Assembly (NCBI GenBank): GCA_030425705.1 | Contig: JAUHZU010000010.1 | Coordinates: 62,001 to 126,000 of the forward strand | Source of the DNA: Phycisphaerae bacterium | Lineage (GTDB): Bacteria; Planctomycetota; Phycisphaerae; Phycisphaerales; Phycisphaeraceae | Length of the DNA stretch: 64,000 bases | Direction of reading: 5' to 3' | Shown: one piece after another, positions 1 through 64,000 of the stretch | Numbering within the stretch: position 1 is the stretch's first letter | Layout of the letters: each line of letters begins with the position of its first letter | Made by a program: the position numbers and the translations under genes | The notes under the pieces: model-generated | Databases searched by the model: none | The model's input: the letters and a program-made list of their open reading frames with translations, nothing else | What the model was told of the DNA's origin: nothing

Positions 1-278
1 GTCCGCACGACTGCTCGGGGCACACCTCGCCCGCGCAGCCCGATGAGCCGTCGGATGACGCGCCCTGCGAGGACACCCCGTTCGAGATCGACCTCGCCCC
101 GACGCAAGTGCAGGCCGCGGTCGACCTGCCTGATGCGCCGCTGTTGCCCGTGCCTGCCTGGCTCCCGGCCGATCAGAGCGCATCTGTCGGCATCGCGCAC
201 GCCGCCTTCTTCGATACCGGTCCTCCTGCCGGTGCCGCCGCGCTGCGCGTCGTCGAGTCCACCATTTTCCGCCTCTAA
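1..278 (+). CDS. C-terminal part of a hypothetical protein (5' end outside window)
   Basis: An open frame enters from the left edge and runs from base 3 to a TAA at 276-278, giving 91 residues of a longer protein. It begins with PHDCSGH and has a second Cys further on, followed by a Pro/Ala/Asp-rich low-complexity tail. It lies 86 bases upstream of the outer-membrane efflux gene on the same strand, so it may be the first gene of the metal-efflux operon. Small Cys/His-containing proteins often sit ahead of Cus-type operons in planctomycetes, which fits, but no domain can be named from this fragment. Codon use (G/C in third position) supports coding. Confidence 0.55.
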   Translation, partial: PHDCSGHTSPAQPDEPSDDAPCEDTPFEIDLAPTQVQAAVDLPDAPLLPVPAWLPADQSASVGIAHAAFFDTGPPAGAAALRVVESTIFRL

Positions 279-364
279 TCTCTTGTGATCCAGCCGACCC
301 GTCGTGTCGGCGCGCTCCTGCTGCGCGCCCACGGACCTCTCGCTGACCCACAAGGGGACTTGTT

Positions 365-1744
365 GTGACCGCAAGAACCTGTTTGCCCACGGCGATCACC
401 GCGCTCGCCGTCTCACTCCTCGCCGGCTGTATCAGCTACGAGCCGGCACCGATCGACCTCGACACGTTCGACCACGATTGGCAGAGCCGGATGTCGGACA
501 CCGAGGCGCTAGGCATCTTTGCCGAGGGGATCGGTGAGCCGGTCCCGGCGGAACAGAACGGCGGCCTGTCCCTGGACGAGGCCATCGTCGTTGCGCTCTA
601 CGGCAACCCGGAGCTGCGCCACGCCCGGCTGGAGGCCGGGGTCGAGTTGGCGACGGCCGAGAACGCAGGGCTCTGGGACGACCCGGAGCTGTCCTTCAAC
701 CTGATGCGCAATGTGGACACGGGCACCGACCCGTGGATCTACGGGGCGTCGCTGGGGTTTACCGTCCCGCTATCGGGCCGGCTGGGCGTCGAGCGCGACC
801 AGGCGTGGGCGGACTACCAATCGGCTTGGCACGCCGTCGCGGTGGCCGAGTGGGAGCTGGTCCGGGCGCTGACGCGCGACTGGGTCGCTTGGTCGGCGAC
901 GCTGGCCCAGGCGGAGGCGCAGGGCCGCTACCTGACCGACCTGGACGCCCTGATCTCGACGGCCGACGCGCTGGTCGAGCAGGGCGAATTGTCCCCGGCA
1001 GAAGTGCGTCTGCTGCGGATCGAGCAGGTGCAGCGTGCGGTCACGATGGCCGAGCTGGAGCGTGAGGCGGCGCGTCAGCGACGCGCGCTGATCGCGATGA
1101 TGGGTTTACGGCCCGGCACCGTCTACGCGCTAACGCCCGGCCTGCCCGTGCCCGAGGGCGAGGGTGATACGGAAGGGGATGCGCCCGAGCCGTCAGCGCA
1201 GACCCACCCGCGTGTGTTGGCGGCGGTGGCCGCGTACGAGCAGGCCGAGCAGGCGCTGCGCCGCGAGGTGGTGAAGCAGTACCCGGACCTGTCGATCGGC
1301 CCGGCCTTCGAGAACGACGAGGGCCAGTCGCGCATCGGCCTGGGGCTGGGGCTCCCGCTGCCGTTCTGGAACGCCAACCGGCAGGGCATCGCGCAGGCCG
1401 CCGCGGCCCGCGACGCGGCGCACGCGCGGGTCGAGCTGGCTTACCAGCAGGCGGCGGCGGAACTGCACGAAGCACGGATGCGTCGGCGCTCGGCCGCGAC
1501 CCTGCGCCGCGCCGTCGCGGAAGAGCTGCTGCCGCTGACCACGCAACAGATCGACGAGGCCCGCCGGCTGATCGAACTGGGTGAGGTGGATGTGCTGCTG
1601 CTCAGCCAGGCCGTCGTCGCGGCGGCGGACACGGAACTGATGATGATCCGGCTGCGGGCCGAGCACGCCGCCGCGGCGCTGGACTACGAACGACTGACCC
1701 ACACGCGCTGGACGGCCCGGCCCGAAGCGCGCACGGAGAACTAG
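365..1744 (+). CDS. TolC/CusC-family outer membrane efflux lipoprotein
   Basis: Outer-membrane channel of a tripartite metal-efflux system. The 459-residue protein starts at GTG with an AAGGGG-like ribosome site a few bases upstream. Residues 1-22 form a lipoprotein signal ending in the lipobox LLAGC (Cys22). Two long alpha-helical, Ala/Glu/Arg-rich repeats follow, as expected for the OEP fold, and the segment around residues 320-345 carries the typical GLGLGLPLPFWN strand. It is the first complete gene of a run with the adaptor (2-base gap) and the pump. Substrate is inferred from the CusA-type pump and the His-rich lipoprotein downstream: Cu, Ag, Zn, Co or Cd. Confidence 0.88.
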   Translation: MTARTCLPTAITALAVSLLAGCISYEPAPIDLDTFDHDWQSRMSDTEALGIFAEGIGEPVPAEQNGGLSLDEAIVVALYGNPELRHARLEAGVELATAENAGLWDDPELSFNLMRNVDTGTDPWIYGASLGFTVPLSGRLGVERDQAWADYQSAWHAVAVAEWELVRALTRDWVAWSATLAQAEAQGRYLTDLDALISTADALVEQGELSPAEVRLLRIEQVQRAVTMAELEREAARQRRALIAMMGLRPGTVYALTPGLPVPEGEGDTEGDAPEPSAQTHPRVLAAVAAYEQAEQALRREVVKQYPDLSIGPAFENDEGQSRIGLGLGLPLPFWNANRQGIAQAAAARDAAHARVELAYQQAAAELHEARMRRRSAATLRRAVAEELLPLTTQQIDEARRLIELGEVDVLLLSQAVVAAADTELMMIRLRAEHAAAALDYERLTHTRWTARPEARTEN

Positions 1745-1746
1745 CC

Positions 1747-3129
1747 ATGAAACGCACTCATCCCCTGGCGGCGCTCGGCGCCGTGATGACTTTACTCTTG
1801 CCGCTGGCCGGCTGCGGCGGGTCGGGCCCGGACGCAGATGCCGCGGCGCAGGCCGAGGAGCAGAACGAGGCCCCCGATGGGCCTGGCATGTCCGTGCCCG
1901 CCGCGGTGCGTGCCAACCTCGGCATCACGTTCGAGCGGGTCGAGCGGCGCGCGGTGCGGCAGACGATGCGCGTGCCCGGGCAGTTCGAGCTGCTGCCGAC
2001 AGCGGTCCGGGACTACCACGCGCCGGCGGACGGGCGTATCCGCCTGCACGTCCAGCAGTACGACACGGTGGTAGCGGGCGACCTGCTGGCGACGGTCGAG
2101 TCGCCGGCGTGGCGTGAGACCCAGGCGGCGTTGGTCGAGGCGCTCGACGAGATCGAGCACGCACTCGCGCTGGTGCGTGTCGCTGAGGCGAAGCTGGCCG
2201 AACAGGAGGCGCGGGTGGCGTTGCTGGAAGAGCGTTTGTCCCGGCTGGCCGGCGCATCGGTCCGGGACGCCGAGCTCGAGGCCGAGCTGGCCGAGGCCCG
2301 GCTGGAGGTGCCCACGCTGAGTGTGGAGCTCGAAGCACAGCGGTACCTGGTGAACCATGCGCGTGAGCAGGCGCAGGCAAATCTTTACAAGGCCTCGGCG
2401 ATGACGGGGCTGACTACCGATGAACTGACCGCCGATTCAGGGCGGTCGTCCGATGGCGATGGCCCCGTGCCGGTGTGGCAGACCATGGATGTCATCGAGG
2501 TGCGTGCGGTGCGTGACGGCACGGTGACCGTGCTGGAGTCGACCGACGGCCAATGGGCGCAGGCCGGGGCGCACCTGTTTGAGACAGCCGACCCGCGCGA
2601 GCTGCGGTTCCGGGCCGAGGCGTTGCTGGCGGACCTGGGCAAGCTGCGTGACGGGCTGCCGGCCGCGATCGCGCCGCCCACCGGCACCGGGCTGGGGCGG
2701 GGCGAAGACGCGGCGCGGGGCACGCTGGTCATCGGCCCGGTCGCGCACGCCGAGGACCGCGCGGTCTCGCTGTACCTCACGCCCGAGCGCGTCCCCGATT
2801 GGGCGCGGGCCGGCACCGCGGGCTACCTGGAGATCAACCTCGACCCGGACGCCGAGCCCCAGCTCGCGATCCCGCGGCGCGCGGTCGTGCGCGACGGGCT
2901 GGAGTTCGTGTTCTTCCGGCGGATGCCCGGCGACCCCGACCGCGTGCAGCGCGTCCTCGCCGACACCGGCCGGCACGACGGCAAGTGGATCGAGGTGTTC
3001 TCGGGTGTGCGCGAGGGCGACGAGATCGTCATCGACGGCGTGTACCAGCTCCTCGCGGCGTCCAGCACATCGATCCAGAAGGGCGGGCACTTCCACAACG
3101 ACGGCACCTTCCACGAGGAGGACCACTAG
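1747..3129 (+). CDS. RND efflux periplasmic adaptor (CusB-like membrane fusion protein)
   Basis: Periplasmic adaptor that bridges the inner-membrane pump and the outer-membrane channel. The 460-residue product has a lipoprotein signal with LAGC at residues 20-23. Residues about 70-120 form the first half of a lipoyl/biotinyl-like domain (HAPADGRI followed by VVAGDLLATVESPAW). A long coiled-coil hairpin of Glu/Ala/Leu-rich sequence spans about 125-225, then the second half of the lipoyl domain, a beta-barrel and a C-terminal membrane-proximal domain (VQRVLADTGRHDGKWIEVFSGV). The tail ends in a His/Asp-containing stretch that could touch metal. It follows the channel gene by 2 bases and precedes the pump by 2 bases. 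Confidence 0.9.
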   Translation: MKRTHPLAALGAVMTLLLPLAGCGGSGPDADAAAQAEEQNEAPDGPGMSVPAAVRANLGITFERVERRAVRQTMRVPGQFELLPTAVRDYHAPADGRIRLHVQQYDTVVAGDLLATVESPAWRETQAALVEALDEIEHALALVRVAEAKLAEQEARVALLEERLSRLAGASVRDAELEAELAEARLEVPTLSVELEAQRYLVNHAREQAQANLYKASAMTGLTTDELTADSGRSSDGDGPVPVWQTMDVIEVRAVRDGTVTVLESTDGQWAQAGAHLFETADPRELRFRAEALLADLGKLRDGLPAAIAPPTGTGLGRGEDAARGTLVIGPVAHAEDRAVSLYLTPERVPDWARAGTAGYLEINLDPDAEPQLAIPRRAVVRDGLEFVFFRRMPGDPDRVQRVLADTGRHDGKWIEVFSGVREGDEIVIDGVYQLLAASSTSIQKGGHFHNDGTFHEEDH

Positions 3130-3131
3130 CC

Positions 3132-6100
3132 ATGCTGAAGGCACTGATCCGATTCTCCATCGACTACGCGCTGTTCGTCTTGCTGGCGGCGGTGCTGCTC
3201 GTCGCGTTTGCGTTGTACCGCCTGCCGCAGATGCCGGTGGACGTGTTCCCCGAGCTGAACGCGCCGACGGTGGTCATCATGACCGAGGCCGGCGGGCTCT
3301 CCGCCGACGAGGTCGAGCAGTACGTCACGTTCCCCATCGAGACCGCGGTGAACGGGGTGACCGGCGTCCGCCGGGTCCGCTCGGCCAGCGCGATCGGGCT
3401 GTCGATCGTGTGGGTCGACCTGGACTGGGGCGAGGACCTGTACCGCGCCCGCCAGCTCGTCAGCGAACGGCTGGACGCGGTGCGCGAGACGCTGCCCGAC
3501 GATGCCCACGCCGAGATCACGCCGGTCACCTCCATCGCCGGGGAGATCATGCTCGTGTCGGTGTCGTCGCCCGACGGCACGGCCAGCGACCTCGAACTGC
3601 GCAGCTACGCGGAGTTCGAGCTGCGCAACCGTCTGCTATCCGTGCCCGGCGTCGCGCAGTGCGTGGCGATCGGTGGGGAGCTGCCTGAGTACCAGGTGCA
3701 CGTCGACCCCGACCGGCTGCGGCTGTACGACCTGACCACGCGGCAGGTCATCGACGCCGCGGCGCAGGCCCACAGCACGGCCTCGGCCGGCTACCTGCCC
3801 AACGTACAGAGCCGCGAGCTGCCGATGCGCCAGCAGACCCGTGTCCAGGAGGTCGGCGACATCGAAAACACCATCGTCGCCTACCACAACGGCGCGCCCG
3901 TCACGATCGGCCAGGTCGCCGACGTGCAGCTCGGCCCGGCGCTCCGGCGCGGCACGGGCTCGGAGAAGGGCCGGCCCGCGGTGGTGCTCTCGGTCCAGAA
4001 GTCGCCGGGCGTGAACACGCTCGAACTGACCGACGACATCGACACGCTGTTCGATCAGATCGAAAAGAACGGGCTGCCCCCCGGCATGGTGCTGAACCGC
4101 GAGGTCGTCCGGCAGTCGGACTTCATCAACCGGTCGGTGCACAACGTGCAGAAGATCCTGCTCGAAGCGGTGGTCATCATCGCGGTTGTCATCATCCTGT
4201 TCCTGATGAACGTGCGCACCACGCTCATCACGCTGGTGGCGATGCCCGTCTCCGTTGCGGTTGCGCTGCTGCTGACCGACGCCATGGGCTGGGGCATCAA
4301 CGTGATGACGCTCGGCGGGCTCGCGGTCGCGGTCGGTGTGCTCGTGGACGACGCGATCATCGACGTCGAGAACGTCTTCCGCCGGCTGAAGCAGAACCGG
4401 CACCGGCCCGAGGCGGAGCGCGTCAACCGCCTGCGCGTCATCTACGACGCGAGCAACGAGATCCGCCCGGCGATGGTGTTCGCCACGCTCATCATTGTGA
4501 TGGTGTTCATCCCGCTGCTGTTCCTGCAGGGGCTCGAGGGCCGGTTCTTCCGCCCACTGGGGCTGATGTATGTCACCTCGATCATCGCGTCGCTCGTCGT
4601 CGCGCTCACGGTAACGCCCGCGATGTGCCGGCTGCTGCTGAAGGGCCGGCTCGGCAGCGACACGCACGAAGACGGCTTCCTGGTCCGTTTCCTCAAGCGG
4701 CTCTACACCCCGACGCTCGACAAGGCGCTGAAGCTGCGCTGGGCGATCCTCGGGCTCGCGGCAGCCGCGACGGCCGGGTCGCTGTGGCTGGGATCGACCT
4801 TCGGCTCGTCCTTCCTGCCGAGCTTCAACGAGGGGACGTTTACGGTGTTCCTCATCGCGCCGCCCGGCACGTCGCTGGACGAGTCGGACCGGATGGCGAC
4901 GGGGGTGGAGCGTCGGCTTACCGCGATCGAGGGCGTGCGCAGCGTGGTGCGTCGCACCGGCCGGGCCGAGCGGGACGAGCACGCCGAGCCGGTGAACAGC
5001 TCGGAGATCGAGGTTGCGCTCGAGGCGGGCGCGAGCAAGGAGGCGGTCCGCCGGGAGATCGACCGCGTGCTCTCGGCCGTGCCGGGCGTGACGCCGATGG
5101 TCGGCCAGCCGATCGAGCACCGGCTATCACACATGCTCTCGGGCACACCCGCGGCGATCGCCATCAGCGTGTACGGCGACGACCTGGACGAGCTGCGCAA
5201 GATCGCCAAGGAGATCGAGCGGGAGCTGGAGACGCTGCCCGGTGCGCGCGACGTGTCGGCCAACCGCGAGGTGATGATCACGACCCTGCCGATCCTCTAC
5301 CGCCCCGACGACCTGCAGGCGGTCGGGCTCACGCCCGGCGAGGCCGCCGAGCAGGTGCAGCAGGCGCTCTTCGGCGAGACGGTCGCGGTGGTCAACCAGG
5401 GCGTGCGGCAGTACGAGATGGTCGTCCGGCTGGACCCGGCGCTGCGGCAGGAGATCGAGGATGTCCGCGAGCTGATGCTGCTGTCGCCGACCGGCCAGCG
5501 CGTCCGCCTGCGTGAGGTGGCCGACCTCGGCCCGCAGGAGGCGAGCAACCTGATCACACGTGAGAACGCGCAGCGCAAGGCGGTGGTCTCGCTCAACGTG
5601 GCCGAGGGCTACAACCTGGGCGACCTGGTCGCGGAGGTGCGGCAGAAGGTCGACCCGATCGTCCGCGAGCGGCCGGGCTACCTCGTGTCGTACGGCGGGC
5701 AGTTCGAGGCGCAGCAGTCCGCCAGCCGGACGATCCTGCTGACCGGCGTCGGCGTGGTCGTGCTGATGCTGATGATGCTGCAGGTCTCGACGGGCTCGTT
5801 CCGCGCGGCGCTGCTGGTGATGGTAAACATGCCGCTCGCGCTGATCGGCGGGATCGTCGCGGTGTACCTCACCGAAGGCGGTGGGCCGATCGACAACACG
5901 CTCGCGCTGCTGGGCATCGGTGGCGGCCGGTACGAGGCGCCGGTGATCTCGATCGCGTCGCTGGTCGGATTCATCACCCTCTTCGGCATCGCGGTGCGCA
6001 ACGGCATCCTGCTGGTCAACCACTACCAGCACCTCATGGCCGAGGAGGGCAGGTCGCTGCGCGACGCCGTCGTCATCGGCTCGACCGAGCGGCTGGTGCC

Positions 6101-6353
6101 GATCCTGATGACGGCGATCAGCGCCGCGCTCGGGCTGGTGCCCATGGCCATGGCGCTGGGCCAGCCCGGCGGCGAATTGCTGGCGCCGCTGGCGGTTGTC
6201 GTTCTCGGCGGGCTGATCACCTCGACGTTCCTGAACCTGATCGTCGTGCCCGCGGGCTTCTACCTGATCTTCAAACGAAGCCCCCAGGCCGCCACGGCCA
6301 CCCGGGGCGACAGCGACTGGGCGCGCGAGCCGGTGTCCGCGCTCCCGACATGA
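3132..6353 (+). CDS. CusA/CzcA-family heavy-metal RND efflux pump
   Basis: Inner-membrane proton-driven exporter of the HME-RND family, 1073 residues, the usual family length. I chose the ATG at 3132, two bases after the adaptor stop, because MLKALIRFSIDYALFVLL is the normal N-terminus; the frame stays open upstream but only as a shadow of the adaptor gene. Visible features are the first transmembrane helix, the porter signature DVFPELNAPTVVIMTEA, the TM4 region with GGLAVAVGVLVDDAIIDVEN (acidic proton-relay residues) and a second six-helix bundle ending near residue 1050. The tail after the last helix is short and polar. Exact metal specificity cannot be read from the sequence. Confidence 0.93.
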   Translation: MLKALIRFSIDYALFVLLAAVLLVAFALYRLPQMPVDVFPELNAPTVVIMTEAGGLSADEVEQYVTFPIETAVNGVTGVRRVRSASAIGLSIVWVDLDWGEDLYRARQLVSERLDAVRETLPDDAHAEITPVTSIAGEIMLVSVSSPDGTASDLELRSYAEFELRNRLLSVPGVAQCVAIGGELPEYQVHVDPDRLRLYDLTTRQVIDAAAQAHSTASAGYLPNVQSRELPMRQQTRVQEVGDIENTIVAYHNGAPVTIGQVADVQLGPALRRGTGSEKGRPAVVLSVQKSPGVNTLELTDDIDTLFDQIEKNGLPPGMVLNREVVRQSDFINRSVHNVQKILLEAVVIIAVVIILFLMNVRTTLITLVAMPVSVAVALLLTDAMGWGINVMTLGGLAVAVGVLVDDAIIDVENVFRRLKQNRHRPEAERVNRLRVIYDASNEIRPAMVFATLIIVMVFIPLLFLQGLEGRFFRPLGLMYVTSIIASLVVALTVTPAMCRLLLKGRLGSDTHEDGFLVRFLKRLYTPTLDKALKLRWAILGLAAAATAGSLWLGSTFGSSFLPSFNEGTFTVFLIAPPGTSLDESDRMATGVERRLTAIEGVRSVVRRTGRAERDEHAEPVNSSEIEVALEAGASKEAVRREIDRVLSAVPGVTPMVGQPIEHRLSHMLSGTPAAIAISVYGDDLDELRKIAKEIERELETLPGARDVSANREVMITTLPILYRPDDLQAVGLTPGEAAEQVQQALFGETVAVVNQGVRQYEMVVRLDPALRQEIEDVRELMLLSPTGQRVRLREVADLGPQEASNLITRENAQRKAVVSLNVAEGYNLGDLVAEVRQKVDPIVRERPGYLVSYGGQFEAQQSASRTILLTGVGVVVLMLMMLQVSTGSFRAALLVMVNMPLALIGGIVAVYLTEGGGPIDNTLALLGIGGGRYEAPVISIASLVGFITLFGIAVRNGILLVNHYQHLMAEEGRSLRDAVVIGSTERLVPILMTAISAALGLVPMAMALGQPGGELLAPLAVVVLGGLITSTFLNLIVVPAGFYLIFKRSPQAATATRGDSDWAREPVSALPT

Positions 6354-6441
6354 TTTTCTTGCACCGGTGCGTTACGGTCCACCGCCGAGGCGCATCCTTT
6401 ACCCCCGGACCGAGGTCCACTCACCCCACAGGAGCTTGCAC

Positions 6442-6993
6442 ATGACCCGCTTCCACCGCCTGCGACTCGGCGTTTCCGCACTGGCCCTGAGCACCGCCGC
6501 GCTGCTGGCTGTCGGCTGCGACTCGGGCACGACCGGCTCGGGCACCAACCCGCCGCCCGCCGGCCACGGCCACGACGACCACGCCCACGGCGAACACGCC
6601 ATCGGCACCGTCGAGGTCCAGGGCCGCACCGTCACCGTCATGATCACCGGCGAACTCAAACCCAACACGCCCTACAGCCATTGCCACCTGACGGTCACCG
6701 GCGACGACGTCGACACTATGCGCATCTGGATCGGCAAGCCCTCGGGCGAGGGCGAGCTCAAGGGCGTGGTCGCCGGGCTCGGGTCGCACCCGGTCGTCGA
6801 CCTCGAAACCCCGGCCGACCTCGAGGGCGCGGTGCTCGGCGTCCAGATCGAGGTCGGCGGCGAGACCTACACGGCGACCGCCGAGCTGCACCACGATGAC
6901 CACGACGAACACGCCGAGGGCGATGACCACGACCACGATGACCATGACGGCGGCGACCACGATCACGACGGCGACGGCCACCCGGACCACTGA
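6442..6993 (+). CDS. His/Asp-rich lipoprotein associated with metal efflux
   Basis: A 183-residue lipoprotein with LAVGC at residues 22-26. The start at 6442 has AGGAGC upstream; a longer frame begins at 6367 but lacks the signal position. Just after the lipid-anchored Cys there is a short His cluster (GHGHDDHAHGEH), then a compact beta-rich core (EVQGRTVTVMITGELKPN), and a C-terminal tail of about 30 residues that is almost entirely His and Asp. Such tails bind divalent metals in other families. It lies 88 bases after the pump, so I infer a periplasmic metal buffer or sensor for the same system. No named family is recognised. Confidence 0.75.
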   Translation: MTRFHRLRLGVSALALSTAALLAVGCDSGTTGSGTNPPPAGHGHDDHAHGEHAIGTVEVQGRTVTVMITGELKPNTPYSHCHLTVTGDDVDTMRIWIGKPSGEGELKGVVAGLGSHPVVDLETPADLEGAVLGVQIEVGGETYTATAELHHDDHDEHAEGDDHDHDDHDGGDHDHDGDGHPDH

Positions 6994-7022
6994 CACTCCG
7001 ATTCTATGACTAATCAGGTGGG

Positions 7023-7448
7023 ATGAGTTCGCGCTCATCTCACCAGTTTCTCATTCAGGGGTTGTGGTTGATGCGCAGACGCAGACACCGGATTACTACA
7101 GCGACCGTGATGAGTCTCTTGATCTTGTTCGGCACGGCGATCGTAGCGCTTTTGTCGCCTCTTCTCTTAGTCGTTGGCGCGGACATGATTCAGGACCACC
7201 GAGGTGTGCCTGAACCCAGAGATTTTGATCCACTATTGTGGTGGGCTAGTTTGGTTGGTTTGTGTGTTAGCGCTTCCGCGGCCATCCTCGGTGTTACGTG
7301 GGCGGTCACCTTCTGGCTCCGCCAAACCAGGCCCTACGCCGCCTTCTGCTGTGTCAAGTGTGGCTACGACCTGCGGGGGTCTACCGAGTACCTGCCGGTT
7401 TGCGGTGAGTGCGGCTTCCGCAATGAAGCCCTGAGTCTTGAACCGTAG
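7023..7448 (+). CDS. Two-helix membrane protein with C-terminal zinc ribbon
   Basis: A 141-residue protein with two hydrophobic segments (about residues 29-55 and 72-98) and a C-terminal CVKCGYDLRG...CGECGF pair of Cys knuckles that should bind one zinc. The CGYDLRG type ribbon is very common at the end of planctomycete membrane proteins of unknown role. Start is uncertain: ATG 7023 or the ATG at 7071, which precedes the basic stretch MRRRRHRITT. Its stop codon ends exactly one base before the stop of the convergent gene. Base composition is less GC-rich than neighbours. Confidence 0.7.
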   Translation: MSSRSSHQFLIQGLWLMRRRRHRITTATVMSLLILFGTAIVALLSPLLLVVGADMIQDHRGVPEPRDFDPLLWWASLVGLCVSASAAILGVTWAVTFWLRQTRPYAAFCCVKCGYDLRGSTEYLPVCGECGFRNEALSLEP

Positions 7449-7985
7449 TTAACCCTGCCGAAGCGCCAGGATCAGCTCGACCTTTCCGACGTGTTCGTGC
7501 AGCTCCTGGGCGATGGTCTGCGGGCCCTTGCCCGCGTCGGCGAGGGCGTAGATGTCGCGGGTCAGGGGGTCGATGTACGGCGCATCGTGGCCAGGCGGTC
7601 CCGGTGCCGCAGGGTCCTCGGGCGGGTCCGCGGGGGCCGGCGGTGGGGCGGCGGGCGGCGCGGCGGGGTCGGTGTGCAGCGGGGCGGTCTCGTGCAGGGC
7701 CTTGAGCTGGGCGATGCGTTCATCCGCTTCGCGCAGGGTTTTTTCCATGTGCACGGTCTTCGCGTCGAGCTGCGCGCCCAGGCGCTTGGCCATCTGCTCG
7801 ATCTCGACCATGAGCCCCTGCAGGTCGTCACGCACGCCCTGGCGCTGGCGGACCCGCTCGATCTGCTCGCGCGCGGTGAGACTCGGGCCCGACGGCGGGT
7901 TCTTCTTGCGCGATCGACCGAGCGAGAACACCGCGAGCAGGATGAACAGGATCCCCGCGATCAGGATGCCGGCTTCCCATTCCAT
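7449..7985 (-). CDS. Membrane-anchored coiled-coil protein with DUF6115-like C-terminus
   Basis: A 178-residue protein: an N-terminal transmembrane helix (MEWEAGILIAGILFILLAV), a basic patch, a coiled coil of about 60 residues, a Pro/Ala linker and a C-terminal helix-turn-helix-like segment (DIYALADAGKGPQTIAQELHEHVGKVELILALR). That last segment resembles the HTH-like end of DUF6115/DUF2802 proteins. The ATG at 7985 overlaps the stop of the LarC2-like gene by one base (TGATG), so the two are likely translationally coupled. Function unknown. The frame extends upstream of 7985 but that part is a shadow of the LarC gene. Confidence 0.7.
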   Translation of the reverse strand: MEWEAGILIAGILFILLAVFSLGRSRKKNPPSGPSLTAREQIERVRQRQGVRDDLQGLMVEIEQMAKRLGAQLDAKTVHMEKTLREADERIAQLKALHETAPLHTDPAAPPAAPPPAPADPPEDPAAPGPPGHDAPYIDPLTRDIYALADAGKGPQTIAQELHEHVGKVELILALRQG

Positions 7986-8482
7986 CAGCCGCCTCCCCCC
8001 TCGCCCGACGCCCCGGCGCGCCAGGCGTCCGCGTGCGCCAGCGCCGCAGACATCGCCTCGCCGACCGTCACGCCCGCGTCTGCCGCGAGTCGCTCGACGT
8101 CCGCGAACTCCGGCTTGACCGAGACGACCTCGCCGCCCAGCCGGCCGACCTTGAGGCGGGCCTCGCCGTAGCGCGTCGTCACCGAGACCCACTCGCGGTC
8201 GAGCACAACGCGGTCCCACGCCCGGCTGCGCACACCGAAGCTGCCGGTTTCCACGAGCACCCGCCGGGCCAGCGTTTCCCGGTCCGCCTCCGCCGCGAGG
8301 ACGCAGAGCATCACGCCCGGACGGCCGCGTTTCATCGTGATCGGCGTGGTCCAGACATCCAGTGCCCCGGCCGCGAGCAGTGCCTCGCTCGCCCGGCCGA
8401 CCACCTCGCCCGTCGCGTCGTCTAGGTTCACCGCCAGCTCGACCACGCGGGTCGGCGGGATGTCGTGCAGCGCTTGCGCCAT
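7985..8482 (-). CDS. Stand-alone LarC C-terminal domain (LarC2-like) protein
   Basis: A 165-residue protein matching the C-terminal half of LarC, the CTP-dependent nickel insertase that completes the nickel-pincer cofactor of lactate racemase. Family features seen: VVELAVNLDDATGEVVGRASEALLAAGALDVW, then ITMKRGRPGVMLCVL, RETGSFGVR-like VETGSFGVRSRAWDRVVLDREWV, and the PEFADVERLA motif near the end. The N-terminal LarC1 half is absent here; upstream is the divergent tilS. A GTG at 8485 is an alternative start one codon earlier. TAGAAT lies at 8489-8494 on this strand, six bases before the ATG, suggesting a leaderless message. Confidence 0.8.
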   Translation of the reverse strand: MAQALHDIPPTRVVELAVNLDDATGEVVGRASEALLAAGALDVWTTPITMKRGRPGVMLCVLAAEADRETLARRVLVETGSFGVRSRAWDRVVLDREWVSVTTRYGEARLKVGRLGGEVVSVKPEFADVERLAADAGVTVGEAMSAALAHADAWRAGASGEGGGG

Positions 8483-8551
8483 CACGGGATTCTATCGCAT
8501 GCCCCTGCCGGCGGTAAGAGGCCGCGGGCCGGGCATCGGTATGATGGGGCC
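8483..8551. promoter_or_regulatory. Divergent leaderless promoters of larC2-like gene and tilS
   Basis: In 69 bases between two divergent start codons there is TAGAAT on the minus strand (8489-8494), six bases from the larC2 ATG, and TATGAT on the plus strand (8540-8545), six bases from the tilS ATG. Neither gene has a Shine-Dalgarno sequence in this space. Transcription would begin at or next to the start codons. Confidence 0.5.
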
Positions 8552-9661
8552 ATGACGGACGTGCAGGACCATGCTCAGCGCCCCACCGGGCCGGGTGACC
8601 CGCGCTACCACCCGCTGGTACGGCAGGTCGCGCGGGGGCTGCGCTCGCGTTGCCGGGTGCCCGCGGGCGCGAAGGTGCTCGTCGCCGTGAGCGGTGGGGC
8701 GGACTCGGTCGCGTTGCTCCGCGCGTTAGCGCTGCTGGCCGACCGGCGGAAGTTCAAGCTCTCCCTCACGGTCGCGCACGTGAACCACCACCTGCGGGGC
8801 GAGCGGTCGGATGGCGATGCGCTGTTTGTGCGGACGCTCGCGAGTCAGCTCCGGCTGCCGTGCCACATCACCGGGGTGGACCTGGAAAGTGCCCCGGGCA
8901 ACCTCGAAGCCGCGGCGCGGCGCGCCCGGTACGACGCGCTGGCCACGCTGGCGCGGGAGTCGGGCACGCGGTACATCGCGACCGCGCACCACGCCGACGA
9001 CCAGCTCGAGACGCTGCTGATGCGGTTCATCCGCGGCGCCGGCGTGCGCGGGATGCGCGGGATTGCCGCGCGTCGTCGGCTGCGCCACGACGACAGCTCG
9101 CTGAAGCTCACGGTGGTCCGCCCGATGCTCGCCGCCGAGCGAACCGACGTGGTCGGCTTCCTGAACACGCTGGGCCAGCACTGGCGCGAGGACGAGACCA
9201 ACGCCGACACTTCGCTGGTCCGCAACCGGCTGCGTCACGAGGTGATCCCGCTGCTCAAGGCGATCCGCGCCGATGCGCCCCGGCGGGCGGTCGCGCTCGG
9301 CGAGCACATGGGCGAGATGAACCGGCTGCTCAACGAGCAGGCCCGCGAGGCGCTGGCCGAGGCCGGGTCCGCCGGGGCGGAGGGCACGGAACCCGATGGC
9401 AACCGCATCGACCGCGCCCAGGCCCGCGCGATGAACCCGATGGTGCTGACGCAGATGCTCCGCCGGTCACTGATGCAGGCGGGGGTCGGCCGGGACCAGC
9501 TCCCCGGGCACGCGTTGCACGGCGTGATCGAGGCGGTACGCGGCGAGGCCGGGGGCGTACGCAGCTTTGATTTCGCTGGCGGCGCGAAGGTGCAGGTGAC
9601 CGCATCACTCGTGCGCGTCGTCCCGCCGGCTACGCCCCCCGCCGACACCGGCTCGGCGTAA
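8552..9661 (+). CDS. tilS: tRNA(Ile)-lysidine synthetase
   Basis: Converts the CAU-anticodon cytidine of tRNA-Ile to lysidine, using ATP and lysine, so that AUA codons are read. The 369-residue protein has the PP-loop SGGADS at residues 47-52, then VAHVNHHLRG, NLEAAARRARYDAL, ATAHHADDQLETLLMR and IRPML-type VVRPML, all TilS hallmarks, followed by a shortened TilS C-terminal region with RNRLRHEVIPLL. I use ATG 8552, which is preceded by TATGAT and gives the normal N-terminus; the frame is open from 8465. An essential gene in most bacteria. Confidence 0.93.
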   Translation: MTDVQDHAQRPTGPGDPRYHPLVRQVARGLRSRCRVPAGAKVLVAVSGGADSVALLRALALLADRRKFKLSLTVAHVNHHLRGERSDGDALFVRTLASQLRLPCHITGVDLESAPGNLEAAARRARYDALATLARESGTRYIATAHHADDQLETLLMRFIRGAGVRGMRGIAARRRLRHDDSSLKLTVVRPMLAAERTDVVGFLNTLGQHWREDETNADTSLVRNRLRHEVIPLLKAIRADAPRRAVALGEHMGEMNRLLNEQAREALAEAGSAGAEGTEPDGNRIDRAQARAMNPMVLTQMLRRSLMQAGVGRDQLPGHALHGVIEAVRGEAGGVRSFDFAGGAKVQVTASLVRVVPPATPPADTGSA

Positions 9662-9692
9662 TCCTCCATCGACCCCGCCGTCAGGTCTGGCA

Positions 9693-10727
9693 ATGATGCA
9701 CCTCCTCTCCGCCATGTTGCTGTCCGTCTCGGCTTCCGCCGCGCCACCGGAGGGTGCCGACACCGAGCGCCCGGCCGTGGACCTGCTGGCCTACTACTAC
9801 CCGTGGTACGACACGGGCGACTGGAGCCGGCACCCCTACGTCGACACGCCGACCCTCGGCCGCTACGGTACGGACGACCCGGCGGTCGCGGCGCAGCACA
9901 TCATGTGGTGCCGGGACGCGGGCATCACTGGCCTGTGCGTCTCGTGGTGGGGCGAGGGCACGCAGACCGACCGGCACCTCCGGGCGGGCCTCCTCGCCGC
10001 GGACAACGCCGAAGACATCGCCTTCTGCATTTACTACGAGTCGTTGAAGCTCGACCGGTTGGACGGCACGACCGACACGAGCGTCGACTTCGCGCACCCG
10101 GCCGTGATGGAGCAGTTCATCGCGGACATGCGCTACCTCGCGTCGACCTACTTCGAGCACGAGCACTACTACCGCATCGACGGCCGGCCGGTCGTGGGGC
10201 TCTACGTGACGCGCGTCTTCCGCGGGTTTACCGCAGAGCACGCCGCGCAGATGCGCGAGGCCGTCGGCGTCGATGTGTTCCTGATCGGCGACGAGGCGTA
10301 CTACGGCCCGCAGGATGCGCCGGCCACCGCCCGCCACGGCGCGGGCGTGTTCGATGCCTACTCGGCCTACAACATGCACACCGACCCGCGCATCGAGGAC
10401 GGCGAGCCCGCGCTGGCGTACATGCTCCGCGAGGCCTGGCCGGTCTACACGCGGTGGGCGGAAGACCCCGGGGTCTGGTTTATGCCCAAGGTAATGCCCA
10501 GCTACCAGGATTTCCGCGGTCACGACACCCTGTCCGGCAGCCCCGAGGGCTTCGAACAGATGCTCCACGCCGCGGCCGAGCTGGCGGCGAGCGACCCCGC
10601 GGCGTCCCGGCCGGTGGTATTCATCACCTCGTTCAACGAGTGGTGGGAGGGCAGCACCATCGAGCCGACGGACGAGTACGGCACGGGCTACCTGGACGCG
10701 GTCGCCCGCTGGCGCGCGGCGGAATAG
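9693..10727 (+). CDS. Secreted glycoside hydrolase family 99-like protein
   Basis: A 344-residue protein with an N-terminal signal peptide (about residues 1-17) and a TIM-barrel fold of the GH99-like (endo-alpha-mannosidase-like) type. Seen motifs: LLAYYYPWYDTGDW near the N-terminus, GITGLCVSWWGEGTQTD, GRPVVGLYVTR and the C-terminal FITSFNEWWEGSTIEP with a conserved Glu pair typical of this family. It could act on alpha-mannosides or related glycans in the periplasm; the substrate is not determined. It stands alone, 31 bases after tilS and 59 bases before the ArsR-type gene. Confidence 0.8.
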   Translation: MMHLLSAMLLSVSASAAPPEGADTERPAVDLLAYYYPWYDTGDWSRHPYVDTPTLGRYGTDDPAVAAQHIMWCRDAGITGLCVSWWGEGTQTDRHLRAGLLAADNAEDIAFCIYYESLKLDRLDGTTDTSVDFAHPAVMEQFIADMRYLASTYFEHEHYYRIDGRPVVGLYVTRVFRGFTAEHAAQMREAVGVDVFLIGDEAYYGPQDAPATARHGAGVFDAYSAYNMHTDPRIEDGEPALAYMLREAWPVYTRWAEDPGVWFMPKVMPSYQDFRGHDTLSGSPEGFEQMLHAAAELAASDPAASRPVVFITSFNEWWEGSTIEPTDEYGTGYLDAVARWRAAE

Positions 10728-10752
10728 TTTTTTTCATCGGCCATGAAAAGAG

Positions 10753-10786
10753 TTGACATATCAAAACAGTTTGATATGATTCAGAC
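10753..10786 (+). promoter_or_regulatory. Promoter and ArsR operator, leaderless start
   Basis: TTGACA at 10753-10758 and TATGAT at 10775-10780 are 16 bases apart. A palindrome of two 9-base arms, CATATCAAA at 10757-10765 and TTTGATATG at 10770-10778 with a 4-base spacer, fills the space between them and covers the -10 box. The start codon follows six bases later, so the message is probably leaderless. The placement fits autorepression by the downstream ArsR-family protein. Confidence 0.8.
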
Positions 10787-11095
10787 ATGGCCCGACGGAC
10801 CCAACAGCCCGTGCTCCTGGACCTGACGTTGCTGGAAGAGGCGGCGGCGTGCCTGCGCGTGATGGCCCACCCGCACCGGCTGCGGATGGTGCAGATGATG
10901 CTGCAGGGCCGGCACACCGTCGGCGAACTGGCGGAGGCGTGCGAGATCCTGCCCCACGCGGCGTCCACGCACCTGCGGCTGATGCAGCACTGCGGCCTGC
11001 TCTCGGCGGAGAAAGAGGGCCGGCGGACCTACTACACCGTGGCCGAGCCCCACCTCGCGGACCTGATGGCCTGTGTCGAGGGGCGGTTCGGCTGA
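10787..11095 (+). CDS. ArsR/SmtB-family winged-helix repressor
   Basis: A 102-residue winged-helix DNA-binding protein. The order LRVMAHPHRLRMVQMML, HTVGELAEACEILPHAASTHLRLMQHCGLLSAEKEGRRTYYTV is the standard ArsR core: dimer helix, recognition helix with HAASTHLRLM, and beta wing. It has four Cys (22, 47, 68, 96) but no CxC metal site in helix 3. Related regulators beside YeeE/YedE genes (BigR/SqrR type) sense reactive sulfur through a Cys pair, and that is my inference here. It heads the operon with two sulfur-transport proteins, and its own operator lies over its promoter. Confidence 0.88.
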   Translation: MARRTQQPVLLDLTLLEEAAACLRVMAHPHRLRMVQMMLQGRHTVGELAEACEILPHAASTHLRLMQHCGLLSAEKEGRRTYYTVAEPHLADLMACVEGRFG

Positions 11096-11105
11096 ATTTT
11101 TCACC

Positions 11106-11133
11106 GTAAATATCAATAAATCAAGATATTTAC
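11106..11133. promoter_or_regulatory. Second inverted repeat, possible operator before the transport genes
   Basis: GTAAATATC at 11106-11114 and GATATTTAC at 11125-11133 are perfect 9-base arms with a 10-base AT-rich spacer, just after the arsR stop and 21 bases before the transport gene. The inner ATATCAA resembles the half-site in the upstream operator. It could be a second regulator site or an attenuating hairpin. Confidence 0.5.
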
Positions 11134-11153
11134 ATTAAAAGAGGGATTCCGAG

Positions 11154-11717
11154 ATGAAACTGAAATGGCAGTGCCAGCTCACCAAGCCCGCCTGGTCCCC
11201 GTACGTCGTGGGCGTCGGTATCGGCGTGCTGTCGTGGATCACCTTCGGGCTTATGGACAAGGCCCTGGGCACCTCGACGACGATGGTCCGCGCCGCCGGC
11301 GCGATCGAGGGGGCCGTCGCCCGCGACCACGTCGAGTCCAACGCCTACTTCGCCAAGTACCTGGTCTCGACCGCCGACAAGGCCAACCCGGTCGTCGACT
11401 GGCAGTTCGCGCTGGTCATCATGCTGATCGCCGGGGCGTTCCTGGCCCGCAAGCTCGGCGGCGCCCCCAAGCCCGAGGCCGTGCCCCAGACCTGGGCCGC
11501 GGCGTTCGGTCCCTCGAAGGCCCGGCGGTACCTCGGCGCGTTCCTCGGCGGCGTCCTGCTGCTGTTCGGGGCACGGCTCGCCGGCGGCTGCACGTCCGGG
11601 CACGGGATCTCCGGCGGGCTCCAACTGGCCGTCTCGTCCTACCTGTTCATGGCCGCCATGTTCGCCAGCGGTATCGCCGCCGCGATGCTCTTGCTCCGCA
11701 GACGCAAGGCCGGCTGA
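11154..11717 (+). CDS. YeeE/YedE-family sulfur transport protein
   Basis: An inner-membrane protein of 187 residues with about four transmembrane helices. The family motif GARLAGGCTSGHGISGG, with a conserved Cys in the pore, is present near residue 140. In characterised YeeE/TsuA proteins this Cys helps move thiosulfate across the membrane. The gene follows arsR by 58 bases, with a GAGGGA ribosome site at 11140-11145. The next gene is a second half-size YeeE/YedE protein, and the two probably work as a pair like PmpA/PmpB. Confidence 0.85.
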   Translation: MKLKWQCQLTKPAWSPYVVGVGIGVLSWITFGLMDKALGTSTTMVRAAGAIEGAVARDHVESNAYFAKYLVSTADKANPVVDWQFALVIMLIAGAFLARKLGGAPKPEAVPQTWAAAFGPSKARRYLGAFLGGVLLLFGARLAGGCTSGHGISGGLQLAVSSYLFMAAMFASGIAAAMLLLRRRKAG

Positions 11718-11782
11718 TCCGTCAATCCCCACGACTCCCACAACACACAAACCCACTACAACAACGCTTCGGAGAACCCACC

Positions 11783-12349
11783 ATGTATAGCCCCTTCTTC
11801 GCAGACTGGACCACGCTCCTGCTGGGCGGCCTCACAGGCCTGGTCTTCGGCATCCTGCTCCAGAAAGGCCGGGTCACACGCTACGAGACCATCGTCGGCC
11901 AGTTCCTGCTCCGCGACTTCACCGTGCTCAAGGTGATGCTTACCGCGATGGCGGTCGGCGCGGTCGGTGTGTACGCGATGCTGCAGCTTGGCATGATCGA
12001 CGGGCTGCACATCAAGTCCGCGCAGGTCGTCAACAACGTCGCCGGCGGGCTGATCTTTGGCGTCGGCATGGCGGTGCTGGGGTACTGCCCGGGCACGGGC
12101 GTCGCGGCGATCGGCGACGGCGCCCGCGATGCCGTGCCCGGGGTGCTGGGCATGCTCGTTGGTGCCGCGCTGTTCGCCGAGGCCTCCCCCTGGGTCGGCC
12201 GGGTGCTCGCGCCCATCGGCGACCTGGGCAAGATCAGCTTCGCCGACGCCACCGGCCTGAGCCCGTGGGTCTTCGTCGCCGCCCTCGCCGCCGCCGCGGT
12301 CGCCGTGTTCTTCGTGATGCGGCGGACGGACCGTGGCACGAGCGCGTGA
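11783..12349 (+). CDS. YeeE/YedE-family protein, second half of a pair
   Basis: A 188-residue membrane protein with about five helices. It has the second family motif, here GMAVLGYCPGTGVAAIGDG, again with a central Cys. The start at 11783 has a GGAGAA ribosome site. It lies 65 bases after the first half-size protein. Together they contain the two Cys-bearing motifs that a full-length YeeE has in one chain, so they probably form a heterodimer importing or exporting a sulfur compound. Confidence 0.85.
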   Translation: MYSPFFADWTTLLLGGLTGLVFGILLQKGRVTRYETIVGQFLLRDFTVLKVMLTAMAVGAVGVYAMLQLGMIDGLHIKSAQVVNNVAGGLIFGVGMAVLGYCPGTGVAAIGDGARDAVPGVLGMLVGAALFAEASPWVGRVLAPIGDLGKISFADATGLSPWVFVAALAAAAVAVFFVMRRTDRGTSA

Positions 12350-12404
12350 TCCACTTGGCCGACATCAGAACGCCTGCGAACGGCAAGACACCAAGGAGTA
12401 ACCC

Positions 12405-12989
12405 ATGAAACACCTATCACTACTCACGGCCTGCGTACTGGGTCTGGCGGGCTGTTCTTCCTCGACCGAGCCGCCCGCGGACCCGCCCGACGAGGCGGCT
12501 GAGGAGAGGCCCGCTGACACGGCCGTCCTGCCCGAGGAGTTCGCCGACATGGACCCGGCCGACGCCGCGAGGCGTGGCCCGCAGGGCATCGGCGAGGCCC
12601 GCGATGTGTTCCACGAACTGCTGAGCCGACACGACGTGATTGACCGGGAGGTCGAGGACCTGCCCAACGGCGTGCGCACCGTTACCACGAGCACCGACCC
12701 GGAGGTCGCCGCGCTGATCCGGCTGCATGTCCGGCAGATGGTGGCCCGCCTGAGTGAGGGGATGCCGGTCCGGCGGTGGGACCCGCTGTTCGCGGAACTG
12801 GTCAAGCACCACGAGGCGATTACGATCGAGATCGAGGAGGTGCCCGGCGGGCTGAGGGTGGTCGAGACATCGGATGACCCACAGGTCGTGCTGCTGATCC
12901 GCCAGCACGCGCACCGCGGTGTGAGCGAGTTCGTCGAGCGGGGGTTTGACCGGGCGAGCGAGCCCTCGCCGCTGCCTGAGGGCTACTAG
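12405..12989 (+). CDS. Lipoprotein with duplicated domain, linked to sulfur-transport operon
   Basis: A 194-residue lipoprotein; LAGC at residues 14-17 anchors it. After an acidic linker the chain contains two copies of a unit of about 50 residues: residues about 68-117 (LLSRHDVIDREVEDLPNG, then TSTDPEVAALIRLHV) and about 127-175 (LVKHHEAITIEIEEVPGG, then TSDDPQVVLLIRQHA). Each copy has a conserved His-His/Arg-His-rich start, a short beta hairpin and a TS-DP-V--LIR-H helix. The His residues could bind metal or heme. It has an AAGGAG ribosome site and follows the YeeE genes by 55 bases. No named family is recognised. Confidence 0.72.
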   Translation: MKHLSLLTACVLGLAGCSSSTEPPADPPDEAAEERPADTAVLPEEFADMDPADAARRGPQGIGEARDVFHELLSRHDVIDREVEDLPNGVRTVTTSTDPEVAALIRLHVRQMVARLSEGMPVRRWDPLFAELVKHHEAITIEIEEVPGGLRVVETSDDPQVVLLIRQHAHRGVSEFVERGFDRASEPSPLPEGY

Positions 12990-13035
12990 CGCTGAGGCCG
13001 ACCGCGACACAACAGGCACCACAGGCGGACCGTAA

Positions 13036-13065
13036 TCCCCCGCAGTTTTCCTGCGGGGGATTTTT
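13036..13065 (+). terminator. Intrinsic terminator of the arsR-YeeE operon
   Basis: A perfect 10-base stem, TCCCCCGCAG at 13036-13045 and CTGCGGGGGA at 13051-13060, with a 5-base loop, followed by five T residues. It lies 47 bases after the lipoprotein stop. Confidence 0.9.
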
Positions 13066-13153
13066 CAACGCCACGCTAGTTTCCGGGCATGCCCGCCGGT
13101 AGACTCGTTGGCGATCCGTTCTCCTGTCTTCCGTCTCTAAGGATCCGCCCACG

Positions 13154-16060
13154 ATGCCTGACACTTCCGGCCCGCTCGTCTTCAACCCCAGCCCCGAAAC
13201 ACCGATCCACGTCGTCGGCGACCTGTCGATCGATCACCTCATCTCCGCGAAGCCGCACTACCGACGCGGCACACCGCCGCGTGACAACAATACCTGCCCG
13301 ACCTTCTACAACGTGTTGGCGCAGTCCAACTGGTGGACCTACGGCGGCTATCCGTTCATGGCTCACATCCTCAGGTCATGGTTCTTCAGCAATGTCCAAG
13401 AGGCCTACCCGCCAGACCCACACTCGGCCGGTGATCATGCGCGCGAGCGTCGGAAACTCGAGAAGACCCGTACCGCACTGCAGCGTGAGGCAGCCAACGC
13501 CATCCAATCCATCATCGATCTCCCGGTCGATGAGGATCGGCTCCCGCGCGACGATCATTGCAAGCGGTTGCAGCACCTGTATTGGATGCTCAAGCGGTTC
13601 AAGACACACCAGGCAAGCGACAAGAAGGTCCAACGGCTCCGGCTCAACGCCTTGATCGATAAACGTATCACTCGGGAAGACCGCCAGGACGCGATCAGAT
13701 CGATCCTGGCAAGAAAAGACTCGCTCTATTGGTCGGAGCCCTCGGCTCACCCGCCGCTGTGCACCGTGATCGTTGACCGGAATTTCGGGTTCCGCGATAC
13801 GCTGGAAATCTGTAAGGAGAAAGACAAGAAGGACGACCCCGACAACGAACCCGTGCGGGCACCGTGGCTGCCGAGTGCGGATACGACCGCTTCTGCCCGG
13901 GCCTGGCCACGCTACATCTGCACGGTCGACAACGCCCTGCCGGACCTGAAAGAAGGGATGTGGCAGGAGCTGAGCGCGCACGCAAAGAATGAGACGCTCG
14001 TCCTGGTCAGCGCGAAGATGCTCCGGGCGGCCGGGCACAAACTTTCTCACCGCATCTCGTGGGAGCAGACGGTTGAAGATTTCGACAAACTGCACAAGGA
14101 CGAGAGCCAGGAAGACCTGTCGTTCCTGCGCGCGTTCCGTTGGGTCGTGGTCCTCTTCGGGGTCACCGGCTGCATGCTGACCGAGAACCTCGGATCGGCC
14201 CAGGGGTGCAGGCACACGTTCTTCCACGACCCTAATCCCCCGGTGCCGTTCTACCGCGACGCCGAGGAAGACGGCCGGATGCGGGGGAACAAGTCGCTGT
14301 ACATCGCGGCTATTCTGGACGCGTTACGATCCAGCTCCCGCCGCGAGATCAGCAAAGACACCCCCGACCGCCTCGTCGCTCCTGAGATAGAAGACGCGAT
14401 GCCGCTTGGCCTGCGCAACGGGATGCGGATGTGCCAGCAGCTCTATGCCACCGGGATGGGGGAAGACGATGAGCGGTGGGGCGATGTGTTTAACTACTAC
14501 GTCGAGGACCTTTACTTCCGGCCACAACAAGGCCAAGGCAACGCGAAAGCGCACAAGCCGGTCGGCATCCGTCGGCCGGCATGGTGGGATCGGAATGGGC
14601 CGGGTTCCAGGGTTGATGAGGATGCGGGCCGGGTGAGTGTGTTTCGGCCGGACCCGTCGAACTTTATCGCAAGTATCCCCTTCCAGCCGCCCGTCCACTC
14701 CGGGGATCATACGCACGAGCCCTGGCAGATCCTGGGTTACGCTCGCTTCGCCCAACCAGACCGCCGGCTGGACTGGATCGGCACCGCACACCGCATTGTC
14801 CTCGACGGCATCGCCAGCGCGATGAACCGCGAGCCCGATGACCGCCACCGGTACAGGGTTGAACGTAATCCGCCGTTAGAGCCTCACAAGGGCTCGAACG
14901 GGTCGGTGCTGGTGCCGCTCCAGGGACCGGTCGAGCAGTTCGGCAACCTCTCGGCGATCCTGCGCGCGGACATCGAAAACTTCAACCGTATCCGGAATCT
15001 GCTGCGCAACTACCTGCGGCGGTGGAAGAAGAAGCAGGAAGACCAGCCGTTGTCGATCGCGGTCTTCGGGCCCCCCGGCACGGGCAAGTCCTTCGCGGTC
15101 GGGCAGATCGCAAAATCGATCAGCAAAGACGTGATCAAGCCGCTGACGTTTAACGTGGCGCAGTTCGACAGCACCGAGCAGCTGGTCTCGGCCCTGATCC
15201 AGGTCCGTGACGCCAACCTCGAAGGCAAGCTGCCGCTCGTGTTCTTCGATGAGTTCGACAGCAAGGCGCCCGGCTCAGCACTGCCACTGGGCTGGCTGAA
15301 GTACTTCCTGGCCCCCATGGAGGACGGCAAGTTCCTGATGCCCAACCAGGGCGTGCTGCGCGTCGGGCAAGGCATCTTCGTCTTCGCGGGGGGGACCCAC
15401 GAAACCTACAGGAGCTTCGCGGGGCTTGACCCAGACAGTGCGCAGAAGATGCACAACGGCCCCAGCTACGCGACGATCCTGCAGGACCAGAAAGGCACGG
15501 ATTTCATCAGCCGGCTCCGGGGGCATGTTGATATCCCCGGGATCAACCTCACCGAGGGGAAAGCGCTGAGCAAGGTCCTCGTGAGTTGGGGCCTAGCCGA
15601 GTGGTCGAACGAGAAACGGGAGACACACAAGCGGCTCGATTCGGTCTCGAACGAAGAGCTTGCGGTGCATATGACAGATGTGCGCCCCTATCTTCAGCGC
15701 GCGATTATTTTGCGCAGCATGCTGCAGGCCGAGGGGCTGATCCTGCCGGGATACACCCGTGCAACGATCGATGAACGGGTCGTCGCCGCGATGCTGCGTG
15801 TGCGCGAGTACCGGTATGGTTCGCGGTCGATGAAGGCCGTGCTCAAGATGTGCCGGCCGATGCACGGCAACTGGATTATGCCGGACTCGATCCCCAGCCC
15901 CGAACACTTGGCCATGCATATCTGTGATGAGGAGGGGACCGCGAACGCGGGTGAGGTCAGGGCGTTCCTCGAGCAGATCCGTTCGCCGACGTACCGCCTG
16001 GCGGAGGAGCTCCCCGACGACGGTGCGTACGAGGGCGGCGGTGTCCCGGTCGGCGGCTGA
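13154..16060 (+). CDS. Large NTPase: PfkB-like region, RyR-like segment and AAA+ ATPase
   Basis: A 968-residue cytoplasmic protein with no signal or membrane helix. Residues about 18-400 have the layout of a ribokinase/PfkB fold: HVVGDLSIDHLI at 18-30, LVLVSAKMLRAAG near 283 and RWVVVLFGVTGCML near 330. Residues about 515-570 (EPWQILGYARFAQPDRRLDWIGTAHRIV) look like an RyR domain. Residues about 635-830 are an AAA+ ATPase with Walker A GPPGTGKS at 639-646, Walker B VFFDE at 696-700 and a sensor-like FVFAGGTHETY. A helical C-terminal region follows. It sits alone between an operon terminator and convergent ald, and its start has no clear ribosome site. Domain naming in the first half is inference; function unknown. 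Confidence 0.75.
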   Translation: MPDTSGPLVFNPSPETPIHVVGDLSIDHLISAKPHYRRGTPPRDNNTCPTFYNVLAQSNWWTYGGYPFMAHILRSWFFSNVQEAYPPDPHSAGDHARERRKLEKTRTALQREAANAIQSIIDLPVDEDRLPRDDHCKRLQHLYWMLKRFKTHQASDKKVQRLRLNALIDKRITREDRQDAIRSILARKDSLYWSEPSAHPPLCTVIVDRNFGFRDTLEICKEKDKKDDPDNEPVRAPWLPSADTTASARAWPRYICTVDNALPDLKEGMWQELSAHAKNETLVLVSAKMLRAAGHKLSHRISWEQTVEDFDKLHKDESQEDLSFLRAFRWVVVLFGVTGCMLTENLGSAQGCRHTFFHDPNPPVPFYRDAEEDGRMRGNKSLYIAAILDALRSSSRREISKDTPDRLVAPEIEDAMPLGLRNGMRMCQQLYATGMGEDDERWGDVFNYYVEDLYFRPQQGQGNAKAHKPVGIRRPAWWDRNGPGSRVDEDAGRVSVFRPDPSNFIASIPFQPPVHSGDHTHEPWQILGYARFAQPDRRLDWIGTAHRIVLDGIASAMNREPDDRHRYRVERNPPLEPHKGSNGSVLVPLQGPVEQFGNLSAILRADIENFNRIRNLLRNYLRRWKKKQEDQPLSIAVFGPPGTGKSFAVGQIAKSISKDVIKPLTFNVAQFDSTEQLVSALIQVRDANLEGKLPLVFFDEFDSKAPGSALPLGWLKYFLAPMEDGKFLMPNQGVLRVGQGIFVFAGGTHETYRSFAGLDPDSAQKMHNGPSYATILQDQKGTDFISRLRGHVDIPGINLTEGKALSKVLVSWGLAEWSNEKRETHKRLDSVSNEELAVHMTDVRPYLQRAIILRSMLQAEGLILPGYTRATIDERVVAAMLRVREYRYGSRSMKAVLKMCRPMHGNWIMPDSIPSPEHLAMHICDEEGTANAGEVRAFLEQIRSPTYRLAEELPDDGAYEGGGVPVGG

Positions 16061-16061
16061 C

Positions 16062-17177
16062 CTACTCCACCGCCGCGTAGTCGGCCTGGAGGGCGTTGGC
16101 GACCTCCTCGTGGGTGACCTTGCCGGCGCGCATGTTCAGGGCCGACTTGAACGCCGGGTCGGTGCGGAACAGGTCGTCCTGGCCGCGGCTGGCGATGGCG
16201 TTGGCGAGCTTGATGGCGTAGGGCTGGGTCGCGTGGGCGAGGGCCTGGGTCGAGGTGCGTGGCACGCCGCCGGGCATGTTGGCGACGCAGTAGTGCACGA
16301 CGTCGTCGATGATGAAGATCGGGTTCTCGTGCGTGGTCGGCTTGGTCGTCTCGACGCAGCCGCCCTGGTCGACGCCCACGTCGATGATCACGCTGCCGGG
16401 GAGCATGTCCGCGAGCAGGGTCCGGGGGATGAGGATCGGGCAGCGCCCGCCGGGGATCAGCACCGCGCCGACGACCAGGTCGCTGGTCGTCGCGTGTTCG
16501 CGGATCGCGTGGAGGTCGGAGTAGACGGTGTTGACATTCGCCGGCATGACCTCGTCGAGGTAGCGGAGGCGGTCGAGGTTAACGTCCATGATGGTGACCG
16601 CCGCGCCCATGCCCGCGGCCACGATCGCGGCCTGCGTGCCCACGACCCCGCCGCCGAGGATCAGCACCCGGGCCGGCTCGACGCCCGGCACGCCGCCGAG
16701 CAGGATGCCCCGTCCTTCCATCGGCTTCTCCAGGTACTTCGCGCCTTCCTGGATCGCCATGCGCCCCGCGACCTCGCTCATCGGGGTGAGCAGCGGCAGC
16801 CGGCCGTTCTTATCGACGAGTGTCTCGTACGCCACGCACGTCGCGCCCGACGCCAGGCACTGCTTGCTCAGCTCCAGGTCCGCGGCGAAGTGGAAGTAGG
16901 TGAAGACCACCTGCCCGTCCCGCATCATCGCGGTCTCGCTGGGCTGCGGCTCCTTGACCTTGATGACCAGGTCGGCCTTGGCGAACACCTCCGCGGGCTC
17001 GTCGACAAGCGTGGCGCCGGCCTGGGTGTACATCTCGTCTTCGTAGCCGCTGCCGACCCCCGCGCCGTGCTCGACCAGCACCGTGTAGCCCCGCTTGGTG
17101 AGTTCTTCGACGCCCGCGGGCAGGGTGGAGACGCGGTACTCGTGGCTCTTAATCTCTCTGGGGACACCGATGATCAT
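16062..17177 (-). CDS. ald: Alanine dehydrogenase
   Basis: NAD-dependent oxidative deamination of L-alanine to pyruvate and ammonia, 371 residues, usual length. Seen: N-terminal MIIGVPREIKSHEYRV, substrate-binding VIKVKEPQ with Lys, TYFHFAAD with the catalytic His, Rossmann motif ILGGGVVGTQAA, and the catalytic Asp in DVGVDQGGCVETTKPTTHENP. Its stop is two bases from that of the convergent AAA+ protein, so the two transcripts run into each other. It also could support peptidoglycan precursor supply by running in the aminating direction. Confidence 0.96.
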   Translation of the reverse strand: MIIGVPREIKSHEYRVSTLPAGVEELTKRGYTVLVEHGAGVGSGYEDEMYTQAGATLVDEPAEVFAKADLVIKVKEPQPSETAMMRDGQVVFTYFHFAADLELSKQCLASGATCVAYETLVDKNGRLPLLTPMSEVAGRMAIQEGAKYLEKPMEGRGILLGGVPGVEPARVLILGGGVVGTQAAIVAAGMGAAVTIMDVNLDRLRYLDEVMPANVNTVYSDLHAIREHATTSDLVVGAVLIPGGRCPILIPRTLLADMLPGSVIIDVGVDQGGCVETTKPTTHENPIFIIDDVVHYCVANMPGGVPRTSTQALAHATQPYAIKLANAIASRGQDDLFRTDPAFKSALNMRAGKVTHEEVANALQADYAAVE

Positions 17178-17376
17178 GGCGGGGTTCCATCACGGGCGGC
17201 GGGGACGGGTGCAGGGGGAAACACCCGGCCACTCGGCCGGGCCGGGTATGGTAACGCGCGGGGTCGGGCGTGGGGCCCTCAAGTGGGTGGCGCGGCCCTG
17301 GGCTCGATCACGTGGGGCCGGATGATAAATCGACCGCATCTGTGGGCCAGCGGGGCGGACCTGAGCGGTGACGCGG

Positions 17377-18648
17377 TCAGTGCGTCGCCGCCGCGGCCGT
17401 CGGGGCGGTGTCCGCGGTGGCGGTGGGCTGGGGCTTGGCGCGGCGCTGCCGGATCCACGCGCTGATCGTCTCGCGCTTGCCGGCCCAGCCGGTGGCGGTG
17501 CGCTGCCTGAGGAAGGCGGCGTAGAGCGCGTTCACCGAGCGGGACAACGCGCCGGTGAGGGCCAGGCGTTGCTCGACGACCTCACGATCGGTCTGAGCGT
17601 CGGTGATGTCGGGGAGCTGCGCGGCGGAGGCGTGGAGCGCGTCGCCCTGGAGTGTGAGTTCCCAGTGGTGCTCGCCGTCGGACAGCAGGAGCCCGACCTT
17701 GCGCGGCCACTTGCCCGTGCGCAGGGCGTCGTCGGCCTCGGGCAGGGACGTGGGCTTGTCGCAGCGCAGTGTCTGCTTGCCGCCGACCTCCCAGGCGCAG
17801 TCCATGTCGAGCGTCTTGGTGATCGTGATAAACAGCTCGCCCTGCTCGGTCTCGACGACGCCTTCCTTCGCCTCCTGCTGCCACCACAGCCAGGTGAGGA
17901 ACTCGTTGCCGAGGAAGTCCTTGAGGTCGATGGACTTGGTGACCCACGGGCAGATGGGTGTGCCCTTGGGCCGGGGCATGCCGCCTTCTTCATCGTCGTC
18001 GTGCCGGGTGGTCTCGGCCGGGGGCGGGGTGAAGGCGGAGGGGGCGATGTCTTCGTAGTCGCGGGACCGGCCCTGCTCGCTGAGGAGCAGCCCGGCGAGC
18101 GTGCCCGACGACAGCGGCTCGAGCTGCACGCTGAACGACTGCCGCATCAGCCGTACCAGCTGCTCGGTGACGGCGTTGCTGGCGTTGGCGCTGTAGACCG
18201 TCCCGCCCGGCAGGTCCCAGACGACCTGCACGCTGCGGCTCTTGCGGAACCGGCCGGCGGCGAGGTCCTCGCTGACCTGTCGGCCGGCGAGTTCCCGGGC
18301 CTCGCGCTTCTCCGCCTTGCTCGCGAAGCCGGTCGGGCTGTCGCTCGCCGCGGCGGCCTCGTTCATCTTCTGGTACGCCTTCTTGACCTCGGCGGGCACC
18401 TTGTGCGTGTCGATCCGCAGCGAGAACAACGCATACCGCCCGTACGCCACCTTCTCGAACGAGAACTGTGTATCGAACAGGTGCTCGGCGGTGACGAAGC
18501 CGGCCTCGACCTCGTCGGGCGCACCGATCTCCGTCTCGCGGAAGCGGTGCTCGTGCAGCAGCTCCAGGAACGTCTCGTCCACGGCCGGCGGCGAATCGCC
18601 TGAGACGTGGAAGCGGCAGAAGGTCACACGGCCGGAGGTGAAGGGCAT
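17377..18648 (-). CDS. RdgC-like recombination-associated protein
   Basis: A 423-residue cytoplasmic protein. The order of elements resembles RdgC, the ring-shaped DNA-binding protein that limits RecA: an N-terminal FTSGRVTFCRFHV-type strand, then VKKAYQKMNEA, a Lys/Arg/Glu-rich helix (KAEKREARELAGRQV), VQVVWDLPGGTVYSANASN, and a FSVQLEPLSSGTLA segment. The C-terminal half (FLTWLWWQQEAKEG and later LPDITDAQTDREVVEQRLALTGALSRSV) extends beyond E. coli RdgC, which is about 300 residues. The tail is Ala/Thr low complexity. The assignment rests on pattern order, not on exact motifs. A 14-base tandem repeat lies 5 bases before the start. Confidence 0.55.
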   Translation of the reverse strand: MPFTSGRVTFCRFHVSGDSPPAVDETFLELLHEHRFRETEIGAPDEVEAGFVTAEHLFDTQFSFEKVAYGRYALFSLRIDTHKVPAEVKKAYQKMNEAAAASDSPTGFASKAEKREARELAGRQVSEDLAAGRFRKSRSVQVVWDLPGGTVYSANASNAVTEQLVRLMRQSFSVQLEPLSSGTLAGLLLSEQGRSRDYEDIAPSAFTPPPAETTRHDDDEEGGMPRPKGTPICPWVTKSIDLKDFLGNEFLTWLWWQQEAKEGVVETEQGELFITITKTLDMDCAWEVGGKQTLRCDKPTSLPEADDALRTGKWPRKVGLLLSDGEHHWELTLQGDALHASAAQLPDITDAQTDREVVEQRLALTGALSRSVNALYAAFLRQRTATGWAGKRETISAWIRQRRAKPQPTATADTAPTAAAATH

Positions 18649-18652
18649 GTCG

Positions 18653-18686
18653 TAGGGCCTAGGGGCTAGGGCCTAGGGGCTAGGCC
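18653..18686. repeat. 14-bp tandem repeat at the start of the RdgC-like gene
   Basis: TAGGGCCTAGGGGC occurs twice in perfect tandem (18653-18666 and 18667-18680) and a third partial copy, TAGGCC, follows. It begins five bases upstream of the gene's ATG, in the 5' leader. The remaining leader up to 18857 holds only one short hairpin (18810-18825) and no gene. Confidence 0.8.
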
Positions 18687-18857
18687 GGGGGAATGAGATT
18701 GGAACGCCCATCTTAAGTACGTGGGGTTGCCCGTCCGCGCCGGCGATACAAACGACACGCTTTCCACAGGGTTGCAGACAGGATGTGTGTAGATGAGAGC
18801 ACAGGGGACGGCCGCTGAAGCGGCCTGCGCCGTTGGGTGCGGATAGATTCCCGGACC

Positions 18858-20144
18858 TTAGTCCCTGCGTTCTTTGGGCAGCAGTTCGACAATCCCGCGT
18901 GCGCCGATGAGCAGGGCGAAGATGTAGGGGACCAGGTGGTGCTCGTCTCGGATGAAGACCATCCACGCCAGGGCGTAGGCGAGCCCGCTGGACAGGGCGT
19001 AGACACCGGTGCGTGCCTCGACGCCGAAGCGGGTGAGCGGGCGTCGCGTGGGGATCATGACGAGCCAGACGTAGGCGGGGAACGCGGTGCCGTAGAACAG
19101 CAGCAGCGCGCGGTAGCCGACCTCGCCCCAAGCGAGCCCGCCGGCCATGGGGTGGCTGGGCAGGTCGTCGAGCCGGGCGACGAACCCCAGGACGATGGCG
19201 ATGCCCGACGCGGCGATGAGCCAGGGCAGCGACGCCCCGCCGGTCGAGCGGTCCTCGAGGGTCTCGCGGGCGTGGATGGTGATCGTGAACGCGGCTTGGA
19301 CGGTGAGGTGGACCCCGAGCAGGACCAGCCACATGCCGTGCAGCGACGCGTCGGCCTTGCCCTGGATAAAGGGCAGGAGCTGCGCGCCGTAGCACACCGA
19401 GAAGACGATCATGAGGAAGAAGACCACGCCGAAGCCGAAGGCAAAGGCGAGCGGCCCGGCCGCTCGGCCGGTGGCGTTGATGCGGGCGCGGTGGAAGGTC
19501 AGGTCCAGGTAGGGGCAGAGCAGGAAGCCCAGCACCGAGCAGGGCAGGAAGGCCCAGAGCGCCCCGGCCGACAGCCGCGGCGCGTAGGGGGACCACTCGG
19601 CCAGGGCCCAGGCGCCCGGCGCGAGCGTGCCCCAGACAAAGCAGCCCCAGGACAGCAGCGCGACGCCGGCCGCGACGCAGAGCATCGCGCGATTGCGGTC
19701 GCGCATGCCCAGCCCGGCGCACAGCCCGACCGCGACGACCAGCATCGGCGCCGCGGCGAACCCGAAGAGCCCGGTGAACAGCCAGCTCGCGACGTACAGG
19801 TGGAACGCGACGGTGATGACCGTGAAGTTGTGGCAGGCGACGGCGTGCTCACGGACGATGCGCGCCGACCACGCGGGCTTGAACAGCACCGTGCCCATCG
19901 CCGCCGCGCCGAGCACGTTGGGCACCGCAAAGACGGCACAGCCCTTGAGCCCGAAGTCGCGCAGCAGCAGCGCCGGGAAGACCATGCCGATGATCCACGT
20001 CCAGGAGCAGCCGAGGAACGCGCCCCACATCAGCGCCGCGCCGGGCCCACGCTGCAGCGGCTCATCGGCCGCGGGCTCGACGGGGTAGCCTCCCCCGTCG
20101 GCGCTGTCGGCGCCGTAGTCGTCGTCAAAGACATCCTCGAACAT
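18858..20144 (-). CDS. Multi-pass membrane protein of unknown function
   Basis: A 428-residue protein with an acidic, soluble N-terminus of about 35 residues and then roughly eleven hydrophobic helices. Single polar residues recur in the helices (VREHAVACHNFTVITVAFHLYV and FTITIHARETLEDR contain His), which may mark ligand or metal contacts. I chose ATG 20144: TACAAT lies seven bases before it and the longer frame only adds intergenic sequence. It lies 23 bases downstream of the DUF3592 gene and may be read with it. I do not recognise the family. Confidence 0.7.
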   Translation of the reverse strand: MFEDVFDDDYGADSADGGGYPVEPAADEPLQRGPGAALMWGAFLGCSWTWIIGMVFPALLLRDFGLKGCAVFAVPNVLGAAAMGTVLFKPAWSARIVREHAVACHNFTVITVAFHLYVASWLFTGLFGFAAAPMLVVAVGLCAGLGMRDRNRAMLCVAAGVALLSWGCFVWGTLAPGAWALAEWSPYAPRLSAGALWAFLPCSVLGFLLCPYLDLTFHRARINATGRAAGPLAFAFGFGVVFFLMIVFSVCYGAQLLPFIQGKADASLHGMWLVLLGVHLTVQAAFTITIHARETLEDRSTGGASLPWLIAASGIAIVLGFVARLDDLPSHPMAGGLAWGEVGYRALLLFYGTAFPAYVWLVMIPTRRPLTRFGVEARTGVYALSSGLAYALAWMVFIRDEHHLVPYIFALLIGARGIVELLPKERRD

Positions 20145-20157
20145 GGGCGGGATTGTA
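20145..20157 (-). promoter_or_regulatory. Candidate leaderless promoter of the membrane protein gene
   Basis: TACAAT on the minus strand (20152-20157) is seven bases from the ATG and there is no ribosome site. The 16 bases TACAATCCCGCCCATG are identical to those at the start of ettA. Confidence 0.5.
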
Positions 20158-20167
20158 GGGGACACCG

Positions 20168-20533
20168 CTACAGCGAGCCGAACCAGACGAACAACCCGCC
20201 TACAACACCGATCAAGATTGGCGGCAGCCAGCGGTGTGTCCAGCGATTGACGCCGTGTAGCCACGGGATCGTTGGGTTGTATCGCACGGGGATCTCGCCG
20301 CCGGTCGGGCCGGGCCGTCCCTTGTAGTACAAGCAGGTTTGAAACTCACGGGTCATTCCGAGTTCTGTGCGGTAGCGGACGCGCGGCCCGTATGCTGGGC
20401 CATCCTCGCCATTATGGCAGCCCCATCCGATGACCTGTCCGGCAGCTTTCTTGTAGCGCAGTACGTCAAAGGCGATTAAGACAAGCGAGATCAGTAGGAG
20501 GGTGTAGCCAATGATCGAGAAGATGTTGAGCAC
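20168..20533 (-). CDS. DUF3592-family membrane protein
   Basis: A 121-residue protein: one N-terminal helix (IFSIIGYTLLLISLVLIAF), an extracytoplasmic beta-rich domain (PRVRYRTELGMTREFQT then GEIPVRYNPTIPWLH) and a C-terminal helix (PPILIGVVGGLFVWFG). The sequence around RVRY and IPVRYNP is typical of DUF3592, found widely in bacteria with no known function. It starts at GTG with GGGGAG ten bases upstream. It sits 27 bases after the DUF4442 gene on the same strand. Base composition is lower in GC than neighbours. Confidence 0.75.
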   Translation of the reverse strand: MLNIFSIIGYTLLLISLVLIAFDVLRYKKAAGQVIGWGCHNGEDGPAYGPRVRYRTELGMTREFQTCLYYKGRPGPTGGEIPVRYNPTIPWLHGVNRWTHRWLPPILIGVVGGLFVWFGSL

Positions 20534-20560
20534 GTGATGTTGCTCCCCTCGAACCGGAAC

Positions 20561-21586
20561 CTACTCCCGCCCGATCGGCCACGCGATCGCGGCCGCCGCG
20601 ATGAACAGCGACAGCGCGCCGCCGCCCGCCGTCAACGCCCAGGGCATCGCCCCGGCGACCGCGGCCCACACGCCAAGCCCCGCGACGCCCAGCGTCAGCA
20701 GCAGCGTGAAGCCCAGCCCGACCCAGCGCTGCAGCCGGCGGTGCTGGATCAGGTAGCCCCAGGCGAACTTCGTCGCGACGAACATGCACGCCCCGGCGAT
20801 CCCGGCCGCGACCCACTGCGTCATCGCCAGCGCGACGACCATCGACGCCAGCCCCAGCATCGCCGGCCACGCCATGCCCAGCCCCAGCCGCGGCGGCGTG
20901 GGCTTCTGCGCCAGCGCCTGCCGGGCACGCAGCTTGGCCTTGGGGGCGACGTGGAACGTCGCCGTCGCCTTGCCGACCTTGCGCTCCTTCTGGTCCTTGT
21001 GGTGCACCGCCTGGACCACGTGCATCTCGACGGTGACGTTGAACTCGAGCTTGTGCTTCTTCAGCTCGGCGATGTCGTCGATCGGCTTGACGCGGTAGAT
21101 CGCCGGGCCCAGGCACGGCAGGCGGAACTTGTAGTGCAGCTCCTTGCACACCACCGTGTAGTCCGGGCCGACCTTGTTGAAGATGTACATGCCCCCGGCC
21201 ACCTCGGAGTTGGCGAGCAGGGCGGCGCCGGCCATCGCGTTGTACCAGTTCTTGTTGAACGTGGTGAACGGGACGACCGCCTCGTACCCGTCGCCGACCT
21301 GCCGGCCGAGCTTGATCCCCGAGCGGTACGCCAGCGGCAGGAACACCCACGCCAAGAAGCGGTGCCAGCGATTCGACTCGGTGGACTTGAGTGTCAACCA
21401 GTTCTCGAACCGGCGGTACTTCTTGCCCCACCAGCCGGTGGGCGGGTCGCCCTGGTTGAGCATGTCGGAGGTGATGACGGGCAGATCGGTCTGCGCGGCA
21501 CGGCCGTCGTCGCGCGCCGCGGCGTCGAGGTCCGCCTGCGTCAGCGTGTTGCCGCCGTCCGAGATGCCCGCCGCGTCGGTGCTCAT
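20561..21586 (-). CDS. DUF4442 hotdog-fold protein with C-terminal membrane domain
   Basis: A 341-residue protein. Residues about 60-215 match the DUF4442 (PaaI-like, hotdog) thioesterase fold: FLAWVFLPLAYRSGIKLGRQ, VVPFTTFNKNWYNAMAGAALLANSE, GPDYTVVCKELHYKFRLPC. This family is predicted to hydrolyse or bind acyl thioesters, but catalytic residues are not established. Residues about 240-340 form about four transmembrane helices, an unusual addition. ATG 21586 is preceded by TACAAT (21596-21601 on the minus strand) nine bases away, without a ribosome site. The long upstream frame is a shadow of rbsK. Confidence 0.75.
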   Translation of the reverse strand: MSTDAAGISDGGNTLTQADLDAAARDDGRAAQTDLPVITSDMLNQGDPPTGWWGKKYRRFENWLTLKSTESNRWHRFLAWVFLPLAYRSGIKLGRQVGDGYEAVVPFTTFNKNWYNAMAGAALLANSEVAGGMYIFNKVGPDYTVVCKELHYKFRLPCLGPAIYRVKPIDDIAELKKHKLEFNVTVEMHVVQAVHHKDQKERKVGKATATFHVAPKAKLRARQALAQKPTPPRLGLGMAWPAMLGLASMVVALAMTQWVAAGIAGACMFVATKFAWGYLIQHRRLQRWVGLGFTLLLTLGVAGLGVWAAVAGAMPWALTAGGGALSLFIAAAAIAWPIGRE

Positions 21587-21699
21587 GAGCCCTGCATTGT
21601 AGCGGACGCCCGGCCCCGCCGACCGCTGTCGGGCTCGCGGTGTGAGCGGAGAGTGCTGCGGACAGCTTGAACGGCTTGCGGGCGTGCGGTCCGCTAGAT

Positions 21700-22620
21700 T
21701 TACGCTGACCCGTCCAGCAGCCGACGGGTCGCCGAGTCGGGCGGGGTTGCCGACTGGGCCCCCAGCGCGGTGGTCGCCAGCGCCCCCGCGGCGCAGGCGT
21801 ACCGGACCGCGTCCGCCGGCGCCGCCCCACGGGCCAGCTCCGCGCACAGCGCCCCGCAGAACGTGTCGCCCGCGCCGGTCGTGTCCACCGGATCGACGGC
21901 GAAGCCCGCGACCTCGCCGCGCTGCCGGCCAAACGCAAACACCGCGCCCCGCCCACCCAGCGTCAGCACGGCCCCGCCCACCCCCAGCCCGAGCAGCGCA
22001 TCCAGCAGCACCCCGACGCCCGTGCCGCGATCTAGCCCCGTGAGTTGGCCCGCCTCGGTCTCGTTGACTACCAGCAGCGACACGCCCGGACCGATCATGC
22101 CGCGGGCTTGCACCGCCGGCGCGAAGTTCAGCACCGTCGTCACGCCCCGGTCCCGCGCGAGCGCCAGCCCCGCGGCGATCGTCTCGGCCGGCACCTCCAT
22201 CTGGAACAGCGCGACGCCGGCGTCGTCGAAGTCGCACGCGTGTTGATGCAGGTCGTCGGCGGTGAGCCGGTCGTTCGCGCCGGGGGCGACGGCGATCGCG
22301 TTCTCGCCTTGTGCATCCACGAGGATGAGCGCGGTGCCGGTCGGTGTCTCCGGGTCGGGCTGCTCGGGGTGGACGGCGATGCCTTCTTGCCGTAGCGCGT
22401 CGCGCAGTGTCTGGCCGTGCGCATCAGCGCCGAGGCGGGTGAGAAACCGCACGGCCGCGCCGGCCCGCGCGGCGGCGACGGCCTGGTTCGCGCCCTTGCC
22501 CCCACAGACCGTGACAAACGAACCGCCGCCGACCGTCTCGCCGGGGCGCGGCAGGCGGGGGACCTGGCACACCAGGTCCATGTTCGAGCTGCCGACGACA
22601 ACAACGCGGGGCTTGGGCAC
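21700..22620 (-). CDS. rbsK: Ribokinase
   Basis: Phosphorylates D-ribose to ribose 5-phosphate with ATP. The 306-residue PfkB protein shows VVVVGSSNMDLV at the N-terminus, the GGKGANQAVAAARAG substrate motif, VNETEAG and the C-terminal DTTGAGDTFCGAL with the catalytic Asp. I chose the GTG at 22620, which has GGAG eight bases upstream and gives the family N-terminus; an ATG at 22674 is possible but would add 18 unconserved residues. It is divergent from the RbsD/FucU gene, with which it forms a ribose (or related pentose) unit. Confidence 0.88.
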   Translation of the reverse strand: MPKPRVVVVGSSNMDLVCQVPRLPRPGETVGGGSFVTVCGGKGANQAVAAARAGAAVRFLTRLGADAHGQTLRDALRQEGIAVHPEQPDPETPTGTALILVDAQGENAIAVAPGANDRLTADDLHQHACDFDDAGVALFQMEVPAETIAAGLALARDRGVTTVLNFAPAVQARGMIGPGVSLLVVNETEAGQLTGLDRGTGVGVLLDALLGLGVGGAVLTLGGRGAVFAFGRQRGEVAGFAVDPVDTTGAGDTFCGALCAELARGAAPADAVRYACAAGALATTALGAQSATPPDSATRRLLDGSA

Positions 22621-22651
22621 GGGGTTCTCCAGGGCGGATCGGTCGTAGGGG

Positions 22652-22692
22652 TATACTTGGCGGGACGCACGCAAACTTCAAGGAGCCGGCCG
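22652..22692 (+). promoter_or_regulatory. Promoter and ribosome site of the RbsD/FucU gene
   Basis: TATACT at 22652-22657 is a candidate -10 box; AAGGAG at 22679-22684 is a strong Shine-Dalgarno sequence eight bases before the ATG. Unlike many genes here this one has a normal leader. Confidence 0.5.
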
Positions 22693-23124
22693 ATGCTCAA
22701 AGGGATCTCTCCGCTGATCAGCCCCGACCTGCTCGCGACGCTGTCGCGGATGGGGCACCGTGACGACCTGGTCCTGGTCGACGCGCACTACCCCGCCGAG
22801 ACACGATCGCAGCGCGTGATCCGCGCCGACGGGCTGATGATCCGCGACCTGCTCGAAGGCATCATGCCGCTGTTCGCTTTGGACGCCTACACGCCCAAGC
22901 CTATCGTGATGATGGCCGCGAACCCCGGCGACAAGCTGGACCCGGCCGTCGAAGCCAAGTTCCGCGGGCCGATCGACGCGCACGAGCCCGACGCCCCGGC
23001 GACCGACTTTGTCCCGCCGATGGCGTTCTATGAACGCTCCGAGAAGGCGTTTGTCGTCGTCATCACCGGCGAGACGGGCAAGTACCACAACATCCTCCTG
23101 GCCAAGGGCGTCACGCCGGCGTAA
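22693..23124 (+). CDS. RbsD/FucU-family sugar mutarotase
   Basis: Interconverts anomers of ribose or fucose so that kinases and isomerases get the right form. The 143-residue protein has the family start MLKGISPLISPDLLATLSRMGH with the catalytic His, VLVDAHYPA, and the C-terminal AFVVVITGETGKYHNILLAKGV with Tyr. The spacing is closer to FucU than to RbsD, but the partner is ribokinase, so I leave the symbol blank. Its last 14 bases overlap the end of the convergent GH2 gene. Confidence 0.85.
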   Translation: MLKGISPLISPDLLATLSRMGHRDDLVLVDAHYPAETRSQRVIRADGLMIRDLLEGIMPLFALDAYTPKPIVMMAANPGDKLDPAVEAKFRGPIDAHEPDAPATDFVPPMAFYERSEKAFVVVITGETGKYHNILLAKGVTPA

Positions 23125-25876
23125 CGGTCGGGGCTTCGCCCGCGACAAGCAGGGCCGTGAGCTGCTCACGGTCGATGCCGTGCTCGATGTCCGTCGTCCC
23201 CTCCGCCAGCCACGCGAGCATGCGGTCCAGCAGCCACGCTCCGGCCACGGTCGTGTGGTCCAGCGCGCTGACCAGTACGACGCCCCGGCCCAGCCGCACC
23301 GCGAACACGTCGTCGGCGATGTTGATCCGGCCCACCGAATCATGCGTGTGGATCAGCCGGACGTACGGCGTTACCGCGTCGTGCAGGCCCAGCTGCATCG
23401 TCGGCACGGTGCGCACCCAGCGGTGGTGCAGGTCGCGGTCCAGCGTGTCGAGCACGAACCCCGGGTCGACGCCGGCCAGGGGGCCCCGGTCGAGGATCAG
23501 CGGCGACTGCCCCCAGAGCGTGGGGATCATCGTGGGCACCGACGCCACGCCGCGGTCGGGCAGGTGGAGCAGCCGACCCCCACGCTCGACCCAGTCCAGC
23601 ACCTCGGGTGTCAACGCGTGCGACACCACCACACCCGCATCGGGCAGGCCGCCCGCATCGACGCGCGGTGCGCCGCGGAGCAGCGCCGCGGCGTCGGGCA
23701 CGGCCATCGCCCACGACGCCACCTCCAGCCCCCAGCCAGAGCTGTAGCGCACTTCCTCAAAAGCGAGTGCCGGCGTTTCGCGTTCTTCGTGAAGCACGGC
23801 GACGCGGTCCGGCAGCGCGTCGCGTGCGGGCACGACCCACAGCCGCCAGCGGTTCGTTGGCGCGCCCTCCGCGCGGGCGGTCAGGTCGAGCGCGGTCGGC
23901 CGATCGACCCCGGGAAGCTCGATGTCGAGCGTGGACCAACCCACCTCGCCGATCGCGGTCTGGACGGTGAAGTTGTGCTGCTGCTGCCAGCCGATCGCCG
24001 CGGCGTCGATGCTCAGGTGCAGGTGTGGATCGACCGGCGAGCCGTCGAAGGAGGCCGCACCGATCTCGAGACGGGCCGTGGTCCCCGCGCGGACGCCGCG
24101 CATGTGCCCGGGCGTGCGGAGCAGCAGCGCGTTGGGCGCGAGCCAGGGCCGGGCCTGTTGCGGGGTGAGCTTCCACTGGTCCAGGTCGTCCATAAACCCC
24201 AGCGGGCACTGCGCGACGTCGCGCAGCCCGTTCTGCACCAGCCCGGCGTGGTCAGGGTTGTGGCGGAACACCTCGGTCTGCCACTTGCGCCCCTGCAGGT
24301 GCCAGGCGCGGGCGTCGCGGCGGAAGCGCTCGAGTGTCGGCTGGCCGAAACGCCCGGCGATCTGCGCCTCGACCTGCGCGGCGTGATCGAGCACCCGGCT
24401 GACCCACCACGGCCGATCGTCGCCCACCGCCGCGAGCAGCCCGGGCACGTCCGGCCAGTCGTTGTAGAGCACCGACTCGCCCATCACGAAGGGCATGTCC
24501 GGCAGCGGCGCGAGCGTCGCGTCCATGTCCGCGAGGAACTCCGGCCATCGGCCGCTGTTCTCGTAGGTGTGCTCGTCGTAGAGGTCCGTCTGCTCGGGCG
24601 GCACAAGCCGGAGGAACGCGGTCTGCACCTGCTGCAGCCGGTCGGGCATCAGCTCGTTGGCACGCCGCCACCACCACGCGGCGAGCTGCGCATCCATCGC
24701 GTCGTGCTCGCACGAGCCGGAGACGATGACCACCGACGGGTGGTTGAGGTCCATGCGGAAGAACCGCTCGAAGTGCCGCTTGAAGGTGTCGCGGTTGCTG
24801 TCGTCCATCGCCGGCTTCCAGATCGGGTGCTCCTGCCAAAGCAGCATGCCCGTCTCGTCGGCGATGTCGTAGTAGTCCTGAGGTGGGTACCACAGGCACA
24901 CGCAAACACAGTTGATCCCCATCGCGCGCAGCGCGGTGAACCGGCGGCGCAGCTCGGCGCGCGATGGCGCGGGAGCGGTCTGCATCGGCTCGTGGCCCCA
25001 GTCGAGCATCGCGCTCAGGTGCAGCGGCCGGCCGTTCAGCAGCACGCGCCGGCCGTGTGTTTCGACCTTGCGGAACCCGAATCGCACCCGGCGTTGATCG
25101 CTGACCCCGCCGTCGGCGTCGATCAGCTCGCAGGCCAGCGTGTAGAGCGTCGGCGACTCGGGCGACCAGGGCACCGGGCGGTCCACCACCAGGCGCGCCC
25201 GGGCATCGGACGCGCCCAGTGGCACCGCCTCTTCCGCGACGACCCCGCCGGCGGCGTCCCGCACGGTCAGCTTGACTGTGCAGGACCCCCCGGTGGAATC
25301 GCAGCGGATGTCGGCCTTGATCTCGCCGGTCTCGAGGTCGGCCAGCACCGTGACGCCCAGCGGGTCCAGCGCGTGCGGGCCGGTCGCGAGCAGCTCGGCG
25401 GGCTGCCAGAGCCCGGCGGGTTGTCGGCTGAGGATGTCGTGGAAGCCCTTGGTGATGTGGCCGTGCTCGATCACCCGGTCGCCGACCTTGGACGGCGCGG
25501 GCGGGCGGACGCGGTCGACCCGGAGCACGACCTCGCGCACTGCGTTGGGGGTGCCGTCCGCGGGCAGCTCGAAGACGACCGGCTCCCAGTTGCCGGCGTG
25601 CTCGCCGATCGGTCGGCCGTCGCACCACGCGCGGACCTCGGTGCACACCGCGCCGAGCCGGAGCCACTGCCGGCCACCGGGCGCTGCCGTCCACGGCACC
25701 CGGGCGCGGTACCACGCGATGTCGGGCGTGTCGTCGCCGAACACCTCGTTCCATGCGCTCGGCACGGTGATCGGATGCCAGTCGGTCTCTTCGACCCATG
25801 CGGTGGGGTCGGCCCATCCGTCCCGCAGCCCCCGGTCCTCGGGGTCGAAGCGCAGTTGCCAGGCGTTGATCTGCAT
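23111..25876 (-). CDS. Glycoside hydrolase family 2 protein
   Basis: A 921-residue enzyme with no signal peptide. The order is a sugar-binding jelly roll (VPSAWNEVFGDDTPDIAWYRARV, residues about 35-170), an immunoglobulin-like domain (about 190-290) ending in RVRFGFRKVETHGRRVLLNG, and a TIM barrel (about 290-600) with MGINCVCVCLWYPPQDYYDIADETGML. The acid/base Glu is in VSGSCEHD, where the residue before Glu is Cys and not the usual Asn; the likely nucleophile is the Glu in FVMGESVLYNDW. A beta-rich C-terminal region completes it. It is 28 bases after the upstream hydrolase gene, hence the same operon. Beta-glycosidase activity is inferred; the substrate is unknown. Confidence 0.85.
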   Translation of the reverse strand: MQINAWQLRFDPEDRGLRDGWADPTAWVEETDWHPITVPSAWNEVFGDDTPDIAWYRARVPWTAAPGGRQWLRLGAVCTEVRAWCDGRPIGEHAGNWEPVVFELPADGTPNAVREVVLRVDRVRPPAPSKVGDRVIEHGHITKGFHDILSRQPAGLWQPAELLATGPHALDPLGVTVLADLETGEIKADIRCDSTGGSCTVKLTVRDAAGGVVAEEAVPLGASDARARLVVDRPVPWSPESPTLYTLACELIDADGGVSDQRRVRFGFRKVETHGRRVLLNGRPLHLSAMLDWGHEPMQTAPAPSRAELRRRFTALRAMGINCVCVCLWYPPQDYYDIADETGMLLWQEHPIWKPAMDDSNRDTFKRHFERFFRMDLNHPSVVIVSGSCEHDAMDAQLAAWWWRRANELMPDRLQQVQTAFLRLVPPEQTDLYDEHTYENSGRWPEFLADMDATLAPLPDMPFVMGESVLYNDWPDVPGLLAAVGDDRPWWVSRVLDHAAQVEAQIAGRFGQPTLERFRRDARAWHLQGRKWQTEVFRHNPDHAGLVQNGLRDVAQCPLGFMDDLDQWKLTPQQARPWLAPNALLLRTPGHMRGVRAGTTARLEIGAASFDGSPVDPHLHLSIDAAAIGWQQQHNFTVQTAIGEVGWSTLDIELPGVDRPTALDLTARAEGAPTNRWRLWVVPARDALPDRVAVLHEERETPALAFEEVRYSSGWGLEVASWAMAVPDAAALLRGAPRVDAGGLPDAGVVVSHALTPEVLDWVERGGRLLHLPDRGVASVPTMIPTLWGQSPLILDRGPLAGVDPGFVLDTLDRDLHHRWVRTVPTMQLGLHDAVTPYVRLIHTHDSVGRINIADDVFAVRLGRGVVLVSALDHTTVAGAWLLDRMLAWLAEGTTDIEHGIDREQLTALLVAGEAPTVTPA

Positions 25877-25904
25877 CGTGTCCGGGCGGGAGAAGTGTGG
25901 CGGG

Positions 25905-28283
25905 TTACTCGGCGGGCCGGGTCGGGGTGAGCGCGGCGTGCTGGGTCACACGCTTGGGGCTCCGGCCGGCATCGAGGATGACCGGCTCGGCCATCGGGGT
26001 GGGGACGCCGGGGAGCGTCACGCTGACGGGCTGCCCGATCGTCGATGCATAGCGTTCGCCGCAGCACTCGACGACGAACGTGTCGCCGTCGCGCTCGAGG
26101 GTTAGTGCTTCGCCGCGGACCATGACCCCCGTGACCCGGGCCTTGCCGATCGTCATCGGCAGGGGGTCGACCGTGAGCCGGGCCCGGCCCGCCGCATCGG
26201 CGTCGACCCGGATGCCCATCACGCCGGTCATCAGCAGGTCGATGACCCAGCTGTGCTGGTAGTCGTCGATCCCGCGGTACTCACACGGCTGGCCGGTGAA
26301 CGGGTTGTAGTGCTCAAAGCAGTTGGGCCGACCCAGGTCGCGCTGGTGGAACATCATATGGATGTACTGGACCGTCCACCGCCCCGCGAGTTCCCCACAA
26401 CGTCGGCACAGCGCCTCGGGCAAGGCGTCGCGTCGTTTGGACTGTCGGATCAGGCCCTCAATGACGTGGCTGGTAGTCATCGGCCAGACCCGGCCGTTCC
26501 ACGGGCACAGGTGGCGCTTGCCCTGCCAACGCGCGCTGGCGTCGAACTTCGCGTCGTCCAGCGAACTGGACGGCAGGGGCCAGGGCGTCGCGAACTCTTC
26601 GGGGTTCTCCAGGTGCGCGAGCATCGCCTCCACCTGATCGGCGTCGGGCAGGTCGGTAAGCATGGGGTAGAAGCAGACGGCGGCCTTCACGCCCGTGCGC
26701 GTCAGTGCCGTGGGTTCCAGGTCGCTGTAGAGCCCGGTGTCCGGGTCCCACATGCGGTCCGTTATCGCCGAGGCGATCCGCTCAAGGTCCTCGGTGTAGC
26801 CCGCGGCGGCCGCGTCGTCGCCCAGGCGCAGCGCGACCTTCTGCAGCGCGAGGCCGAGCTGATAGGCGTAGACCGTTGCGTCGACGCCCATGAGCCGGGT
26901 CCGGCTGGCCCAGCCGTCGGCATCGGCGTTGGCGTTGACCGCCTGGTACCGCGACATGTACTCCTGGCCGGTCTCGAAGTGGTTGCGCACCTCGACCGTG
27001 CCGTGGCCGCCGGGGTCGCGCTCGGTCATCAGCCACCGGAAGTAGCGCGTCAGCCCGTCGTAGCACCGGCGGAGGAACGCGTCGTCCGGCTGCACCGCGT
27101 CGACCGCGAGCAGGGCGTCGCCCCAGTTCGCGTGGTAGAAGTCGGTGTTCACCATCGCGGATGAGTAGACCCGCCCGTGGAGCGAGCCGTCGGGCTTCTG
27201 GTGGTCCAGGAAGTTCAGCAGCGTGCCGCGTGCGATGTCCGGCGTGTGCGCCCAACGCGTCTCAAGCATATGGCACTGGCCGCTGTAGGTGATCGGTGTG
27301 TGGAAGTACTCGATACCCTCGGCCACGGCGGGGTGCTGGATGTTGCCGGCCGGCCCGCGCACCTCGCACAGGTGCAGCCCGTATACGCGGTAGTCGAAGT
27401 ACCGCTCCAGGTATGCGTCGTCGCACTCGAAGACCGGGTAGCCCGCGAAGTGGTTGTGCCAGTGGTCTTCACCCGAAGCGGTCGCGCCCGTATCGACGTG
27501 TTCGGTCTCGCCTGCAGACGCAGCGAACTCGAACGCGATGCCGCCGCCGTCCACGTCATCGATCCCGACCGACATGGCCAGCCAGTCCAGCCCGCCGTTG
27601 TCGATGCCCGGCTCCAGCGGCACGTCCGCAAGCCCGGTCCCGGGGAGCCAGACCTCCTGGAACGGGCTGAGCCGCCAGACTGGGTGGCTGATCGTGCTCT
27701 GGCAGCGCTGCGCCGCCCGAGTGACCCGGCTGCCCGCCGGCGCATCCACCGACAGGCCGGCCTCGATCGGACGGGGCCCGCTGCGCCCGCCCCGGGCGTT
27801 CGCCTGGCCGGTCCAGCGGTAGGACCGGCCGTCGTCGGCCGAGTTGTAGCTCGTGCCCTCACCCGCCGGCTGCGCGGTGAACGCGACGAGGAACGCCGGC
27901 TCCTTCAGCCCGGTCCACGACCAGGACGAGCGGAACCGCCCGGAAGGCAGCACCGCTTTCGTCTCGGTCAGTTCCGTGCCGTCTGGCGTCTGGTAGACGC
28001 AGACCAGCCGGTCCGGCCGCCAGTCACGGCGGGTCTGGACCAGGGGAAGCTCAGCACCCGACGCGTTGACGAGCGCGACGGTAAAAAGGGGGCCGAACGA
28101 CAACTCGAAGAAGTGGGCCGGGTCCCAGAACCCCGGCTCGCGGAGCCAGACAGGGAAGGGCGGCGCCCAGATCGCGCCGCGACCGTCGGCGAGGAACCAC
28201 TTGTCGGCCCGGCGGAGCGCGTCCAGCCGGTGTTCGGGGGATCGGGTGGGGGGAGGCGGGGGATACGGCACGGTGGACTCCAC
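25905..28283 (-). CDS. Alpha/alpha-toroid glycoside hydrolase (MGH1/GH63-like)
   Basis: A 792-residue protein without a signal peptide. Residues about 1-270 are a beta-sandwich N-domain. Residues about 290-700 form an (alpha/alpha)6 barrel resembling mannosylglycerate hydrolase/GH63 and GH37 enzymes: GIEYFHTPITYSGQCHMLETRWAHTPD, FYHANWGDALLAVDAV, NHFETGQEYMSRYQAV and CPWNGRVWPMTTSHVIEGL. The Asp and Glu in these segments are candidate catalytic residues. It is the first gene of an operon with the GH2 gene and is divergent from the ABC importer. Substrate cannot be read. Confidence 0.8.
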   Translation of the reverse strand: MESTVPYPPPPPTRSPEHRLDALRRADKWFLADGRGAIWAPPFPVWLREPGFWDPAHFFELSFGPLFTVALVNASGAELPLVQTRRDWRPDRLVCVYQTPDGTELTETKAVLPSGRFRSSWSWTGLKEPAFLVAFTAQPAGEGTSYNSADDGRSYRWTGQANARGGRSGPRPIEAGLSVDAPAGSRVTRAAQRCQSTISHPVWRLSPFQEVWLPGTGLADVPLEPGIDNGGLDWLAMSVGIDDVDGGGIAFEFAASAGETEHVDTGATASGEDHWHNHFAGYPVFECDDAYLERYFDYRVYGLHLCEVRGPAGNIQHPAVAEGIEYFHTPITYSGQCHMLETRWAHTPDIARGTLLNFLDHQKPDGSLHGRVYSSAMVNTDFYHANWGDALLAVDAVQPDDAFLRRCYDGLTRYFRWLMTERDPGGHGTVEVRNHFETGQEYMSRYQAVNANADADGWASRTRLMGVDATVYAYQLGLALQKVALRLGDDAAAAGYTEDLERIASAITDRMWDPDTGLYSDLEPTALTRTGVKAAVCFYPMLTDLPDADQVEAMLAHLENPEEFATPWPLPSSSLDDAKFDASARWQGKRHLCPWNGRVWPMTTSHVIEGLIRQSKRRDALPEALCRRCGELAGRWTVQYIHMMFHQRDLGRPNCFEHYNPFTGQPCEYRGIDDYQHSWVIDLLMTGVMGIRVDADAAGRARLTVDPLPMTIGKARVTGVMVRGEALTLERDGDTFVVECCGERYASTIGQPVSVTLPGVPTPMAEPVILDAGRSPKRVTQHAALTPTRPAE

Positions 28284-28328
28284 GGACGCTCGACACCTGC
28301 CGGAACCGGCGGGGGGCGTCCCGATAGG

Positions 28329-28375
28329 ATTTTATCGCGGGGGTTCGCTGTTGGCAAACATTTATCTACTATAGT
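28329..28375. promoter_or_regulatory. Divergent promoter region of the glycan locus
   Basis: On the minus strand TTGCCA (28352-28357) and TAAAAT (28329-28334) are 17 bases apart and drive the hydrolase operon with a leader of about 40 bases. On the plus strand TATAGT at 28370-28375 lies 31 bases before the permease ATG. GTTCGCT at 28343-28349 and GGCAAAC at 28353-28359 form an imperfect inverted repeat across the minus -35 box, related to the 16-bp palindrome near 36.3 and 38.0 kb. Confidence 0.6.
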
Positions 28376-28406
28376 GTACGACGGTGGCCACGCCCCGGCA
28401 CCCCCG

Positions 28407-29279
28407 ATGAACCACAACGCCAGCGCATATCGACTCATCGCCTTCCCCCTCGCGGTGCTGATGGTGTTCACCCTCGTCCCCACGGTGCTGGGGATGGGGC
28501 TGAGCGTCTTCGAGTGGGGTGGGGGTGCCGATGCGCCGCGATACGTCGGGCTGGCGCATTTCCGCGCGATGGCCGGCGACGAGACCATGCGGCACGCGCT
28601 GGTGAACACGCTGGGCTATGTCGCGCTGTCCGTCCCGCCGACGATCCTCCTCGCGTTCCTGCTGGCGGTCGCGGTGGACGCGGACTGGTTCGTGGGCAAG
28701 GCGGTGGTGCGGGCGACGATCTTCATGCCGACGATCGTGTCGATCGTGGCGATCGGGTTCGTCTGGCGGTGGGTGCTGGACGACCAGGCGGGGCTGCTGA
28801 ACTGGGGGCTGCGTGCGGTGGGCGTCGCGGACCCGCCGAACTGGCTGATCGACGGGCGCTGGCCGATGGCGTGGATCATCCTGGTAGCGGTGTGGCGGGG
28901 CGTGGGGTTCTGCCTGGTGCTGTACCTCGCGGCGTTGTCGTCGATCAACCGCAACCTCTATGAGGCCGCCGCGATCGACGGCGCGAGCCGGTCGCAGATC
29001 CTGCGCTTCATCACCTGGCCGTCGGTCCGGCCGATGACGGTGTTCCTGGTCATCACCAGCGTGATCGCGGCGCTGCAGGTCTTCGACCTGGTCTACATCA
29101 TGACCCCCGGCCGGGAGAACCAGTACACGACGGTGCTCAACCTGTACCTGTACCGGCAGTTCGCCGAGTTCGCGAACTTCGGGTACGCGGCGGCGATCGG
29201 CATCGTCATCTTCGCGATCACGCTGGTGTTCACCGCGGTCCAGCTCGGCTGGGTGCGGTGGCGGGGGGGGGCGGCATGA
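28407..29279 (+). CDS. ABC sugar transporter permease (MalF/UgpA type)
   Basis: Inner-membrane permease of a carbohydrate importer, 290 residues, six transmembrane helices. The cytoplasmic coupling loop has the conserved EAAAIDGASRSQILRFITWPSVRP (EAA motif) around residue 190. I use ATG 28407 because MNHNASAYRLIAFPLAVLMVFTL is the usual N-terminus; the frame extends upstream only as a shadow of the hydrolase. Its stop overlaps the next permease start by four bases (ATGA). Partner of the permease and binding protein downstream. Confidence 0.9.
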   Translation: MNHNASAYRLIAFPLAVLMVFTLVPTVLGMGLSVFEWGGGADAPRYVGLAHFRAMAGDETMRHALVNTLGYVALSVPPTILLAFLLAVAVDADWFVGKAVVRATIFMPTIVSIVAIGFVWRWVLDDQAGLLNWGLRAVGVADPPNWLIDGRWPMAWIILVAVWRGVGFCLVLYLAALSSINRNLYEAAAIDGASRSQILRFITWPSVRPMTVFLVITSVIAALQVFDLVYIMTPGRENQYTTVLNLYLYRQFAEFANFGYAAAIGIVIFAITLVFTAVQLGWVRWRGGAA

Positions 29280-30124
29280 GCGCCCTGAACACCAGGCCCC
29301 CGGCCGCGATGCGTCTGGCGATCCACGCCGTGGTGTACGCCGCGGCCGCGACGATGCTCCTGCCGTTCCTGTGGATGGTGGCGACGTCGCTGAAGACGGC
29401 GTCGGCCGCAAACCAGCCGCCGACGCTGGGCACGCTGATCCCCACCGACCCGCAGTGGGGCAACTACGCCGAGGCGGTCCGGGCCGCCGGGCTGATGCAG
29501 TTCTACAAGATGAGCATCGGTGTGGCGGTGGTGACGACGCTGCTGGCCGTGGCGCACAACGCGCTGGCGGGCTACGCGTTCGCCAAGCTGCGTTTCGCGG
29601 GCAAACGCATCCTCTTCGGCGTCACGCTGGCGACGATGATGCTGCCCGCCCAGGTGTTCTTCATCTTCGCGTACGTCATCTGCTCGAAGCTCGGCTACGT
29701 CGACGACTTCCGCGGGCTGGTCGTCCCGTTCCTCGCCAGCGGGTTCGGCGTGTTCTACATGCGGCAGGCGATCACCGCGGTGCCCAACGCGCTGATCGAG
29801 GCGGCCCGGCTGGACGGGATGACCGACGGGGCGATCTTCTGGGTCATCATCCGGCCGATCGTCTGGCCTGCGATCGCGGCGCTGGGGATCTTCACGTTCA
29901 TGAACTCGTGGAACAGTTTCTTCTGGCCGCTGATCATCATCGACAGCAACGAGAACAAGACGCTGCCGCTGGCGATCGCGGAGCTGGCGGCGGGCAAGTA
30001 CGTGCAGTCCTGGCCGGTGGTCATGGCCGCGGCGACGATCCTGGTCGTGCCGCTGATCGTTGTGTTTTTCCTGGCGCAGGGCGCGTTTATCCGCGGCGTC
30101 GCCCTGTCGGGGATGAAGGAGTAG
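29276..30124 (+). CDS. ABC sugar transporter permease (MalG/UgpE type)
   Basis: Second permease, 282 residues, six helices. The EAA loop is seen as ALIEAARLDGMTDGAIFWVIIRPIVWPAI, and NSFFWPLIIID near residue 220 is typical of the MalG class. Starts inside the stop of the previous gene (ATGA overlap), so translation is coupled. Together with the neighbours it should import an oligosaccharide released by the locus enzymes; the energising ATPase is not encoded here and is probably shared from elsewhere. Confidence 0.9.
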   Translation: MSALNTRPPAAMRLAIHAVVYAAAATMLLPFLWMVATSLKTASAANQPPTLGTLIPTDPQWGNYAEAVRAAGLMQFYKMSIGVAVVTTLLAVAHNALAGYAFAKLRFAGKRILFGVTLATMMLPAQVFFIFAYVICSKLGYVDDFRGLVVPFLASGFGVFYMRQAITAVPNALIEAARLDGMTDGAIFWVIIRPIVWPAIAALGIFTFMNSWNSFFWPLIIIDSNENKTLPLAIAELAAGKYVQSWPVVMAAATILVVPLIVVFFLAQGAFIRGVALSGMKE

Positions 30125-30128
30125 TCGC

Positions 30129-31589
30129 ATGCTTCGCTCGGTCGGCCTGTTCTTCTTTGCGCTCATCGCGGGCACCGCGGCGGTCGTGCTCCCCGACCTG
30201 GGGCTGCGCGGCGGCGGGGGCGACGGCCGGGCCACCATCCGCATGGCGGTCTGGGGCATGCCCTTCGAGGACCGCCTGTTCGAGGACGCCTACGCCCGCC
30301 GGCACGAAGCGCTCAACCCGCTGGTCACCGTCGACTACCAGCGGCACAGCGACCTCTACCAGAAGTACAACGCCTGGCACGCCAACGGCGAGGGCGCCGA
30401 GGTCATGCGCCTCGGGCTCGACTACTACGACCAGTTCGCCGAGCGCGGCATGCTCATGCCGCTGGACGAGTTTCTCGCCTTGCCCGCGCCCTATGGGCTC
30501 AGCGAAGGCGACCTCGCCGCCTTCCCGCCGGGCCAGCTCGACGTGCTCCGCGTGGACGGCAAGCTGTACGGCCTGCCACAGGACAGTTCACAGTACGGGC
30601 TCTACTACAACAAGGCGATCTTTGATGCGTACAACGCCGAGCACCCCGACGCCCCGCTCACCTACCCCTCGCCGGACTGGACGTGGGACGACCTGCGCGA
30701 CGCGGCCCGAAAGCTGACGCGCCGCTCGGCGGACGGGGCGTTGGAGGTCGCGGGGCTGGACATGCCGGTGTGGGCGTGGGTGTTCTTCAACTTCTTCGGC
30801 CAGGCGGGCGGGACGATGTGGGCCGACGGCGGCGCAACGACCCTGGTCAACAGCGCCGCCGGGGTCGAGGCGCTCGAGTTCATGCGCACGCTGATCGTGG
30901 AGGACAGGAGCTGGCAGCCGTACTTCGGCCAGGAGCAGGGCTCAGGCCCGACGGCCCGGTTCGCGGCGGGTCGGACGGCGATGATGTTCGGCGGGTCGTG
31001 GTGGGGGCCGTTCTTCGACGGGACAGGCGAAGGACTGGACTACGCGGTGAGCGCGCTGCCGCGTGGCAAGGTGCCGGCCGTGCCCTGCGGGATGGTGATC
31101 TGGTGCATGAGCGCGAACGCGGCGCACCCGACCGAGGGCTGGCGGCTGCTGCGTTGGCTGGTGGAGGAGGAGCAGGCGGCGGCGTACTGGGACACGCTTC
31201 GGGTCGCGCCGCCCGCGAACGTCGCGGTGCTCGCGTCTGAGTCGTTCCGCGAGACGGCCGGCATCCCCAAGCGTGACGCGGCGGGCGAGCCGATCCCCGG
31301 GCAGTGGGACGTCCCGCCGATGCCGCGCGACGACTACGCGGACAAGGCCGCCTGGCTGAACTACGCCTGGCAGCCCGACCCGCAGACCGGCGAGCCCCCG
31401 GGCTACGTCATCGCCGGCCGATACCAGCAGCAGCTCCAGGCCGAGCTGCAGGGCGCGTTGGAGACCTTCCTCGCCGACCCGGCCGGGACCGACCCGCAAC
31501 AGCTGCTCGACCGCGTCGCGCGACGCACCCACGAACAGATCGACCGCGAACGCAAGGCCCAGGGGCTGGACCCGGTCGTTCGAGAATAG
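30129..31589 (+). CDS. ABC transporter sugar-binding protein
   Basis: Extracytoplasmic solute-binding protein, family 1, 486 residues. An N-terminal hydrophobic segment (FFFALIAGTAAVVL) acts as a signal or anchor; there is no lipobox. Seen elements are RMAVWGMPFEDRLFEDAYARRHEAL, GEGAEVMRLGLDYYDQFAERGML, GKLYGLPQDSSQYGLYYNKAIFD, GRTAMMFGGSWWG and the C-terminal helices, all normal for sugar binders. The gene follows the permease by 4 bases; note that the binding protein is last, whereas it is usually first. Confidence 0.88.
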   Translation: MLRSVGLFFFALIAGTAAVVLPDLGLRGGGGDGRATIRMAVWGMPFEDRLFEDAYARRHEALNPLVTVDYQRHSDLYQKYNAWHANGEGAEVMRLGLDYYDQFAERGMLMPLDEFLALPAPYGLSEGDLAAFPPGQLDVLRVDGKLYGLPQDSSQYGLYYNKAIFDAYNAEHPDAPLTYPSPDWTWDDLRDAARKLTRRSADGALEVAGLDMPVWAWVFFNFFGQAGGTMWADGGATTLVNSAAGVEALEFMRTLIVEDRSWQPYFGQEQGSGPTARFAAGRTAMMFGGSWWGPFFDGTGEGLDYAVSALPRGKVPAVPCGMVIWCMSANAAHPTEGWRLLRWLVEEEQAAAYWDTLRVAPPANVAVLASESFRETAGIPKRDAAGEPIPGQWDVPPMPRDDYADKAAWLNYAWQPDPQTGEPPGYVIAGRYQQQLQAELQGALETFLADPAGTDPQQLLDRVARRTHEQIDRERKAQGLDPVVRE

Positions 31590-31661
31590 GCCGAGCAGAC
31601 GCATCCCCTAAACCAAGTACTGACTATGACACGCTTTACTCACTCCCTCCGAGGCAACACC

Positions 31662-33950
31662 ATGAAGTTCACGACCTCCACCCTCCTCGCCGCCGCCACG
31701 ACCCTCGGGCTCGGCTGCTCGGCGACCGGGCTGCCCGTCGTCACCGTCGACCGCGACAACGTCGCCATCACCGAGTCCTGCGAGGTCCGCATCCCCGCGG
31801 GCACCGTCATCCCCGACACGGACGGCAACGGCGTCATCCACATCCAGGCCGACGACATCACCGTCAACTTCGCCGACGGCAGCGTCCTCCGCGGCAACAC
31901 GCCCGACCTGCTGCCCAACCAGTACGCCGGGCTGGGCATCCGTATCGACGGGCACAGCGGTGTGACCCTGAACAACGCCCACGTCCACGGCTACCGCGTC
32001 GGGCTCTACGCCACCGCAACCGACGGGCTGACCCTCGACGGCGGCGACTGGTCCGATCAGTACCGACCCCGCCTCACCTCCACCGCCGAGCGTGAGGGCG
32101 GCGGCGATTGGCTCAGCCCGCACAACAACGATAACAACGAGTGGCTCAACAACTACGCCGCCGCGATCTACATCGAGGACGCCACCGGCGTCACCGCGCG
32201 CAACTTGTACATCCGCGAGGGTCAGCACGGCCTGCTCTTCGATCGCGTCGACGACTCTTTCGTCTACGACAACGACATCTCCTTCATCTCCGGCTGGGGC
32301 TTCGCGCTGTGGCGGTCCAGCGGGAACATGGTCAGCCGCAACGCCTTTGACTTCTGCATCCGTGGGCACAGCGAAGGCGTCTACAACCGCGGGCAGGACT
32401 CGTCGGGCGTCATCATTTTTGAGCAGTGCAACAACAATCTTTTCCTCGAAAACTCCGCGACGCACGGCGGCGACGGCATCTTCGGCTTCGCCGGGCTCGA
32501 GGCGCTCGGCCTGCCCGACCGCCACGAGGAGGGCCGGGACTACGAGCGGCTCGGCTGCAACGATAACGTCTTCATCGGCAACGACCTGTCCTACGCCTCG
32601 GCGCACGGGCTGGAGATGACCTTCGGCTTCGGCAACATCATCAAGGACAACCGGTTCGTCGAGAACGCGATCTGCGGCGTCTGGGGCGGCTTCAGCCAGG
32701 AGACGCTTATCATGGAAAACGAGTTCCGCGGCAACGGCGGCATGGCCTACGGCCTGGAGCGCGGCGGGGTCAACATCGAGCACTCCATCGACAACGTCAT
32801 CGTCAATAACGACTTCATCAACAACCGGTCCGGCATCGCGCTGTGGTACGACGACCCCGGCCAGATCGCCACCCTGCCGTGGGGCCAGGCGAACTACGGC
32901 CCGCTGACCGGGAACCTGATCGCCGGCAATGCCTTCCTGATCGACGCGACGCCGCAGCCGTTCTTCTTCCTTGGCGAGAATGAAAAACGTATCGGCGTCC
33001 TCCTGCGCGACGACAGCAGCGCGGGCCGGCTCGCGCCGGTTGCGCTCGCGGGCAACACCTTCGATGTTGATGCTTCTATCGGCGAGGGGGTCGCGCTCTG
33101 GAACGATACGCAGACCATGGAGGGCGAGATGCCCGACCTCCCGAACATCGACGTGCCCGAAGCGATGGGCGAGACCACGCCCGTCGGCGCACGCGCCCAC
33201 CTGCGCGGCCGCGAGAACATCATCATGGGCGAGTGGGGGCCCTGGGACCACGAGAGCGTCCTGATCCGCCCGGTGTCTGTCACCGCGTCGGCCCGGGTGT
33301 TCCAGGTCTTCGGGCTCGAAGGCGGGCTGGACGCGCGCGTCCGGGGCGGCGACGTCACCGTCACCGTTGAGGACGACGACATCCTGCCGGGCACGAAGCG
33401 CGTCACCGTACGCGGCGAATCCGGCGTCCATGCCTACGACCTCACGCTCACCAGCGGCGACTGGTCGTACGAGTCGTCGGGCACGCTGCTGAATGTCTCG
33501 TGGGAGGGCGTCGCATTCAACTACGACCCGGCCGATGACCCCCGCGAGGACGACGGGTCATGGATGATGAGGAACGCCCAGGGCGACACCGCCGTCCGCT
33601 TCACCACCGACGCGATCAGCTACCCCTTCGGCGGCGGCGGGATGAGCGACCAGGGCATCAGCGACGAGGTCACCGCCGCCCGCCTCGCACCCGACCACTT
33701 CGGCGTCCTCGCCAAGGCCGAGGTCCCCCTCACCGCCGGCACCTGGCGCATCACGACGCTGACGGACGACGGCATCCGCATCGCCGTCGACGGCGACCTG
33801 CTTATCGACAACTGGACCTGGCACGCGCCGGTGACCGACACCGCCACCTTCACCCTCCGCCGCGCCCGGACCGTGACGATCGAGTTGGCCTACTTCGAGC
33901 TCAACGGCGGCGCGACGCTTGACTTCAAGCTCGAGCCCGTGGAAGACTAA
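31662..33950 (+). CDS. Right-handed beta-helix lipoprotein with PA14-like C-terminus
   Basis: A 762-residue surface or periplasmic protein. ATG 31662 has GAGG upstream and starts a lipoprotein signal with LGLGC (Cys19); an in-frame ATG at 31626 is less likely. Residues about 35-480 are parallel beta-helix repeats rich in Asn and Gly (NDISFISGWGFALWRSSGN, NDFINNRSGIALW), a fold of polysaccharide lyases and related enzymes. Residues about 625-760 (FGVLAKAEVPLTAGTWRITTLTDDGIRIAVDGDLLIDNW) resemble a PA14 carbohydrate-binding domain. It lies between the transporter and a GH172-like enzyme, so a role in binding or cutting the target glycan is inferred. Confidence 0.8.
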   Translation: MKFTTSTLLAAATTLGLGCSATGLPVVTVDRDNVAITESCEVRIPAGTVIPDTDGNGVIHIQADDITVNFADGSVLRGNTPDLLPNQYAGLGIRIDGHSGVTLNNAHVHGYRVGLYATATDGLTLDGGDWSDQYRPRLTSTAEREGGGDWLSPHNNDNNEWLNNYAAAIYIEDATGVTARNLYIREGQHGLLFDRVDDSFVYDNDISFISGWGFALWRSSGNMVSRNAFDFCIRGHSEGVYNRGQDSSGVIIFEQCNNNLFLENSATHGGDGIFGFAGLEALGLPDRHEEGRDYERLGCNDNVFIGNDLSYASAHGLEMTFGFGNIIKDNRFVENAICGVWGGFSQETLIMENEFRGNGGMAYGLERGGVNIEHSIDNVIVNNDFINNRSGIALWYDDPGQIATLPWGQANYGPLTGNLIAGNAFLIDATPQPFFFLGENEKRIGVLLRDDSSAGRLAPVALAGNTFDVDASIGEGVALWNDTQTMEGEMPDLPNIDVPEAMGETTPVGARAHLRGRENIIMGEWGPWDHESVLIRPVSVTASARVFQVFGLEGGLDARVRGGDVTVTVEDDDILPGTKRVTVRGESGVHAYDLTLTSGDWSYESSGTLLNVSWEGVAFNYDPADDPREDDGSWMMRNAQGDTAVRFTTDAISYPFGGGGMSDQGISDEVTAARLAPDHFGVLAKAEVPLTAGTWRITTLTDDGIRIAVDGDLLIDNWTWHAPVTDTATFTLRRARTVTIELAYFELNGGATLDFKLEPVED

Positions 33951-33955
33951 GCACC

Positions 33956-35050
33956 ATGCCACAACCCCTGAACGACATCACCGCCGTCCGCCCCGGCGTA
34001 CGCACCTACTCCCTCTGCGCCGAGAACCCGACGGGCAAGAAGGGCGGCGGGGCGCAGGCCCTGCCCACCGACGCCGACGCCGCGCCGGGCGCTTCAGAAC
34101 TCGGCAAGGGCTGGAAGGTCCGCCCGTGCCTGCGCAACCTCAAGCCCGGCGACACCGTGACCCTCGCGGACGTCGACGGGCCGGGCGTGGTCCAGCACAT
34201 CTGGATCACCGTGCTGACCAGCGTGCACCGGCACCTCGCGTTGGAGGTGTATTACGACGGCGCGGACGAGCCGAGCATCCGCACGCCGCTGGGCGACTTC
34301 TTTGCCAACGGGTTGGACGGGCTGGCGAATGTTGCGTCGCAGCCCGTGGCCGTCGTGCCGATGGGCGGGATGAACAGCTACTGGCCGATGCCCTTCCGCG
34401 AGCACCTGAAGATCACGGTGCGCAACGACGGGCCCACGACGGTCGAGGAGTTCTTCTACCAGATCACCTACTCGGCCGAGCCCGTCGCCGACGACGCCGG
34501 CTACCTCCATGCGTTCTGGCAGCGCTCGCAGACCACCCGCGACCACCCCGAGCACACGATCCTGCCGCGCGTTGAGACGGCCGGCCACTACGCCGGCACA
34601 TACCTCGTGTGGAACCAGCTCAGCAACGGCTGGTGGGGCGAGGGCGAGGTGAAGTTCTTCATCGACGGCGACGCCGACGACGCGCCGACCATCTGCGGCA
34701 CGGGCACGGAAGACTACTTCGGCGGGGCGTGGGGCTTTATCAAGCACAACCCCGACGACCTCCGCCCGCAGACCTACACCACGCCGTACCTCGGCTACCC
34801 CCAGGCCGTCTACGAGGCCGACGGCAAGCAAGGCCAACGCGTGCCCGGCCACGCGCTCTACCGCTGGCACCTGCCCGACCCCATCCGCTTCGAGCAGGAC
34901 CTCCGCGTCACCGTCCAGGCCCTCGGCTGGTACCCGACCCGCAAGTACCAGCCGCTCACCGACGACATCGCGTCCACCGCCTACTGGTACGGCAAGACTC
35001 CGACGCCGGCACCGCAGCTCCCCTCACTCAACGAGCGTCTCCCGCGCTAG
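33956..35050 (+). CDS. DUF2961 / GH172-family protein
   Basis: A 364-residue protein without a signal peptide. The family pattern is clear: ITAVRPGVRTYSLCAENPTGKKGGG near the start, DGPGVVQHIWIT, LALEVYYDGADEPSIRTPLGDFF, FYQITYS, GEGEVKFFIDGD and the active-site-rich GTGTEDYFGGAWGF. DUF2961 has been shown to hold GH172 enzymes acting on alpha-D-fructofuranosides and D-arabinofuranosides. It starts five bases after the beta-helix gene stop, so both are co-transcribed. This points to an arabinan- or fructan-like furanoside in the target, which is inference. Confidence 0.85.
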   Translation: MPQPLNDITAVRPGVRTYSLCAENPTGKKGGGAQALPTDADAAPGASELGKGWKVRPCLRNLKPGDTVTLADVDGPGVVQHIWITVLTSVHRHLALEVYYDGADEPSIRTPLGDFFANGLDGLANVASQPVAVVPMGGMNSYWPMPFREHLKITVRNDGPTTVEEFFYQITYSAEPVADDAGYLHAFWQRSQTTRDHPEHTILPRVETAGHYAGTYLVWNQLSNGWWGEGEVKFFIDGDADDAPTICGTGTEDYFGGAWGFIKHNPDDLRPQTYTTPYLGYPQAVYEADGKQGQRVPGHALYRWHLPDPIRFEQDLRVTVQALGWYPTRKYQPLTDDIASTAYWYGKTPTPAPQLPSLNERLPR

Positions 35051-35086
35051 GCGTGGGCCTGACCAGCACACCGGCAACCCGGCACA

Positions 35087-36247
35087 TCACGCCACCGACG
35101 CGCGTTCCGCCTCGGTCAGCCCGATCAGGCCGACGATGTCGTCGACCCGGACCACCGCGCCCGTCTCTGCGGAGCGGCGCACGGCTTCCATCAGGCAGAA
35201 CGTCTCCAGCCCCTCGACCAGCCCCGGGGCGTGTGGCGTGCCGTGCAGCAGCGCGGCCGCGAAGTGGTCGGCGTAGTTCGAGAACTCGCCGTAGTGCATG
35301 CCGTGCACCTCGTTGTTGAAGTAGTACCCCCGCTTCTCGTAGAGGTAGTCTTCTTTGATCTCCGCGCCGTCGGGGCCGGTGTGCAGGTAGCGCATGTCGT
35401 GGTACTGTGCGAGGGAGGACCCCTCGCTGCCGTAGAGCATCAGCTCGATCGCGTTGCGTGCGCTGGGCAGCTCGTGCAGGCCGTAGTGGCCCAGCGCCCT
35501 GCCGAGCGTGCCATCTTTGCCGACGACGTTCACGGTGTACAGGTCGTTGGAGGCGACGTTGTACTTCCTGCCGAGCGCGCTGCGCGTGCCCACGGCGTGG
35601 ACCGTGTCGATCGGCCCGCAGTACCAACGCAGCAGGTCCAGCGGGTGGCTCATCCCCAGGTACACCCAGTCCGAGTCGGTCGCGGCCCACGGGCTCTTGT
35701 CGTAGTACCAGTCCATCCGGTGGTTGTAGTGCGCGTCCGCCAACTCGACCGTGCCGACGTCGCCGCGCTCGAAGGCCGCGCGCTGTCGGCGGAAGGGCTC
35801 GAAGAAGCGCGTGCTCTGCCCGACCAGCAGCTTCATCCCCGTCTCACGCGCCGCGGTAAGGATGCGCTTCGCATCATCCACCGAGTTGACCAGCGGCTTG
35901 GTGCAGATGACGTGCTTGCCGGCACGGAAGGCGCGCTCGATGTGCTCGCCGTGCATCGGGTCGGGTGTATAGATCGCGACGATGTCGACGTCGCTGCGAG
36001 CGAGCAGGGCGTCGTAGTCGGCGGTGTAGTAGAGCCCCGGCGCGTCGTGCTCGGCCGCGGCGAGCTTGTCGGGGTTCATGTCGCAGCCGGCGACGGCCCG
36101 GGCGTGGGGCGAGCGGTAGGCCGTCTCCCCGGCCGTGCCGACCGTCGCGGGGATGGGGGTGTTGAGCCCGACCAGGAGGGTCCGGCCCTCGTGGAGGCCC
36201 AGGACGCCGACGCCGAGCGGGGGGGAGGAGGGGGTCATGCGGGTCAT
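35087..36247 (-). CDS. Gfo/Idh/MocA-family oxidoreductase
   Basis: NAD(P)-dependent sugar dehydrogenase, 386 residues from ATG 36247 (ATG 36238 is also possible). The N-terminal Rossmann domain begins GVGVLGLHEGRTLLVG, which lacks the strict GxGxxG; then DVDIVAIYTPDPMHGEHIERAFRAGKHVICTKPLV holds the conserved Lys of the CEKP-like motif. The C-terminal domain has HPLDLLRWYCG with the catalytic His. It is convergent with the GH172-like gene and divergent from the PEP-CTERM gene. It may oxidise or reduce sugars released by the locus. Confidence 0.85.
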   Translation of the reverse strand: MTRMTPSSPPLGVGVLGLHEGRTLLVGLNTPIPATVGTAGETAYRSPHARAVAGCDMNPDKLAAAEHDAPGLYYTADYDALLARSDVDIVAIYTPDPMHGEHIERAFRAGKHVICTKPLVNSVDDAKRILTAARETGMKLLVGQSTRFFEPFRRQRAAFERGDVGTVELADAHYNHRMDWYYDKSPWAATDSDWVYLGMSHPLDLLRWYCGPIDTVHAVGTRSALGRKYNVASNDLYTVNVVGKDGTLGRALGHYGLHELPSARNAIELMLYGSEGSSLAQYHDMRYLHTGPDGAEIKEDYLYEKRGYYFNNEVHGMHYGEFSNYADHFAAALLHGTPHAPGLVEGLETFCLMEAVRRSAETGAVVRVDDIVGLIGLTEAERASVA

Positions 36248-36312
36248 TCCGGGGGTGGGAGGCGGCGATTCGGGGTCATGAGGGCGGGTGATGAGCAAAC
36301 CGGCAAAATTTC

Positions 36313-36378
36313 GTTCGCTAAGGGTTGACACGCCCTAGGTGACGATTATAGTAACCATTGTTGTTCGAGATAGTGAAC
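36313..36378 (+). promoter_or_regulatory. Promoter of PEP-CTERM gene with two GTTCG-type operator sites
   Basis: TTGACA at 36325-36330 and TATAGT at 36347-36352 are 16 bases apart. GTTCGCTAAGG at 36313-36323 runs into the -35 box, and GTTCGAGATAGTGAAC at 36363-36378 lies just after the expected start of transcription. The second is a near copy of the palindrome in the pseudopilin promoter at 37985-38000. Confidence 0.65.
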
Positions 36379-36451
36379 TTCTGCCTCATCTTGAGGCACC
36401 GACGGAACCGACCTTTTCTACTCACCTTTTTTCTCTCTCGGAGGATCGAAA

Positions 36452-37093
36452 ATGAAACTCGCACTGACCACCGCCGCCGCCCTGTTCGCCGCTTCGTCGG
36501 CTGTTGCCGCGCCGATCGCCTTGAGCAATGCTGGTCTTGAGACCAACGCTTCTGCGATCTTCGGCTCGCTTGATGACTGGGGTCCCAACGGCGGCTGGGC
36601 CGACCACGCCGGGTTCGCCAACACCGGCTACGACGCCTCGATGGGCAATAACTTTGGCTTTTACTCTGCGGGGACCACGGAGTATGTCCTCCAAGCGACC
36701 GGCGTGACGATCGCGGCCGGCACGAACTACTCAGTCAACCTCGGCGCGGTCACCGGCGGCGGTAATGACACTGGGACTGTCGCCTACGTTCTCGCTTACG
36801 TCAACGCTGGTGCGGATGTGTCGGACGGGGTCGATGCGGGTGAGTTCACCGTTTTTGCTAGCGCAACACAGGTCGTCGGTGATCCGTGGGTCGCGGGCAC
36901 GGGCGTGACTTCGACGGCGTCCGGTGCCGCGATCGGTCAGGAGCTCCTCGTTGGCCTTGGGTCGGGTGCCGAAGGCGGTGCCGACGACATCTGGTTCGAC
37001 AACTTCACTGCCGATGCCAGCCCCGTCCCCGAGCCCGGCTCGCTGGCGCTGATCGGCCTGGGCGGCCTCGCGATGCTCCGCCGCCGCCGCTAA
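36452..37093 (+). CDS. PEP-CTERM exported protein
   Basis: A 213-residue exported protein: signal peptide (residues 1-20, cleavage near AVA-AP), a beta-rich domain rich in Gly, Asn and Thr, and the C-terminal sorting signal VPEPGSLALIGLGGL followed by an Arg tract. The tail is recognised and cut by an exosortase, usually with an extracellular polysaccharide system. A GGAGG site at 36438-36442 sets the start. The leader is about 90 bases long, unlike the many leaderless genes here. The core domain is not recognised; a carbohydrate-binding role is possible given the neighbours. Confidence 0.85.
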   Translation: MKLALTTAAALFAASSAVAAPIALSNAGLETNASAIFGSLDDWGPNGGWADHAGFANTGYDASMGNNFGFYSAGTTEYVLQATGVTIAAGTNYSVNLGAVTGGGNDTGTVAYVLAYVNAGADVSDGVDAGEFTVFASATQVVGDPWVAGTGVTSTASGAAIGQELLVGLGSGAEGGADDIWFDNFTADASPVPEPGSLALIGLGGLAMLRRRR

Positions 37094-37123
37094 CCCCGGC
37101 TACCGTATCCTGCCTCCTCCTAT

Positions 37124-37162
37124 CGCCGCGGCACCCGTCCCCAAGGGTGCCGCGGCGTTTTT
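37124..37162 (+). terminator. Intrinsic terminator after the PEP-CTERM gene
   Basis: A perfect 13-base stem (37124-37136 with 37145-37157), an 8-base loop and five T residues. The T-run overlaps the -35 region of the next gene. Confidence 0.93.
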
Positions 37163-37196
37163 GCGCCCGACCCCCGGTGGGCTATACTCCACGCCC
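37161..37196 (+). promoter_or_regulatory. Leaderless promoter of the XRE-cupin gene
   Basis: TTGCGC at 37161-37166 and TATACT at 37183-37188, 16 bases apart; the ATG follows eight bases after the -10 box and no ribosome site is present. Confidence 0.5.
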
Positions 37197-37820
37197 ATGC
37201 CCACCCCCAAGCCACGCAACCCCCGGCCGAACCGCCAGCCCGCCGCCGAGCCGGCCGACTCCAACAACCTGGGCATCGGCGAACGGACCCGTCACGCCCG
37301 CAAGGAGGCCGGGATGACCCTTGCCGTCCTCTCCCGGGCCTCGGGGGTCTCCAAGGCCATGCTCTCCCAGATCGAGCAGAACAAGGCCAACCCCACCGTT
37401 GCGGTGCTCCACAAGATCGCCACGGCCCTCAACACCACCGTCGGCGACCTCATCGACCAGCCCGACCCCGAGCCGCTGTTCGAGGTCATCCGCGCCGGCG
37501 ACCCGCACCACGTCTGGACCTCCCACCAGCCCTGCTCGGGCCGGTCCCTCTCGCCCCTGTGGATGGAAAAGTCCCTCGAGTTCTTCGACCTGAGCTTCCC
37601 CAAGGCCGGCGAGCTGGCTTCCAAGCCCCACGCGGCGGGCACGATCGAGCTGGTGACCGTCATGAAGGGCGAGGTCGAGGTGAAGTCCGGCGGGCGGGTG
37701 ATCAAGCTCCTCGTGGGCGACTCGGCGACCTACTCGGCCGACGTCGAGCACCACCTGCGCAACACCGGCCGGGGCGAGGCGAACGTCCTGCTCGTGGTCA
37801 GCTACAGCTCCCCCGAGTAG
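37197..37820 (+). CDS. XRE-family regulator with cupin sensor domain
   Basis: A 207-residue transcription factor. Residues about 27-85 are a Cro/CI helix-turn-helix (IGERTRHARKEAGMTLAVLSRASGVSKAMLSQIEQNKANPTVAVLHKIATALN, shown in parts in this family). Residues about 125-205 are a cupin barrel with GTIELVTVMKGEVEV and VGDSATYSADVEHHLRNTG, which in relatives binds a small ligand or metal. Such proteins (PuuR-like) control amine, sugar or amino-acid genes. It sits between a PEP-CTERM gene and three pseudopilin genes, and is a candidate reader of the shared 16-bp palindrome nearby, which is inference. ATG 37197 chosen from the -10 box position. Confidence 0.85.
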   Translation: MPTPKPRNPRPNRQPAAEPADSNNLGIGERTRHARKEAGMTLAVLSRASGVSKAMLSQIEQNKANPTVAVLHKIATALNTTVGDLIDQPDPEPLFEVIRAGDPHHVWTSHQPCSGRSLSPLWMEKSLEFFDLSFPKAGELASKPHAAGTIELVTVMKGEVEVKSGGRVIKLLVGDSATYSADVEHHLRNTGRGEANVLLVVSYSSPE

Positions 37821-37890
37821 GCCGGGCAGGCCCTCGGCCCCGATCACGACAGACCTTCGGTTCCGGCATCCCGCCGACCCATCCCCGATC

Positions 37891-37918
37891 CACCGGCCGC
37901 ACAGGCGGGGTGTTTTTT
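37891..37918 (+). terminator. Intrinsic terminator after the XRE-cupin gene
   Basis: CACC and CCGC pair with GCGG and GGTG around an ACAG loop, with a two-base bulge, and six T residues follow. Weaker stem than the other terminators in this stretch. Confidence 0.65.
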
Positions 37919-37968
37919 CCGTGGGCCCGGCGGTCCTATAGAAAGTTGGGCGGTTTTGGTCGCGGGCG

Positions 37969-38000
37969 TTGACAATAGATTTTTGTTCGCTAAAGTGAAC
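37969..38000 (+). promoter_or_regulatory. Pseudopilin promoter with 16-bp palindromic operator
   Basis: TTGACA at 37969-37974 and TAAAGT at 37991-37996 are 16 bases apart. The palindrome GTTCGCTAAAGTGAAC (37985-38000) covers the -10 box, a position suited to repression. A close variant lies in the PEP-CTERM promoter 1.6 kb away. Confidence 0.7.
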
Positions 38001-38041
38001 ATGAGCCGATGACCCCTCCACGCCCAGACCAGGAGTCCCGC

Positions 38042-38890
38042 ATGCCCATCCGTACCCGCCACGCCTTCACCCTGATCGAACTGCTCGTGGTGATCTCGAT
38101 CATCGCGCTCTTGATCGCCATCCTCCTGCCGGCCCTCGGCGCGGCCCGCGAGTCGGCCCGCGGGGCCCAGTGTCTGGCCAACGTCCGGACGCACGCCCAA
38201 GGCGCGATCAACTTCGCCAACGACAACAAGGACGGCCTGCCCAGCAACGAGGGGTTCGACGGCGTCTGGAACAATAACGGGGCCGAGAGCTATAAGCGGT
38301 CCTGGTCGTACTGGACGCCCAACTCCGGGGCCTACCTGACCGAGGCCGACATGGAAGAGCACGCGCCCGACAGCGGCACGATCTTCCCCTACAACCAGTC
38401 GCCGGACACCTACCGCTGCCCGAGTCTTCCCAAGGGGGACTTCCAGTCCGGAGAAGGCAGCAACGGCTTCTATGACTACACGATCCTGATCGGCGTCTGT
38501 GGCGCAAAGTCCGAGACCTACCCGCTCGAATCTTCCGCTCTCAACTCTGATGTTGACCGCGTCCCCTCCCCCATGTTTATTGAGGAGAGTCCGTCCACCA
38601 ACCTTAACGGCTCATCGCCCGACTCGGGCCATGCCGCGACGGACCTTATGGGTTCTTGGCACAAAGGCCGGGGTCAGTTCTCCTCGATCGACGGCAGTGC
38701 GCACTCCGTCGAGTCCAAGGCCACCGCCAGTGACACCGGCATTACCGCCAGTGAATGGGTCGGTAACCCCGTGCCCGGCATCGGCAGTTCCGTCCCCCGC
38801 GTTGCCTCCGGCGATTACCAGGGCTGGGCCTACCTCGTCGGCTCGGGCTTCAGCGGCACCGAAGGGTTCTGGGGCAACTGGAACCGCTAA
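38042..38890 (+). CDS. Type II pseudopilin-like H-X9-DG protein
   Basis: A 282-residue protein with a prepilin N-terminus: short basic leader, then [24 protein letters not shown], the methylation/cleavage motif with Glu5 of the mature chain. The soluble domain has W-H-K...[10 protein letters not shown], a His followed by nine residues and Asp-Gly, the H-X9-DG signature of planctomycete and verrucomicrobial families (DUF1559-like). AGGAG before ATG 38042 decides the start. It is likely an exported or surface pilin-like subunit; whether it assembles is unknown. A close paralogue follows 100 bases downstream. Confidence 0.88.
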
Positions 38891-38930
38891 GCCAGACGGC
38901 TGGCCCGGTCCGCACGCACCGACTTGCACC

Positions 38931-38958
38931 ACGGGCAGCCCTTTGGCTGCCCGTTTTT
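38931..38958 (+). terminator. Intrinsic terminator between the two pseudopilin paralogues
   Basis: Perfect 10-base stem ACGGGCAGCC (38931-38940) with GGCTGCCCGT (38945-38954), four-base loop, and a run of five T including the last stem base. It separates the paralogues into two transcripts or lowers read-through. Confidence 0.88.
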
Positions 38959-38987
38959 CTTAGGCCCCGCACCCTATGAGGCCCGCC

Positions 38988-39830
38988 ATGCGACGATCCA
39001 AACACGCCTTTACCCTGATCGAGTTGCTAGTAGTCATCTCGATTATCGCGCTGCTCATCGGTATCCTGCTGCCCGCGCTCGGCGCGGCGCGCGAGTCCGC
39101 ACGCTCCGCCCAGTGCCTGGCCAACCTCCGCTCGATCGCCCAGGGCGCCGCGAACTTCGCCAACGACCACGACGACCGTCTGCCCACGACCGCCGGCTGG
39201 GACGGCCCGTGGAACAATAACGGCGCGCAGCCCTACATCCGTAGCTGGGTCTACTGGAACGACTCCAACGGGGCCGGCTTCGGCACGCTCGCCGACCTCG
39301 AAGACCACGCGCCCACCAGCGGGACGCTCTGGCCCTACCTCCAGGCCGAGGACATCTACCTCTGCCCGTCCGTCGCGCCGGCCCCGCTCGGTTCGGGCGA
39401 GGGCGGCAACGGCTTCTTCGACTTCACCATGATCGGCGGGCTCATCGGCGCACGCGTCGAGACCGTACCCCTCGAGTCCACCGCGCTCAACTCCAGCATC
39501 GGCAAGATCCCCACGCCCGTCTTCTTTGAGGAAGACTACGCCCAGTACCTCAACACCCTTTCGCCGGAGGGCGGGCACTTCGGCACCGACCGGCTGGGCT
39601 CCTGGCACCGCGGCGGTCGGGGGCAGCTCGCCTCTATCGACGCCAGCGCACACTCGGTCGACTCCGAACCCACCGCCTCCGACCCTGGGCTCTACGCCAA
39701 CGAGTGGGTCGGCAACCCGGTGCCCGGCATCGGCAGCGGCGTCCCCCGCGTCGCCTCGGGCGACTACCGGGGCTGGGCCTACCTCCAAGGCCCCGGCGGC
39801 CTCGAGTTCTGGGGCATCTGGAACCGCTGA
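38988..39830 (+). CDS. Type II pseudopilin-like protein, paralogue of the preceding gene
   Basis: A 280-residue protein with the prepilin motif [24 protein letters not shown] and a soluble domain aligned along its length to the upstream gene (both share [87 protein letters not shown]). The H-X9-DG position here reads SWHRG...SIDASAHSVD, so Gly is changed to Ala and the gap is one longer. ATG 38988 has AGG seven bases upstream; ATG 38976 is the alternative. It arose by tandem duplication. Confidence 0.85.
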   Translation: MRRSKHAFTLIELLVVISIIALLIGILLPALGAARESARSAQCLANLRSIAQGAANFANDHDDRLPTTAGWDGPWNNNGAQPYIRSWVYWNDSNGAGFGTLADLEDHAPTSGTLWPYLQAEDIYLCPSVAPAPLGSGEGGNGFFDFTMIGGLIGARVETVPLESTALNSSIGKIPTPVFFEEDYAQYLNTLSPEGGHFGTDRLGSWHRGGRGQLASIDASAHSVDSEPTASDPGLYANEWVGNPVPGIGSGVPRVASGDYRGWAYLQGPGGLEFWGIWNR

Positions 39831-40174
39831 GTTGGCAGACGACGTAGCCCCGGGCGTCTGCCTGACCGAGTGAACACCCTCGCCGGACGCTCCTGGCAGG
39901 CCGTCTGCGGATCTTCTGAGTACCGGTTCACCGCTTGTCTGGATCGGTGTGGGCAAGGTCCTGTTTCATGTTTTTTGGCGGTTTCGGTCCCCCGAAGTAG
40001 CTAAATCACACTTCGATAGCATTGTTTGCATGAGATGAGCCCGGGAACGCTTCTATTCCGGCGGGAGCGTGTTATCCTATGTTTACGCCTTTCTGCGGGG
40101 CGTATCCGGCCTGGTCCATCGGGGCGCCCGGGTGCGTGCATGTCCATTTCTTCCCGTCCGACAGGAGTTCCCCT
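39831..40174. other. Intergenic region, 344 bases, no gene
   Basis: Contains a hairpin with 8-base arms (GGCAGACG 39834-39841, CGTCTGCC 39855-39862) that may end the upstream transcript, a partial third copy of its arm near 39900, an AT-rich stretch (39960-40035) with GCTAAA and possible promoter elements, and a TATCCT box near 40074 before the next gene. No coding frame is convincing. Confidence 0.5.
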
Positions 40175-40945
40175 ATGTCCGAGCCCAAGCCCCGCGCGTT
40201 TACCTTGATCGAACTGCTGGTGGTGATCTCGATCATCGCGCTGTTGATCGCGATCCTGCTGCCGGCCTTGGGGGCCGCGCGGAAGTCCGCGAAGAATGTC
40301 CAGTGCACCAGCAACCTGCACCAGGCCGGCATCGGCGCAACCGCATACGCCACAGACTTTAAGAACACGCTGCCGCCCCAGTCGCCTGCCGGCAAGCCGA
40401 CGGACATCAAGGTCAACGGGTGGGACCTCCGCGACGCGGTCGGGTCGTATGTCAACTTCCAGCTCCTGCAGTGCCCCATGACCGCGCAGGAAATCAACCT
40501 GAACGAGGAAAACACAGCGACGATCATCGAGTCCAGCTACGGCTTCTATTGGAACTGGAAGTGGGACGACCAGGGGGCGCTGGTCAACGCCCGGCTGGAA
40601 CACCCCGAGGACCGCTACACCTACTACGTCGGGCCCATCAAACGCGAGTTCGACATCCTGGCAATGGACTACGACACCTACGGCAGCCGGTGGGAGAGCT
40701 CCCACCCCGCGGAAACCCTCTCGCCCGCGTTCTCTCCCAACCAGCCCGGCTCGCCGCACGCGTGGTCCCGCTGGCAGAACGACGGCGGGCTCCGCGGGCC
40801 GATCACCAAGAACTACCTGCACACCGACGGGTCGGTCGAGACCTTCGGCAACGTCTCCCCCAACCATACGAACGTTGAGATGTTCATCCTCCCGTCGTTC
40901 ACCGGGGTCAACGGCTGGTGGGTGTGGATGCCTGAAGCCGACTGA
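40175..40945 (+). CDS. Type II pseudopilin-like protein
   Basis: A 256-residue protein with the prepilin N-terminus [32 protein letters not shown] and a different soluble domain from the two upstream paralogues: a Cys pair flanks a segment like CTSNLHQAGIGATAYATDFKN and LLQCPMTAQEIN, and the end reads NYLHTDGSVETFGNVS, a variant of the DG motif. ACAGGAG upstream sets ATG 40175; the frame is open from 40079. The third prepilin-like gene in a row, suggesting a local cluster of surface proteins. Confidence 0.85.
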   Translation: MSEPKPRAFTLIELLVVISIIALLIAILLPALGAARKSAKNVQCTSNLHQAGIGATAYATDFKNTLPPQSPAGKPTDIKVNGWDLRDAVGSYVNFQLLQCPMTAQEINLNEENTATIIESSYGFYWNWKWDDQGALVNARLEHPEDRYTYYVGPIKREFDILAMDYDTYGSRWESSHPAETLSPAFSPNQPGSPHAWSRWQNDGGLRGPITKNYLHTDGSVETFGNVSPNHTNVEMFILPSFTGVNGWWVWMPEAD

Positions 40946-41008
40946 TGGTGGGTGACCCTCCCGAAATGGCTGTCGAGGCATCAGTTCGATTGTGTGATGT
41001 AATGAAAT

Positions 41009-41040
41009 GACAAGCACCGCCGAGGTCGGCGGTGCTTGTC
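41009..41040. terminator. Strong hairpin between convergent units
   Basis: A perfect 14-base stem (41009-41022 with 41027-41040) and a four-base AGGT loop. No T-run follows on the plus strand; on the minus strand ATTTCATTA follows. It probably limits read-through in both directions. Confidence 0.65.
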
Positions 41041-41082
41041 TGTTCGGAAGGTTAGCCCTTGATGGGGCGGTGGTCCGCCTGC

Positions 41083-41398
41083 TCAGGCGCGGCGGCGGAC
41101 GAGCATGAGCCCGCCCAGCCCGATCAGCGCCAGCGGGCCGGGCTCGGGTACGGCTTCACCGCTGTGGGCGAAGACGACCATGCGGTCGCCGTCGGTGTTG
41201 GTGATCATGACGGAGATGAAGAACTTCGCGGCGTTGAGAACCCAGTTTCCGACGCAAAAGGCCCGGCGTTCCCCCTAGGGGTTATTTTGTAGTTGAAGTG
41301 GCTTAGGAGGTGGTTCCGGGGTTGCCGGGTCGGGATCGGGAAGCTAATATCTTTGAAGTAGTGGTCATCACTGGCCACATCCACCAGCCCCCGGAAGC
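41083..41398 (-). pseudogene. Decayed PEP-CTERM protein gene (frameshifted remnant)
   Basis: On the minus strand a frame ending at 41083 encodes a complete PEP-CTERM tail: AHSGEAVPEPGPLALIGLGG followed by a hydrophobic residue run and RRRA. Upstream this frame closes at a TAG (41275-41277), but the neighbouring frame reads on in protein-like sequence (DVASDDHYFKDISFPIP, then HFNYKITPRGNAGPFASETGF) that would join it after a one-base shift near 41235-41260. No start codon or signal peptide is left. It lies between the pseudopilin gene and the response regulator. Evidence is direct for the tail and inferred for the shift. Confidence 0.6.
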
Positions 41399-41399
41399 T

Positions 41400-41436
41400 C
41401 GCGTCGGCGGATTCGTCCGCTGACGCGGGTTTTTTT
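41400..41436 (+). terminator. Hairpin with T-run, plus strand
   Basis: CGCGTCGGCGGA (41400-41411) pairs with TCCGCTGACGCG (41416-41427) except for one base, with a TTCG loop, and a run of seven T ends at 41436. It faces the end of the response-regulator operon and overlaps the upstream side of the decayed PEP-CTERM gene. Confidence 0.75.
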
Positions 41437-41472
41437 ATGCCTGGGCAGTGGCGTCGGCGGCAGGGCGAGAGA

Positions 41473-42141
41473 TCAGAGCGGGGCGATGCCGACCTTGATG
41501 GCGAACCGGGCGAGGCCGACGCGGTCGTGGATGTCGAGCTTGCGCATGATGCGGTTGGTGTGGACGGCGACGGTGTTGTCGCTGATGCCCATGTCGGCGG
41601 CGATGCGTTTGCGGGAGTCGCCCATGCCGACGGCACGGAGGACCTCGCGTTCGCGCTGGGTGAGCATGCCCAGGCGGGTCTCACCGGTGACGGGCTGGTC
41701 GGGCCGGCTGGCGTGGACACGGAGCCGGCCGCGGATCTCTTCGGAGAGGTAGACCCCGCCGTCCACGATGTGGCGGATGGCGTCGACGAGCAGCTCCGGG
41801 GCGTCGGACTTGCTGAGCATGCCGGCGGCACCGACAGCGGTCGCCTGCTCGATGAAGGCGTCGTTCCAGAAGGCGCTGAGGAAGACGATCTGTGTGCCGG
41901 CGTCGGACTTGTTGAGCTGGCGTGCGGCGTCGAAGCAGCTGATGCCGGGCATGTCGATATCCATGACGACGATATCGAAGTCGTGCTGTGCGGCGAGTTC
42001 GAGCCCGGCGTTCGCGTCGGGTGCGGTGTGGGGGACGACCAGGTCGGGCTCGTCCTCGAGGCGTCGCGCGAGGGAGGCGCGGACGAGCTGGTGGTCGTCG
42101 ATGAGCAGGACGCGGGTGGGTGCGGAGTCGGTGGCGGTCAT
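41473..42141 (-). CDS. NarL/LuxR-family response regulator
   Basis: A 222-residue two-component regulator. The receiver domain has the acidic pair in VLLIDDHQLV, the phospho-acceptor Asp61 in VVMDIDMPG, the Thr/Ser position in FLSAFWND and Lys in MLSKSD. The C-terminal LuxR-type HTH reads LTQREREVLRAVGMGDSRKRIAADMGISDNTVAVHTNRIMRKL. Its ATG overlaps the kinase stop by four bases (ATGA), so it is the partner of that kinase. Target genes are unknown. Confidence 0.93.
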   Translation of the reverse strand: MTATDSAPTRVLLIDDHQLVRASLARRLEDEPDLVVPHTAPDANAGLELAAQHDFDIVVMDIDMPGISCFDAARQLNKSDAGTQIVFLSAFWNDAFIEQATAVGAAGMLSKSDAPELLVDAIRHIVDGGVYLSEEIRGRLRVHASRPDQPVTGETRLGMLTQREREVLRAVGMGDSRKRIAADMGISDNTVAVHTNRIMRKLDIHDRVGLARFAIKVGIAPL

Positions 42142-45074
42142 GGCGTCGTGGCTTCCGGAAGGGCGTGAGCCGGTGAGTTCGGGTTCAGCGTATCGGGCGG
42201 CGCGGTGCAGGGGAAGTCGAGGGTGACGGTGGTGCCCTGCCCGGGCTGGGACTCAAGGGCGACGCTGCCGCGGTGGCTCTCGACGACACCGTGGACGAGG
42301 GCGAGCCCGAGCCCGGTGCCCTTGAGGCGGGGCTTGGTGGTGAAGAACGGCTCGAACGCGCGGTCGCGGACATCGGGGGCCATGCCCTCGCCGGTGTCTT
42401 GTACGACCAGTCGGCAACGGGGGTTGTCGCTACCGCGGTCGTGCGAGAGCGCGAGGGTGATCGTGCCGCCCTCGGGCATAGCGTCGCGGGCGTTGGTGGC
42501 GAGGTTCATGAGGACCTGTTCGAGCTCGGGGCGGTTGCCTTGGATATAGACCGGCGCGTCCTCCGGCATGTGGCAGCGGACCTTGACGCGGGGCGGGAGC
42601 ACGGCGTTGAGCAGGCGGGCGGTCTTGGTCACGACCTGCGACAGGTCGAGCGCTTCCTTCGAAGCGCCCTGGCCGCGGGCGAAGGTCAGCAGGGACTGGG
42701 TGATCTCGCCGGCCTGCCGGCAGGCCTCTTCAACGATGGCCAGCGGCTCGCGGGCGGGGTGGTCGTGGGGGAGCTGCCTGGACGCGGACTGCGCCGAGGA
42801 GTTGATCGCCAGCAGGGTGTTGCGGAAGTCGTGGGCGACGCCGCGGGCGAACCCGCCGAGCGCGTCGAGCTTCTGGCTCTGGAGGAGGCGCTGCTCGAGT
42901 TCTTCGCGGTGGTGCTCGGCCTCGATACGCCGGGTGACGTCACGGGAGATGCCGACGATGTAGGTCGGCTGGTCGTCTTCGTCGGGCACGACGAGCTGGC
43001 CGACGGCGTCGAAGACGACGTAGCTGCCGTCGCTGCGGCGGTAGCGGTGGGTGTCGGTAAAGAGGGGGTGCTCGGGAGAGAGCTTGGCGTGTTTGTCGCG
43101 GACGCGCTGGACGTCGTCGGGGTGGAAGTAGTGGAAGGCATCGGTGCCGACCATCTCCTCGGGCGGGTAGCCCAGCAGCGGCCGGACGCTGGGCGAAACG
43201 TAGGAAAACACCGCATCGCCGGTGACGCGCCAGAGCATGTCGTTGGCGTGCTCGGCGAGGGTGCGGTAGCGGGCCTCGCTGTCGGCGATGAGCGCGACGC
43301 GTTCTCGGTAGTCGGTGATGTCGACCACGGTGCCGACGAACCCGCGCGGCGCGTTGGGGTCGGCGGGGACGGGGCTGGCCTGCATGGAGACCCAGCGGGT
43401 GGGCGGGTCGTCGCGGTCGAGGCGCATCTCGCAGCGCAGCGGCGCGTTCAGCCGCAGCGCGGCGTCCCAGTGGTCGGAGACGGCGTCGCGGTCGTCGGGG
43501 TGGGCGAAGGCGGGGGCGTGGCGGTAGAGCGCGTCGGCCATGCTCAGCCCGGTCGCGTGGGTCCAGGCGGGGTTGACGTACAGCAACGCGCCGTTGGCGT
43601 CGGTCTGGAACACGCCGACGGGCGAGGCGTCGGCCAGGGCGCGGAAGCGCTTCTCGCTGCGGTGGGTGGCCTCGGCCGCCTGCTCGAGGGCCTCGAGGCG
43701 TTTGCGCTCGGTGATCTCGCGGTGCGTGCCGGCGAGGACGGTGGGGCGGCCGGCCTCGTCGCGCTGGATGACCTCGCCCTGCGTGCGGTACCAGACCCAG
43801 CGGCCCTGCGCGTCGAGGATCCGGTTCTCCGTATCGTGGTAGGGCGATTCACCCGCGAGGCATCGGCGGAGCGAGGCGCGGCGGGCGTTGTCGTCCTCGG
43901 GGTGGATGCGTGGCTGCCACCACCGCGTGTCGTGCCGCACCTCCTCGCGTGGGTAGCCCAGCTTGTCGGTCAGCACGTAGTCGGACACCAGCTCGGTCGA
44001 GCCCACCGTCCACTGCCACCGGCCCAGCCCGCCGCCGCGCAGCGCCAGCGCGGTCCACCGGCGTTCGCGGTCGGCGTCGTGCTCGGCCTGGTCGCGCAGC
44101 GTCGCGACCGCGCCGACCATCAACGCGGACACCGCCATCGCCACCAGGATCAGCTGCGTCGCCAGCAGCTGCCCGAAACTTGCGCCCGACCAGCCCACCG
44201 CCGCCATGCACAAGACGTTCACCGCCGCCAGCGCGACCAGCCCGCCCGACAGCCCGTACACCGCCGCGAGCACCGGCACGACCACGAACCCCAGGTAGAT
44301 CACGTGCAGGTCCCGCGACTCGGGCCAGGCATACAGCCCCGCCACGATCACCCCCGCGATCGCGCCCCAGCACGCCGGCCAGCCCACCGCGCCGGGCAAT
44401 GTCGGCAGCGCATCGCCCGGGCCCGTCCCCGCCCGCCCGCGCGTCAGCCACCACCGGCACACCCCCGGCAGCGCGACCAGCGCCAGCAGCGGCGCCACGA
44501 TCAGTAGCCCCACCATGTCCCCGATCGCCCAGCCCAGCACCGCCTGCGAAAACGACCCGCCGTACGGCTGGCCCATCGCCCAGCGCAGCCCCACGCCCGC
44601 GAACGCGCCCACCATCGCGCAGCCCAGCAGCGGCACCAACGCCACCGCCATCTGCCCCGGCCGGCGCAGCGGCGTCAGCGGTGGCAGCAACTGCCGCAGC
44701 CCCAGCCCGACCGCGCCGTACAAGACGATCTTCAACGCCGCCTGAGCCGTGCTGTACACCAGGTGCGCACCCAGCAGCGGCTCGGCCGCGTCACGCCAGA
44801 CCAGCATCAGCCCCAGCCAGCACGCCGCGCCCACCGCCCACGCGTACCGCCAGCCCAACGCCCAGAACACCGCCACCCCCAGCCCCGCCGGCGGATACCA
44901 CCCGCTCACCCCCGGGGCGGTCAGCAGCTGCTGCGTCAGCCACTCCAGCGTCAGCCAGACCAGCACCACCGTCGTGCCGATCAGCGCCTGCTCGCCTGGC
45001 GTCGGTTCATCCAGCCAGCGCGGACGCAGCGCCGGCCGGGCGGGGATCACCGGCATCGTGTGCGGGGGCTGCAT
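42138..45074 (-). CDS. MASE1-PAS hybrid-class sensor histidine kinase
   Basis: A 978-residue membrane sensor. Residues about 30-320 are a MASE1 sensor of eight to ten helices (SGWYPPAGLGVAVFWALGWRYAW, GWAIGDMVGLLIVAP). Three PAS domains follow between about 345 and 720, each ending in a PAC-like strand (WYRTQGEVIQRDEAGRP, GFVGTVVDITDYRERV, TYIVGISRDVTRRIEAE). The dimerisation helix has GVAHDFRNTLLAINSSA with His748, and the ATPase domain has NLATNARDAMPEGG, DTGEGM and GTGLGLALVHGVVE. There is no receiver domain. A GTG two codons earlier (45080) is an alternative start. Operon with the response regulator. The signal is unknown. Confidence 0.92.
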   Translation of the reverse strand: MQPPHTMPVIPARPALRPRWLDEPTPGEQALIGTTVVLVWLTLEWLTQQLLTAPGVSGWYPPAGLGVAVFWALGWRYAWAVGAACWLGLMLVWRDAAEPLLGAHLVYSTAQAALKIVLYGAVGLGLRQLLPPLTPLRRPGQMAVALVPLLGCAMVGAFAGVGLRWAMGQPYGGSFSQAVLGWAIGDMVGLLIVAPLLALVALPGVCRWWLTRGRAGTGPGDALPTLPGAVGWPACWGAIAGVIVAGLYAWPESRDLHVIYLGFVVVPVLAAVYGLSGGLVALAAVNVLCMAAVGWSGASFGQLLATQLILVAMAVSALMVGAVATLRDQAEHDADRERRWTALALRGGGLGRWQWTVGSTELVSDYVLTDKLGYPREEVRHDTRWWQPRIHPEDDNARRASLRRCLAGESPYHDTENRILDAQGRWVWYRTQGEVIQRDEAGRPTVLAGTHREITERKRLEALEQAAEATHRSEKRFRALADASPVGVFQTDANGALLYVNPAWTHATGLSMADALYRHAPAFAHPDDRDAVSDHWDAALRLNAPLRCEMRLDRDDPPTRWVSMQASPVPADPNAPRGFVGTVVDITDYRERVALIADSEARYRTLAEHANDMLWRVTGDAVFSYVSPSVRPLLGYPPEEMVGTDAFHYFHPDDVQRVRDKHAKLSPEHPLFTDTHRYRRSDGSYVVFDAVGQLVVPDEDDQPTYIVGISRDVTRRIEAEHHREELEQRLLQSQKLDALGGFARGVAHDFRNTLLAINSSAQSASRQLPHDHPAREPLAIVEEACRQAGEITQSLLTFARGQGASKEALDLSQVVTKTARLLNAVLPPRVKVRCHMPEDAPVYIQGNRPELEQVLMNLATNARDAMPEGGTITLALSHDRGSDNPRCRLVVQDTGEGMAPDVRDRAFEPFFTTKPRLKGTGLGLALVHGVVESHRGSVALESQPGQGTTVTLDFPCTAPPDTLNPNSPAHALPEATTP

Positions 45075-45215
45075 CAACACAAGGCCCGGGGAAAGGTGAA
45101 ACAGTTAGGGCATTGCAATATAACCCCGCGCCCCGTACCCGAGGCAAGAAAAAACCGTGTTTTGTTGAGTCCTCCGGCGTTCGTGGGGGGCCGGCGACAC
45201 CCGGCACGCCGGGCT

Positions 45216-45965
45216 TCAGAGCCGTCGCAGGTACGCCCGCACCGCCGCGTCCATGCCCATCGACAGGGCGTCCGCGACCAGCGCGTGGCCGATCGACACC
45301 TCGTCCACGCCCGGGACGCCGGCGACAAACGCCCCGAGGTTGTCCAGGTTCAGGTCGTGCCCGGCATTGACGCCCAGCCCGACGTCACGCGCCGCCTCGG
45401 CCGTCGCCGCGAACGCACCCAGCGAACGCTCCACCGCGTCACCGCCCGCCGCGAACGCCTTGGCGTACCCCTCGGTGTACAGCTCGATCCGGTCCGCCCC
45501 TGTCGCCGGCACCCGCCTGGCCATCGCCGGGTCGGGGTCCAGGAACAGACTGACCCGGCAGCCCAGGGCTTTCAGCTCCGCGACGATCGGCTTGAGCGTC
45601 TCCAGGTGCGCGACGACATCCCAGCCGTGGTCGCTGGTCGACTGCGCCGGGTCGTCGGGCACGAGCGTCGCCTGGGTCGGCTTCAAGCGGCGCAGGATCG
45701 GCATGAGGTGTCCGCCGCCGAAGTCCAGCGGGTTGCCCTCGATGTTGAATTCGCCCGTGAACGTGCCGTCCGCGAAGCGCTCGGCGATGGCGTCGCAGTC
45801 GCCCGCGCGGATGTGCCGCTCGTCCGGCCGGGGGTGGACCGTGATCCCGTGTGCCCCCGCGTCCAGCGCGGCCCGGCACATCCCCAGCACCGACGGCACA
45901 TCGCCGTCGCGCTGGTTCCGCAGCGTCGCCACCTTGTTCACATTGACCGAGAGCTTCGTCGGCAT
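45216..45965 (-). CDS. pdxJ: Pyridoxine 5'-phosphate synthase
   Basis: Condenses 3-amino-1-hydroxyacetone phosphate with deoxyxylulose 5-phosphate to form pyridoxine 5'-phosphate in the DXP-dependent vitamin B6 pathway. The 249-residue TIM barrel shows KLSVNVNKVATLRNQR, GAHGITVHPRPDERHIRAGD, FNIEGNP, LVPD and GLGVNAGHDLNLDNLG, with the catalytic Glu/His positions of the family. Stands alone; no other B6 genes nearby. Confidence 0.96.
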   Translation of the reverse strand: MPTKLSVNVNKVATLRNQRDGDVPSVLGMCRAALDAGAHGITVHPRPDERHIRAGDCDAIAERFADGTFTGEFNIEGNPLDFGGGHLMPILRRLKPTQATLVPDDPAQSTSDHGWDVVAHLETLKPIVAELKALGCRVSLFLDPDPAMARRVPATGADRIELYTEGYAKAFAAGGDAVERSLGAFAATAEAARDVGLGVNAGHDLNLDNLGAFVAGVPGVDEVSIGHALVADALSMGMDAAVRAYLRRL

Positions 45966-46008
45966 CGCGGGTACACCGCCCCCTGCGTCACGCGTGCATC
46001 ACCGCCGG

Positions 46009-46554
46009 CTACTCGAGCCCGTCGATGGCTTCTTCCACGGACTCGGGCACGACCACCGACGGGTCGGGGGTGATGCCCGGGCTGCTGAGCAGGTTCACCA
46101 CCGTGCCGGTCGCATCGTCCTCGAACTCGAGCACCTGGTAGCTCCACGACGTGCCGTTGGACGAGTCCGCCTCGATGTAGAGCCAGCCGCTGCCGGTCGA
46201 GCCCTCGACGGGCATGCGGGCGATGAAGCTGCTGCCGCTCGTGCCGGAGTTCGCCTCGATGTTGCCCTGGTTGCTCATCGTGTCCCAGAAGCCGGCCACC
46301 TCGACGGGGCTGCCGATCAGCGCCTCGACCTCCTTGCTGCCCTCGCAGGCCGCGATGCCGTCGACGTAAGGCGGCATCTTCTGCAGCTCGCTCATGCCGA
46401 ACCACATCAGCCCGCCGCACGACCCGCAGCACAGCAGGATCGGGCCGCCGATGATCAGGGGCAGGAACCACCACCAGCTCCGCGCGAACCAGCCCTTCTT
46501 CACGGGCTGGAGCTGCTGCTGCATCGGGTTCGTCGGGTCGTGGTAGCCGGTCAT
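46009..46554 (-). CDS. Coa1/Tim21-like membrane protein
   Basis: A 181-residue protein: a short cytoplasmic N-terminus, one membrane helix with a Cys cluster (FLPLIIGGPILLCCGSCGGLM), then a soluble domain with EVEALIGSPVEVAGFWDT and a beta sheet (FIARMPVEGSTGSGWLYIEAD, SYQVLEFEDD). That pattern matches the Coa1 family, which in mitochondria helps assemble cytochrome oxidase and occurs in many planctomycetes without a defined role. GGAG before the ATG supports the start. No oxidase genes are near. Confidence 0.7.
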   Translation of the reverse strand: MTGYHDPTNPMQQQLQPVKKGWFARSWWWFLPLIIGGPILLCCGSCGGLMWFGMSELQKMPPYVDGIAACEGSKEVEALIGSPVEVAGFWDTMSNQGNIEANSGTSGSSFIARMPVEGSTGSGWLYIEADSSNGTSWSYQVLEFEDDATGTVVNLLSSPGITPDPSVVVPESVEEAIDGLE

Positions 46555-46627
46555 CGTGGGGTCTCCGGTGCGGGGGTTGACCGGAGTTTACCGCGCACCG
46601 CGCCGCAGGGCAGGGAGCCCGGCCCGC

Positions 46628-47059
46628 TTATCCCCCGTCCTGCAACAGCTCCACCACCTCGCCGCCCGGGCCGGTGAAGAACGCGATGGTGATCGGCATG
46701 GGCTCGGCGCCGCCCCCGGCCGTGTTAGTCAGCGTCAGCGGCGTCGCCCCCATCGTCACCGCCATGCCCGCCGCCTCTACCGCGGCCACGACCGCCTCCA
46801 GCCGGTCCGTCCCCAGGCACAGGTGCCAGTGCACGTTCCGGTCGTCGGCCGGGGTCACCGGCCGGTCGTCATCCACCAGCTCCAGCCGCGAGCCGTCCCC
46901 GGTATCCAGGTGCGCGAACCGCGCGCCGTTCAGCTCGAACGCCGCCGCGACCGTCATCCCCAGCACACCGGTGTAGAACGCCACCGACGCGTCCAGGTCC
47001 GCCGTCCGCACCGCGACATGATGCACCCCGCCGGTGCCTAAAACCTTGTTCTGACTCAT
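46628..47059 (-). CDS. VOC-superfamily (glyoxalase/bleomycin-resistance-like) protein
   Basis: A 143-residue protein with two beta-alpha-beta-beta-beta units: GVHHVAVRTADLDASVAFYTGVLGMTV and VHWHLCLGTDRLEAVVAAVEAAGMAVTMG, ending in ITIAFFTGPGGEVVELLQD. The first His, the Glu in SRLELVDDD, the second His and the final Glu are the usual metal ligands. The AAAGGA ribosome site decides ATG 47059; upstream sequence is a dispersed repeat. Enzymatic role unknown. Confidence 0.88.
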   Translation of the reverse strand: MSQNKVLGTGGVHHVAVRTADLDASVAFYTGVLGMTVAAAFELNGARFAHLDTGDGSRLELVDDDRPVTPADDRNVHWHLCLGTDRLEAVVAAVEAAGMAVTMGATPLTLTNTAGGGAEPMPITIAFFTGPGGEVVELLQDGG

Positions 47060-47096
47060 CGTTTGTTCCTTTGAAACCAGAAAACACGCGAAGCAG

Positions 47097-47171
47097 CCAC
47101 GGATTTCACAGATCGACACAGATCGATACGCAGCGCAATTCCTAATCTGTGCCCATCCGTGAAATCCGTGG
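47097..47171. repeat. Dispersed palindromic repeat (CCACGGATTTCAC family), copy 1
   Basis: Arms CCACGGATTTCAC (47097-47109) and its exact complement at 47159-47171 enclose 49 bases that include internal ACAGAT/ATCTGT matches. Related words occur at 63051 and 63436. Lies between ettA and the VOC gene. Confidence 0.75.
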
Positions 47172-47231
47172 CCACTCCCCTTGCCTCGCTCTGCGCCTTC
47201 GCGCTGTCGCGTGAGGCAACCATCAAAGTCC

Positions 47232-48929
47232 CTACCCCCGCGTCAGTTTGCGGTACTTCAGCCGGTGCGGCTGGTCCGCATCGATGCCCAGCCGCTTCTT
47301 GCGGTCCGCCTCGTACATCTGGTAGTTGCCCTCGAAGAAGCGCACCTGGCTGTCGCCCTCGAACGCGAGGATGTGCGTCGCCACCCGGTCCAGGAACCAC
47401 CGGTCGTGGCTGATCACCACCGCGCAGCCCGGGAAGTGTTCCAGCGCCTCCTCCAACGCGCGGATCGTCTTCACATCCAGATCGTTGGTCGGCTCGTCCA
47501 GGAGCAGCACGTTCAACGGCTGCGTCAGCATCCGCGCCAAGTGGACACGGTTGCGCTGACCGCCGGACAACGTGCCGACTTGCTGAGACTGGTCCGTGCC
47601 CGTAAACGAGTACTTCGCCACATAAGCCCGGCTGTTCACCTCCATCTTCCCGAGCTTCAGCGTCTCCTTGCCGCCCGAGATCGCCTGCCAGACCGAGTCG
47701 CTGTCCTGCAGCGTCTCGCGCGACTGCTCGACGTACGACAGCGCGACCGTCTCGCCGACCTCGACGGTGCCGCTGTCCGGCTGCTCCTCGCCGGTGATCA
47801 TGCGGAACAGCGTCGTCTTGCCCGCGCCGTTCGGGCCGATCACCCCGACGATCCCGCCCGGCGGCAGCTCGAACGACACATCGTCCAGCAGCAGCTTGTC
47901 GCCGTACGCCTTGCTCGCGCCCTTCGCCCGGATGACGACGTTGCCCAGCCGCGGCCCGGGCGGGATGAAGATCTGCACCTCGGTCTCTTTCGCCTTCTCC
48001 TGCTCCTCGTAGAGCTGCTCGTACCGCGCGATGCGGGCCTTGTTCTTCGCCTGCCGGCCCTGCGGCGTCTTGCCGATCCACTCCAGCTCGCGCTGCAGCT
48101 CCTTCCGCCGCGCATCGTTGCGCGCGCCCTCCACGGCCAGCCGCTTGTCCTTCTGCGCCAGCCAGGACGAGTAGTTGCCCTTCCACGGGATGCCCTCGCC
48201 CCGGTCCAGCTCGAGGATCCAGCCCGCCACGTTGTCCAGGAAGTACCGGTCGTGCGTGATCGCGATGATCGTGCCCGGGTACTGCTGCAGGTGCCGCTCC
48301 AGCCAGCCCACCGACTCCGCGTCCAGGTGGTTCGTCGGCTCATCGAGCAGCAAAATGTCCGGCTGCTGCAGCAGCAACTGGCACAGCGCCACCCGCCGCT
48401 TCTCCCCCCCCGACAACGGCCCGATCAGCGCGTCCTCCGGCGGGCACCGCAGCGCGTCCATCGCCATCTCCAGCTTGCTGTCGATCTCCCACGCCCCCAG
48501 GTGCTCCAGCTGCTCCTGCACCTTCCCCTGCTTCTCGATCAGCTTGTCCATCTCCTCCGGCGACATCTCCTCGGCAAACTTCTCGTTGATCGCGTCGAAC
48601 TCGGCCAAGAGGCCGTACACCTCGCCCGCCGCCTCCATGACCGCCTCCTTCACGGTCTGGTCCGGGTTCAGCTTCGGCTCCTGCTCCAGCAGCCCGATCG
48701 TGTACCCCGGCTGCAACACCGTCTTCCCCTCGTACTCGGTGTCCTGCCCCGCGAGGATCCGCAGCAGCGTCGACTTGCCCGCGCCGTTCAGCCCGAGCAC
48801 GCCGATCTTCGCGCCGTAGAAGTAGGACAGGTTGATGTCCTTCAGCACGGGCTTGTTGTTGTATTCCTTCGTGACGTTGATCATCGAGTAGATGATCTTT
48901 TCCGGGTCGCTGGTCTTAGGCGCATTCAT
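47232..48929 (-). CDS. ettA: Energy-dependent translational throttle protein EttA (ABC-F)
   Basis: Ribosome-bound ABC-F ATPase that gates the first peptide bond according to the ATP/ADP ratio. The 565-residue protein has two ABC domains: Walker A GLNGAGKS and GPNGAGKT, signature LSGGEKRR and LSGGQRNR, Walker B DILLLDEPTNHLDAES and NVLLLDEPTNDLDVKT. The EttA arm and the P-site tRNA-interaction linker (about residues 245-320) are present, as in E. coli (555 residues). TACAAT seven bases before the ATG suggests a leaderless message. Confidence 0.95.
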   Translation of the reverse strand: MNAPKTSDPEKIIYSMINVTKEYNNKPVLKDINLSYFYGAKIGVLGLNGAGKSTLLRILAGQDTEYEGKTVLQPGYTIGLLEQEPKLNPDQTVKEAVMEAAGEVYGLLAEFDAINEKFAEEMSPEEMDKLIEKQGKVQEQLEHLGAWEIDSKLEMAMDALRCPPEDALIGPLSGGEKRRVALCQLLLQQPDILLLDEPTNHLDAESVGWLERHLQQYPGTIIAITHDRYFLDNVAGWILELDRGEGIPWKGNYSSWLAQKDKRLAVEGARNDARRKELQRELEWIGKTPQGRQAKNKARIARYEQLYEEQEKAKETEVQIFIPPGPRLGNVVIRAKGASKAYGDKLLLDDVSFELPPGGIVGVIGPNGAGKTTLFRMITGEEQPDSGTVEVGETVALSYVEQSRETLQDSDSVWQAISGGKETLKLGKMEVNSRAYVAKYSFTGTDQSQQVGTLSGGQRNRVHLARMLTQPLNVLLLDEPTNDLDVKTIRALEEALEHFPGCAVVISHDRWFLDRVATHILAFEGDSQVRFFEGNYQMYEADRKKRLGIDADQPHRLKYRKLTRG

Positions 48930-48942
48930 GGGCGGGATTGTA
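48930..48942 (-). promoter_or_regulatory. Candidate leaderless promoter of ettA
   Basis: TACAAT on the minus strand (48937-48942), seven bases from the ATG and no ribosome site; the 16 bases through the ATG are identical to those of the membrane protein gene starting at 20144. Confidence 0.5.
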
Positions 48943-48999
48943 GCGGAGCAGATTCAACCGCGGCGGCGCGGTCAACACGGAGGGACACGCAGACGAAAT

Positions 49000-49082
49000 G
49001 AAACCACCGATGCACACGGATGCACACCGATTACGCTCACGCGGAACTCGATCCGCGTGAATCGGTGTGCATCGGTGGTTTC
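49000..49082. repeat. Long palindromic repeat
   Basis: Perfect 18-base arms (49000-49017 and 49065-49082; words GATGCACAC and GTGTGCATC) enclose further nested complementary words (CACCGATT/AATCGGTG, TCACGCGGA/TCCGCGTGA), so the whole 83 bases can form one long hairpin. Intergenic, between ettA and the SRPBCC gene. No coding role. Confidence 0.8.
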
Positions 49083-49130
49083 AACCTGTCCCGGGTCCGC
49101 CTTACTCATACCTAGCGGCGTCCGGCGGGC

Positions 49131-49601
49131 TCACGCCGTCGCCGCCGCCGTCCCGCCGCCCTCGGCGTGGTCCTTCAGCTTCTTCATCATCTTCTTGAGG
49201 TGCATCTTCCCGAAGCACATCATGAGCGGCATCATCAGCTTCATGAAAAAGCCCATCTGCCCCTCGAAGTCGCACACGTAGTCCAGCTTCGTCCCGCCGT
49301 CCTGCTCGGCCAAGTGGTAGTCGGCCGTGGCCTTCATGTCCCCGCCGAAGCACCCGCCCCAAAACCGGATCCCCAGGTGCCTCGGCGCGTCGTGCGCGGT
49401 GATCACGCCGTCGTACGTCTGCTCCTTCCGGCCTTCCTTGATGACCATCCGCACCTTCGCACCGACCTCGGAGGGGTCCCCCTCCACGACCTCGTTGGAG
49501 ATCAGCCCGGTCATCCACTTCTTCTGCAGCTCCGGGTCCTCGATGTGGTCCCACACCGTCCGGATCGGCGCATCAATGTGCATCGTAAAAGTCATGGGCA
49601 T
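49131..49601 (-). CDS. SRPBCC-family (START-like) protein
   Basis: A 156-residue helix-grip protein: TFTMHIDAPIRTVWDHIEDPELQKKWM at the start, then VRMVIKEGRKEQTYDGVITAHDAPRHLGIRF and a long C-terminal helix, FFMKLMMPLMMCFGKMHLKKMMKKLKDHAEG, unusually rich in Met and Lys. AGGAG seven bases before ATG 49601 sets the start. Family members bind hydrophobic ligands; role here unknown. The upstream frame extension is intergenic repeat sequence. Confidence 0.8.
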   Translation of the reverse strand: MPMTFTMHIDAPIRTVWDHIEDPELQKKWMTGLISNEVVEGDPSEVGAKVRMVIKEGRKEQTYDGVITAHDAPRHLGIRFWGGCFGGDMKATADYHLAEQDGGTKLDYVCDFEGQMGFFMKLMMPLMMCFGKMHLKKMMKKLKDHAEGGGTAAATA

Positions 49602-49625
49602 GGCGGGGCTCCTGAAGGGTGCAGA

Positions 49626-49650
49626 TGAACCACAAAGACGCATGAAGAGG
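49626..49650. repeat. Degenerate copy of the GAACCACGAAGACGCG repeat
   Basis: GAACCACAAAGACGC near 49626 is a diverged copy of the dispersed repeat found at 51761, 51938 and 52716. Confidence 0.5.
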
Positions 49651-49785
49651 CGGAGAGGCCGGGCCCCACAGTCTACCCCCAATATCGCGCTGCACGAAGC
49701 ACGCCGTCCGGCGGCCAGACGGATCGCGCTTCCCCAGCACGCGTCCGAGGGGTCAATCAATAGATCAGGGATCGGGCGGCCCCGG

Positions 49786-50064
49786 TCAGGGATTCTGGGC
49801 CGGGGCGATCGCCAGCGATGCGCCGTCGCCCGTGTCCTGGCAGCACAGCGTCTTGTCCGACAGCGCCGCCGCCGCCTCCGGGTCCACCGCCAGGAACGTG
49901 TTCCCGTCCTTCTCGAACGTCTGGTCCTTGGGCCCCGGCTCGGCGATGCCCATGTTGATCTTCCCCTCCTCCGCGAACAGCCGCAGGGCCGTGTGCTCGG
50001 GCGCTTTCACATCGCTCAACTGGGAGGTGATCCAGGTCTCGGCTTCGGGGGTGACTGTCAGCAT
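49786..50064 (-). CDS. IscA/HesB-like small protein
   Basis: A 92-residue protein similar to the A-type Fe-S carrier fold: MLTVTPEAETWITSQL, LRLFAEEGKINMGIAEPGPKDQTFEKDGNTFLAVDPEAAAALSD, ending TLCCQDTGDGASLAIAP. The three Cys of true IscA (C-X60+-CGC) are not conserved; only a CC pair remains near the end, so Fe-S carrying is doubtful. It has a GGA-containing leader and stands alone. Confidence 0.72.
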   Translation of the reverse strand: MLTVTPEAETWITSQLSDVKAPEHTALRLFAEEGKINMGIAEPGPKDQTFEKDGNTFLAVDPEAAAALSDKTLCCQDTGDGASLAIAPAQNP

Positions 50065-50260
50065 CGGGTCGGTCCTTCCGTGTCAATACACGCCACCAGA
50101 CACCCGCACCAACACAGCACAAACGCCCGAAGGCCTCGAATCGTTCTTGCCTCACCCTAGGCCCAAAGCGCCCGACTGTCCAGCCCACGCATCATCACGT
50201 CCCGCTCCAAGCGATCGACGCCACGGTGTCAGACGTTCATGACAGCACGGGAGCACAACT
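50065..50260. other. Intergenic sequence before the phased array
   Basis: About 200 bases with no convincing frame. Contains a CCCTAGG-like word near 50155 and degenerate array-like words (CACGG near 50222 and 50247) that fade out of register. Nothing else seen. Confidence 0.4.
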
Positions 50261-50607
50261 CCCATCACGGTGTCGCTCGTCCGTCTAACGAAATGCTGCT
50301 CCGTCATAACACCGGCGCGCTGCCGCGTCACGGAAACATGCTCGCGCATCACGAAACCATACCGGTGCATAACGCGTCCTGATCGCTGCATAACGAAGCG
50401 GCGCCCGTGCATAACGGAACCCATCGTGTGCATAACGGCACGGAAGCGTTGCATAACGGAACGAGCCCGATGCATAACGAAACTATTCCGTTGCATAACG
50501 AAAGCAGGCCGGTGCATAACAGAACCTTCCTGCTGCATAACGAAAACAATCCGTTCCCCGCCAGATCGGAAGGGTTTCGTTATGCATCCGATGGTCTTCG
50601 TTATGCA
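50261..50607. repeat. Array of 21-bp phased repeats with core TGCATAACGAA
   Basis: The core TGCATAACGRA starts at 50366, 50387, 50408, 50429, 50450, 50471, 50492, 50513 and 50534, exactly every 21 bases, with about 10 variable bases between cores. Diverged cores continue the same register to the left at 50345, 50324, 50303, 50282 and 50261. To the right, one slot (50555) is empty, and two cores in inverted orientation (TTCGTTATGCA) occupy the next slots, 50576 and 50597. The period equals two turns of B-DNA, so every core faces the same side of the helix, as in plasmid iterons. The core overlaps a DnaA-box-like word (TTATGCA); at 50429 the extended word is TTATGCACA. All reading frames across the array are open simply because 21 is a multiple of three. 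Confidence 0.9.
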
Positions 50608-50778
50608 GGCAGGGCGATACGCCGCGTTCGGGCGGGGTTCTTGGGCGATGGAGGCCCGTAGCGGGGCGGGCCGAGTGGTTATCCGGGCGGACCCCGGCGT
50701 GATCGCGGCCGTTGCGGCTGATCCCGTGGGCGATGCTGTCGGGTTAAGTGCGGGTGGGGTTGTGCCGATTGGGTAAGT
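50608..50778. other. Intergenic sequence after the phased array
   Basis: About 170 GC-rich bases with no confident feature. Plus-strand frames continue open from the array but lack start signals. Confidence 0.35.
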
Positions 50779-51153
50779 ATGCTGACGCCCTCACCCCCGA
50801 TGACGAACCTGGAACGGCAGCGCGCGTTCTGCGCCCGCAACCCGCACTACTACCGCGACCGCCACCGCCGGAAGAAGGCCGAGCGCGCGGCCGCGGCCAG
50901 GCTCATGGCCGAGCACCCCGATCTCACCCTCGCTCAGGCCCACGCCATCGCCCAAGGCAAAGCCCCCGCCCCCCAGAAGGCCGAGGCCCCCGAAACGCCC
51001 CCGGTCGTGCTGGCCCTCCCGGCCCCGGAAGACATGGTCAACCCCATGGTCACCATGACCCTCCGCGACGCCCTCACCTACCAGCCGGCGAAGATCAGGA
51101 TCGTGAGCGAGCCCAAAACGCTGGACGATGCGGCATCGGCCGACGTAGAATAG
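50779..51153 (+). CDS. Small basic hypothetical protein
   Basis: A 124-residue protein, or 117 residues if ATG 50800 is used, which I find more natural since MTNLERQRAFCARNPHYYRDRHRRKKAERAAAA begins there. The N-terminal half is strongly basic and helical with RQRAFCARNPHYYRDRHRRKK, which suggests nucleic-acid binding; the C-terminal half is Pro/Ala-rich and acidic. No ribosome site. It lies between the phased array and a decayed toxin-antitoxin pair. I do not recognise the family. It is the nearest gene to the array and a candidate binder of it, which is speculation. Confidence 0.6.
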   Translation: MLTPSPPMTNLERQRAFCARNPHYYRDRHRRKKAERAAAARLMAEHPDLTLAQAHAIAQGKAPAPQKAEAPETPPVVLALPAPEDMVNPMVTMTLRDALTYQPAKIRIVSEPKTLDDAASADVE

Positions 51154-51183
51154 ATCGCGATTTATCCACGCGGCGGACCCGAT

Positions 51184-51439
51184 ATGGACCACCTCACCAT
51201 CCCCAATCCCCGACGGCCTCCCCGCCGACCAGAAGCGGGACCTCGCCGGCTACCTCACCGACCAGGTGAAGCAGATCACGGGCGACGGCCCATCGATCGA
51301 CGACGACCCGGCCGTCCGCGCGGAGATCGTGCGACGGATCAAGCAAGGCATGGACGACATCGCGGCCGGGCGGTTCTACTCCGCCGACGAGGCCCGGCGG
51401 CGGATCGCCGACCACCTCGACGAGACCCGGCCCCGATGA
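51184..51439 (+). pseudogene. Frameshifted antitoxin gene of a type II toxin-antitoxin pair
   Basis: ATG 51184 begins MDHLTIPNP and then runs into a wrong frame. The adjacent frame from about 51212 reads DGLPADQKRDLAGYLTDQVKQ...DDIAAGRFYSADEARRRIADHLDE and ends in a TGA at 51437-51439 that overlaps the toxin ATG by four bases. Removing one C from the C4 run at 51208-51211 would join the two into a protein of about 84 residues. The ending, with a helix leading to DEARRRIADHL, is typical of antitoxins that pair with ParE/RelE toxins. Either a real mutation or a sequencing error in a homopolymer. Confidence 0.65.
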
Positions 51440-51744
51440 GCTACCGGGTGGTCTACACCGACTCGTTCCTCGCGGATGTGCGTGACCACCTGGCGCACCT
51501 CCGCCGCGAGCGCGTGGCCGAGCGGGTTATCGACGACTGGTACATCAAGCTGTTCGACCGCCTCGACGACCTCGCGGTCTGGCCACGGTCCTGCGTGGTG
51601 TCGTAGCCGTACACCCGCGACGCCGGCCGGACGACCCACAAGCTCAACGTCGGCGACTACCTGGTGTTTTATCAGGTCGATGATGACCACCGCCGCGTCG
51701 AGCTGGTCGCCTTCTTTCACGGGGCGAAGGATTGGAAGCACTGA
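51436..51744 (+). pseudogene. RelE/ParE toxin gene with an in-frame stop codon
   Basis: The frame starting MSYRVVYTDSFLADVRDHLAHL stops at TAG (51604-51606) after 56 residues. In the same frame, sequence continues PYTRDAGRTTHKLNVGDYLVFYQVDDDHRRVELVAFFHGAKDW to TGA at 51742-51744. This is the full RelE/ParE fold, so an intact gene would make 102 residues. The stop interrupts the core between the second helix and the beta sheet, so the toxin should be inactive. Start overlaps the antitoxin stop (ATGA). Confidence 0.75.
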
Positions 51745-52090
51745 GTGCTGCCCGCATCGCGGAAGATTGAACCACGAAGACGCGGAGGGCACGAAGGAAG
51801 GCGAGAGGGACCCAACCACGAGCTGCGACCGTCAGGGAGCGGACGTACGGGGTGGATGAATACAAGTGGGTCGGTCCGCTCCCTCACGGTCGCGGCTCGT
51901 TGATGGCAACGCCCCCCGGAAGTGCCCCCGCCCCCGGAAGTGCCGAACCCCCGGCCCCGGAAGCGGTCCGCCGGCAGGAAGATTGAACCACGAAGACGCG
52001 AAGGGCACGAAGAAGGCAATCGTCAACGCAGAGGCTTTGGGTGGCTCGGGTACGAGTCCGCGAGCCACCGCCACCAACTTCCAAAATAGG
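51745..52090. other. Repeat-rich intergenic region, 346 bases, no gene
   Basis: Holds one partial copy (51761-51798) and one full copy (51938-52012) of the GAACCACGAAGACGCG dispersed repeat, plus GC-rich filler with repeated CCCCCGGAAGTGCC words. No coding frame is convincing. Confidence 0.6.
51938..52012. repeat. 75-bp direct repeat, left copy
   Basis: Matches 52716-52790 over 75 bases with a single mismatch. It begins AAGTGCCGAACCCCC and ends in GAACCACGAAGACGCG plus AAGGGCACGAAG. The two copies are 778 bases apart in the same orientation and flank the small gene at 52091-52633. Confidence 0.9.
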
Positions 52091-52633
52091 TTAAGGGTTG
52101 GGCGGTGGAATGGGGATTCCATGCGATTCAAAAAATGTTCTGACGGCCTCATCTTCTCGCCATTCACTGCGAACAGCGTAGCGATGGTCATCAGTTAGCT
52201 CGATGACGAAACCATTAAGCAGGGCGAAGCTGTGTGGTAAGGATTCTCGCGCGTGTGTGTCACGGATGTATGTGGCCACATCTTCTAACGCCAACCTGGC
52301 AACGTTTTGATCGACATCAATCCACGCATCCGCTCTCATGTAGAAGCTGAGGCACATTCCATCGGTGTTGTTGGTGGTGGGTAGCGGGAAATCAGCACAC
52401 TGGTGCCACTCATCTACAAGTACCGACGATTGAGAAGCAAGCGACTGCAGGCGTGATCGCTGGGGCTCTGGCATCCGTTCATACACGACCGGTATGCCAA
52501 GATAGCGATAACGGAGGTCGCCGGTATCGAGTCGGATGTCTGCAGATGATGGACCGGAGATGATTGCCCAAGTGACAATCAACCCGATGCCCAAGCCAGT
52601 ACTCAGCAAGATGCGTCGTTTGGATGACCACAT
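52091..52633 (-). CDS. Hypothetical membrane-anchored protein
   Basis: A 180-residue protein with one N-terminal helix (LLSTGLGIGLIVTWAII) and a soluble domain of about 150 residues without known motifs (VVYERMPEPQRSRLQSLASQSSVLVDEWHQC and YMRADAWIDVDQNVARLALEDVATYI). ATG 52633 is chosen because TATAAT ends six bases upstream of it on the minus strand and no ribosome site exists, so a leaderless message is likely; the longer frame reads through repeat sequence. GC content is visibly lower than in core genes, and it is flanked by 75-base direct repeats, suggesting acquisition. Confidence 0.65.
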   Translation of the reverse strand: MWSSKRRILLSTGLGIGLIVTWAIISGPSSADIRLDTGDLRYRYLGIPVVYERMPEPQRSRLQSLASQSSVLVDEWHQCADFPLPTTNNTDGMCLSFYMRADAWIDVDQNVARLALEDVATYIRDTHARESLPHSFALLNGFVIELTDDHRYAVRSEWREDEAVRTFFESHGIPIPPPNP

Positions 52634-52645
52634 TACTTCATTATA
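52634..52645 (-). promoter_or_regulatory. Candidate leaderless promoter, TATAAT box
   Basis: A perfect TATAAT on the minus strand (52640-52645) is six bases from ATG 52633. The -35 region is weak. Confidence 0.5.
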
Positions 52646-52715
52646 GACGGGTGAGGGAATTTCATAGCCTACCGTCCCGGGGCATAGCCGAGCCTCTGCC
52701 CCTGCCACCCGCCGA

Positions 52716-52790
52716 AAGTGCCGAACCCCCGGCCCCGGAAGCGGTCCACCGGCAGGAAGATTGAACCACGAAGACGCGAAGGGCACGAAG
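52716..52790. repeat. 75-bp direct repeat, right copy
   Basis: Second copy of the repeat at 51938-52012, one mismatch. Located just downstream of the TPR lipoprotein gene. Confidence 0.9.
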
Positions 52791-52871
52791 GAGAGCGGGG
52801 GGTGTGAGGAAGTTTGTGATGCCTTCGGTGGGACGCCAATCCCATCCGCCACCTGTCGCCACCCACAGACG

Positions 52872-53546
52872 TTAGTCCTCGAACAGTGGCTGTTCGCCAG
52901 CGATGATGGCATAAAGCGAGTCAATCCGATGGTAGCCCATTGCCTCGGCTGTTGCGGCGGTCGAGTCGCGTTTGTCAAGGTCGCCCGCATAGTGATAAGC
53001 CAGAGCGAGATTCGCATACATCAAGGGGTCATTGGGTTCGTATTGGATCGCCAGTTCGCCGTTACGGACTGCTTCATCAAAATTCCCTCTTCTCAAGTCG
53101 ATTGTGACTAAGCTTCCATAAACATGGCCATCTGTGGAGTCGTAGTGCAAAGCTTTTTGATAGTAGTCATAGGCTTGGTCGTACTGCCCTTCCATCCGAG
53201 CTAGAATCCCAAGGCCAAGGTATGGGTCTCCCCAATCGGGGTAAAGTTCCAAGCTTTTTTTAAACGCACTTCTCGCGGGGGCGATCTGATCTTGCCTCAG
53301 CAATGCAAAGCCGAGTGAAGACCATCCACCAGCTTCATTTGGGTAATCCGCAAGGATTTTTCGGTATAAGTCAGATGCCTCCTCATAACGTGCTGCTTGG
53401 AACAATGCATCTGCCTCGCTGAAGTCAGCCTCGCCTGCGTTGACTGTTTGGCTTTGCTGATTCGCCGGGTTCTTGTCGCAACCCTGTATGAGAGGAAGCA
53501 TTAAGGCGAAAGCAGCCGCGTGTAAGATTGTACTGTAGTGAAGCAT
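52872..53546 (-). CDS. TPR-repeat lipoprotein
   Basis: A 224-residue lipoprotein with LIQGC (Cys23). Residues about 40-190 form four to five tetratricopeptide repeats: ADALFQAARYEEASDLYRKILADYPNEAG, WSSLGFALLRQDQIAPARSAFKKSLELYP, YLGLGILARMEGQYDQAYDYYQKALHYD, YGSLVTIDLRRGNFDEAVRNGELAIQYEP. A protein-protein interaction scaffold at the membrane surface. GC content is clearly lower than for core genes and codons ending in A/T are frequent, in line with an acquired region. Partner unknown. Confidence 0.82.
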   Translation of the reverse strand: MLHYSTILHAAAFALMLPLIQGCDKNPANQQSQTVNAGEADFSEADALFQAARYEEASDLYRKILADYPNEAGGWSSLGFALLRQDQIAPARSAFKKSLELYPDWGDPYLGLGILARMEGQYDQAYDYYQKALHYDSTDGHVYGSLVTIDLRRGNFDEAVRNGELAIQYEPNDPLMYANLALAYHYAGDLDKRDSTAATAEAMGYHRIDSLYAIIAGEQPLFED

Positions 53547-53616
53547 GCTAATATTCAGTCTTTCATGGGTGCATTTTCTTGTCGCAAGGAAAACGGCTAC
53601 AGGCCTATGCTCTTTC

Positions 53617-55620
<2,004 letters not shown>

Positions 55621-55765
55621 GGTCTTACTCCTATATAGATTCCACCCGAGGGCAGCAGGGAGTATACACGCGCGGTTGCGCCGCCCCGGCGGTGTGCCGC
55701 GGGTGCGGGCCCACGCCGCGGGGATGCAGTAGAATCCCCAGCTACCGACGAGGAGTCCCCGTTTC

Positions 55766-56491
55766 ATGCCCGATGCCCCGACCTACAAGCGTGTGCTCCT
55801 GAAGATCTCCGGCGAGGCGTTGTGCGCGCCCGGGGGCTCGGGGATCGACCCGGCCGAGCTGGAGCTGATCGCGCGGGAGGTCTACAACGCGGCGCAGCAG
55901 GGCGCGGAGGTGGCCGTGGTCGTGGGCGGGGGGAACATCATCCGGGGCGGGACGCTGGCGAAGACGGGGAAGTTCGAGCAGGCCTCGGCCGACTACATGG
56001 GGATGCTGGGGACGGTGATCAACGGGCTGGCGTTGAAGGAGGCGCTGGAGCACCTGGGCCAGCCGGCGCGGGTGATGAGCGCGTTGTCGGTGACGAGCGT
56101 GGCCGAGCGTTACATCCGGGGTCGGGCGTTGCGGCACCTGGAGAAGGGGCGGGTGATCATCTTCGTGGGCGGGACCGGCAACCCGTTCTTCACGACGGAC
56201 AGCGCCGCGGCGCTGCGTGCCGCGGAGATCGGCGCGGATGTGGTGCTGAAGGCGACGAAGGTCGATGGCATCTACGACAAGGACCCGAAGAAGCACGATG
56301 ACGCGGTGCGCTACGAGACGCTGACGTTCCAGGAGGCGATCGAGAAGCAGCTTGGCGTGATGGACACCACGGCGTTCGCGATGTGCCAGGAGCGTGACAT
56401 CCCGATCGTGGTGTTCGACATGAAGCAGCCGGGCAACATCGCGGAGGTGGTGGCGGGGACCCCGCACGGGACACGGGTGTCGGCGGGGTGA
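55766..56491 (+). CDS. pyrH: UMP kinase
   Basis: Phosphorylates UMP to UDP, essential in pyrimidine nucleotide synthesis. The 241-residue protein shows YKRVLLKISGEAL, VVVGGGNIIRG, ADYMGMLGTVINGLAL, FVGGTGNPFFTTDSAAALRA, VDGIYDKDPKK and FDMKQPGNI. GAGGAG lies upstream at 55750-55755. In many bacteria pyrH is followed directly by frr; here a small membrane gene on the other strand and a REP-like palindrome separate them. Confidence 0.96.
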   Translation: MPDAPTYKRVLLKISGEALCAPGGSGIDPAELELIAREVYNAAQQGAEVAVVVGGGNIIRGGTLAKTGKFEQASADYMGMLGTVINGLALKEALEHLGQPARVMSALSVTSVAERYIRGRALRHLEKGRVIIFVGGTGNPFFTTDSAAALRAAEIGADVVLKATKVDGIYDKDPKKHDDAVRYETLTFQEAIEKQLGVMDTTAFAMCQERDIPIVVFDMKQPGNIAEVVAGTPHGTRVSAG

Positions 56492-56556
56492 GGGCAGGCA
56501 GGTTAATCTGAAAGTCAAGACGCCGGATCCGTTAGTCAAGACGATTTGGTCTTGTT

Positions 56557-56829
56557 CTATGCCGAAGGTTGTTCGGGCCGTCGGTCTTTACTTGTGTGTC
56601 GTGACCCATCCAGAAGAATGGCGAACAGGCAGAGTGCGTAACAACATCCTGCTGTGATGGCTGGGCCAACGAAGATGTCAAAAACATCAAATCTGCCGAC
56701 GCCTAAGTTCAGATACGCGATCAGTTTTACAATCAAGATGCACTGGACGACATAGAGGTATGTCGCGCACATCAAGATCGTGATAAACCGGACCTTCTGC
56801 CGAGGTGTCATGGTGCGTGATCTAAACAT
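56557..56829 (-). CDS. Small hypothetical membrane protein
   Basis: A 90-residue protein with two hydrophobic helices (about residues 14-40 and 50-72) separated by NLGVGRFDVFD, and a charged C-terminus. AT-rich compared with pyrH and frr, between which it is inserted in the opposite direction. It may be an acquired or orphan gene; no family recognised. Start at ATG 56829 or the ATG at 56811. Confidence 0.5.
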   Translation of the reverse strand: MFRSRTMTPRQKVRFITILMCATYLYVVQCILIVKLIAYLNLGVGRFDVFDIFVGPAITAGCCYALCLFAILLDGSRHTSKDRRPEQPSA

Positions 56830-57175
56830 CGTGTGTACCTAGATTGCTCTGACAGCTATGCCAATCTAGCAGGATTTCGATTTGTGGCCAAGGGGTTCTT
56901 GCCGTGGGACTATGGTTTCTGAAAAACTGATCGATTCGATCGGCATGTTGTCAGTACTGAATGCATAGGCGCAGGTCATGCCACGCTGTTCTCAGATTCC
57001 TGCCGGGTGCCACATAGCGAAGCTATGTGGCACCCACGGATTCGACTGTCTTCCTTGGCGCCTTGACTTCTCTGCATCTTGGCGTTGAATCCGATCCACG
57101 AACGACTCCCCGCTCGCCACAACCCCATTCCCGCTCTATCATACGCCTTCCCCCCGACCGAAAGCGAGACCTGTT
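56830..57175. other. Intergenic region, 346 bases, with a REP-like palindrome
   Basis: Contains the 14-base palindrome described separately and a TATCAT word near 57137 that may be the frr -10 box, but no gene. The first 170 bases are unusually AT-rich for this genome. Confidence 0.5.
57005..57035. repeat. REP-like perfect hairpin
   Basis: GGGTGCCACATAGC (57005-57018) and its exact complement (57022-57035) with a three-base GAA loop. Palindromes of this kind are scattered in intergenic DNA of planctomycetes. No T-run follows, so it is not an intrinsic terminator. Confidence 0.8.
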
Positions 57176-57742
57176 ATGGACCTGAACAGCATCGAGAAAG
57201 ACGCCCGCGGCACGATGGCCAAGAGCGTGGACTACCTTAAGAGCGAACTCAAGGGCGTGCGGACCGGGCGGGCGACGCCGTCGCTGATCGAGTTCGTGAA
57301 GGTCGAGGCGTACGGCAGCGAGAGCGAGCTGCGGTCGTTGGCGATGGTGCAGGCCCCCGAGCCGACGCAGCTTTTGGTCAAGCCGTTCGACCCCGGGACG
57401 GTGCAGGACATCATCAAGGGCATCGAGAAGGCCGGGCTCGGGCTGAACCCGCAGGCGGACGGCAAGACGGTGCGGATCAGCATCCCCCCCTTGTCGGGCG
57501 ACCGGCGGAAGGAGCTGATCGGCTCGGTGAAGCAGATGGGCGAGCAGGCGAAGGTGGCGGTGCGCAACGCCCGCCGCGACGCGAACAAGCACATCGACCA
57601 GCTCGGCAAGGACAAGAACAACGCGCTGTCCGAAGACGACATCAAGCAGGCCAAGGACGGGGTGCAGGATCTGCTCAAGAAACACGAGTCCCAGATCGAC
57701 GAGCTCGTCGCGGACAAGAGCAAGCAGATCGAAGAGGTCTGA
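57176..57742 (+). CDS. frr: Ribosome recycling factor
   Basis: Splits post-termination ribosomes with EF-G. The 188-residue protein matches the family along its length: MAKSVDYLKSELKGVRTGRATPSLI, VKPFDPGTVQDIIKGIEKAGLGLNPQADG, RISIPPLSGDRRKEL and VAVRNARRDANKHI...LSEDDIKQAKDGVQDL. Ends at a terminator 50 bases downstream. Confidence 0.96.
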   Translation: MDLNSIEKDARGTMAKSVDYLKSELKGVRTGRATPSLIEFVKVEAYGSESELRSLAMVQAPEPTQLLVKPFDPGTVQDIIKGIEKAGLGLNPQADGKTVRISIPPLSGDRRKELIGSVKQMGEQAKVAVRNARRDANKHIDQLGKDKNNALSEDDIKQAKDGVQDLLKKHESQIDELVADKSKQIEEV

Positions 57743-57790
57743 TGTCGGCCACCGGCCGGCCCGTATCGCAAAGCAACACCGCTCCCTTCG

Positions 57791-57816
57791 CCCCGCGCTC
57801 CGCCGCGGGGTTTTTT
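57791..57816 (+). terminator. Intrinsic terminator after frr
   Basis: CCCCGCG (57791-57797) pairs with CGCGGGG (57804-57810), six-base loop, six T residues. Confidence 0.88.
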
Positions 57817-58160
57817 CGGGATGCGTCACAACCCGGGCCGGAGCCCCGCGCCGGCCCGGGCGGCAGGCGGGATCGCGGGGCCAGTTGAACACGTGCGAGG
57901 CCCGGCCCGGCGCTGCGTTCTGGCCCGGCTTGGGCGGGGAGACGCTCGGGCAAGCGCTTGTGTAGGCGGGGGTTAGGTCGGCGCGGCGCGGGCGGCCTTG
58001 CGCCGGTGCCCGTGTTATTCCGTGTTTTTTCGATGAATCCTTGGTGGCGGTGGGGGCCGGGGTTAGGATGGTTGTAGCCGAGCGGGGTTCACCGGCCCGG
58101 CGTTCTGTGGTTCGCGTTGACTCGTGTGTGCCAGGCATCGAGCAAGAAAGTGGGGCCGAG
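57817..58160. other. Intergenic region, 344 bases, no confident gene
   Basis: Contains a second GC-rich hairpin (CCCGGGCCGG 57832-57841 with CCGGCCCGGG 57851-57860) and the promoter region of the PEP-CTERM gene, where no clear boxes stand out. The next gene's frame is open from 58041 but its signal peptide begins at 58161. Confidence 0.5.
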
Positions 58161-58988
58161 ATGCAGATCGGTTTAGGAGGGATCGGGCGTTCATGTGGCT
58201 TGATCGCGGCGGCGGTGGCAGCGCCCATGGCGTGGGCCGGTGCGCCGACGGTGACGAGCACGTTTGATACCGACCTGGAGGGCTGGGAGGCGGTCGGTTT
58301 CAACATCGATGACAGTCTCGGCGCGATCCTGTCGGGCACGGTGCTGTCGCAACAGGTCAACGTCGGGGACATGGTCCACGACGCAGGCGGCGGCGCGTTC
58401 GATGGGAATCCGGGCGGTTTCGCTCGGTTTACCGACGTCGTCACTGACCCCGCATCGTTCGCCTCCGCGCCGGGCGACTTCCTCGGCGACCTGTCCGGCT
58501 ATACGGGCGGGACCTTCTCGTTCGACCACCGGCTGTTCACAGAAGGCACCAACGACGACGGCATCGGGCCGTATGCCATTATCTTCATCTCCGGCGACCC
58601 CAACGACCTCGCCGCCTACGGCGCGGTCTTACCCGGCCCGGCCGCGGCCGACACCGGCTGGGTCACCGTCAGCGTGAACCTCACCGACGGTGGGCCCGGC
58701 GGGCTGATCCCCGTCAGCCAGATCGACCTGGGCGCGTTCGACCCCGACTATGCCGGCGACACCGCCGAGTCGCTCTCCGGCGGGCTCCTGTCGACCTCCG
58801 CCTCCTTCAACGACGTAATGAGCAACGTGACGCAGGTGCTCGTCTCGTTCGAGTTGGTCGACAACAACGGCACGCAGGTCTCCGAGGCCGGCGGGATCGA
58901 CAACGTCACGCTCCAGGTGCCCGAGCCGACGTCGGTCGTGCTGCTCGGGCTGGCCGGGGCCTTGCTGATCCGCCGGCGTCGCGGCTGA
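58161..58988 (+). CDS. PEP-CTERM exported protein
   Basis: A 275-residue protein. From ATG 58161 it has a signal peptide (GLIAAAVAAPMAWAGAP, cleavage after WAG or thereabouts), a beta-sandwich domain (STFDTDLEGWEAVGF, GGTFSFDHRLFTEGTNDD, FISGDPNDLAAY, GWVTVSVNLTD) that resembles carbohydrate-binding modules of planctomycete exported proteins, and the sorting tail VPEPTSVVLLGLAGALLIRRRRG. The exosortase itself is not in this window. In-frame ATG codons at 58041 and 58068 are less likely starts because they would bury the signal. Confidence 0.82.
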   Translation: MQIGLGGIGRSCGLIAAAVAAPMAWAGAPTVTSTFDTDLEGWEAVGFNIDDSLGAILSGTVLSQQVNVGDMVHDAGGGAFDGNPGGFARFTDVVTDPASFASAPGDFLGDLSGYTGGTFSFDHRLFTEGTNDDGIGPYAIIFISGDPNDLAAYGAVLPGPAAADTGWVTVSVNLTDGGPGGLIPVSQIDLGAFDPDYAGDTAESLSGGLLSTSASFNDVMSNVTQVLVSFELVDNNGTQVSEAGGIDNVTLQVPEPTSVVLLGLAGALLIRRRRG

Positions 58989-59117
58989 GCTGGGTGGCCC
59001 GCCGCGGATTTGGGGGCAGGCAGGGGGGCTTGAGAAACGAGGACCCACGGACGCGTGCCGTGGGTTTTCTTCTGCGCCGTTCTCCCGCGGGGCGCACCCC
59101 GCGGGATCGGCGCGGGG

Positions 59118-59132
59118 TATGATGCTTCTACC
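59118..59132 (+). promoter_or_regulatory. Candidate leaderless promoter of mqnC
   Basis: TATGAT at 59118-59123 is nine bases before the ATG; there is no ribosome site. Confidence 0.45.
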
Positions 59133-60617
59133 ATGCCCAACACCCAAGACGCTGTGCTCGAACGCGAACTCCGGCTGGACGAGGTCATCGCCGGCGACCA
59201 CCGCCTGACGCCCGCCGAGGCGCTGCGGCTGCACCGCGAGGCCTCGCTGCACGCGCTCGGCCGGTGGTCCAGCGCGATGTGCAGCCGGATCCACGACGGC
59301 CCCGACGCCCAGCACCCCGGCACGCGCACCTACGTCATCGACCGCAACATCAACTACACCAACGTCTGCTCCGCGTCGTGCACCTTCTGCGCCTTCTTCC
59401 GCAAGGAGGGGGATGCCGACGCCTACGTGCTGACCAAGGAGCAGCTGCACCAGAAGGTCCGCGAGCTGGTCGCCATCGGCGGGACACAGGTCCTGCTGCA
59501 GGGCGGTATGCACCCGCACCTGGGCGTGGACTTCTACGTCGACCTGTTGCGGGGCCTGAAGCATGAGTTCCCGGGCGTGCATATCCACGGGTTCAGCCCG
59601 CCGGAGTTCGTCGAGTTTGTCGCGGTGTACGAGCTGGCCGGTTTCCCGACGACCGACCCGCGCAAGAGCGACGACATGGGGCGGGAGGTCTGGCTGGCGA
59701 AGCTCGAGGCGATCATGCGGCTGCTGATGGACGCCGGGCTGGACTCGCTGCCGGGCGGCGGGGGCGAGGTGTTCGCGCCGCACGTGCGTCGGCGGATCGG
59801 GCTGGGCAAGGCGACGGCCGACCAGTGGCTGGATGTAATGGCGACGGCGCACAAGCTGGGGATGAAGACGTCGGGCACGATGATGTTCGGCCACATCGAG
59901 GGCGTTGCCGACCGGATCGACCATATGCGCCGGCTGCGCGACCGGCAGGACGAGGCGATCGCGCAGGGCTGGCCCGGGCGGTACGTGTCGTTCATCAGCT
60001 GGCCCTTCCAGCGCGAGAACACGCCGCTGGGCAACCTGCCCGTCTTCGACTACACCGACGCCGAACCGTTCCCCGGCGACGTGCTCGCGGACCGTGTCTT
60101 CGCGGGCGAGGTCGACGGCCACGACAAAAAGGCCTGCGGCGAGGCCGTCCCCCGCGCGGGCAAGGTGGTGCGCATGGCCGGGGCGACCGACTACCTGCGC
60201 ACGCAGGCGGTCAGCCGGCTGTTCCTGGACAACTTCCACTCGATCGGGTCGAGCTGGGTCACGATGGGCCCGCACATCGGCGAGGTCGCGCTGTTCTTCG
60301 GGGCCAACGACATGGGCTCGGTCATGATGGAGGAGAACGTCGTCAGCGCCGCGGGCACGACCTACTGCCTGAACGAGGCGGTGCTCTGTCGGCTGATCCG
60401 CGACGCGGGGTTCACGCCCGCGCAGCGCGACAACAGCTACCGCCTGCTTAAGGTCCACGGCGACGAGCCCGCGTCCCCTGACCTGGCCGTGACCGACTGG
60501 TCCACGCAGCGGGCGCAGAAGCTGCACATCGAGAGCGACACGGCCGGTTGCGGGAACAACGCGGCCGACGACGTGACGCTCACCATCACCGCGGGCGAGA
60601 AGCTGCCGAACAACTGA
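59133..60617 (+). CDS. mqnC: Cyclic dehypoxanthinyl futalosine synthase (radical SAM)
   Basis: Radical SAM cyclase of the futalosine pathway to menaquinone. The 494-residue protein has the cluster motif NVCSASCTFCAFFR (CX3CX2C) preceded by YVIDRNINYTN, then GGTQVLLQGGMHPHLGVDFY, HIHGFSPPEFVEF, GLDSLPGGGGEVF, KTSGTMMFGHIEG and FISWPFQRENTPLG, which fits MqnC better than MqnE. It is longer than the usual 360-400 residues: an insertion after the ENTPLG motif and a C-terminal tail of about 45 residues (WSTQRAQKLHIESD onwards) account for it. No other mqn gene is near. Confidence 0.85.
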   Translation: MPNTQDAVLERELRLDEVIAGDHRLTPAEALRLHREASLHALGRWSSAMCSRIHDGPDAQHPGTRTYVIDRNINYTNVCSASCTFCAFFRKEGDADAYVLTKEQLHQKVRELVAIGGTQVLLQGGMHPHLGVDFYVDLLRGLKHEFPGVHIHGFSPPEFVEFVAVYELAGFPTTDPRKSDDMGREVWLAKLEAIMRLLMDAGLDSLPGGGGEVFAPHVRRRIGLGKATADQWLDVMATAHKLGMKTSGTMMFGHIEGVADRIDHMRRLRDRQDEAIAQGWPGRYVSFISWPFQRENTPLGNLPVFDYTDAEPFPGDVLADRVFAGEVDGHDKKACGEAVPRAGKVVRMAGATDYLRTQAVSRLFLDNFHSIGSSWVTMGPHIGEVALFFGANDMGSVMMEENVVSAAGTTYCLNEAVLCRLIRDAGFTPAQRDNSYRLLKVHGDEPASPDLAVTDWSTQRAQKLHIESDTAGCGNNAADDVTLTITAGEKLPNN

Positions 60618-60659
60618 CTTATTCTTCAGCGGCCACCGTACCGCCCCGGAGGAGGCACC

Positions 60660-61772
60660 ATGCCACAACCCCGTCTGCTCGCGCTGATCCTGCTCCTGCT
60701 GCTGGCCGCCCCCGCGGCTGCGCAGGACGACTACGACATCACCTTCCTCGAAGGCGACGCCGCGCGGGCCTCGATCGTGGACGAATCGGTCGAGCCGTAC
60801 TTCTCCCTGCTCTGCCTGCACGAGATGCAGGTTAAATCTGGCGTCGCCATCGGGGGCGAGACGCTCGAGCAGCAGCAGGCCTTCTTCGCGCAGCACTACG
60901 CCGACTGTGTGCGCGACTTCACCGACGAGGAAAAGGAAGCGCTGACCAACACCATCTCGCTCGCGGCCGGGCTGGCGTCGTGGGACTTCCCGCGGTTCTC
61001 GGCCGAGCCCTGGGTCCTCATCAAGGTCACCGACGGTGTCGAACGCGGGCTGCCGCACACGCGGGGCAACGCCATCGTGCTCTCCGAAGGCGTGGTCCAC
61101 TTCCTGACCCACGCGCAGAGCGAAGACAGCAACGAGATGCACCAGATCATCATGCGGGGCGTCGAACTGATGCTGCACGAGCAGATCCATGTGCTCCAGC
61201 GGCTGGACCCCGAGCCGTACCGCGCGTTCTATACCGAGCACTGGGGCCTGGTTCACGTCGAGTCGATCGCGTACGGCGAGGAGCTGGACGCGATGCAGTT
61301 GATCAACCCCGACGGCGTCGACACGCGCTGGGTGCAGTACGTCGGGGGCCCGCGCGGCGGGAGGTACCTGCAGCCGAACATCCTGCTGCGTCGACACGAT
61401 GACCGGCCGTCGCGCATGCCCGGGGACTTCGTGCAGGCGCTGGTCGAGCTCGAGCCGCACGACGACGGCGTCTGGCGGCCGGTCGTGGGCGATGACGGTC
61501 GGCCGGTGTGGACGCCGCTGTTCGATGAGCCGGCCTACACCGCGCACTACGGCCCGAGCCGGAACATCTACCACCCCAACGAATCATTCGCCGACCTCTT
61601 TGCGAAGATGATCCTCAGCGACTTCGGCAGCTACCCCGAGCCGGGCTTCGCCGACGACGAGGCGGGCCGGGCACAGGCGGCCGCGTTCCGCGCCGCGGTC
61701 GCGCCGGTCCGCGCGTTCATGGCCGAGCGCTACGGCCCCGTGCCAGCGGAACCCGTGGAACCCGCGGAGTAG
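60660..61772 (+). CDS. Secreted zincin-like putative metallopeptidase
   Basis: A 370-residue exported protein with a signal peptide (LLALILLLLLAAPAAA, cut near AQDDYD). The zinc-binding motif HEQIH is at residues 173-177 in the helix GVELMLHEQIHVLQRL, and a candidate third ligand Glu lies in ESIAYGEE or in NESFADLFAKM downstream. Other domains are not recognised. GGAGG five bases before the ATG sets the start. It lies 42 bases after mqnC and may be co-transcribed by chance. Protease activity is predicted, not shown. Confidence 0.7.
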   Translation: MPQPRLLALILLLLLAAPAAAQDDYDITFLEGDAARASIVDESVEPYFSLLCLHEMQVKSGVAIGGETLEQQQAFFAQHYADCVRDFTDEEKEALTNTISLAAGLASWDFPRFSAEPWVLIKVTDGVERGLPHTRGNAIVLSEGVVHFLTHAQSEDSNEMHQIIMRGVELMLHEQIHVLQRLDPEPYRAFYTEHWGLVHVESIAYGEELDAMQLINPDGVDTRWVQYVGGPRGGRYLQPNILLRRHDDRPSRMPGDFVQALVELEPHDDGVWRPVVGDDGRPVWTPLFDEPAYTAHYGPSRNIYHPNESFADLFAKMILSDFGSYPEPGFADDEAGRAQAAAFRAAVAPVRAFMAERYGPVPAEPVEPAE

Positions 61773-61792
61773 TCACAGCGCACGTGCATCAT

Positions 61793-61864
61793 TAGCCGCC
61801 GCGTCATACGCGGCGGGAACGCACCCATCCACTTGTAAACCCGTCGCGTGTGACGCGGCGGCTA
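61793..61864. repeat. Paired palindromic REP-like element
   Basis: Arms of 19 bases (61793-61811 and 61846-61864) are complementary but for one position; each arm is itself a small hairpin of CCGCCGCGT/ACGCGGCGG type. The pair resembles a BIME, two REP units in opposite orientation, between two convergent genes. Confidence 0.7.
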
Positions 61865-61919
61865 TTCACTCGGCGCTGTTTACCGTCGGTGCAGCATCCA
61901 TCCGTCTGCACCGGCGTTG

Positions 61920-63002
61920 TTATATGCCGTCCAGCAGTTGCTGCGCCTCGCCCGCCTCGTCGCTGTCGGGGTACGTGTCGAGGAGGGCCTCCAGCTTCTC
62001 GCGGGCCTGCTCGGTGAGGCCGGCGTCCAGGTAGTTGCGCGCGAGGTTGAGCAGCTGCGCCGCGGTGGGGGCGGCGGGCGGCTCGCGCGGGGTCCGGCGG
62101 GGGCGGGTGTCTTCGTCGTCGTCCTCTGGGCCGAGCGTGCCATCTTCCAGCGGCTGGTCGAGCAGCGCGAGCCCGCGCTCGACGAACTCGGGCGTGTGCC
62201 GGCAGTGCGTCGCGCCCGGCTCTTCGAGGTACCAGACGTGCTCAAAGCCGGCCCGCTGGTAGCCGCGCTCGAAGAAGAACTCGGTCTGGTCGCGGTTCTC
62301 GTCCAGCTCGCCGGTCATGAGGACGTAGCGGTTGCGGCGCTGAGCGTGCCGGAGCAGGCGGGCGGTGGGGCGGTTGAACCGGGCGCGGTACGCCCGCCCT
62401 CCGCTGCCAGGCACGGTGAGCTGCTGGTACCAGTCGCAGCCGTCCATCGGCATCGCGCCGTCGAACACGTCCGCGAAGACGAGCCCGAGCTGGCTGGCGA
62501 TGCGCCCGCCCTTCGAGCAGCCGGAGATATAGACCCGCATCGGGTCGATGTGGTAGCGCGCGGTCATGTTGTGCACCGCGTCGAGCTGGAGCCCGAAGCG
62601 CTTCCAGACGTTCTGCCGGTCGCCCACGCCGTCGGCGCTGACCACGATCAGCCGGCGGTTGTCAAACACATCCGGCCAGGGGATGACGCCTTCATCGGTC
62701 GCGCTGACCCACACCAGCAGGCCGTACGGCTCGCTGCCATCGTAGGCCTCCGGCACATAAACCTGAAACGTCTGTTCATCGAGATCGTACTCATCCGCGT
62801 GCGCGCGGGGGTCGATCGCCTCGTTGGGGTCGCCCCGGTACTGGAACCGCACCAGCAGCCGATCGACCGCGCTGTCGGGGTGCCGCTCGCTGAACGTGAG
62901 TTCGAGGTGCCCGGTGTCGGGCGCGTCTTGAGCCACGGCGTCGCATATCGGCAACAGCCACAGCAGCATCGCGGCAAGCACAAGGAAGCATCGACTGGCC
63001 AT
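61920..63002 (-). CDS. Secreted alpha/beta-hydrolase (esterase/PHB-depolymerase-like)
   Basis: A 360-residue exported protein with a signal peptide (FLVLAAMLLWLLPICDAVA). The hydrolase core has FQVYVPEAYDGSEPYGLLVWVSATDEG, RLIVVSADGVGD, the nucleophile elbow ISGCSKGGRI with Ser163, and later TGELDEN (acid) and THCRHTPEF (His). The elbow is G-C-S-K-G, as in PHB-depolymerase-like and esterase families. Residues about 310-360 add a TPR-like pair of helices after a Pro-rich linker (LARNYLDAGLTEQAREKLEALLDTYPDSDEAGEA). I use ATG 63002 with GAGG upstream; ATG 63026 is also possible. Confidence 0.82.
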   Translation of the reverse strand: MASRCFLVLAAMLLWLLPICDAVAQDAPDTGHLELTFSERHPDSAVDRLLVRFQYRGDPNEAIDPRAHADEYDLDEQTFQVYVPEAYDGSEPYGLLVWVSATDEGVIPWPDVFDNRRLIVVSADGVGDRQNVWKRFGLQLDAVHNMTARYHIDPMRVYISGCSKGGRIASQLGLVFADVFDGAMPMDGCDWYQQLTVPGSGGRAYRARFNRPTARLLRHAQRRNRYVLMTGELDENRDQTEFFFERGYQRAGFEHVWYLEEPGATHCRHTPEFVERGLALLDQPLEDGTLGPEDDDEDTRPRRTPREPPAAPTAAQLLNLARNYLDAGLTEQAREKLEALLDTYPDSDEAGEAQQLLDGI

Positions 63003-63050
63003 GGGGGCCTCGCTTTCTCTGCCCATGTTACGCGCTTGTATGAAGAGTGG

Positions 63051-63079
63051 CCACGGATGACACAGATGGACACGGATGC
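63051..63079. repeat. Dispersed repeat, inverted copy left of a small gene
   Basis: CCACGGATGACACAGATGGA and the following CACGGAT words are the inverted complement of the repeat at 63436-63463, with about three differences. The two copies flank the gene at 63112-63411. Confidence 0.8.
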
Positions 63080-63111
63080 CAACCCCTTCTGCAAACTCTG
63101 CGCCGGTGAGA

Positions 63112-63411
63112 CTACGGAATATGCTGAATTTTGAGCCAGCCCTGGTTTTCACAGAATAGGGCGTACTCGTAGTAGGCTTCTGCGATCCACATCTCATCGG
63201 GGTGTTCGTGGAAGCCGACGATTTTGTTATGCCCATCTCTAATCACGAAGTCAAGACTCTGACGAATCTGCTTCTGGACCAGCGGGCCGCGATCTGAAAA
63301 ATCAGTAACGGGCTTCTTATCCATGAAGACGATCGGTTTCTCAGCCAACTCAATCGCTTGGAGCGCGATGCTTCGGTAGTTCCTCGGGCGGACTGCAATC
63401 AGCTTTGCCAT
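63112..63411 (-). CDS. Small hypothetical protein flanked by inverted repeats
   Basis: A 99-residue soluble protein, basic N-terminus (MAKLIAVRPRNYRSIALQAIELAEKPIVFM) and an acidic, aromatic C-terminus (EMWIAEAYYEYALFCENQGW). AT content is higher than in neighbours. No family recognised. It is enclosed by the inverted repeat copies at 63051 and 63436, which suggests insertion as a small cassette. No clear ribosome site, so start codon choice is tentative. Confidence 0.55.
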   Translation of the reverse strand: MAKLIAVRPRNYRSIALQAIELAEKPIVFMDKKPVTDFSDRGPLVQKQIRQSLDFVIRDGHNKIVGFHEHPDEMWIAEAYYEYALFCENQGWLKIQHIP

Positions 63412-63435
63412 GCTTAGCTATCCCACATCATTCCG

Positions 63436-63463
63436 AATCCGTGTCCATCTGTGAAATCCGTGG
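63436..63463. repeat. Dispersed repeat, copy right of the small gene
   Basis: AATCCGTGTCCATCTGTG followed by AAATCCGTGG. Related to the arms at 47097-47171 and inverted relative to 63051-63079. Confidence 0.8.
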
Positions 63464-63475
63464 CTGCTCCGCGCC

Positions 63476-63967
63476 TCACTTCACCAGCTTCAGCTTCCGC
63501 CGCTTGCGCTGCTCAGCCATGTCGACGAGGATGCGCTGGGTGATCGTACAGTGGCGGACGGTCTGGTTCAGGTGTGAGATCAGCTCGATGGTCTCGTCGC
63601 TGGTGAGGATCTTGCCCTTGCTCGCTTCGCGGATGGACAGGAGGGTCTCGCTGGCGGTCTTGAGCGCGCCGCAGCTCGCGTCGAGGGCGTCGTCGGCATC
63701 GACCTTGCCGTCGTGGTTGACATCCAGCTCCAGGTTCATGTGCGTCGCGTGCCAGTCGGTCCCGGCGGTAAACGCGGTGAGCAGCGCCTTCTGCGCCCGC
63801 AGGTCCGGGAGCAGGCGGACCAGCAGGCGGACCGAATCGAAGTCCGGCTGGGACTGCCCGGCGATCCAGCGGTAGACGGTGGACTGGCTGACGCCGGCCA
63901 ACTCGCTGATCTCCTTGGCGGTGGTGAACTTCTTGTCGATGATGCGCTGCAGGGTCTGGGCGAGCAT
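63476..63967 (-). CDS. HTH protein with dockerin/EF-hand-like calcium loop
   Basis: A 163-residue cytoplasmic protein. Residues about 14-50 are a helix-turn-helix (TTAKEISELAGVSQSTVYRWIAGQSQPDFDSVRLLVRLL), close to Cro/CI or MerR-like types. Residues 82-93 (DVNHDGKVDADD) match the EF-hand/dockerin loop with Asp82, Asn84, Asp86, Gly87, Asp90 and Asp93 in the Ca-binding spacing. A helical C-terminus and a Lys/Arg-rich tail (QRKRRKLKLVK) follow. GGAG before the ATG. Combining a DNA-binding fold and a calcium loop in one small protein is unusual; calcium-controlled binding is a hypothesis. Confidence 0.7.
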   Translation of the reverse strand: MLAQTLQRIIDKKFTTAKEISELAGVSQSTVYRWIAGQSQPDFDSVRLLVRLLPDLRAQKALLTAFTAGTDWHATHMNLELDVNHDGKVDADDALDASCGALKTASETLLSIREASKGKILTSDETIELISHLNQTVRHCTITQRILVDMAEQRKRRKLKLVK

Positions 63968-64000
63968 GGTGGGCTCCGAGGCGGGAGGGTTCGGGGCGGT

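Follow-up and report, generated by a model that had tools for sequence, protein, structure and literature searches.

A 21-bp-phased array of direct and inverted sites linked to a small basic protein gene in Phycisphaerae

Layout of the array and the adjacent gene

The window, by which we mean the whole 64,000-nucleotide stretch of a Phycisphaerae bacterium contig that was analysed, contains an array of short cores at positions 50261-50607, followed downstream by a gene for a small basic protein (Table 1). The array comprises 14 direct and two inverted cores, all in an exact 21-bp register, as a first-pass annotation of the same DNA had described. The strong direct units begin at 50366 and recur every 21 bp up to the last start at 50534; all nine contain TGCATAAC unchanged, and the full core TGCATAACGRA is exact in six, the remaining three deviating at positions 9-11, which bears out the earlier description of these cores as near-perfect. 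The proposal that five diverged units extend the register back to 50261 also held, since 38 of their 55 core letters match in phase, whereas the ten other phases tested give 4-18 and none of 5000 Markov shuffles reaches 38. Both inverted cores were found where they had been placed, exact and in register.

Table 1 Features at the array locus (window coordinates)
Feature	Coordinates	Strand	Basis
Five diverged direct units	50261..50365	+	21-bp register, as in the strong units; 38/55 core letters at this phase
Nine strong direct 21-bp units, consensus TGCATAACGRAACCnnnCCGn	50366..50554	+	Per-position counts, Tandem Repeats Finder rows
Unit-length gap without a core, where direct sites switch to inverted	50555..50575	.	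Sequence
Inverted core TTCGTTATGCA, exact, in register	50576..50586	-	Sequence
Inverted core TTCGTTATGCA, exact, in register	50597..50607	-	Sequence
Leader block, mostly common to the same-genus relative G001 (GGGTTGTGCCGATTGGGTAAGTATG)	50740..50781	+	By-eye comparison of upstream sequences
Partner gene, small basic protein of 124 aa	50779..51153	+	ORF, relatives, codon pattern in several relative pairs, AlphaFold two-helix model
Two short reading frames (SYRVVYTDSFLADVRDHL...)	51236-51640
92-aa protein	49786-50064	-

The bases between the cores had been described as varying freely, which proved true of only part of the spacer: across the nine strong units, positions 15-17 and 21 are almost free, whereas positions 12, 13, 18, 19 and 20 keep one base in seven of nine, leaving a partly conserved spacer with AC at 12-13 and CCG at 18-20. 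Compared pairwise, the units average 88% identity over the core and 41% over the spacer, which is unlike a neutrally decaying tandem repeat. That the array is a coding or neutral repeat, as a period divisible by three and several open frames might suggest, is barely conceivable given that the core is invariant while the spacers diverge, that in-register inverted copies would encode another peptide than the direct ones, and that other genomes preserve both order and register. CRISPR repeats measure about 23-50 bp and are accompanied by cas genes. The window array, with an 11-bp core, a 10-bp partly conserved spacer and no cas gene among the neighbours scanned, was rejected as a CRISPR candidate. 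The contrast between spacer and core, the inverted copies and the other genomes thus agree with the first-pass reading of a helically phased site array rather than a CRISPR, a microsatellite or a coding repeat. Since the period equals two helical turns, the cores are kept on one face of the DNA.

The array is a single locus in its genome. All eight occurrences of exact TGCATAACGRA in the 4.1-Mb sequence lie inside it, with about one expected elsewhere by our own arithmetic from the base composition of the window, and a search of this genome with the pair pattern, allowing up to three mismatches, found no second array. The leader block between array and gene is a probable promoter and start region.

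The protein carries the N-terminal motif M[ST]NxERQRxFRxRNPxYYxRxHxxRKA and a tail motif LxLPAPE, in which LPAP is conserved. For the three partner proteins scanned, there was no match in Pfam (best 0.23), PHROG (0.31) or NCBIfam; a PDB sequence search with the partner protein returned nothing convincing (best E 0.39), and Foldseek with the partner model no match at E < 2 (best E 2.1), so that neither structure nor sequence search found a relative of the helix pair. The AlphaFold model places a helix at residues 10-20, a turn at the conserved NP, a basic helix at 24-45 and a short third helix (pLDDT 90-95 over residues 11-60, overall mean 76.9, pTM 0.44). The model is helical to residue 58 and continues as a low-confidence coil tail that carries the LPAP motif.

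Relatives of the module and their shared register

When GTDB genomes were scanned for exact matches to three CATAACG spaced 21 bp apart, at least 115 genome-contig loci were returned. On re-examination of the 115 listed, many proved to be 7-bp CGCATAA microsatellites or near-identical tandem repeats, and three contained in-register inverted cores (L057, L077 and L105). At L105 these cores are part of a different repeat, a CGTTATGC/CGTTATC 7-bp microsatellite some 270 bp distant, and the locus was rejected. The full architecture, in which direct cores are followed by inverted ones in one register, was present among the listed loci at L057 (Phycisphaerae bacterium GZL_FP_2_bin.106) and L077 (Phycisphaerales bacterium OFTM33). 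The arrays of these two loci and of the window are each accompanied, on the same side, by a small gene coding the N-terminal and LPAP motifs given above.

By building a profile from these three proteins and running it against 400 genomes of the order, we obtained matches in 14 genomes at E <= 0.01, six of which were counted (E <= 4.3e-9): the window's genome, G559 (the OFTM33 contig), G001, G077, G018 and a degraded copy in G734. A six-sequence N-terminal profile matched 10 of 397 genomes of the class at E <= 0.001, seven of them counted, and added G781 with two copies (G781a and G781b), G811 and G839 (the GZL_FP_2 contig). The weak protein matches left out, in 8 of the 14 and 3 of the 10 genomes, had E above 4e-4; those inspected among them are L152, L156, L170 and L172. 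The partner protein was present in 3 of 26 genomes from the order of G781 and in 3 of 392 drawn across the phylum, all three in the window's order, and within these samples it is sporadic and confined to the class. A search for exact-core pairs in 101 relatives had matched the window's genome alone; in the arrays that came to light afterwards, the cores are degenerate or inverted or the spacing is 42 bp.

Pattern matches in viral contigs (3, 2 and 15; 17 distinct loci examined) included none with the protein motif, and a CATAACGGAT group among these contigs was discarded because it occupies the last part of a phage coding frame. When viral contigs were scanned twice at the protein level, three weak matches emerged, L193, L176 and L177, of which L193 was set aside for having no ATAACGAA site. 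L176 (1210-1790) and L177 (1370-1950), both from IMG/VR, are near copies and thus a single case. They encode a 126-aa viral protein ending in PPMTNAERQRKWRENNPQQYRES, close to the partner motif, with three exact TATAACGAA sites (two direct, one inverted) at most 200 bp upstream; these sites are out of 21-bp phase and absent from the rest of the 4.7-kb locus, and three of them occurred in 0 of 5000 shuffles, for a 9-mer picked post hoc. The sequences make this locus a possible viral relative of the module.

Across the loci, in-phase direct/inverted sites number 14/2 in the window, 4/12 in G559, 5/7 in G839, 2/4 in G077a, 8/5 in G781a, 8/3 in G781b, 0/6 in G018 and 3/0, at 42-bp spacing, in G001; G811 has five direct and five inverted sites, with the inverted register offset by one base. 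In eight of the nine loci, the array holds 5-16 in-phase sites, compared with never more than four in Markov shuffles of the same upstream sequences (300 trials per locus), while the three in-phase sites of G001 fall inside the shuffle range and its case rests on the 42-bp repeat. The first-pass annotation had made its binding-array reading depend on the register surviving in some other strain, and it does persist in other genomes. In all seven two-orientation loci the direct cores come first and the inverted cores are gene-proximal, and the inverted start minus the direct start equals 1 mod 21 in six of them (0 in G811). The sites in G018 are of the inverted type only, in a register that slips one base along the array; together with the direct-only array of G001, this means that the head-to-head layout is not obligatory. 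These orientations also bear on the idea that the array acts as RNA or as a single-stranded hairpin formed from direct and inverted units, which we find extremely improbable: although the window array, taken as RNA, folds better than shuffled sequence (z = -2.8, 0 of 100 as good), better folding is expected of direct plus inverted repeats, two arrays have a single orientation each (G001 and G018), and elsewhere the two orientations are very unequal in number (the window and G559).

Linkage and joint divergence of array and protein

Nine copies of the gene in eight genomes, the window's included, each have an array upstream (window, G001, G559, G839, G077a, G018, G781a, G781b and G811), the last core lying 125-303 bp ahead of the conserved [NS]x[EQ]R codons. 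Outside these nine are the degraded gene of G734 (E 4e-9), in whose upstream sequence no array was seen, and a truncated second copy in G077 (G077b). G559 and G839 are not independent cases, as it was their arrays that led to them and their proteins were used to seed the protein model; arrays are nevertheless present at all six loci, in five genomes, that were found through the protein only (G001, G018, G077a, G781a, G781b and G811). A search from the DNA only (three cores at 21 bp, at most two mismatches, 277 genomes of the class) matched seven genomes, namely the window's own (G000), G018, G064, G077, G781, G811 and G839, and the protein is present in six of them. As a control, the same pattern read backwards matched at least 15 listed genomes, one to three times each, so weak single DNA matches are not significant alone; the six protein carriers are set apart by the position of their matches beside the gene. 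The exception, G064, has 21-bp arrays but no small protein.

The arrays of G064 are two near-perfect 21-bp tandems with GCA(A/T)AACG-like cores (L212:3015-3260 and L213/L132:1408-1680), one of which ends just ahead of a truncated HTH (PF09339) reading frame that we take to resemble the start of an IS1595-type transposase. Other 21-bp arrays were observed in G082 (L133:1444-1650), where CGTTNTGCAGCC units are irregularly arranged and no small-protein relative was seen nearby, and in Treponema sp. Ncb351_bin46, where GCATAACGAA..GT.CCGTTA arrays without in-register inverted cores occur on three contigs (L089, L116 and L128).

Over 31 aligned codons (36 pairs, NG86), change at the third position predominates in several relative pairs, with counts of 5/4/13 for G559-G077a (dN 0.13, dS 1.17), 4/4/14 for G559-G811 and 5/3/14 for G839-G077a. 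As dN exceeds dS in 5 of the 36 pairs, two of which include the window gene (e.g. window-G781a, 12/11/6), the codon test is supportive but not uniform. In G077a the reading frame continues for more than 300 aa.

The genome G781 carries two modules, and here protein and core have changed together. In G781a the protein motif is the usual one and the sites are GCATAACG, while G781b encodes a paralogue with MTSTERTQEFRRRNPDYNRLYKIRRR (diverged, STERTQEFRRRNPDYNRLYKIRRR), and its array is built of GGCGAAACG cores, eight direct and three inverted with up to two mismatches allowed, arranged in the same geometry. In G018, the second helix is diverged and the sites drift toward AGATAACG, which may be a second, weaker case beside the clear one of G781b; the AACG half of the core does not vary. 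Among the observations made, this joint divergence hints most strongly at recognition of the array by the protein. The first-pass annotation had raised the basic protein at 50779 as a possible binder, and the linkage in nine loci and the clear joint divergence argue for that partnership. One could also suppose that another host regulator binds the array, the small gene being merely its target and the array an upstream activating or silencing region. The promoter-scale distance between array and gene would suit such an arrangement, as does the fact that we infer the identity of the binder; yet the genome has no further exact site, unlike what a regulator with several targets would show, and the core changes with the gene product in the one genome that holds both versions. 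On balance, we consider such a regulator unlikely.

Genomic setting and interpretation

Among the Pfam-scanned neighbours are an ABC-F protein, an SRPBCC protein, a glyoxalase and an acetyl-CoA synthetase in the window, a carbamoyltransferase and PutA in G077, a redoxin in G001, a glycosyl transferase at G781b and an amino-acid permease in G839, with TPR and other proteins across the scan. As the scanned neighbours differ between loci, the module looks like a unit of its own. Directly past the partner gene in the window lie the two short reading frames of Table 1, which resemble an antitoxin/RelE-type toxin pair, with no Pfam match to the pieces scanned. The 92-aa neighbour, likewise without a Pfam match, was not found in four same-genus genomes searched (one of five, counting the window's own). 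The partial copy G077b spans 371 bp at 97.6% identity and consists of the array and gene start only; it lies at L178:5126-5744 (G077, 44 kb), where the gene start is repeated again and runs into palindromic REP-like repeats. Upstream of the paralogous array in G781, L183:7279-7812 encodes a transposase of Y1 type (IS200-like, RAYT-like; PF01797, 1e-8).

The sporadic presence and differing neighbours might also reflect a mobile or formerly mobile element, with the array as the landing region of a recombinase or transposase. The second partial copy in G077, the Y1 transposase gene near G781b, the G064 array adjoining a truncated HTH frame and the viral contig, where a similar motif is preceded by ATAACGAA sites, would all fit such an origin. 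However, no transposase or recombinase was found among the other neighbours scanned, and a G077 copy reduced to the array and the 5' end of the gene argues against clean transposition, which leaves this explanation distinctly unlikely.

Plasmid iterons are spaced about two helical turns apart, and the DnaA box is a TTATNCACA-type 9-mer. An iteron-type replication origin or a DnaA-titration site, as the first-pass annotation had entertained, would accord with repeated sites two helical turns apart, with the resemblance of TTATGCA to part of a DnaA box, and with the local minimum that cumulative GC skew reaches in the array's own 4-kb bin (48001-52000), although a skew from one 64-kb stretch is not meaningful alone. 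We now regard this suggestion as highly improbable. The DnaA 9-mer is read at a single site (TTATGCACA) and is not conserved; the core of G781b is GGCGAAACG, the paralogous array having CGTTTCGC; no Rep initiator gene was found among the Pfam-scanned neighbours; and the protein was unmatched in plasmid and phage records. DnaA-domain (PF00308) genes, two per genome in the three genomes G000, G001 and G077, are remote: in the window's genome both are on contig C16 and the array is on C2, and in the single-contig relatives they lie at 2.08 and 2.39 Mb with the module at 1.39 Mb (G001, nearest 0.69 Mb off) and at 1.40 and 2.20 Mb with the modules at 2.77 and 0.04 Mb (G077, nearest 0.57 Mb). Plasmid iterons with Rep resemble the module in their direct repeats and differ from it in that the module has head-to-head blocks, no Rep found and no origin link.

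In function the module appears to resemble the KfrA operator and the ParR and omega centromeres, yet it fell outside each class in the comparisons that were run. Its repeats lie upstream of its own gene in nine loci, in both orientations in seven; a KfrA-type operator has repeats of both orientations at the protein's own promoter, a placement that the module may parallel. The KfrA operator of plasmid RA3 has five 9-bp repeats overlapping its promoter, compared with up to 16 sites at 21 bp in the module; KfrA joins an HTH to an extended alpha-helical tail (residues 54-355), whereas the partner protein has 124 aa and is helical to residue 58; and KfrA is plasmid-borne, whereas the module lies on chromosome-size or genome contigs and its much smaller protein has no recognised relatives (PMC7783346). 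The repeats of type II ParR-parC lie upstream of the operon and bind one protein dimer each, forming a nucleoprotein ring or superhelix whose C-terminal tails dock a partner (PMC5016525). The likeness lies in the upstream repeat array and in tails for a partner, with docking and assembly conjectural for the module; ParR, however, is a ribbon-helix-helix protein on ~10-bp repeats with the motor ParM (PMC5016525), whereas the partner model has helices only and no strand. In the type Ib parS of pSM19035, the small repressor omega occupies arrays of 7-10 iterons overlapping promoters, and centromeres of this type contain repeats in both orientations (PMC5016525). The module shares with them a small protein, a multi-site array and both repeat orientations, and differs in protein fold. 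As for the remaining type Ib features, the model is not that of an RHH protein, and no ParA-type ATPase, other NTPase or actin-like motor gene was found among the adjacent genes scanned. The omega parS heptads measure 7 bp, and the system has a ParA-type partner.

The reading that we favour, and hold to be reasonably probable from the comparison of sequences, is that the array is a dedicated, helically phased and probably autoregulatory nucleoprotein site of the adjacent small protein. The N-terminal pair of basic helices would recognise the ATAACG-type core (GCGAAACG in the paralogous pair), and the protein would probably coat the array cooperatively. With sites two helical turns apart, bound molecules would line up on one DNA face, probably joining into one filament or wrapped complex in which the two blocks of opposite orientation usually face each other. 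Lying upstream of its own gene, the complex would probably set the expression of that gene, and the conserved LPAP tail may be shown in many copies to a host partner. One could speculate further, though here we are doubtful, that this is a self-contained chromosomal nucleoprotein module, in which a new two-helix DNA-binding unit on head-to-head, two-turn-phased sites clusters LPAP tails to recruit a host partner, acting as a motor-less centromere-like or selfish locus that moves between Phycisphaerae.

Among the open-licence papers listed in literature searches, we saw nothing on such arrays in Planctomycetes, which suggests that array and protein form a module not described there before. An orphan protein family is thereby tied to a probable DNA target by comparison alone, and the natural specificity pair GCATAACG versus GCGAAACG within one genome makes the recognition code of an unclassified helix pair testable. 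If it is true that the clustered tail motif recruits a partner, the module would represent a new way to build a defined nucleoprotein structure on a bacterial chromosome.
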